From a virus: 22,506 nt of DNA. The notes under the pieces are model-generated. The model was not told where the DNA came from. It worked only from the letters and a program-made list of their open reading frames with translations, and searched no databases. The stretch spans positions 1-22,506 of the IMG/VR virus record IMGVR_UViG_3300046691_000209. One strand, 5' to 3'. Position numbers and translations under genes: made by a program. Below, piece by piece: positions 1-22,506 of the stretch; the stretch's first letter is position 1; each line of letters starts with the position of its first letter.

Positions 1-386
1 ACATCGAAGCCCTGATGGCCTGCGCGAGCGAGACGGGGGCGGACTACGTGTACCCCTGGTTCCGGGTGGTCGGTGGCTCCGATCCGTTCCCGATGTTCTT
101 CGGCCGTCCGTGGGACGACGCGGACCCGCACCAGGTCCCGGTCACGATCCTGGTACGTACCGGGTTGGCCCGGCTGGTGGGATTCTCCAACCCGCCCGGG
201 TGGGAGCGGGGCGGAGAGGACTGGGCCTTTACCCTGGGCTGTGTGGCTGCCGGCGCCACGATCGTGCACCTGCCGGAACGGACCTGGACCTGGAACCATC
301 ATGGCCGCAACAGCTCGGGTACGCCGGGGTACGGGGACGCCGGGCCGCAGCCCGTGGCCCGGCGCCGGGCGCAGCGTCGTCGTTGA
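1..386 (+). CDS. Glycosyltransferase-like protein, 5'-truncated
   Basis: The frame is open from the left edge (first whole codon at base 3), so only the C-terminal part of the protein is in the window. Visible features are a TGADYVYPWF segment near the start, VPVTILVR, a GEDWAF acidic motif and a WNHHGRNSSG segment near the end. This order resembles family-2 (GT-A fold) glycosyltransferases encoded by actinobacteriophages, in which the ED pair helps form the acceptor and catalytic site. If so, it would transfer a sugar from a nucleotide donor, perhaps onto virion proteins or DNA; the substrate cannot be read from sequence. It ends 18 bp before the terminase gene on the same strand. The family call rests on remembered motif patterns, and the N-terminal donor-binding half is not visible. 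Confidence 0.65.
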   Translation, partial: IEALMACASETGADYVYPWFRVVGGSDPFPMFFGRPWDDADPHQVPVTILVRTGLARLVGFSNPPGWERGGEDWAFTLGCVAAGATIVHLPERTWTWNHHGRNSSGTPGYGDAGPQPVARRRAQRRR

Positions 387-402
387 GTCGGGCACACTCA
401 AC
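382..402 (+). promoter_or_regulatory. Small inverted repeat just before the terminase start
   Basis: GTTGAGT at 382-388 is the exact reverse complement of ACTCAAC at 396-402, with a 7-nt loop. The left arm contains the stop codon of the upstream gene, and the right arm ends 2 nt before the terminase ATG. No Shine-Dalgarno sequence precedes that ATG, so the hairpin may bear on coupling or initiation. The role is inferred; a 7-bp stem could also be chance. Confidence 0.35.
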
Positions 403-404
403 CC

Positions 405-1772
405 ATGACCGAGACCGACCGCGCAGCCGTGGGGCGTGCAGCAGCAGCAGCCCTCGCCGCGCGGTTCGCGTCCCCGAAGTGGACCCCGCTGCCCCACCAG
501 GTCCCGCCCCCGGGGGACTGGTACGGGTGGCTGCTGCTGGCCGGCAGAATGGCGGGGAAGACGGACGCGTGCGCGGCGTACATCGCCGACCACGTCAAGG
601 GACCGCCGTGCCTGCCCGGCCCCATCCCGCACTGGATCGGGATCATCGGGCCCACCCTTGGTGACGCGGTCACCTCTTGTGTCAACGGCCCCTCGGGACT
701 GCGCGTGCACGACCCGACCGCTCGCCTGGTGAACGGGGCCGGAGGGCTGTCAGTGAAGTGGCCGAACGGCTCAGAGGCCAAATTGTTCGGTGCTCACACC
801 CCCGATGACGTGGAACGACTACGCTCCGGTGGCAATCGTTGCTGTGCGTGGCTAGAAGAATTGGCCGCGTGGCGCCAGCTTGACGAGTGCTGGGACCACA
901 TGCGGTTCGGTCTGCGGACCGGGCCCCGGCCACACTGGGTGGCGTCCACCACACCCAAGCCCCGGCCGCTGATCGAGCGCCTGCACAACCGGTCGATCGC
1001 GAACGTCGCGCTGACGCACGCCAGCTACCGGGACAACCCCCACATCTCTGCCGACATCAAGGCAGCGCTGGAAGAGACGTACGCGGGAACCCAGCTCGGG
1101 CGCCAGGAACTGTACGGGGAGCTGATCGCTGAGGATGAGAATGCCCTGTGGACGCGGGACATGATCGACGCGGCGCGGGTACGGCCTGACGCGGTCCCCG
1201 ACTTGGTGAAGATCACCGTCGGTGTGGACCCGTCCGGAGGCCGTGGCGAACAGGGCATCGTCGTGGCGGGCAAGTCAGGTCTCGTACTGCCGGGCAACGG
1301 AGGACGGCCCCAGGCGCACGGATACGTGCTCGATGACCGCACCTGCCACCTGCCCCCGGACGGATGGGGCCGGCGTGCGGTCCAGGCGGCGATCGACTGG
1401 GAAGCGGACGACATCGCGGTGGAGATCAACTACGGAGCTGCCATGGCCGTGTCCGTGATCCGGACAGCAGCCGACGCGCTCGGGGTGGATATCCCGATAC
1501 GGCAGATGAACGCGACACGCGGGAAGAGGGTCCGGGCGGAGCCGGTCAGCGCACTGACCGCACAGGGGCGCTGGCACCACGCGGGGGTGTTCCCCGAGCT
1601 GGAGCAGCAGCTTTCGACCTGGCACCCGGAAATCGGCTGGTCCCCTGACCGTCTGGACGCCATGGTCTGGACCACCTGGCAACTGAAACTCGCGCACCTC
1701 ACCGGGTCCGGCCGGGGGTCGTCCGGGGCGCAGGCCGCGCAGCAGAACATCGGCGGGGTGCGGGTTCGTTAA
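405..1772 (+). CDS. terL: Terminase large subunit (DNA-packaging ATPase/nuclease)
   Basis: This 455-residue protein is the motor that drives DNA into the prohead through the portal and cuts the concatemer. The N-terminal ATPase has Walker A LAGRMAGKT (residues 45-53), Walker B CAWLEEL (147-153, with the acidic pair E151/E152) and an STTPKP coupling motif (181-186). The C-terminal RNase H-like nuclease shows the expected acidic residues: D275 in GVDPSG, E340 in VEIN, and D418 in DRLDAMVW. Length fits the family and both catalytic domains look intact. The ATG at 405 has no ribosome-binding site and lies just after a small hairpin, so translation may be coupled to the upstream gene or leaderless. 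No small terminase subunit is seen in the window; it is presumably further upstream. Confidence 0.95.
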   Translation: MTETDRAAVGRAAAAALAARFASPKWTPLPHQVPPPGDWYGWLLLAGRMAGKTDACAAYIADHVKGPPCLPGPIPHWIGIIGPTLGDAVTSCVNGPSGLRVHDPTARLVNGAGGLSVKWPNGSEAKLFGAHTPDDVERLRSGGNRCCAWLEELAAWRQLDECWDHMRFGLRTGPRPHWVASTTPKPRPLIERLHNRSIANVALTHASYRDNPHISADIKAALEETYAGTQLGRQELYGELIAEDENALWTRDMIDAARVRPDAVPDLVKITVGVDPSGGRGEQGIVVAGKSGLVLPGNGGRPQAHGYVLDDRTCHLPPDGWGRRAVQAAIDWEADDIAVEINYGAAMAVSVIRTAADALGVDIPIRQMNATRGKRVRAEPVSALTAQGRWHHAGVFPELEQQLSTWHPEIGWSPDRLDAMVWTTWQLKLAHLTGSGRGSSGAQAAQQNIGGVRVR

Positions 1773-1779
1773 ACCGGTA

Positions 1780-1820
1780 CGCTCACGTGCATGAACGACG
1801 GAAAGAGACGCACGTGAGCG
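1780..1820 (+). promoter_or_regulatory. Inverted repeat enclosing the ribosome site and start codon
   Basis: CGCTCACGTGC (1780-1790) and GCACGTGAGCG (1810-1820) form a perfect 11-bp stem with a 19-nt loop. The loop holds the purine-rich GGAAAGAG ribosome site and the right arm contains the GTG at 1814 chosen as the start of the next gene. In RNA the stem would bury the start codon while displaying the ribosome site. It starts 7 nt after the terminase stop. No T-run follows, so it is not a typical intrinsic terminator. A protein-binding dyad (each arm contains CACGTG) is an alternative. Confidence 0.55.
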
Positions 1821-2125
1821 ACGCGCGATACACCCTGCTCCTGTCCCTGTGGCGGACCTTCATCCCGTACCTGGTCGGCTTCATCTGCGCGGCTGCCGCG
1901 CGGTGGGGACTGCACCTGGACGAACAGTCGGTGGAAGCGGGGCTGGTGCTGGTCTTCGGCACCGTCTACTACGCCGCGTCCCGCTGGCTGGAGCAGAACA
2001 AGGGCAAGCGCTGGGGCTGGCTGCTCGGGTACGCCAAGCAGCCCCTGTACCGCCGTGGGCGCCACCGCGCCCCGGTCCCCATGCGGGAACTGACCGAACG
2101 AAGTGAGACGACGGAGGACGCATGA
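1814..2125 (+). CDS. Small predicted membrane protein (two hydrophobic segments)
   Basis: I chose the GTG at 1814 (103 residues) because GGAAAGAG lies about 7 nt upstream; an in-frame GTG at 1787 would add nine residues but has no ribosome site. The protein has a hydrophobic stretch around LVGFICAAAARWG and a second around GLVLVFGTVYYAASRWL, followed by a basic, tryptophan-rich tail (KGKRWGWLLGYAK...RRGRHR). This suggests a two-pass inner-membrane protein with a positively charged cytoplasmic tail. It overlaps the next membrane-protein gene by 4 bp (ATGA), so the two are probably translated together. The two-pass topology resembles holins, but no lysis genes are nearby and the position between terminase and portal is not typical for one. 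Function unknown. Confidence 0.7.
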   Translation: MSDARYTLLLSLWRTFIPYLVGFICAAAARWGLHLDEQSVEAGLVLVFGTVYYAASRWLEQNKGKRWGWLLGYAKQPLYRRGRHRAPVPMRELTERSETTEDA

Positions 2126-2541
2126 ACAACCCCTGGTTCCTGTTGGCGGTCATGTCGCTGGCCACCTTCATCCTGACCAAGCTGGTCGTGGACCTGGACT
2201 TCCCGCCCGTGCTGTGGCTCCGTGACCGGGTCGTGGGCGGGTGGCGACCGCTGACGCTGGCGGAGACGAACGAGCTGCGGGGAGCGCTGCTCACCCCGGG
2301 CTCGAAGGTGTCCTGGGACTGGTCGGACCTGGGCGGGGAGCGGCAGCGGTGGAACGACCGCACCCCGTGGATCCCGCTGTTCTTCTCCGAGCTGATGAGC
2401 TGCCCGTGGTGCACCAGCGGCTGGCTGTCGGCCGGTGTGACGGGCGGGACGTGGCTCATTGCCGGACTGCCCGTGCCGGTCCTGATGTGGCTCGGTTCGT
2501 GGGCGCTCGGGGCCTTGATGGCTCAGCACGATTATGCTTAA
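2122..2541 (+). CDS. Membrane protein, DUF1360-like
   Basis: The 139-residue product begins with a hydrophobic segment (WFLLAVMSLATFILTKLVV) and ends with another hydrophobic region after the motif SCPWCTSGWLSA. The CPxC followed by tryptophan, placed just before a membrane segment, is what I recall for the DUF1360 family of small phage and bacterial membrane proteins of unknown function; this assignment is from memory. The CxxC pair could bind metal or form a disulfide. Its start ATG overlaps the stop of the preceding membrane gene, so the two form a translationally coupled pair. A strong hairpin follows at 2565-2599. Nothing in the sequence reveals the job; a role in the host envelope during infection or lysogeny is speculation. 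Confidence 0.75.
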   Translation: MNNPWFLLAVMSLATFILTKLVVDLDFPPVLWLRDRVVGGWRPLTLAETNELRGALLTPGSKVSWDWSDLGGERQRWNDRTPWIPLFFSELMSCPWCTSGWLSAGVTGGTWLIAGLPVPVLMWLGSWALGALMAQHDYA

Positions 2542-2564
2542 CTAGGGTGGCTGAAACCCCCTGA

Positions 2565-2599
2565 GAGACCCCCGGAGATCCCCAAGTCCCGGGGGTCTC
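2565..2599 (+). terminator. GC-rich hairpin after the terminase/membrane-protein genes
   Basis: GAGACCCCCGG (2565-2575) and CCGGGGGTCTC (2589-2599) make a perfect 11-bp stem with a 13-nt loop, 23 bp after the stop codon at 2541. There is no U-tract, which is common for terminators proposed in high-GC actinobacteria. It could stop or attenuate transcription between the terminase and portal genes. A weak -10-like TACAGT at 2625-2630 lies between the hairpin and the portal gene. Confidence 0.6.
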
Positions 2600-2662
2600 G
2601 GGCTGTCCGCCTCCGCTTCGCTGGCTACAGTGAGACCGTCGCAGCGATTCGGGAGGCGCCTC

Positions 2663-4447
2663 ATGCCGTGGTGGACGTTCGGTCTGGGACGTACCCCCCA
2701 GCTCCCGCGTGCGGAGATCACAGCCGCGTACCAGCGGGCGCACGCCCCGCAGGCGCTGACATCGGCCGCGGTGGAGGTGGACGCCCCGCGCTCCGATCTG
2801 CTGCGTACCACCGAGACGTGGCAGCAGGAGGTCTGGCGGTACTACGACACCCTGGGCGAGTTCAACTACGCGGTGTCCTGGCTGTCCGCGATGCTGTCCC
2901 GCGTCCGCCTGTACGCGGCCGAGCTGGTGCCCGGCCAGGACGAACCGGTGCGGCTGGACGACAACCACCCGGCCGTGGACGTGATGAACAAGCTCGCCGG
3001 CGGAGTGGCCGGGCAGACCGCCCTCATGGCCAGCCTGGCGGTGCAGCTCGCGGTGCCGGGTGAGGGGTACCTGGTCGGGGAGACCCGGCAGGGCGCGGAG
3101 CGCTGGTCGGTGCGGTCGGTGGACGAAGTCCAGGCCCGGCACAAGCAGTGGCAGGTCAAGGACGAGAACGCGCCCAACTCCGACCAGTGGCGCGACGTGG
3201 TCGGGGGCCACGTGTTCCGGGTGTGGCGCCCGCACAAGCGCTGGTACCACCTGGCGGACTCCAGCTCCCGTTCCGCGCGGGCGACGATGCGGGAACTGGA
3301 GCTGGTCAACCGGCACATCCTGGCGCAGTACCTGAGCCGCCTGGCCTCCGCCGGTATCTGGTTCCTGCCCAACGAGGTGGACTTCCCCGTACGGGAGGAG
3401 TTCGCCGACATGCCCAACCCGATCATGGCGGAGATCGTGGAGTTGGCGCGGCTGGCGATCGCGGAGCCGGGCACCGCGTCCGCTGTGATCCCGCTGCTGA
3501 TGCAGATGCCCGGTGAGTGGATCAAGACGGTCGCTGATTCGCACCTGGACTTCACGCTCAAGATCGACGAGAAGATCATTGAGAAGCGGGACAGTGCGAT
3601 CAAGCGGCTGGCCACCCAGGTGAACATCCCGGCCGAAGTGCTGCTCGGAATGGGTGACGTGAACCACTGGGGTGCCTGGCAGATCGAGGAAGGCGCTCTG
3701 AAGACCACGATCGCCCCGGACGCCGAACTCATCGCGAACGCGGTCACCACGGCCTATCTCCAGCCCCGGCTGGCAGCGGGCGGGGAGCAGGACACGGGCC
3801 GGTTCGTGGTCTGGTACGACATGTCCGAGCTGACCATGCGCCCGGACCGCAGCGACGACGCGGTGCTGCTGTACGACCGGCAGGAGCTGTCCGGTGACGC
3901 ACTGCGCCGGGAGACCGGGTTCGACGAAGCGGACAAGCCGACCGGCGCGGACCTGCTGGACCAGGCGCTGAAGCTGGTCCTGCGTACGCTCCCGGACGCC
4001 GCCCTGACCGCGCTGCGGGAACTGACCGGGGCAACGCTGGAGACTCCTTCCGTGGCCGCGTCCCCGGCGCCGGAGCCAGCACCGGAAGCCGCACCGGTTC
4101 CCGTGCCCGTTACCGGACCGCCCAACGGGAACGAAGCGGCCCCGGTGCCCGACGTGGGGCTGGTCGCGCAGGCGCGCGCAGAGCGGCTCATCCGGCAGGC
4201 TCGTGCTGTGCACGCGGTCCGGTTCGGGATGGCCGGGTGGGAACTGCTGCACCCGGCAGCGTGCGACCAGCACACGTACTCCTGCCCGTTCACCCAGGGC
4301 GCGCTGTCCCTGAAGTCCATGGCCTACCCCGGGACGCCGGGGCTGTACGAATGCACCCTGGACGCGTTCGGCCGGTTCCGGGTCGGTGACCGGGCCCCGC
4401 ACAAGGATGTGTCCGGTCACAGGGTCACCCGGAGCGTGACCCTGTGA
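2663..4447 (+). CDS. Portal protein
   Basis: The portal is the dodecameric ring at one capsid vertex through which DNA enters and leaves and on which the terminase docks. The ATG at 2663 is chosen over a longer in-frame GTG at 2630 because GGGAGG lies 6 nt upstream of it; this gives 594 residues. Support comes from position (after terminase, before the MuF/protease gene), length, and portal-like segments such as FNYAVSWLSAMLSRVRLYAAE and the region around LATQVNIPAEVLLGMGDVNHWGAWQIEE, typical of actinophage portals. After the core comes a Pro/Glu/Ala-rich linker (about residues 460-497), then a roughly 95-residue C-terminal extension with HPAACDQHTYSCPF and a PGTPGLYECTLDAFGRF segment, which may be a small metal-binding or disulfide-stabilised domain. 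The stop overlaps the start of the next gene (GTGA). Confidence 0.9.
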   Translation: MPWWTFGLGRTPQLPRAEITAAYQRAHAPQALTSAAVEVDAPRSDLLRTTETWQQEVWRYYDTLGEFNYAVSWLSAMLSRVRLYAAELVPGQDEPVRLDDNHPAVDVMNKLAGGVAGQTALMASLAVQLAVPGEGYLVGETRQGAERWSVRSVDEVQARHKQWQVKDENAPNSDQWRDVVGGHVFRVWRPHKRWYHLADSSSRSARATMRELELVNRHILAQYLSRLASAGIWFLPNEVDFPVREEFADMPNPIMAEIVELARLAIAEPGTASAVIPLLMQMPGEWIKTVADSHLDFTLKIDEKIIEKRDSAIKRLATQVNIPAEVLLGMGDVNHWGAWQIEEGALKTTIAPDAELIANAVTTAYLQPRLAAGGEQDTGRFVVWYDMSELTMRPDRSDDAVLLYDRQELSGDALRRETGFDEADKPTGADLLDQALKLVLRTLPDAALTALRELTGATLETPSVAASPAPEPAPEAAPVPVPVTGPPNGNEAAPVPDVGLVAQARAERLIRQARAVHAVRFGMAGWELLHPAACDQHTYSCPFTQGALSLKSMAYPGTPGLYECTLDAFGRFRVGDRAPHKDVSGHRVTRSVTL

Positions 4448-7400
4448 CGCCGCTCCCGTTCCACCTCCGGGGGCGCCACGTCCAGCACGCGCACGGCCAT
4501 CGCACGGTTGAGCTGGCGGACGGAGAGCACCTGAGCGGAGGCATGATCGCCCTCATGCCGACTGCGGCCGACGCCACGCGGCTCAAGCTGGCCGGGGGCG
4601 AGACCGCTGCCGATCTGCGCGTCACGCTGTTCTACCTCGGACCGGACATGTCCGTGTTCAGCGACGGGGACAAGTCGGCGATGACCAACCGGGTCCTGGA
4701 CGCGATCGGCCGTAATCCGGCCACAGTGACCGGGAACGTCTTCGGGACCAATCACTGGAACGGCAACGGTGAGGATCCCTGCTGGGTACTCGGGGTCGGG
4801 GACGTGCCTGCGGAAGACCGTCCCGAGAACGGCATGACGCTTGAGTCGGTACGCGCCACGGTGGCGGATGCCCTGGACATGTTCCCGGTGCCCTCCCAGC
4901 ACACCCCCTGGGCACCTCACATCTGCATGGCGTACACCTCGGACCTGTCCCTGGCCAAGGAACTCCAGAAGCGGCTGGGCCCGGTGGAGTTCGACCGGGT
5001 CCGGGTCGCCTTCGGCTCCGACTACACGGACATCCCGCTGTCCGGTGCGCTGACCGCTGCCACAGCCCCGCTGCGCCGGAACCTCACCTCCACCGAGCTG
5101 GCCGCGCACACCGACTTCGAGCGGATGCAGTCCACCTGGGAAGCGGCCGTGGACGCGGTGCTGAAGGATCTGGAGCCGGTGTTCAAGGCCCAGCAGGCGG
5201 ACATCGTGGGGCAGGTGTCCGTCGCCGCGAAGGCGGACGACCTGAGCGCCCTGGACTCCGTCACGGTGGACGAACAGGCCGCGTACGAGGTGCTGGCCCC
5301 GGCGCTGCTCAAGGCAGCGCAGCAGGCAGCGGAGGCGCAGCAGAAGGAAGCCGAGGCGCAGGGGGTCACGGTCCCGGACTGGTCCCTGACCTCCGACACG
5401 GTCACCGCTGCAGCGGGCCGGGACCTGCTGGACCAGGTGGCCCGGGTCACCGCCCGGCTCATGGCCACGTCCCTGGTCCAGAGCGCCGTGCGCACGGCGC
5501 TGCGCCTGTTCGGCCACGGCAACGCGCCGGGCGCGGTGACGGCCGGGGTCCAGCAGCATCTGGACGACCTGACCGACGCCCAGCCCCGCGAATCCGTGGG
5601 CGGGGCCGTGACCCAGGCCCAGGCCGAAGGCAGGCGCACCGTTCTCGCGGTCGCTCCAACAGGCCGGTACTTCGCCAGCGAGGTGCTGGACCGGAACTCC
5701 TGCAAGCCGTGCCGGGACATCGACGGCACGGAGTACGCGAGCCTGGCGACCGCCTTCGCCGCGTACCCGTCCGGCGGGTACAGGCGGTGCCTGGGCGGAT
5801 CGCGGTGCCGGGGGACGATCGTTACCGTGTGGAACCAGCCGGCTGGTGCGACCGCTTCGGCAGCCGTGGACAAGGGAGTGAGCATGGCCTACGAAGTGAC
5901 CCAGGACCGGCCCGAGTGCTCGGGGGACACCCCGGTCGCGGTCGTCAACACCATGGATGACAGCCTGTGCGGCTGCTACGCCACGCCCGAGGAAGCGGCG
6001 CAGGCGGTGGACCAGATGGACAGCGGCGACATGCCTCCGGAGTCCATGGACTACGCGGCGCAGAACGTCTACGGGGCGGAACTGGGACCCGCTGCGGAGG
6101 ACGGATCCACCGCTCCCTGGACCGGGCCGCTGGCGGTGGAGGGGATCGTCACTGGGGACGGCCGGGAGTTCGCCCCGGACGCGCTCACGTGGGCGGACCT
6201 GCCGGTCCCGCTGCGCTGGAACAAGGAGGACAGCCACGGGGGTGAGCCGCACACCGTGGCGGTGAACGTGGGCCGGATCGACAAGATCTGGCGCGACGGG
6301 TCCAAGATCATGGGTTCCGGGGTGCTGAACCTGGCGGTGCCGGACGGGCAGACCGCGTACGACCTGATCAAGGGCAAGTTCCTGCGGGGCGTCTCCATCG
6401 ACGCGGACTCCATCACCGATGCGGACGTGGAACTGGTCTGGCCCGAGAGCGACGGGGCCGTGATGGAGGACGATCCGCTGGCCGCGCTGTTCGGAGGTCC
6501 TCCGCCCGAGAAGATGATCTTCCATGCGGGGCGGATCCGGGCTGCCACGCTGGTGGACATCCCCGCATTCGCCGAGGCGTACGTGGCGCTCACCGACGAC
6601 AACGGCGCCGTGGTGGCCGGGGGCGAGCCGTACACGTTCGCGGCCGTGGCGGTCCACCACACGGCAACTTCCGATGCGTCCTGGGACGCCGGGATGAACG
6701 AGAAGAGGCTTCCCTCCCCGCTCACGCTGGCTCAGGCGCGCGCCGCGTACGCGTGGACCGACGACAGCGCGGTGGACGCGGGCAAGATCCCGAAGACCGG
6801 GTGCAAGTTCATCCACCACGAGGTCAACGCGGACGGCTCCGCCGGCCCGGCCAACCTGGCAGCCTGCTCCGCCACGATCGCGGTCCTGCACGGCGGGCGC
6901 GGGGGCACCACGATCCCGACGGCGGATGAGCGCGGGGTGTACAACCACGTGGCCGCTCACCTGAAGGACGCGGGGAAGGTCCCGGCGCCGTTCGCGGCCG
7001 ACGACGCGGTCACGGCAGGGGCCATGGCGGAGATGGCGGACTTCCGGCCGCACCCGTCCCGGTTCGCGGACCCGAAGCTGGCCGGGTACACCGGGGTGGT
7101 CATCACGGACGACGGGTACCTGTACGGGCATATCGCGCCGTGGAACGCCTGCCACATCGGCTACGACGGGCAGTGCGTCACCGCCCCGCGCGAGGACACG
7201 CACGACCACTACATGACCGGTGAGGTGGTGTGCTCCGACGGGTCCCGGGCCGCGGTCGGGCAGATCACGATCGGAACCGGCCACGCGTCGCTGTACGTCG
7301 GGGCGCGCCCGGCAGCGGAGCACTACGACAACACCGGCACCGCGGTGGCCGATGTGGCGGTCGGCAACGACAAGCACGGGATCTGGCTGGCCGGGCAGAT

Positions 7401-7695
7401 CCGGCCCGGCGCCGATCCGTCTGCGGTGTTCGCCCTGCGGGCAGCGGGCCGGGTCAGCGGGGACTGGCGCAACATCGGCGGGAAGCTGCGCCTGGTGGCG
7501 CTGCTCGGGGTGAACACGGCCGGGTTCCTCGAATCGGACCTGCGGACCCGGGCGCGCGTGGCCGGAGGCCAGCCGATGGCGCTGGTAGCGGCGGGGGCGA
7601 CCGCTCCCGTCTGGCATCCTGAGGGCATGGACATCGCCAGGGCGTACAAGCTGATCATGGATCAGACCCTCGCCCGGTTCACCGAGGGGAGGTGA
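4444..7695 (+). CDS. Fusion: 2H-like domain, MuF-like domain, capsid maturation protease
   Basis: One continuous 1083-residue frame carries functions often on separate genes. Residues about 1-205 resemble a 2H phosphoesterase (LRVTLFYLG at 58-66, APHICMAYT at 157-165), although the first catalytic histidine is absent. Residues about 215-470 are MuF-like (SPP1 gp7 type) minor head protein, ending in DRNSCKPCRDIDG (416-428), YPSGGYRRCLGG and SRCRGT. From 481 the maturation protease begins: a first part with a possible His (H598 or H603) and LRGVSIDAD (S651), a helical insert with KFIHHEVNADG (about 740-850), and a second part with GHIAPWNACHIG (895-906), HYDNTG (960-965) and RVSGDWRNIGG (S1005). 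The protease would trim scaffold and the capsid N-terminus before DNA filling. The GTG start overlaps the portal stop. A ribosome site before Met481 suggests a second, shorter protease product. Domain limits are judged by eye. Confidence 0.85.
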   Translation: MTPLPFHLRGRHVQHAHGHRTVELADGEHLSGGMIALMPTAADATRLKLAGGETAADLRVTLFYLGPDMSVFSDGDKSAMTNRVLDAIGRNPATVTGNVFGTNHWNGNGEDPCWVLGVGDVPAEDRPENGMTLESVRATVADALDMFPVPSQHTPWAPHICMAYTSDLSLAKELQKRLGPVEFDRVRVAFGSDYTDIPLSGALTAATAPLRRNLTSTELAAHTDFERMQSTWEAAVDAVLKDLEPVFKAQQADIVGQVSVAAKADDLSALDSVTVDEQAAYEVLAPALLKAAQQAAEAQQKEAEAQGVTVPDWSLTSDTVTAAAGRDLLDQVARVTARLMATSLVQSAVRTALRLFGHGNAPGAVTAGVQQHLDDLTDAQPRESVGGAVTQAQAEGRRTVLAVAPTGRYFASEVLDRNSCKPCRDIDGTEYASLATAFAAYPSGGYRRCLGGSRCRGTIVTVWNQPAGATASAAVDKGVSMAYEVTQDRPECSGDTPVAVVNTMDDSLCGCYATPEEAAQAVDQMDSGDMPPESMDYAAQNVYGAELGPAAEDGSTAPWTGPLAVEGIVTGDGREFAPDALTWADLPVPLRWNKEDSHGGEPHTVAVNVGRIDKIWRDGSKIMGSGVLNLAVPDGQTAYDLIKGKFLRGVSIDADSITDADVELVWPESDGAVMEDDPLAALFGGPPPEKMIFHAGRIRAATLVDIPAFAEAYVALTDDNGAVVAGGEPYTFAAVAVHHTATSDASWDAGMNEKRLPSPLTLAQARAAYAWTDDSAVDAGKIPKTGCKFIHHEVNADGSAGPANLAACSATIAVLHGGRGGTTIPTADERGVYNHVAAHLKDAGKVPAPFAADDAVTAGAMAEMADFRPHPSRFADPKLAGYTGVVITDDGYLYGHIAPWNACHIGYDGQCVTAPREDTHDHYMTGEVVCSDGSRAAVGQITIGTGHASLYVGARPAAEHYDNTGTAVADVAVGNDKHGIWLAGQIRPGADPSAVFALRAAGRVSGDWRNIGGKLRLVALLGVNTAGFLESDLRTRARVAGGQPMALVAAGATAPVWHPEGMDIARAYKLIMDQTLARFTEGR
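5872..5886 (+). promoter_or_regulatory. Internal ribosome site and ATG at the protease boundary
   Basis: AAGGGAG at 5872-5878 sits 5 nt upstream of an in-frame ATG at 5884, codon 481 of the fusion gene. The protein from there, beginning MAYEVTQDRPEC, starts exactly where the MuF-like part ends and a typical protease N-terminal segment begins. Initiation here would give a 603-residue stand-alone protease in addition to the full fusion. Purine-rich codons can mimic such a site, so use is inferred from the coincidence of spacing and domain boundary. Confidence 0.5.
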
Positions 7696-7703
7696 CGGAA
7701 CCC

Positions 7704-7766
7704 ATGTGCGCATGCGGCAAGCGGAAGGCCAAGCCGGTGGTCGCTCCCCCGCCTCCGACCACCTGA
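7704..7766 (+). CDS. 20-residue Cys/Lys/Pro microprotein
   Basis: An ATG at 7704 preceded by GGGGAGGTGA (7686-7695, overlapping the stop of the fusion gene) opens a 20-residue frame. The product starts MCACGKRKAKPVV, continues with a run of four prolines and ends in two threonines. The ribosome site is strong, though the spacing to the ATG (11 nt from GGGGAGG) is a little long. Very small proteins starting MCxC followed by basic residues recur in actinophage head operons as I remember them, but I know of no function. The CxC pair and lysines could bind metal or nucleic acid. It lies directly before the hairpin at 7785. A frame starting at 7706 is judged a shadow. Confidence 0.55.
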   Translation: MCACGKRKAKPVVAPPPPTT

Positions 7767-7784
7767 CCACGTACCGTCACAACG

Positions 7785-7817
7785 ACAGCCCCCGGGAACT
7801 GGGTCCACGGGGGCTGT
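7785..7817. terminator. Hairpin between convergent transcripts
   Basis: ACAGCCCCCG (7785-7794) and CGGGGGCTGT (7808-7817) form a perfect 10-bp stem with a 13-nt loop. It lies between the stop of the forward microprotein (7766) and the stop of the reverse gene (7827), where a bidirectional terminator is expected. On the reverse strand the left arm is followed by few T residues, so it is not a classical intrinsic terminator. The right arm is part of a direct repeat found again near 8809. Confidence 0.65.
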
Positions 7818-7828
7818 TCCACGCCCCT
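7805..7828. repeat. Direct repeat flanking the reverse gene, copy 1
   Basis: CCACGGGGGCTGTTCCACGC followed by CCCT matches the copy at 8809-8831 with one G deletion and one C/T change. It overlaps the right arm of the terminator hairpin and includes part of the stop codon of the reverse-strand gene at 7827-8702. The pair brackets about 1 kb holding the reverse gene and its promoter region. Confidence 0.7.
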
Positions 7829-8702
7829 AGAGTCCGCGCCGGATCATCTCCCGGTGCACAGCTTCATGCTTTAGCTGGTCCCCGCGTGTGACCACGGGAA
7901 CGCCCCGGAGCTGCGTCAACTTGTCCACATGCATCTCTTTCGTCTGCCGGGCGGTGTTGCACAGCAGTTTCTCTTCGTCCTCGGTGAACGGAGCATCCGA
8001 AGCCGGGGCTTTCTGGCTCTTCGTGCGGGAAGCCTGCAGCTTCCTGTCGCGAACGCCCCGTTCCTTGATCAGGATCAGAAAGGCTGCGGTGTCGGAGTCC
8101 TTGGCCTTCCCGATCTCTTCCGCCAGTTCCGTGTCCGTAGCGTTCTTCGCGAGTCGGGTCACGTTCTCGCGGTGCCTCCGGTCGGCGAGGGCCTTACGGC
8201 CCAGCTCCATCAGCCGGTCTGCGCAGGCGTCGGCTTCCTGGGCGTCTTTCTCTGCACGCTGATGAGGCCACATGCCCTGGGACTTCCCCATGTACACCAG
8301 ACTCAGAGCGGGAGACATCAGGTTCTCCCACCCAACCGCGCCCAGTTCGAAGGACTGAGCCGCATAGGCGGCGTCCGTTTCCCGGACCAACCTGGCCAGC
8401 CGGTATGCCTGGGCCGCTGCCCGGTGGGCCCCCTCGATCTCAGGGTCGGTGGACGATTCCGCTGCGGTCAGGTGCCCAGCTTCTTTCGCGGACAACCTTC
8501 CGATCTCCTCTGCGGTCTCCCGCAGGGAGTAGCCGACGATTCCGCCCCGTTCGTTTCGAACCGGGGAGGCTCCCTCTGCCGGACCGATCACGAACCGGCA
8601 GTACGACAACAGGTGGACGTTGGTGTCGACCCCTTCGTCCAGAACATTCTGTGCCCAGGCACGTTCTTCGTCGGTGATCGCGGCGTCAAGGCGGTTCGGC
8701 AC
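7827..8702 (-). CDS. Unknown protein, reverse-strand moron-like gene
   Basis: Reading on the reverse strand, a GTG at 8702 is preceded by GAGGAG about 7 nt upstream and opens a 291-residue frame. The product is mostly helical by composition, soluble, charged (EEIGRLSAKEAGHL, ADRLMELGRKALADRRHRENV) and contains a WENLMSPALSLVYMG segment in the middle; there is no signal peptide or membrane span. I do not recognise the family. It runs against all neighbouring virion genes, ends against a convergent terminator hairpin, has its own AT-rich upstream region with a perfect palindrome, and is bracketed by a degenerate direct repeat. These are signs of a moron: cargo gained by recombination and expressed independently, often from the prophage. 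Defence, superinfection exclusion or host modulation are possibilities only; no motif supports any of them. Confidence 0.85.
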   Translation of the reverse strand: MPNRLDAAITDEERAWAQNVLDEGVDTNVHLLSYCRFVIGPAEGASPVRNERGGIVGYSLRETAEEIGRLSAKEAGHLTAAESSTDPEIEGAHRAAAQAYRLARLVRETDAAYAAQSFELGAVGWENLMSPALSLVYMGKSQGMWPHQRAEKDAQEADACADRLMELGRKALADRRHRENVTRLAKNATDTELAEEIGKAKDSDTAAFLILIKERGVRDRKLQASRTKSQKAPASDAPFTEDEEKLLCNTARQTKEMHVDKLTQLRGVPVVTRGDQLKHEAVHREMIRRGL

Positions 8703-8728
8703 GAGGGCTCCTCAATCGGGGGTAACGT

Positions 8729-8744
8729 TGGTTTAATTAAACCA
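8729..8744 (-). promoter_or_regulatory. Perfect AT-rich palindrome upstream of the reverse gene
   Basis: TGGTTTAATTAAACCA reads identically on both strands and lies 26-42 nt upstream of the reverse-strand GTG. A closely related sequence lies about the same distance upstream of the other reverse gene (17008-17026). In both cases GTTAC and CCGGG elements occur further upstream on the same strand. It could be a promoter core overlapped by an operator for a dimeric repressor or activator. Confidence 0.6.
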
Positions 8745-8766
8745 TGGAGCATCCCGGTCCTGTAAC

Positions 8767-8796
8767 CCCATCGCTTAGATTACTTAAAGTGATGGG
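8767..8796. promoter_or_regulatory. Inverted repeat with AT-rich loop
   Basis: CCCATCGCTT (8767-8776) and AAGTGATGGG (8787-8796) pair over 10 positions with one G-U wobble around a 10-nt AT-rich loop. The right side contains TTACTTAAA (8780-8788), which also occurs in the upstream region of the reverse gene at 16989. It may be an operator or part of a promoter for the forward capsid operon. Confidence 0.4.
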
Positions 8797-8808
8797 ACCC
8801 GATCAGGC

Positions 8809-8831
8809 CCACGGGGCTGTTCCACGTCCCT
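8809..8831. repeat. Direct repeat flanking the reverse gene, copy 2
   Basis: CCACGGGGCTGTTCCACGTC followed by CCT matches 7805-7828 over 22 of 24 aligned columns. Unlike copy 1, it lacks the left arm that makes the strong terminator stem. It marks the upstream boundary of the segment holding the reverse gene. Confidence 0.7.
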
Positions 8832-8951
8832 GACCATTATATTTAACCGATTCGACGAAACATATTGATCTTTGCTGTCCCCTGTGGCGGGTGCTAACTT
8901 GACCCTGAGTAGCGCCTGAGCGCTGACGATCCGGCCACGAGGGGACCGAAC

Positions 8952-10721
8952 ATGGCCCGTGACGAACTGTTCTCCGCCCCGTCGGATCTGACGCTCATGA
9001 GCGTTGCCGACCTGACCGCTCTGCAAGAGCAGGGCATGGCGGAGGTCAACCGGCTCAACGCCGAAGACCCGGGCGAGGTCACCGCGGAGTCCGCGCAGCA
9101 GCGCATCGCCTACGCCGGACACGTCGCGGACGACCTGGACCGCATCGCTGCCGAGCTGGAAGGCAAGCAGGCCACCGCTGCCCGGCTCGCGGAGCAGGCC
9201 CGGATCCGCAACGCGGACCAGATGGCGGCCATTGCGGCCCGCGTCAACGGCCCCGTCGCCCCCGCAGAGCCCGCGGCCCCCGTCGCCGCTGCCGTGGACA
9301 CCGACGCGATCGCACGCGCCACCGCGCAGGGTGTCACCGCAGCACTCGCGGACATGATGGGCAGCAGGTTCCAGGGCCAGGTCACCCGGGCCACCGCGTC
9401 CCTGTCCGCCACCGCCGCAGTCGCCCCGCAGACCCAGGGCGAGGTAACCCCCCGGCTCGCGGTCACCGCGTCGATCGACATCCCCGGCAAGGCTGCCGGC
9501 GCCGACATCGTCAGCATGGACGACCTGGGGGACGCGTTCTCCAAGAAGTCCCGCGCCATCCCGATCAGCCGCACCGGTTCCACCGAGCAGGGCCACATCG
9601 TGGCCACGATCAAGAATCAGTTCGAGCACACGGTGGACAACAACACGTCGTTCTCCAAGGTCGGGCAACTCATCAAGCACCTGACCCGGCCCGAGATGGC
9701 CGAAGCCCTGGTGGCCGGTGGTGGCTGGTGCGCCCCGTCGGAGATCCGCTACGACTTCTTCAACATCGCGTGCTCCGACGGGCTGATCGACCTGCCGACC
9801 GTGGGCATCACCCGCGGCGGAATCCAGTTCCCGGTCTCCCCCTCGCTCGCGGACGCGGTCGGGTCCAACGCCTTCGGCGGGTTCGCGGTCACCTTCTCCA
9901 ACGCCTCCGTGCCGTGGCTGTGGACCGAGGCGGACGACGAAGCGACCGTCACCGGCTCGCCGAACAAGCCGTGCATGCGGGTCCCCTGCCCCACGTTCGA
10001 CGAAGAGCGCCTGGACTGCTACGGCATCTGCCTCACCGCAGGCAACCTCACGAACGACGCGTACCCCGAGGCCACCCAGAACACCCTCCAGCTCCTCATG
10101 GCCGCGCACGAGCGGGCCATCAACGCCCGCCTGATCGCGCTCATGGTCGCGGCCTCCGGCGCTGCCACCGCCATCGGCGGAACCGTCACCGACTCCGCCG
10201 CGCCCCGCATCTACGACGCTGTGAGCCTGGCAGCGACCGACTACCGAGCCCGTTACGGCATGTGCACCGATGACGTGCTGGAGGTCGTCCTCCCGTACTG
10301 GGTGAGGGACGTGCTGCGCGCAGACCTGGCCTGGAAGGCGGGGGTGGACGCCTGGCAGGCGGTCGCGGACGCGGAGATCACCTCGTTCTTCACCGCACGC
10401 AACGTCCGCGTCCAGTGGGTCAGCGACTGGCAGGTGCGCGGCTCCGGCCAGTTCGGCAACGCGACCGGCCTGGTGGCCTGGCCGACGACGGTCAATTTCA
10501 TGATCTTCGCGGCGGGTACCTTCCTCCACGGACAGGGCATGACCCTGGACCTGGGCGTCATCCGGGACAGCGTGCTGAACGCGGAGAACGACTACACCGC
10601 AGCCTGGTCCGAGGAGTGCCACCTGATCGCCATGGTGGGCCACGCCTCCCGGCAGTACTCCGTCGGCTTCAACGTGAAGGGTTCGACCGGCGCACTTCTG
10701 GCCGACGCGGCTCGCGTCTGA
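8952..10721 (+). CDS. Major capsid protein with N-terminal scaffold-like domain
   Basis: This 589-residue protein forms the icosahedral shell. The hallmark GGGWCAPSE (residues 256-264) followed by a YDFF segment, then a GLIDLPTVGITRGGIQF segment and cysteine-rich KPCMRVPCPTF...RLDCYGIC, is characteristic of HK97-fold capsid proteins of actinobacteriophages. The first about 190 residues are helical and charged, with coiled-coil character around 20-95 and an Ala/Pro-rich linker at about 100-115; by analogy with the HK97 delta domain this part probably acts as built-in scaffold and is removed by the maturation protease encoded upstream. No separate scaffold gene is seen. The ATG follows GAGGGG with 7-nt spacing. 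The gene heads a new forward transcription unit after the reverse gene. Confidence 0.93.
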   Translation: MARDELFSAPSDLTLMSVADLTALQEQGMAEVNRLNAEDPGEVTAESAQQRIAYAGHVADDLDRIAAELEGKQATAARLAEQARIRNADQMAAIAARVNGPVAPAEPAAPVAAAVDTDAIARATAQGVTAALADMMGSRFQGQVTRATASLSATAAVAPQTQGEVTPRLAVTASIDIPGKAAGADIVSMDDLGDAFSKKSRAIPISRTGSTEQGHIVATIKNQFEHTVDNNTSFSKVGQLIKHLTRPEMAEALVAGGGWCAPSEIRYDFFNIACSDGLIDLPTVGITRGGIQFPVSPSLADAVGSNAFGGFAVTFSNASVPWLWTEADDEATVTGSPNKPCMRVPCPTFDEERLDCYGICLTAGNLTNDAYPEATQNTLQLLMAAHERAINARLIALMVAASGAATAIGGTVTDSAAPRIYDAVSLAATDYRARYGMCTDDVLEVVLPYWVRDVLRADLAWKAGVDAWQAVADAEITSFFTARNVRVQWVSDWQVRGSGQFGNATGLVAWPTTVNFMIFAAGTFLHGQGMTLDLGVIRDSVLNAENDYTAAWSEECHLIAMVGHASRQYSVGFNVKGSTGALLADAARV

Positions 10722-10753
10722 TCCCGTAGTCCGACCAAGGGAAAGGGCACGCA

Positions 10754-11005
10754 ATGGCAGCCTTCACCAGTGCAGACGTAAGCCTGACAACGACTGCGGT
10801 AAAGATCGCCGACGCGGCGGAGTTCAACCGGACTGCCGTTCTCACGTCGAGCAACGGGTCCACGAAGGTCGGGTACGCCAGTGGGTCCCTGTCCTCGCAG
10901 TTCGTAGCCAGCCAGAACCAGTCATTCGTTCTTCCGGCCGGTTACGAGCTGTGGGCCGCTTCCACGGGGGCCAGCACGCTCGCTGTCCTCATCACAGCCA
11001 AGTGA
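10754..11005 (+). CDS. Small beta-rich virion protein, possible decoration protein
   Basis: The 83-residue product has alternating polar and hydrophobic residues with many Ser, Thr and Val (VSLTTTAVKIADAAEF, AVLTSSNGSTKVGYASG, ELWAASTGASTLAVLITAK), suggesting a small beta-sandwich or barrel. It has no cysteines and no membrane segment. AAAGGG lies upstream of the ATG at 10754. It lies directly after the major capsid gene, the position in which many siphoviruses encode a cement or head-decoration protein, and that is the favoured guess. I recognise no family motif. A fibre-tip or adhesin fragment is another possibility because the composition is typical of exposed beta domains. Confidence 0.7.
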   Translation: MAAFTSADVSLTTTAVKIADAAEFNRTAVLTSSNGSTKVGYASGSLSSQFVASQNQSFVLPAGYELWAASTGASTLAVLITAK

Positions 11006-11028
11006 CCGCAGAAGGGAGGTGAACGCCC

Positions 11029-11937
11029 GTGGCCAGTGCCCGCCCCATCGTCAACCCACCCGCGTTCACCCCGCTGCCGTACAGCCTGTGGGACGTGGCG
11101 GAGCACCTTCCCGCCCCGGCCCACTGGCAGGCGGGGGTCACCTGGATCGACCGCTGCCCGGCCGGTGACAGCACCTACGACGAATGCGTCATCGTCACCG
11201 GCTCGGACGGGGGAGCTGTACCGGAGCCTCCGGCCAAGACGGACAACGTTCTTCAGGAGTTCCGGGGCGCCACTCCGTTCACGGTGTTCGCGGAGTTCGA
11301 CTGCTCCCCGGTCGGCCTCGGGGACGAAGCAGCAATCAACGCGCTGGCGACCGAGGCGCTGGCCCGGACCGAGGACTCACAGACGGAGCTGTCGTTCTGG
11401 ACCGGCGCGGCCGGTGGTCAGACTGTGGTGTTCCCGCACCTAGCCGCTGATACCGAGGTGGTGGACGAACACGGGATCGTGCTCCAGCCTGTGGCCACGA
11501 TCGCCGCTTCGGGATCGGACATCGTCACCCTTGACCCGGCCGTGGCGTTCGGACAGCTCGGTCACCAGCTCGACCAGTGCTACGGCGGCCTGGGGACCTT
11601 CTACATCCCGCGTTTCGCCCTCCCCACCTTCATAGCGCTACGCGTACTGGAAGACCGGAACGGGACGCTGTACACCCCGTCCGGGCACAAGGTCGTGGTG
11701 AGCGGGATGTTCCCGGGTACCTCCCCGGCCGGGGACGACCCGCCGGAGGGCCAGGCGTGGATCTACGCGACCGGACCGGTGTTCGGATACCGGGGCGAGG
11801 TATTCGCCACCCGGCGCAACGAGAGTTTCGACCGGGCCGAGAACACCGTGCAGATGATCGCTGAGCGCACGTACGTGTTCGGTTTCCCCTGCTGCCTGCT
11901 GGCAGCGCTCATGGACCTGGGCGTCCCCACCGTATAA
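11029..11937 (+). CDS. Structural protein of the head/tail module, function uncertain
   Basis: A GTG at 11029 follows the very strong AAGGGAGGTGA and gives 302 residues. The sequence has TPFTVFAEFDCSP near residue 85, a WTGAAGG segment, ALPTFIALRVLEDRNGTLYTPSGHKVVVSGMFPG in overlapping parts around 200-235, and an NTVQMIAERTYVFGFPCCLLAAL end. The middle pattern (a loop with 'LYTPSGHKVVVSG' followed by an ATGPV segment) recalls a family found next to capsid genes in actinophages, sometimes called minor capsid protein; I cannot confirm the fold. The helical segment around ALATEALARTEDSQTELSFWTG is also HK97-fold-like. Its position between the capsid and probable tail-tube genes supports a virion role such as a second head protein. 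No membrane segment or enzymatic motif is visible. Confidence 0.7.
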   Translation: MASARPIVNPPAFTPLPYSLWDVAEHLPAPAHWQAGVTWIDRCPAGDSTYDECVIVTGSDGGAVPEPPAKTDNVLQEFRGATPFTVFAEFDCSPVGLGDEAAINALATEALARTEDSQTELSFWTGAAGGQTVVFPHLAADTEVVDEHGIVLQPVATIAASGSDIVTLDPAVAFGQLGHQLDQCYGGLGTFYIPRFALPTFIALRVLEDRNGTLYTPSGHKVVVSGMFPGTSPAGDDPPEGQAWIYATGPVFGYRGEVFATRRNESFDRAENTVQMIAERTYVFGFPCCLLAALMDLGVPTV

Positions 11938-11946
11938 GGAGTTGAC

Positions 11947-12621
11947 ATGGCAGCATCCACCTGTGCAGCTCCCATCAAAGGGACGCACCTGCGCATCGTG
12001 GCCGTGGACGTGTGCGGTGTCCCGGTCACCGGGGACTCCGGGCTGGTCATCACCAGCGACGGGTTCATCCAGGCTGTGATGAGCCCGCAGTACGAGGACG
12101 GCACCGAGTTCTTCCAGCGCAACGCCGCAGGCGACGCGTGTATCAACCAGAAGGACAAGCCGATCTTCAAGCGCGAAGAGCTGACCGTCGACTGGTGCGA
12201 GGTCAACGCTCTGCTCGCCGCGTACGTGATCGACGCCCAGGTACTGGGGGACGGAACCCCCGTGACCGGGACCGGCTTCGCCTTCGGTGAGGGCGGGGAC
12301 GACAACCGGTTCTCTCTGGAGATCTGGCAGGAAGTGGCCGGATCCGGTGCCTGCGACAGCTCGGGCAACCAGAGGTTCATCTACAACGCCTGGCCGAACG
12401 TGGGCAACACCCAGCACGGTGACTACACGGTCGAGAACGACAAGAGCACCTTCCAGACCGTGTCCGAGACACAGGCGCACGGCGTCAACTGGCTGGAAGA
12501 CGTGGGCGCGCCCTGGCTGGGGGATACAGCCGTCCTGTCCCCGCAGCGGCACTGGATCTGGAACGTCACCACCACGCCCCCGCCGGACGCCGCCTGCGAC
12601 TCCACCACGCTCACGCCGTGA
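11947..12621 (+). CDS. Probable major tail (tube) protein
   Basis: The 224-residue product begins after AAGGAG with an ATG at 11947. It has LRIVAVDVCGVPVTG near the N-terminus, SDGFIQAVMSPQYEDGTEF, a central FSLEIWQEVAGSGACD, and a C-terminal NDKSTFQTVSETQAHGVNWLEDVGAPW. This order (a strand pair with DxCG, an 'EIW...C' segment, then an 'NdkstF...NW' segment) resembles tail-tube proteins of actinobacterial siphoviruses, which polymerise around the tape measure to form the tail shaft. It is the only good candidate for a tube protein in the window, because the usual slot between neck genes and chaperones is occupied by a reverse gene and non-coding repeats. If wrong, it is another beta-rich virion protein. 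Cysteines at several sites may form disulfides. Confidence 0.6.
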   Translation: MAASTCAAPIKGTHLRIVAVDVCGVPVTGDSGLVITSDGFIQAVMSPQYEDGTEFFQRNAAGDACINQKDKPIFKREELTVDWCEVNALLAAYVIDAQVLGDGTPVTGTGFAFGEGGDDNRFSLEIWQEVAGSGACDSSGNQRFIYNAWPNVGNTQHGDYTVENDKSTFQTVSETQAHGVNWLEDVGAPWLGDTAVLSPQRHWIWNVTTTPPPDAACDSTTLTP

Positions 12622-12641
12622 CCTGACCCGAAGGGCGCGGC

Positions 12642-14681
12642 ATGGCACTGGCCCTGTACTCCCAGAAGTTCTGGTTCCCCTCCGGCGCGCTGGCGCCGGG
12701 GGTGGTGTCCAGGGTCTTCCTGCACGACACGAACACCTTCGCCCCGCTGTGGGCCGACGCGGGCGGCACCGTACCGGTGGCCAACCCCACGGTCACCGAT
12801 GCGAACGCCTTCCTCACCTTCTGGATCGAGGAAGGCACGTACTGGCTGCACCTGGACACCGAATCCTTTGAGATCACCGTGCCCCCGGTCACCGGTTCGT
12901 CCGGGCCCACCGGCCCCGCCGGCGGGGACCTGGCCGGCACGTACCCGGATCCGTCCGTGGCAGCGATCGACGGAGTGGTGCTGTCGGGTACGCCCAACGT
13001 GGGCGACGTGCTCACCGCCACCGGGGCCGCAGCCGCGGCGTGGGCAGCCCCGGAGTCCGTCACGCCGGAGTGGGTGTTCGACATCACCGACCCCGCCTAC
13101 GGCGCCGTGGGGGATGCGCAGGTGGTCGGGGACGGGGTGATGAGCAACGGATCGGCTGTGCTCACCAGCGCCACCGCGAACTTCCCCGTCGGGATCGTGG
13201 GCAAGGCCATCTCGGTGAAGGGTGCCGGGGTCAACGGGGTCACCACCGCATCCGGCACCGTGCTGGTCCGCACCAGCTCCACCCAGCTCACGCTGTCCTT
13301 CAGCAACGCCTCGGGCGGGGCGCTGGCCAACGCGGTGGTGGTCTGGGGTACGGACAACCAGGCCGCGATCCAGGCCGCGACCGACGCGGCAGAGGCGTAC
13401 CTGCTCACGCACACCTATGCGCAGGTCTACATACCCCCGCAGCCCTTCATCGTGGCCGGAGCCCTGAACACGTCCAAGAGCGGGAACGGCCAGGTCGTCT
13501 TCGGCCCGCAGCCCACGACCGGCGTGAAGCGGATCCTTGAGTTCCGGGGCGAGAGCGACGGGGCCGCGGCCGTCCGCCACTGGCAGCAGACCGTCCCCCA
13601 GTTCGCCGGGTCCTGCCTGATCTCCTTCGGCGTGTACGCGTCCACCGCGGCCCAAATCACCAGCATCAACGCGGCTGGCAACCCCGGCGTGATCTGCGGC
13701 CCCAACGAGGGCAGCGGGTACGGCGTCGGAGCGGTGTACAGCAACACCCAGGCGGTGCTGAAGAACCTGGCCATCCTCACCGCCCACAGCGCCTTCGGGC
13801 TCACGTACGGCGCCTTCAACTTCTACGGCTGCGCCAACGCGCACGTGGCGAATGTGGGGTACGGCACGGCCGGGACCGTGGCCAGCCCGAGCACCGATTA
13901 CAGCTCCCCCGGCGTGTTCGGAACCGGTCTCAGTTTCGGTGCGCTGATGCCGGCGCCGGGCAACAATGATCACTGCATAGCGGAGAATGTGAGCTGCGGG
14001 GGCGGGTACACGTACGCGCTGGCCTTCACCGAGCACGGGGTCATGCTCCGGCTGATGATCCTGTACTGCTGGGCGGCGCTGTGCCCGGTCGGTACGTACT
14101 TCGGGTCCGTGGGGTCCGTGCACGCCATGGAAGTGGTCTCGGCGTCGATCGAGGCGTGCGTTCACGAGCTGTACATCATCGGTCCCGGATCCTCCGGCGT
14201 GGGCCCCACGATCTACGCCAACATCTCCACCGAGTCCAGCACCCCGAACATCGACGGCAACAGCGCCAACGCGGTGAAGTTCGCCCTGGGCCTGGTCCGG
14301 CTGACCGGACTGTTCACCGAGTCCGGGGTCAGCACGTCGGGGCCCTGCGGGGTCGAGCTGGTCAACGGGGCGGTACCCAAGGCCATCAGGCGTCTGACCG
14401 CCAACTTCACCGCGCGCCCCATCGACCGCGCCCTGATCTGCGACACGGACGCCGTGGGCGCCTTCACCGCCACGCTGCCCGCAGCCGGGGCCGACTTCAA
14501 CCCGGTGACGTACGTCTTCCACAACACGGGGTCCGACGTGCTGACCGTGGCGACCGGATCCGCGCAGACCATCACGGCCATGGCGCTGCCCGGCGCCACC
14601 AGCGTGGTAGTCGCCTCGGGTGCGATACTGCGGCTGTCGGCCCTGTTCGACGGCTCCGCCTGGGGCTGGTTCGCCGTATGA
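12642..14681 (+). CDS. Beta-helix fibre/spike-like protein
   Basis: AAGGG precedes the ATG at 12642. The 679-residue protein is modular. Residues 1-85 form a small N-terminal domain containing PLWADAGGTVPVANPTVTDAN and a GTYWLHLD strand, the kind found at the attachment end of phage fibres. Then come a short collagen-like GPTGPAGG and GDLAGTYPDPSV (about 88-106), a repeat typical of tail fibres. From about 145 (DITDPAYGAVGD, then GTDNQAAIQAATDAA and a YIPPQPFIVAG strand) the pattern is pectate-lyase type, followed by a long Gly/Asn/Ser-rich beta-helix and a C-terminal domain with FNPVTYVFHNTGSDVLTV. It would bind or degrade host surface polysaccharide. Its place among head and neck genes, rather than after the minor tail genes, is unusual and may point to a head fibre. 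Confidence 0.8.
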   Translation: MALALYSQKFWFPSGALAPGVVSRVFLHDTNTFAPLWADAGGTVPVANPTVTDANAFLTFWIEEGTYWLHLDTESFEITVPPVTGSSGPTGPAGGDLAGTYPDPSVAAIDGVVLSGTPNVGDVLTATGAAAAAWAAPESVTPEWVFDITDPAYGAVGDAQVVGDGVMSNGSAVLTSATANFPVGIVGKAISVKGAGVNGVTTASGTVLVRTSSTQLTLSFSNASGGALANAVVVWGTDNQAAIQAATDAAEAYLLTHTYAQVYIPPQPFIVAGALNTSKSGNGQVVFGPQPTTGVKRILEFRGESDGAAAVRHWQQTVPQFAGSCLISFGVYASTAAQITSINAAGNPGVICGPNEGSGYGVGAVYSNTQAVLKNLAILTAHSAFGLTYGAFNFYGCANAHVANVGYGTAGTVASPSTDYSSPGVFGTGLSFGALMPAPGNNDHCIAENVSCGGGYTYALAFTEHGVMLRLMILYCWAALCPVGTYFGSVGSVHAMEVVSASIEACVHELYIIGPGSSGVGPTIYANISTESSTPNIDGNSANAVKFALGLVRLTGLFTESGVSTSGPCGVELVNGAVPKAIRRLTANFTARPIDRALICDTDAVGAFTATLPAAGADFNPVTYVFHNTGSDVLTVATGSAQTITAMALPGATSVVVASGAILRLSALFDGSAWGWFAV

Positions 14682-14697
14682 CCCCGGAGGTGACCAC

Positions 14698-14871
14698 GTG
14701 GCCCGTGCCCGCTGCCCCGCGACCGACACGCTGATCGTGAACGGGGAGCCCCGGGAACTGCGGTGCGTCCACTGGGGCGAAGAGGGGGCCCACATCGGGG
14801 ACCACCTGGTCCACACCCAGGCGATCGTGGACGATCACACCTGGCCCAACGACAGTCCCTCCGACGCCTGA
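14698..14871 (+). CDS. Small hypothetical protein, Cys/His-containing
   Basis: The GTG at 14698 is chosen because CGGAGGTGA ends a few nt upstream; an open frame extends further 5' but would lie inside the preceding gene. The 57-residue product starts with ARARCPATDTLIVNGEPREL, contains RCVHWGEEGAHIGDHLVH and ends acidic. Two cysteines and four histidines (C-x-H and H-x-x-x-H type spacing) could coordinate a metal ion, but no known zinc motif is matched. It lies between the fibre gene and the head-to-tail adaptor, with stops and starts nearly abutting, so it is in the late operon. Function unknown. Confidence 0.7.
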   Translation: MARARCPATDTLIVNGEPRELRCVHWGEEGAHIGDHLVHTQAIVDDHTWPNDSPSDA

Positions 14872-14886
14872 CCGGGAAGGTACCTG

Positions 14887-15717
14887 ATGCCCGTCATCAA
14901 CCCGGTGACCGCCACCGGCAGCAACAGCGGAGCCGATTTCGGTCCCTGCGCCACGTGGCCCGTCGAATGGCTGTGCGAGGTCACGGCGGAGACGGCTCCG
15001 CTGACCGGGGCCGCTGTGGCGACCGCGACCGAGGTGCTGTGGGCACTGACCGGCATGCGGTTCGGGCTGTGCACCGTGACGCTGCGCCCGTGCCGTCAGG
15101 ACTGCTACAGCGGACGCATGTACGACGATTTCGGGCCATCGTGGTTCGCCAACTCCTGGCCCACCCCGGCGCTGATCGGGGGGCTGTGGTTCAACCTGGT
15201 GTGCGGGGGCTGCTCCGGGTCCTGCTCGTGCAGCATGGTGAGCGAGTTCATCCTCCCCGCCCCGGTGAACGAGATCATCGAGATCAAGATCGACGGCGAA
15301 CCGATGGTGACAGGCGGGTACCGCCTGGACAACAACCGGATCGTGGTCCGCACCGACGGCGGGGTCTGGCCCCGCTGCAACGACCTGTCCAAGGACGACA
15401 CCGAGGCGGACACCTGGTCCGTCACGGCCACGTACGGCGAGGCGGTCCCCGAGGGCGCAGCGTTCGCCATGGGCGCGCTGGTCTGCGAGATCCTGCGGGC
15501 TGCGACCGGGGGCGACTGCAAGCTGCCGGCGGGACTCCAGCAACTGGTCCGCCAGGGCGTGACGATCCAGTATCCGGACGTGGGGGAGCTGTTCCGACAG
15601 GGCCGCACAGGGCTGTACCTGGTGGACATGTTCCTGGCCACCTGGAACCCGTACGGGATCCGTCAGAAGGCCCGGATCGTGAGCCCCGACCGGCCACCGG
15701 TCAGGCGGCCCACCTGA
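14887..15717 (+). CDS. Head-to-tail adaptor
   Basis: The 276-residue protein carries the pattern of actinophage head-to-tail adaptors: TEVLWALTGMRFGLCTVTL, RPCRQDC, a cluster CGGCSGSCSCS, LPAPVNEIIEIKIDG, YRLDNNRIVVRTDGGVWPRC, KLPAGLQQLVRQGVTI and LVDMFLATWNPYGIRQKA. It would sit under the portal as the first ring of the neck, closing the head and receiving the tail. Twelve cysteines are spread over the chain, with the densest group at the CGGCSGSCSCS stretch, suggesting disulfides or a bound metal. GGAAGG precedes the ATG. The stop codon overlaps the next start (TGATG), so the neck genes are translated in a coupled way. Confidence 0.85.
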   Translation: MPVINPVTATGSNSGADFGPCATWPVEWLCEVTAETAPLTGAAVATATEVLWALTGMRFGLCTVTLRPCRQDCYSGRMYDDFGPSWFANSWPTPALIGGLWFNLVCGGCSGSCSCSMVSEFILPAPVNEIIEIKIDGEPMVTGGYRLDNNRIVVRTDGGVWPRCNDLSKDDTEADTWSVTATYGEAVPEGAAFAMGALVCEILRAATGGDCKLPAGLQQLVRQGVTIQYPDVGELFRQGRTGLYLVDMFLATWNPYGIRQKARIVSPDRPPVRRPT

Positions 15718-16223
15718 TGCCGCTCATCACCGGACCGCTGAAGTGGTACACCGTGGCGGAGACCGTCCGTCTGGCGATCGATGCCGAGATCGCGGCGAAC
15801 CCTCCGGACCGGTCCAGCGTCGTGCCCGGGGCGATCGCCTGGGACGCCTGCGACTGCGGGCTGCTGGCCCTGTCCGTGGCCCGCATCTACCTCTCCGACG
15901 CCTTCCCGCAGCCGCTCACGGCCCGCGTCGGAGCCTGTGACGCGGCGTGGGAGGTCGCAGAGGTCGTGGTGCAGCTCATCCGCTGCGCCCCCAACCCGGA
16001 TGACCAGACGCTGGTCCCGACGATTGCCGACCTGGACGCATCGGCCCAGGAGATCCTGACCGATGCCTACGGGCTGCTGAAGGCGGTCTCGGCCAAGCTG
16101 TGCGAGATGAAGGCGGACCGGGAGATCATCGACTTCTTTCTCAACCCGCTCACCGCGCAGGGTCCGACCGGCGGATGCGTCGGTAACGAGCTGCGGTTCC
16201 TGGTCGGTCTGCCGAGGAACTGA
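15717..16223 (+). CDS. Neck/connector protein, actinophage type
   Basis: The ATG at 15717 overlaps the adaptor stop (TGATG), and the 168-residue product runs to 16223. Features are an N-terminal helix (KWYTVAETVRLAIDAEIA), AWDACDCGLLALSVARIYLSDAFP, a helical VAEVVVQLIRCAPNPDDQ and a C-terminal GPTGGCVGNELRFLVGLP. Proteins with this WDxCxCG and GGCVG pattern follow the adaptor in many actinophage genomes as I recall; their role is not settled, but position favours a head-completion or connector function. Six cysteines in 168 residues again suggest disulfide or metal stabilisation. A longer frame running through the adaptor region is a shadow. Confidence 0.75.
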   Translation: MPLITGPLKWYTVAETVRLAIDAEIAANPPDRSSVVPGAIAWDACDCGLLALSVARIYLSDAFPQPLTARVGACDAAWEVAEVVVQLIRCAPNPDDQTLVPTIADLDASAQEILTDAYGLLKAVSAKLCEMKADREIIDFFLNPLTAQGPTGGCVGNELRFLVGLPRN

Positions 16224-16224
16224 C

Positions 16225-16617
16225 ATGTCCTTCAACGTGTCCACCTCGTTCCGGCTCGAACAGAGCCGTGTAGCGCGTCTCCTACGGCTTCCCGGGGGTG
16301 CGGTGGACCGGAGTCTCAGGCGCCGCGTGGAACGCGTGCAGACGGCCGCACAGCGCCTCGCACCGGGGTCCATGGGCAACGGCATCCGTACGTCCCTGCG
16401 CTACACCCACGACGGGCCGGTGGGAACGATCACGTCCACCCACCCCGCGACCATCTACGTGGTGAACGGGACCCGGCCCCACATCATCCGGCCGAAGCGC
16501 ACCGGGGGCGTCCTGCGGTTCGAGATCGGGGGCCGGGTCGTGTACGCGCGGTACGTCTCGCACCCCGGCACGCGTCCGAACAACTTCCTCATCGAGGCCC
16601 TGCGCGCCGCACTCTGA
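16225..16617 (+). CDS. HK97 gp10-like neck/tail-completion protein
   Basis: This 130-residue basic protein starts at an ATG just after the previous stop, with GAGGAA upstream. It contains an N-terminal helix rich in arginine (VDRSLRRRVERVQTAAQRLAP), then GSMGNGIRTSLRYTHDGPVGTI, an ATIYVVNGTRPHIIRPK strand region, and ends HPGTRPNNFLIEALRAAL. The sequence of 'helix - AP - strand - Y..VN.GT.PH.I.PK - HPG...P.FL..AL' is the usual pattern of the HK97 gp10 / minor capsid family found in siphovirus necks, where it helps complete the tail and joins it to the head. It is the last forward gene before the second reverse-strand gene. Confidence 0.85.
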   Translation: MSFNVSTSFRLEQSRVARLLRLPGGAVDRSLRRRVERVQTAAQRLAPGSMGNGIRTSLRYTHDGPVGTITSTHPATIYVVNGTRPHIIRPKRTGGVLRFEIGGRVVYARYVSHPGTRPNNFLIEALRAAL

Positions 16618-16665
16618 TCCGGTGAGCGACCCAGCACGTCCCGACCCAGACGACTCCCACACCGA

Positions 16666-16680
16666 GGCCGATTCCCGGCC
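16666..16680. terminator. Weak GC hairpin between convergent genes
   Basis: GGCCG (16666-16670) and CGGCC (16676-16680) pair around a 5-nt loop in the 81-bp gap between the forward gp10-like gene and the stop of the reverse gene at 16699. Only 5 bp long and without a T-run; it is offered as a possible convergent terminator on position alone. Confidence 0.25.
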
Positions 16681-16698
16681 AGACGCCCAGCAGGACCC

Positions 16699-16989
16699 CT
16701 ACCACGGCCCGCACCCCGGCTCGGTGCAGTGGCCCGGGAGGTTGTGCCAGACACGGACGAAGCGGTCCGCCTGGCCTTCATGGGCGGACTCACGCGCCGG
16801 GTTCCAGCCCTTGAGCAGGCACAGGGTCCAGCGCAGTCCGCTGATCTGGCCGGTCAGGTTGTCCCGGACCACGTAGCCGGCGTCGGACAGGTCCCCCAGG
16901 ATGCGGTCCCGGGCATGCATGGCCCAGACCACCTGTTCCGCGATCCGGTCGGTGAGTTCGGCCGCTGTGAGGGCCGTGGGTTTCGTCAT
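16699..16989 (-). CDS. Unknown small protein, reverse-strand moron-like gene
   Basis: On the reverse strand, GGAGG lies 5 nt upstream of an ATG at 16989 and opens a 96-residue frame. The product has an N-terminal helix (TALTAAELTDRIAEQVVWAMHARDRILGDL, split as one amphipathic stretch), then GYVVRDNLTGQISGLRWTLCLLKGW, an EGQADRFVRVWHNLP segment and a CTEPGC tail. The tryptophans and regular helices look like a genuine soluble protein. I do not recognise a family. Like the reverse gene at 7827-8702 it opposes the virion operon and has an AT-rich dyad about 20-40 nt upstream of its start, with GTTAC and CCGGG elements beyond. It is probably an independently expressed accessory gene sharing regulation with that gene. 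Forward frames over the same bases look like shadows. Confidence 0.75.
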   Translation of the reverse strand: MTKPTALTAAELTDRIAEQVVWAMHARDRILGDLSDAGYVVRDNLTGQISGLRWTLCLLKGWNPARESAHEGQADRFVRVWHNLPGHCTEPGCGPW

Positions 16990-17007
16990 CGTTCCTCCGT
17001 CGGGTCG

Positions 17008-17051
17008 GGTTCATTTAAGTAAACCACGGATCTGGCCCGGAAACCAGTAAC
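17008..17051 (-). promoter_or_regulatory. Putative promoter/operator of the second reverse gene
   Basis: Read on the reverse strand the region gives GTTAC (17051-17047), CCGGG (17040-17036), TCCGTGG and then GGTTTACTTAAATGAACC (17025-17008), an imperfect dyad pairing at 7 of 9 positions. The same elements in the same order precede the other reverse gene (GTTAC, CCGGG, TCCATGG, GGTTTAATTAAACC). The spacing from GTTAC to TGGTTTA is 22 nt there and 25 nt here. The dyad ends about 18 nt from the start codon. Confidence 0.55.
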
Positions 17052-17067
17052 GGAGCGTAACGGAGGG
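17048..17067. repeat. Tandem 10-bp repeat TAACGGAG(C/G)G
   Basis: TAACGGAGCG (17048-17057) is followed immediately by TAACGGAGGG (17058-17067). The 10-bp period places both copies on one helix face, and on the reverse strand they read as two GTTAC elements upstream of the gene at 16989. A role as activator or repressor sites is inferred. Confidence 0.5.
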
Positions 17068-17102
17068 CCGGGCCCGCACCGACCTGCGGGAGTGTTTTCA
17101 GA

Positions 17103-17236
17103 GTGAGGAGTGTGGGGAACGGCCCTTCTAGGCCATGCCTCTGTGACTGAGCATTCTAAATGATCTTAAAATCCTTGATCAACTTCTCTTCACTCACAAA
17201 CGCATGGCCTAGAAGGGAGAAAGTCACACTCCACAC
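17103..17236. repeat. Long imperfect inverted repeat with AT-rich centre
   Basis: Three paired blocks are nested: 17103-17114 with 17225-17236 (11 of 12), CCCTTCTAGGCCATGC at 17123-17138 with its exact complement at 17202-17217 (16 of 16), and 17139-17151 with 17189-17201 (9 of 13). An unpaired 8 x 7 nt bulge separates the first two blocks, and about 37 AT-rich nt (containing TGATC and GATCA) form the tip. It lies outside any gene. It could be a structured RNA, a strong insulator or terminator, a recombination site or a small non-autonomous mobile element. Confidence 0.75.
17107..17122 (+). repeat. Direct repeat GGAGTGTGGGSAACGG, copy 1
   Basis: GGAGTGTGGGGAACGG here matches 17319-17334 at 15 of 16 positions, about 212 bp away. 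Copy 1 overlaps the outer arm and bulge of the long inverted repeat. Confidence 0.6.
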
Positions 17237-17318
17237 CCATTCTCACACCGGAGGGAACGATTCCGCCCTGTTTGTCCTTCCATACGTACGGGTGTACCCA
17301 GGTGTGTCCGCAAATGCC

Positions 17319-17334
17319 GGAGTGTGGGCAACGG
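17319..17334 (+). repeat. Direct repeat GGAGTGTGGGSAACGG, copy 2
   Basis: GGAGTGTGGGCAACGG differs from copy 1 by a single base. It is followed at once by CCACACCCCACACC, which could pair with the GTGTGG of either copy and so permits alternative RNA folds in front of the chaperone gene. Confidence 0.6.
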
Positions 17335-17436
17335 AATCCACACCCCACACCGCCGAACCCGAACCCCACACCCTCACCGACCGTGACGGAATCCAGCCCG
17401 GTCAAGATCGCTCCCTCAGTCCCCTACGGTGGCCCC

Positions 17437-17901
17437 ATGAGCGAGAGCACGGGCCCGCTGACCGGGTCCACAGACGACGGGGTGAAGGACTTCACCCGGC
17501 AGCACGAGCGGATCAGGTTCCGCATCGACGGAGACCTGTTCGAAGCGGCGCGGGCGCTGCCCGGTAAGACGCTGACGGAGTTCGCGACCCGCTTCGAGAC
17601 GATCGGCGCCATGCCGGTCGGGGCGCAGGTGGACGCGATCCTGGACGCGCTCGGGCTGGTGCTGCTCCCCGACTCCGCCGCGGCGGTGGCCAAGCGGCTG
17701 GGGGATCTGGAGAACCCCATCGAGCTGGAGCAGGCCAGCGAGGTCATGATCTGGTTGCTGGAGAAGTACGGGCTGCGCCCTACACAGCCGTCCTCGAACT
17801 CTGCCGGTGGGCCGGTCAGCCCGGTATCTGGCACGAACTCGACGGACGTTCCGCAGCTTCCGGCACCGACTTCGCCTACCTCCCCGCCGACCGGTTCCTG
17901 A
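17437..17901 (+). CDS. Tail assembly chaperone, short form
   Basis: An ATG at 17437 gives a 154-residue protein: MSESTGPLTG, DDGVKDFTRQHERIRFRIDGDLFEA (in two adjoining parts), GKTLTEFATRF, and a helical ELEQASEVMIWLLEKYGLRP. This is the pattern of the first (G-type) tail assembly chaperone of actinophages, which coats the tape measure during tail assembly. After about 17781 the frame degrades to Pro/Ser/Thr-rich sequence while the -1 frame becomes strongly protein-like, implying a programmed frameshift. The ribosome site is poor (GGTGG, 4 nt away) and TACGGT at 17425-17430 could be a -10 element giving an almost leaderless mRNA. An in-frame TTG upstream at 17272 would add a low-complexity leader and is not favoured. 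Confidence 0.8.
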   Translation: MSESTGPLTGSTDDGVKDFTRQHERIRFRIDGDLFEAARALPGKTLTEFATRFETIGAMPVGAQVDAILDALGLVLLPDSAAAVAKRLGDLENPIELEQASEVMIWLLEKYGLRPTQPSSNSAGGPVSPVSGTNSTDVPQLPAPTSPTSPPTGS

Positions 17902-18125
17902 ACCTGGTCTACGCGGAGATGCTCCAGCGGGTGCGGGTACACGAGGGCCAGAGCGCGGAGGACGCGCGGAAGGTCCTGGACAGCATGCTGTCCGTGGCCG
18001 GCTGGGCGGTGCCCGGCTCCGGCCCGAAGCGTGTGAAGCAGCGTGACCCGAAGGCACCGTGGTGGTGGACCGATGAGGAAGACGCGTCGGACTCCTTCCT
18101 CAAGGCGATGGGGGTGAGCCTGTGA
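17781..18125 (+). CDS. Tail assembly chaperone, -1 frameshift extension
   Basis: From about 17781 the -1 frame reads YTAVLELCRWAGQPGIWHEL, DGRSAASGTDFAYLPADRFL and so on to WWWTDEEDASDSFLKAMGVSL, a convincing protein of about 114 residues with no usable start codon before 17919 and no ribosome site there. In siphoviruses the second chaperone (T-type) is made as a fusion to the first by ribosomal frameshifting just before the tape measure gene, and gene order here is the same. Joining at CCC-T (17778-17781) gives ...KYGLRPYTAVLEL..., a 229-residue fusion. No canonical X-XXY-YYZ heptamer is present, so the slip point is uncertain. Its stop overlaps the tape measure start. Confidence 0.75.
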   Translation, partial: YTAVLELCRWAGQPGIWHELDGRSAASGTDFAYLPADRFLNLVYAEMLQRVRVHEGQSAEDARKVLDSMLSVAGWAVPGSGPKRVKQRDPKAPWWWTDEEDASDSFLKAMGVSL

Positions 18126-20917
18126 GCGAGCAGATCGGCGAAGCCCATATCGAAGTCGATATGGACACCACCCCGGCGCAGCTCGCGCTGCGAGAGTTCA
18201 GCCGGGACGCGAACAACCGCCTGCACGACATCCGGGGCCGGTTCGTCGCGGAGGGCCAGCAGATCTCCCGCTCGCTGGAGAGCACATCCCGGGACACGGA
18301 CCGTTTCGGCCTGTCTCTGCGGGGCCTGGGCGTGTCCCTGGGCCCGCTGGCAGGGATCCTGGGCAAGACCGCCCTGAGTGTCGGCAGCATCGGCGCAGCG
18401 GCGGGCACAGCGCTGCCCCTGATCGCATCCGTGGCCACGGCGCTGGGGCAGATCGCCCCGGCCGGAGCCGTGGCCGTACCGGCGCTGCTGGCGGTCACCC
18501 AGGCCACCCAGACCATCAAGCTCGGCATGATCGGCGTGCAGGACACGGTGACTGCTGCTTTCGACACCAGCGCGGCGGGGGCCAAGAAGTTCCAGGCAGG
18601 TCTGGACAAGCTGGCTCCGTCCGCCAGGGAGTTCGCCCTCACGGTGAAGTCCCTGGTACCCGCGTTCACCGACTTCCAGCAGAGCATTCAGCAGCAGCTC
18701 TTCACCGGGCTGTCCGCCGAACTGACGAAGCTGTCCACGTCCGTCCTGCCGGTGCTCCAGACCAACCTGACCGCCACGTCCGGGATCCTCAACAAGGTCG
18801 CCCTGAGCACAGCAGGGGCAGCAGCCCAGCTCGCCACGGACGGCACCCTGGGCAAGGCGCTGGCCGGGGCCAATACCGGGCTGACGAACCTGTCCGGGAT
18901 CCCGGCGCTGGTCGTCACCGGGCTGGGCCAGCTCGCCACCGCAGCGGCCCCGGCGTTCGACCGGATCACCCAGGCCGCGGCCGGCGCCGCTACGTCGATC
19001 TCGGACAAGCTGAGCAAGGCGTTCGCCTCGGGCGGTCTGGAAGACGCGATCAACACCGCGATCGATGTCCTGTCCGGGCTGGGGGACATCGCGGGGAACG
19101 TCTTCGGGATCCTGAAGAACGTCCTGGGGGCGGCGTCCACGGGCGGGGCGGGGCTGTTCCAGGTGCTCACGTCCATCACCCAGACGTTGCAGGACGCCAC
19201 CGCGACCAAGGGGTTCCAGGACGCGATAGGCGCCCTGGTGCAGACCATGGGCGTGGTGGCGGACACAGTGGGCCCGCTGCTGGGCCAGGTGATCGGCGTC
19301 CTCGGGCCGGTGTTCGTGGCCCTGGCCGGGCCCGTACAGACCCTGGTGCAGGCGCTGGGCGCCGGGCTCACCCCGATCATCACCGGTCTCGGTCCGGTCC
19401 TTGAGGGAACCGCCCAGGCCATCGGCGCGATGGTCGTCGCGTTCGCCCCGCTGCTCCCGATCCTCGGGGACCTGATCGCGTCCCTGCTCCCCCCGCTGCT
19501 CCCGGTCCTGGACACGATCACCCAGGCGTTCACCGACGCGGCTCCGCTGATCGTCCAGCTCGGGGACGCCTTCGTGAGCGCCCTGGTCCCCGCGATCACA
19601 TCGCTGACCCCGGTCATTTTTCCGCTGCTGGACGTGTTCACCCAGCTCACGGCCCAGCTCCTGCCGGTGCTGTCCGACCTGATCGTTCAGCTCCTGCCGA
19701 CCTTCACCGCGTTCGTGTCGGCGGTCGCAGGGGTAGCCCCCCAGCTCACGCCGTTGATCGCCCAGATTCTTCCCGTGCTGGCGGACCTGTTCGTCCAGTT
19801 GCTGCCGTCCATCGTCCAGGTGTCCACCGCGATGCTCGGTCTCACCACCGCGCTGCTGCCAGTGATCGGACTGCTGGCCCAGGCCGTTTCCTTCGTGCTT
19901 CCGATCATGTCCCAGTGGGTCAGCCTGATCGCGTCGGTGGCCGCTGTCCTGGTGGGGGTGCTGGCCGGGGTCATCACGAACATCGTCATTCCGGTGATCA
20001 ACACCCTGGTCGCACTGTTCTCCGGGGACTTCTCCGGGGCGCTGCGGGGCCTTGGGTCCCTGTTCACCGGGATCTGGAACCAGATCGCCACCACGGTGAG
20101 CAGCGTGGGCGGCCTGGTCCGTAAGGCCGTCGACACGATCATCGGCATCTTCCGGTACCTGTACGACACGCTGGTGGGGCACAGCATCATCCCCGACCTG
20201 GTCAACCGGATCATGTCCCTGTTCACCGGGCTGGGGGCGTTCCTGTCCGGAGCCGTCGGACGGATCCGCAGCACGCTGGTGGGGGCGTGGAACTCGATCG
20301 CCTCCGCCACGTCCACCGCCTTCAACCGGGTGCGCACCGCGGTCTCCGACGCGATCGGGGACGTGGTGCGTACGGTCAGCGGACTCAAGGGCCGTATCAC
20401 CGGGGCGCTGGGCAACGTGGGCTCGCTGCTGTACAACTCCGGCCGGTCCCTGATCTCCGGGTTCATCAGCGGTATCAAGTCCATGCTGGGGTCCGTCGGC
20501 AGCGCGGCGAAGTCCGTAGTGCAAAAAGCCCGGGACTTCTTCGGGTCCTCACCCGCCAAGGTGGGACCGCTGTCCGGCAAGGGCTGGACGCTGTATTCCG
20601 GCCACGCGTTCGCCTCCGACTTCGCCGCGGGTATCCGGGCCAACCAGTCGCTGGTGGCCAGCGCGGCCGGCCGGCTGGTCTCCGGCGCCGCTGCGCCCGT
20701 CTCGGCCGGGCAGGGTGTTGCATCCCTGCTGTCCTCCACCCGTACCGCCCAGACGGTCACCGCGCAGGCCGCGGCCCCGAACGTGAGCGTGAACACGTCC
20801 GCCCCGCGTGTCACGGTGATGATCGGGAACAAGGTGATCAATGATCATGTGCAAGTGCTGATCGACGACAACAACGCGACCGTGGCGCGCCAGCTCGCGC
20901 AGGGGGTGAGGACCTGA
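18122..20917 (+). CDS. Tape measure protein
   Basis: This 931-residue protein sets tail length and is ejected before the DNA. It begins at a GTG overlapping the chaperone stop (GTGA). The N-terminal 60 residues are charged and helical (EFSRDANNRLHDIRGRFV). The middle is almost wholly hydrophobic or small residues, with a loose repeat around LLPVLxxLIxQLLP between about residues 430 and 630. Then come a more polar helical region (GAWNSIASATSTAFNRVRTAV), a DFFGSSPAKVGPLSGKGW motif and a short basic/acidic C-terminus. SSPAKVGPLSGKGW is common near the end of actinophage tape measures. At the usual 1.5 A per residue, tail length would be about 140 nm. No lytic-transglycosylase or peptidase domain is visible. 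Confidence 0.95.
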   Translation: MSEQIGEAHIEVDMDTTPAQLALREFSRDANNRLHDIRGRFVAEGQQISRSLESTSRDTDRFGLSLRGLGVSLGPLAGILGKTALSVGSIGAAAGTALPLIASVATALGQIAPAGAVAVPALLAVTQATQTIKLGMIGVQDTVTAAFDTSAAGAKKFQAGLDKLAPSAREFALTVKSLVPAFTDFQQSIQQQLFTGLSAELTKLSTSVLPVLQTNLTATSGILNKVALSTAGAAAQLATDGTLGKALAGANTGLTNLSGIPALVVTGLGQLATAAAPAFDRITQAAAGAATSISDKLSKAFASGGLEDAINTAIDVLSGLGDIAGNVFGILKNVLGAASTGGAGLFQVLTSITQTLQDATATKGFQDAIGALVQTMGVVADTVGPLLGQVIGVLGPVFVALAGPVQTLVQALGAGLTPIITGLGPVLEGTAQAIGAMVVAFAPLLPILGDLIASLLPPLLPVLDTITQAFTDAAPLIVQLGDAFVSALVPAITSLTPVIFPLLDVFTQLTAQLLPVLSDLIVQLLPTFTAFVSAVAGVAPQLTPLIAQILPVLADLFVQLLPSIVQVSTAMLGLTTALLPVIGLLAQAVSFVLPIMSQWVSLIASVAAVLVGVLAGVITNIVIPVINTLVALFSGDFSGALRGLGSLFTGIWNQIATTVSSVGGLVRKAVDTIIGIFRYLYDTLVGHSIIPDLVNRIMSLFTGLGAFLSGAVGRIRSTLVGAWNSIASATSTAFNRVRTAVSDAIGDVVRTVSGLKGRITGALGNVGSLLYNSGRSLISGFISGIKSMLGSVGSAAKSVVQKARDFFGSSPAKVGPLSGKGWTLYSGHAFASDFAAGIRANQSLVASAAGRLVSGAAAPVSAGQGVASLLSSTRTAQTVTAQAAAPNVSVNTSAPRVTVMIGNKVINDHVQVLIDDNNATVARQLAQGVRT

Positions 20918-21834
20918 TGAGCACCCTGGTGGCGACCGCCGACAACGACAACGCGGAAGTCGAGCTGGTCATCGACTTCAGCAGCGTCTCGGTGGAGAAC
21001 TCCTTCACCGTGGTGCGGGTGGAGCCGGACGGGACGGAGCACATCGTTCGGGGCGGGTACCGGTTCGTTGCGTTCCCGGTCACGCTGGACTACTTCCTCA
21101 TCGACACCGAGGCCCCGCTGAACACGGCCGTCCACTACCGGGCGTACGAAGACGTGGACGGACTGAGCCCGCTGGGCAACTCGGTCACCTCCAACACGGT
21201 GACGATTGTTACAACTTTCAACTGGTTCAAGGACCCGGCGCGGCCGTGGGCGAACGTCCGGGTGGACCTGTGCCCGCAGTCCACTCCGTGTACCGACGCC
21301 ACCGACGTGTCCCTGATCCAGCTCGGCAACAAGACCCGGGCCTCGGACGCGAACCTGATCGGAGTCCTGGACCGGGAGAAACCGGCGGACATCTGGGCCC
21401 GGCGCAAGGGCATCGTCTCCTCCGTCGCCTTCCTCACCCGCAACCTGGACGCGGTGGACTCCGTCTACGATCTGTTCACCGCAGGCGGTCCGCTGCTGCT
21501 CCAGCTCGACCCGCTGTACGGCTGGCCCGACGCGTACTGGCAGCCGGGGGACCTGGCGGAGAACTACACCGGGTCCAACGACCAGCGGGTGCCGTTCCGG
21601 CTGTGGTCGGTGCCGCTGGTGCAGGTGGACCAGCCCTCGCCTGCAGCGGCCGGCCAGGGAACGGTGTGCTCCAACTGGTGCATCGTGGCGGAGCGGTACG
21701 AGACAAGCCAGGATCTGGCCAACACGGGTCTGACCTGGCTGGGCGTGGCGGACTGCACAGCAACACCCGTTCCGATCCCGGACGGGTACGGATTCGGCCC
21801 GTACGGCTCAGGCCCCTACGGCGATGGAGGCTAA
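20917..21834 (+). CDS. Minor tail protein (distal-tail type)
   Basis: The ATG overlaps the tape measure stop (TGATG). The 305-residue product opens with a beta-domain (EVELVIDFSSVSVENSFTVV, VRGGYRFVAFPVTLDYFLID), then a TFNWFKDPARPWANVRVDLC linker, a second domain with KPADIWARRKGIVSS and LFTAGGPLLLQLDPLYGWPD, and a Gly/Tyr-rich end (GYGFGPYGSGPYG). A protein of this size directly after the tape measure, with two beta-rich halves, is expected to be a distal tail or baseplate-hub protein that links the tail tube to the receptor-binding spike. The assignment is from position and general pattern; I see no enzymatic motif. Confidence 0.75.
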   Translation: MSTLVATADNDNAEVELVIDFSSVSVENSFTVVRVEPDGTEHIVRGGYRFVAFPVTLDYFLIDTEAPLNTAVHYRAYEDVDGLSPLGNSVTSNTVTIVTTFNWFKDPARPWANVRVDLCPQSTPCTDATDVSLIQLGNKTRASDANLIGVLDREKPADIWARRKGIVSSVAFLTRNLDAVDSVYDLFTAGGPLLLQLDPLYGWPDAYWQPGDLAENYTGSNDQRVPFRLWSVPLVQVDQPSPAAAGQGTVCSNWCIVAERYETSQDLANTGLTWLGVADCTATPVPIPDGYGFGPYGSGPYGDGG

Positions 21835-21837
21835 GCG

Positions 21838-22506
21838 ATGATCACTCTTCCCACCATCGGTCAGGACCCCTGGGGCGCAGACCTCAACGCTGCGCTGGCC
21901 AGTCTGCAAGCGCAGATCGGCAACATCGTCAGCGTCACCGACGCCGCGTACGGGGCCCTGGGCGACAACACCACGGACGACACCACGGCGATCCAGGCCG
22001 CTCTGGACGCGGCTTACACCGACTCCGCCACGGCCCCGCAGGGCAAAACGGTCTTTCTGCCTCCGGGGTCGTACCGCACTTCGGCTCCGCTGGTCATTCC
22101 GCCGTACGTCACGCTGCAAGGCAGCTACGCGATGCGCGGTACCAACATTCAGACATCCCGGATCAAGCCCCTGGCCAGTTTCTCCGGGGCTGCCATCCTG
22201 TCGATGGTGGACGCTGCCACTGGCGGTTACCTGACCACGTCCGAGGGCCAGCGGATCAAGGACGTTACGCTGGACGGGAGTGTCCTTCCGGGGACGACCA
22301 GCGGAGTTGTCGGGACCGGTCTCGTCCACGGGGTCGTCCTGCACAACGTCAGCATCGACCAGGTCACGGACCGGGGTGTGCAGTCGGTCAGCAACGGGTC
22401 CGGGCACCCGTACTCCTGGTACATGGACAACGTGCAGGTGTCCACCGCGACCCTGGACGGGTTCCGGTTCTCCGGCATGACCGATACCACGATGATCGGA
22501 TGCCGG
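21838..22506 (+). CDS. Tail spike / pectate-lyase-type appendage, 3'-truncated by window
   Basis: GGAGG lies 7 nt before an ATG at 21838, and the frame is open to the right edge (223 codons visible). It begins MITLPTIGQDPWGADLNAAL, the anchor-type start often seen in tail appendages, then VTDAAYGALGDNTTDDTTAI and QAALDAA, followed by KTVFLPPGSYRTSAPLVIPP and LQGSYAMRGTNIQ. The YGAxGDxxxDDTxAIQAALDAA plus FLPPGxY pattern is the classic entry of pectate-lyase-3 type right-handed beta-helices. The later VTLDGS...LVHGVVLHNVSIDQV turns are beta-helix rungs. It would recognise or cleave a cell-surface glycan. It shares the same kind of entry with the protein at 12642-14681. The C-terminal half is outside the window. 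Confidence 0.88.
   Translation, partial: MITLPTIGQDPWGADLNAALASLQAQIGNIVSVTDAAYGALGDNTTDDTTAIQAALDAAYTDSATAPQGKTVFLPPGSYRTSAPLVIPPYVTLQGSYAMRGTNIQTSRIKPLASFSGAAILSMVDAATGGYLTTSEGQRIKDVTLDGSVLPGTTSGVVGTGLVHGVVLHNVSIDQVTDRGVQSVSNGSGHPYSWYMDNVQVSTATLDGFRFSGMTDTTMIGCR

Follow-up and report, generated by a model that had tools for sequence, protein, structure and literature searches.

What role does a long inverted repeat play in a gap between the tail genes of a phage? The question is raised by a hairpin in the window, the whole 22,506-base virus record analysed here, which carries siphophage late genes for terminase, portal, major head protein, major tail protein and tail completion. Judged from the sequences compared, the hairpin most likely marks a start or control site of phage DNA replication. 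The relatives of the window point to this reading, which was absent from the possibilities listed in the original prediction.

Organization of the inverted repeat and its gene context

The hairpin is composed of outer arms of 12 nt with 92% complementarity (17103-17114/17225-17236) and inner arms of 28 nt with 89% complementarity (17123-17150/17190-17217), the latter including an exact 16/16 block (17123-17138/17202-17217). The arms enclose a tip of 39 nt (17151-17189) with an A+T content of 27/39, and the G+C content of the 500-base windows around the hairpin is 59-70%. The three paired blocks and the AT-rich tip described originally were therefore borne out, with a tip of 39 nt in place of roughly 37. 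The exact 16-bp block had also been considered too long for chance, and folding agreed with it. The RNA fold of 17095-17245 reached -63.6 kcal/mol (z -7.42) and the DNA fold of 17103-17236 gave a z of -6.69, with 0 of 200 shuffles as good in each case. In a gapless scan with loops up to 130 nt and a score threshold of 14, the hairpin was the only inverted repeat of the window. A whole-genome scan of fold energy without composition correction did not single it out because GC-rich coding DNA folds strongly. The direct repeat noticed 212 bp downstream of the outer arm was also recovered, 15 of 16 positions matching between 17107-17122 and 17319-17334. The element is probably wider than the 17103-17236 first delimited and covers about 17079-17390. 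The features of the gap and its neighbouring genes are as follows.

16225..16617, plus strand, tail-completion/Neck1-like gene before the element (phrog_5, 2.5e-5)
16699..16989, minus strand, small reverse gene of no known family (no PHROG or Pfam match)
17079..17089, plus strand, CCGACCTGCGG motif (pattern search)
17103..17114, plus strand, left outer arm, overlapping the GAGTGTGG motif at 17108
17123..17138, plus strand, left inner arm, exact 16-bp block
17151..17189, no strand, AT-rich tip (letter count and alignment of copies)
17202..17217, plus strand, right inner arm, exact 16-bp block
17225..17236, plus strand, right outer arm, inverted motif
17315..17352, no strand, distal motif cluster (GGAGTGTGGGCAACGGAATCCACACCCCACACC), 0 differences in the relatives G005 and G006
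17437..17901, plus strand, gene after the element, presumed tail assembly chaperone (positioned before the presumed tape measure and overlapping the ORF 17807-18046)

The gap is intergenic as predicted, no gene family being matched in it, and a pattern search detected no DnaA box there. Geonosis gp19 and the product of phiSAJS1 7297-7668 match the product of 16225..16617 at 51% (about 1e-34) and 47% identity, respectively. The product of 17437..17901 has relatives at 57-100% identity, and the long ORF 18122-20917 is the presumed tape measure. The ORFs 17437-17901 and 17807-18046 overlap in different frames, as in tail-chaperone genes expressed by frameshift. The reverse gene was matched in G002, G004, G005 and G006 and had no match in G013. 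It can be regarded as a passenger because G013 keeps the element without it. Several small reverse genes in G002, G005 and G006 are likewise preceded by the ribosome-site block CATCGTTCCTCCGTC, which in the window (16988-17025) comes with the palindrome GGTTCATTTAAGTAAACC.

Copies of the element at the tail gap and at the primase gene

The exact hairpin pattern was found in 5 IMG/VR stretches, and a protein search with the chaperone yielded 10 loci. Over the part of the gap which each holds, G001, G002, G003 and G011 are identical to the window, and G004, G006 and G005 show 98%, 85% and 84% identity, respectively. G005 and G006 keep the outer motifs and differ in the stem interior. GATC is present in the tip of all 9 aligned copies and TGATCA in 6 of them.

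A second match of the element was detected far away by DNA search in all four long close relatives (G002, G004, G005 and G006), and G013 also has a second copy. This copy lies antisense at the 3' end of the gene for a P4-family primase-helicase; the window's own copy, unlike the second one, is displaced from the primase gene. In G002, the primase gene stops after the second copy, and the next ORF, which is partial and has no Pfam match, resembles the beginning of a DNA polymerase. In G005, a primase-polymerase ORF of 1365 aa (L024 10345-14442) runs through the second copy into DNA polymerase A. The minimum of the cumulative GC skew falls no more than 2 kb from the start of the primase in G004, G005 and G006, and the skew is low there in G002; sampled at 3 kb, it makes no clear turn at the tail gap, and skew also follows gene direction.

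Primase loci were then taken as a group. Out of 31 fetched, 29 were scanned, leaving out L052, whose primase equals that of L051, and L070, which is cut at the helicase. Among these 29 loci, not all of them independent, 10 have their best inverted repeat 156-272 nt past the helicase match and 6 have it near the primase gene start, 2.3-2.7 kb ahead of the end of the helicase match; it is elsewhere in 4, and no repeat scoring at least 14 was present in 9. At some more distant primases the layout is kept with other letters. No relative of the primase was found in bacterial genomes, where 42 stretches matched the peptide pattern and none was confirmed by tblastn.

The copies differ by 9.5-12.7% in the flanks and by 27-33% in the stem interior, compared with 27-28% at pooled four-fold sites. 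The structure is kept while the stem diverges between conserved flanks, as in pRN1-type origins, with some copies folding weakly (DNA fold z of eight copies: -6.7, -3.2, -6.0, -3.3, -2.1, -8.7, -1.2 and -2.4). When nine copies from both places were aligned, 81.5% of 314 cells paired, against 28-53% with the partner slid. The covariation score was 0.177 versus 0.129 in shuffled alignments, and 6 of 500 shuffles scored as high; both-side changes, seen in 10 of 35 pairs, were the weaker signal, 31 of 500 shuffles reaching that number.

Such figures, along with the strong RNA fold, would suit a terminator, a processing site or another RNA hairpin, acting as an insulator between tail operon and reverse gene. 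We consider this very unlikely. The compensatory changes that the original prediction looked for in the arms do exist in part between the copies, but a DNA palindrome covaries too, and RNA is not singled out by them. No T-run follows either stem (after 17217 and after 17236), and Rfam gave 0 matches at gathering, the two listed by E-value (0.07 and 0.3) being far below it. A transcribed RNA, the structured non-coding RNA first suggested, is unlikely because the copies are oppositely oriented to their transcription and one of them is inside a coding frame. An insulator is conceivable but would leave the copy beside the primase unexplained.

Other identities are not supported by the sequences. 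An intrinsic terminator finds no support in the stems, which lack a T-run, nor does a known RNA family, for want of a credible Rfam match. The attachment site and the MITE-like insertion with scattered copies, both put forward originally, found no support either, as the exact hairpin pattern had 0 matches in bacterial genomes; against a MITE, the copies also occupy fixed places in the relatives compared. The empty sites differ strongly by their reverse genes. A plasmid search returned two short matches only.

The tail-gap sequence is shared with the coding copy, and a non-functional fossil, i.e. a duplicated primase 3' end decaying in the gap, could be imagined from it. The four-fold sites of the two adjacent genes differ by 9-10% in G005, which makes them as conserved as the gap flanks, and by 18-24% in G006. 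Against this, the distal cluster is unchanged, the flanks change less than the pooled four-fold sites, and phages that share only 47-51% identity in the neighbouring gene still keep the position. A fossil therefore appears extremely improbable.

Motif clusters and co-occurrence with the primase

Both places of the element hold clusters of GTGTGGG motifs. GTGTGG/CCACAC is rare in these genomes, yet a count by 300-bp windows puts the tail gap and the primase place on top in G002, G004, G005, G006 and G013. The two places count 10 and 7 GTGTGG in G013, against 3 in the next window, and 7 and 3 in G005, against 2; the motif was picked from these loci, and the clustering is thus partly circular and more a description than a test. 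The commonest same-strand spacing is 9 bp, with 22 cases in 16 partly overlapping records. GTGTGG is found upstream of the primase as well.

Co-occurrence was tabulated for 15 records. Five combine tail genes with a primase of 84% identity or more, and all of these contain the tail-gap element, with regularly spaced short repeats clustered at two sites per genome. The tail-gap element is present in 0 of 4 records with chaperones of 57-63% identity (G007-G010), in which no such primase was detected, an absence that weighs little as the records may be fragments. G013 has a chaperone of 60%, yet both primase and element are present; it surpasses G007-G010 in the identity of its tail-completion protein (73%) and of its major tail protein (67%). 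In G014-G018 (primase 57-61%) the cluster is at the primase and the tail gap has no GTGTGG (0 of 5); the second copy is therefore dispensable. G012 holds the primase side only.

Two side observations were made on these gaps. In G015 (3458-3733), G016 (91927-92223) and G017 (33589-33838), a different gap of 250-300 bp without GTGTGG lies between the tail-completion and chaperone genes, and the three are alike by eye. In G013, a palindrome (24767-24808, in L083) with two perfect TTATCCACA boxes lies inside the tail-gap element. The boxes were searched as TTRTCCACA, the DnaA box consensus, and these two, the only ones in the 61.7 kb of G013, speak for a replication element.

Clustered short repeats could also be operators. 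The repeats would then be targets of a regulator encoded by the phage, possibly the winged-helix protein described below, acting on the promoters of the primase and of the late or reverse genes, and the palindrome would loop DNA or block RNA polymerase. The GAGTGTGGRCAGTGTGG motif just upstream of the primase in G002, G004, G005 and G006 is in line with this, as are the start of the divergent reverse gene at 16989 with a conserved palindrome at 17008-17025, and the promoter-like hexamers on both strands of the tip. However, one copy is placed within the primase-polymerase reading frame, distant from the gene start, and G005 and G006, with 10 nt missing, do not keep the promoter-like spacing of the tip. 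The palindromes are also larger than an operator needs. We regard an operator cluster as rather unlikely to be the explanation.

Repeats in named Streptomyces phages

Six of twelve named phages (Geonosis, phiSAJS1, Abt2graduatex2, Mischief19, Xkcd426 and YDN12) were read directly, covering the first 50 kb of each and the primase region of Mischief19. All six possess at least three large inverted repeats, which measure about 150-345 bp in the scan and enclose short repeats that vary from phage to phage. One copy is situated in the gap upstream of the primase in 6 of 6. The second follows the tail-completion gene in 6 of 6, the same position as the hairpin of the window, the placement resting on gene order in Xkcd426, YDN12 and Mischief19. 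In Geonosis, Abt2graduatex2 and phiSAJS1 it comes directly after a tail-completion homologue with 47-51% identity to that of the window, with a phrog_5 match in Geonosis and Abt2graduatex2. Mischief19 has a reverse gene between the tail-completion gene and the element, as in the window. The third copy comes after the annotated tape-measure gene, from which one small gene separates it in some. DNA search with the gap, and protein searches with the reverse gene and the chaperone, gave no match in the named phages. By pattern search, TGACCTGC is paired around the inverted repeats of all six, a motif found elsewhere too, and the tie of the CCGACCTGCGG/TGACCTGC motif at 17079..17089 to these repeats is suggestive only.

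Copies tend to resemble each other most within a phage. Fourteen of 18 have their nearest match within their own phage, including 9 of 9 in three divergent phages, and the four exceptions all belong to the close Geonosis-Abt2graduatex2-YDN12 group. Such likeness is expected if one protein reads all the copies.

Two copies of Abt2graduatex2 which are 35 kb apart and in opposite orientation (L113 7296-7587 and 42680-42971) are identical over 292 bp. The tape-measure and tail-completion genes are swapped between phiSAJS1 and Geonosis/Abt2graduatex2 (L112 7297-7674 and 17789-21607; L111 4473-7520 and 19584-19949), and the element is still found after each. Both observations would fit copies serving as homologous or site-specific hot spots for module exchange or concatemer resolution. 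The exact 16-mer, lying at most 50 bases from the stretch end in 4 of 16 stretches (L005, L118, L119 and L120), perhaps through a break of the assembly at the hairpin or repeat, can be counted on the same side. But any repeat recombines, whatever its function, and recombination leaves the primase link and the short internal repeats unexplained, which makes it distinctly improbable as the primary role. An operator or recombination role could possibly coexist with a role in replication.

The feature tables viewed carry no repeat feature at these elements, and in YDN12 two hypothetical CDS overlap them. No report of the repeats was found in the literature searched; in the main texts, the terms 'repeat' and 'inverted repeat' are absent from the Geonosis paper (PMC11536984) and 'repeat' from the cluster BG paper (PMC5511901).

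The primase-helicase and a proposed role in replication

The protein encoded beside the second copy matches the P4-family primase_Cterm (2.6e-45 in G002) and D5_N families, with no N-terminal primase domain from Pfam or NCBIfam. In G005 the protein forms a fusion with DNA polymerase A (9.3e-30). Its C-terminus, modelled with 22 aligned relatives, is predicted to form a winged helix (pLDDT 82.5). The five best solved chains for this model are from RFX proteins, African swine fever virus PrimPol and the P4 origin-binding domain, with Z of 7.5-8.4 (8.4 for the RFX DNA-binding domain and 7.7 for the AsfvPrimPol C-terminus). The P4 origin-binding domain 1ka8 ranked 4 with a Z of 7.6, an rmsd of 3.1 and 78 aligned residues, a Z possible for a common fold. 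With the same region, a PDB sequence search returned nothing credible (best E 1.1) and Foldseek no match at E up to 0.001. The model hence predicts a winged helix which resembles the origin-binding domain of P4.

We propose, as a fairly probable reading of these sequences, that the hairpin duplicates a replication element of iterons and a stem-loop to which the primase-helicase of the phage binds. The element would be about 300 bp long, with GTGTGGG-type iterons, partly inverted, arranged around the AT-rich-tipped stem and the hairpin as its core. The C-terminal winged helix of the primase-helicase would bind the iterons and the protein would assemble on the palindrome, whereupon the AT-rich tip may open or the stem may be extruded; the helicase would then unwind and the primase would prime. 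The phage genome would thus have two start or control sites far apart, like ori1 plus crr of P4. By analogy, the copy in the tail gap may be a full origin, or an auxiliary or control site as crr is. Against this reading stand the absence of the tail-gap copy from more distant relatives, the lack of a clear skew turn there, the weak stems of some copies, the primase loci with no inverted repeat above the threshold and the lack of a DnaA box in the gap of the window.

A wider proposal is advanced tentatively, at somewhat less than even confidence. The group of Streptomyces-type siphophages may replicate from two or three dispersed iteron-palindrome origins, alike within each phage and one always behind the tail-completion gene, and one lineage may encode an origin inside the linker of a primase-helicase-polymerase fusion. 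If this is true, candidate origins tied to a named initiator are mapped for a phage group for which none was found in the literature searched, and a direct test is possible in the isolated phages Geonosis, YDN12 and phiSAJS1. Dispersed copies evolving in concert would in that case show co-change of initiator and origin, and how the shuffling of modules is shaped by repeated origins. With an origin within a protein linker, a replication signal would overlap coding sequence in an unusual way.

Comparison with known replication systems

Phage P4 has two replication sites, ori1 and crr, which are bound by its alpha protein. The phages studied here resemble P4 in a P4-family primase-helicase, a predicted C-terminal winged helix, short repeats and two cis sites. 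Winged-helix binding at the origin repeats of P4 is described in PMC4234260, and one legend in PMC9942202 names crr and a P4 origin.

The repeats of the Woodruffvirus group are similar in lying beside the primase and after the tail-completion gene, in several copies with short internal repeats. They differ in the internal repeats (GGCAGAAGTGG, TTCCCGCGAAACGCGGGAA and GTGCATGCTCAGTGAA), in a GC-rich tip and in having three copies, and their primase copy is upstream of the gene while that of the window's clade is downstream. The TGACCTGCGG motif is common to the hairpin region and the Woodruffvirus repeats and occurs elsewhere as well, and as a link between them it is suggestive.

The stem-loop origin of the pRN1 family of Sulfolobus plasmids has, according to PMC4234260, a diverged stem with conserved flanks, works when moved elsewhere on the plasmid, and was also proposed for phage BIP-1. 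Origins of this type go with a replication protein that combines a primase, an SF3 helicase and a C-terminal winged helix. The element described here likewise has a diverged stem between conserved flanks. In contrast to the pRN1 origin, which has no iterons according to PMC4234260, short repeats flank its stem. It is also unlike pRN1 in having two or three copies per genome, one of them within coding sequence, and in a primase for which family searches gave no archaeal-type primase domain. As far as sequence can tell, the copy at the primase gene has the anatomical points of the pRN1 origin, with P4-like short repeats added to them.
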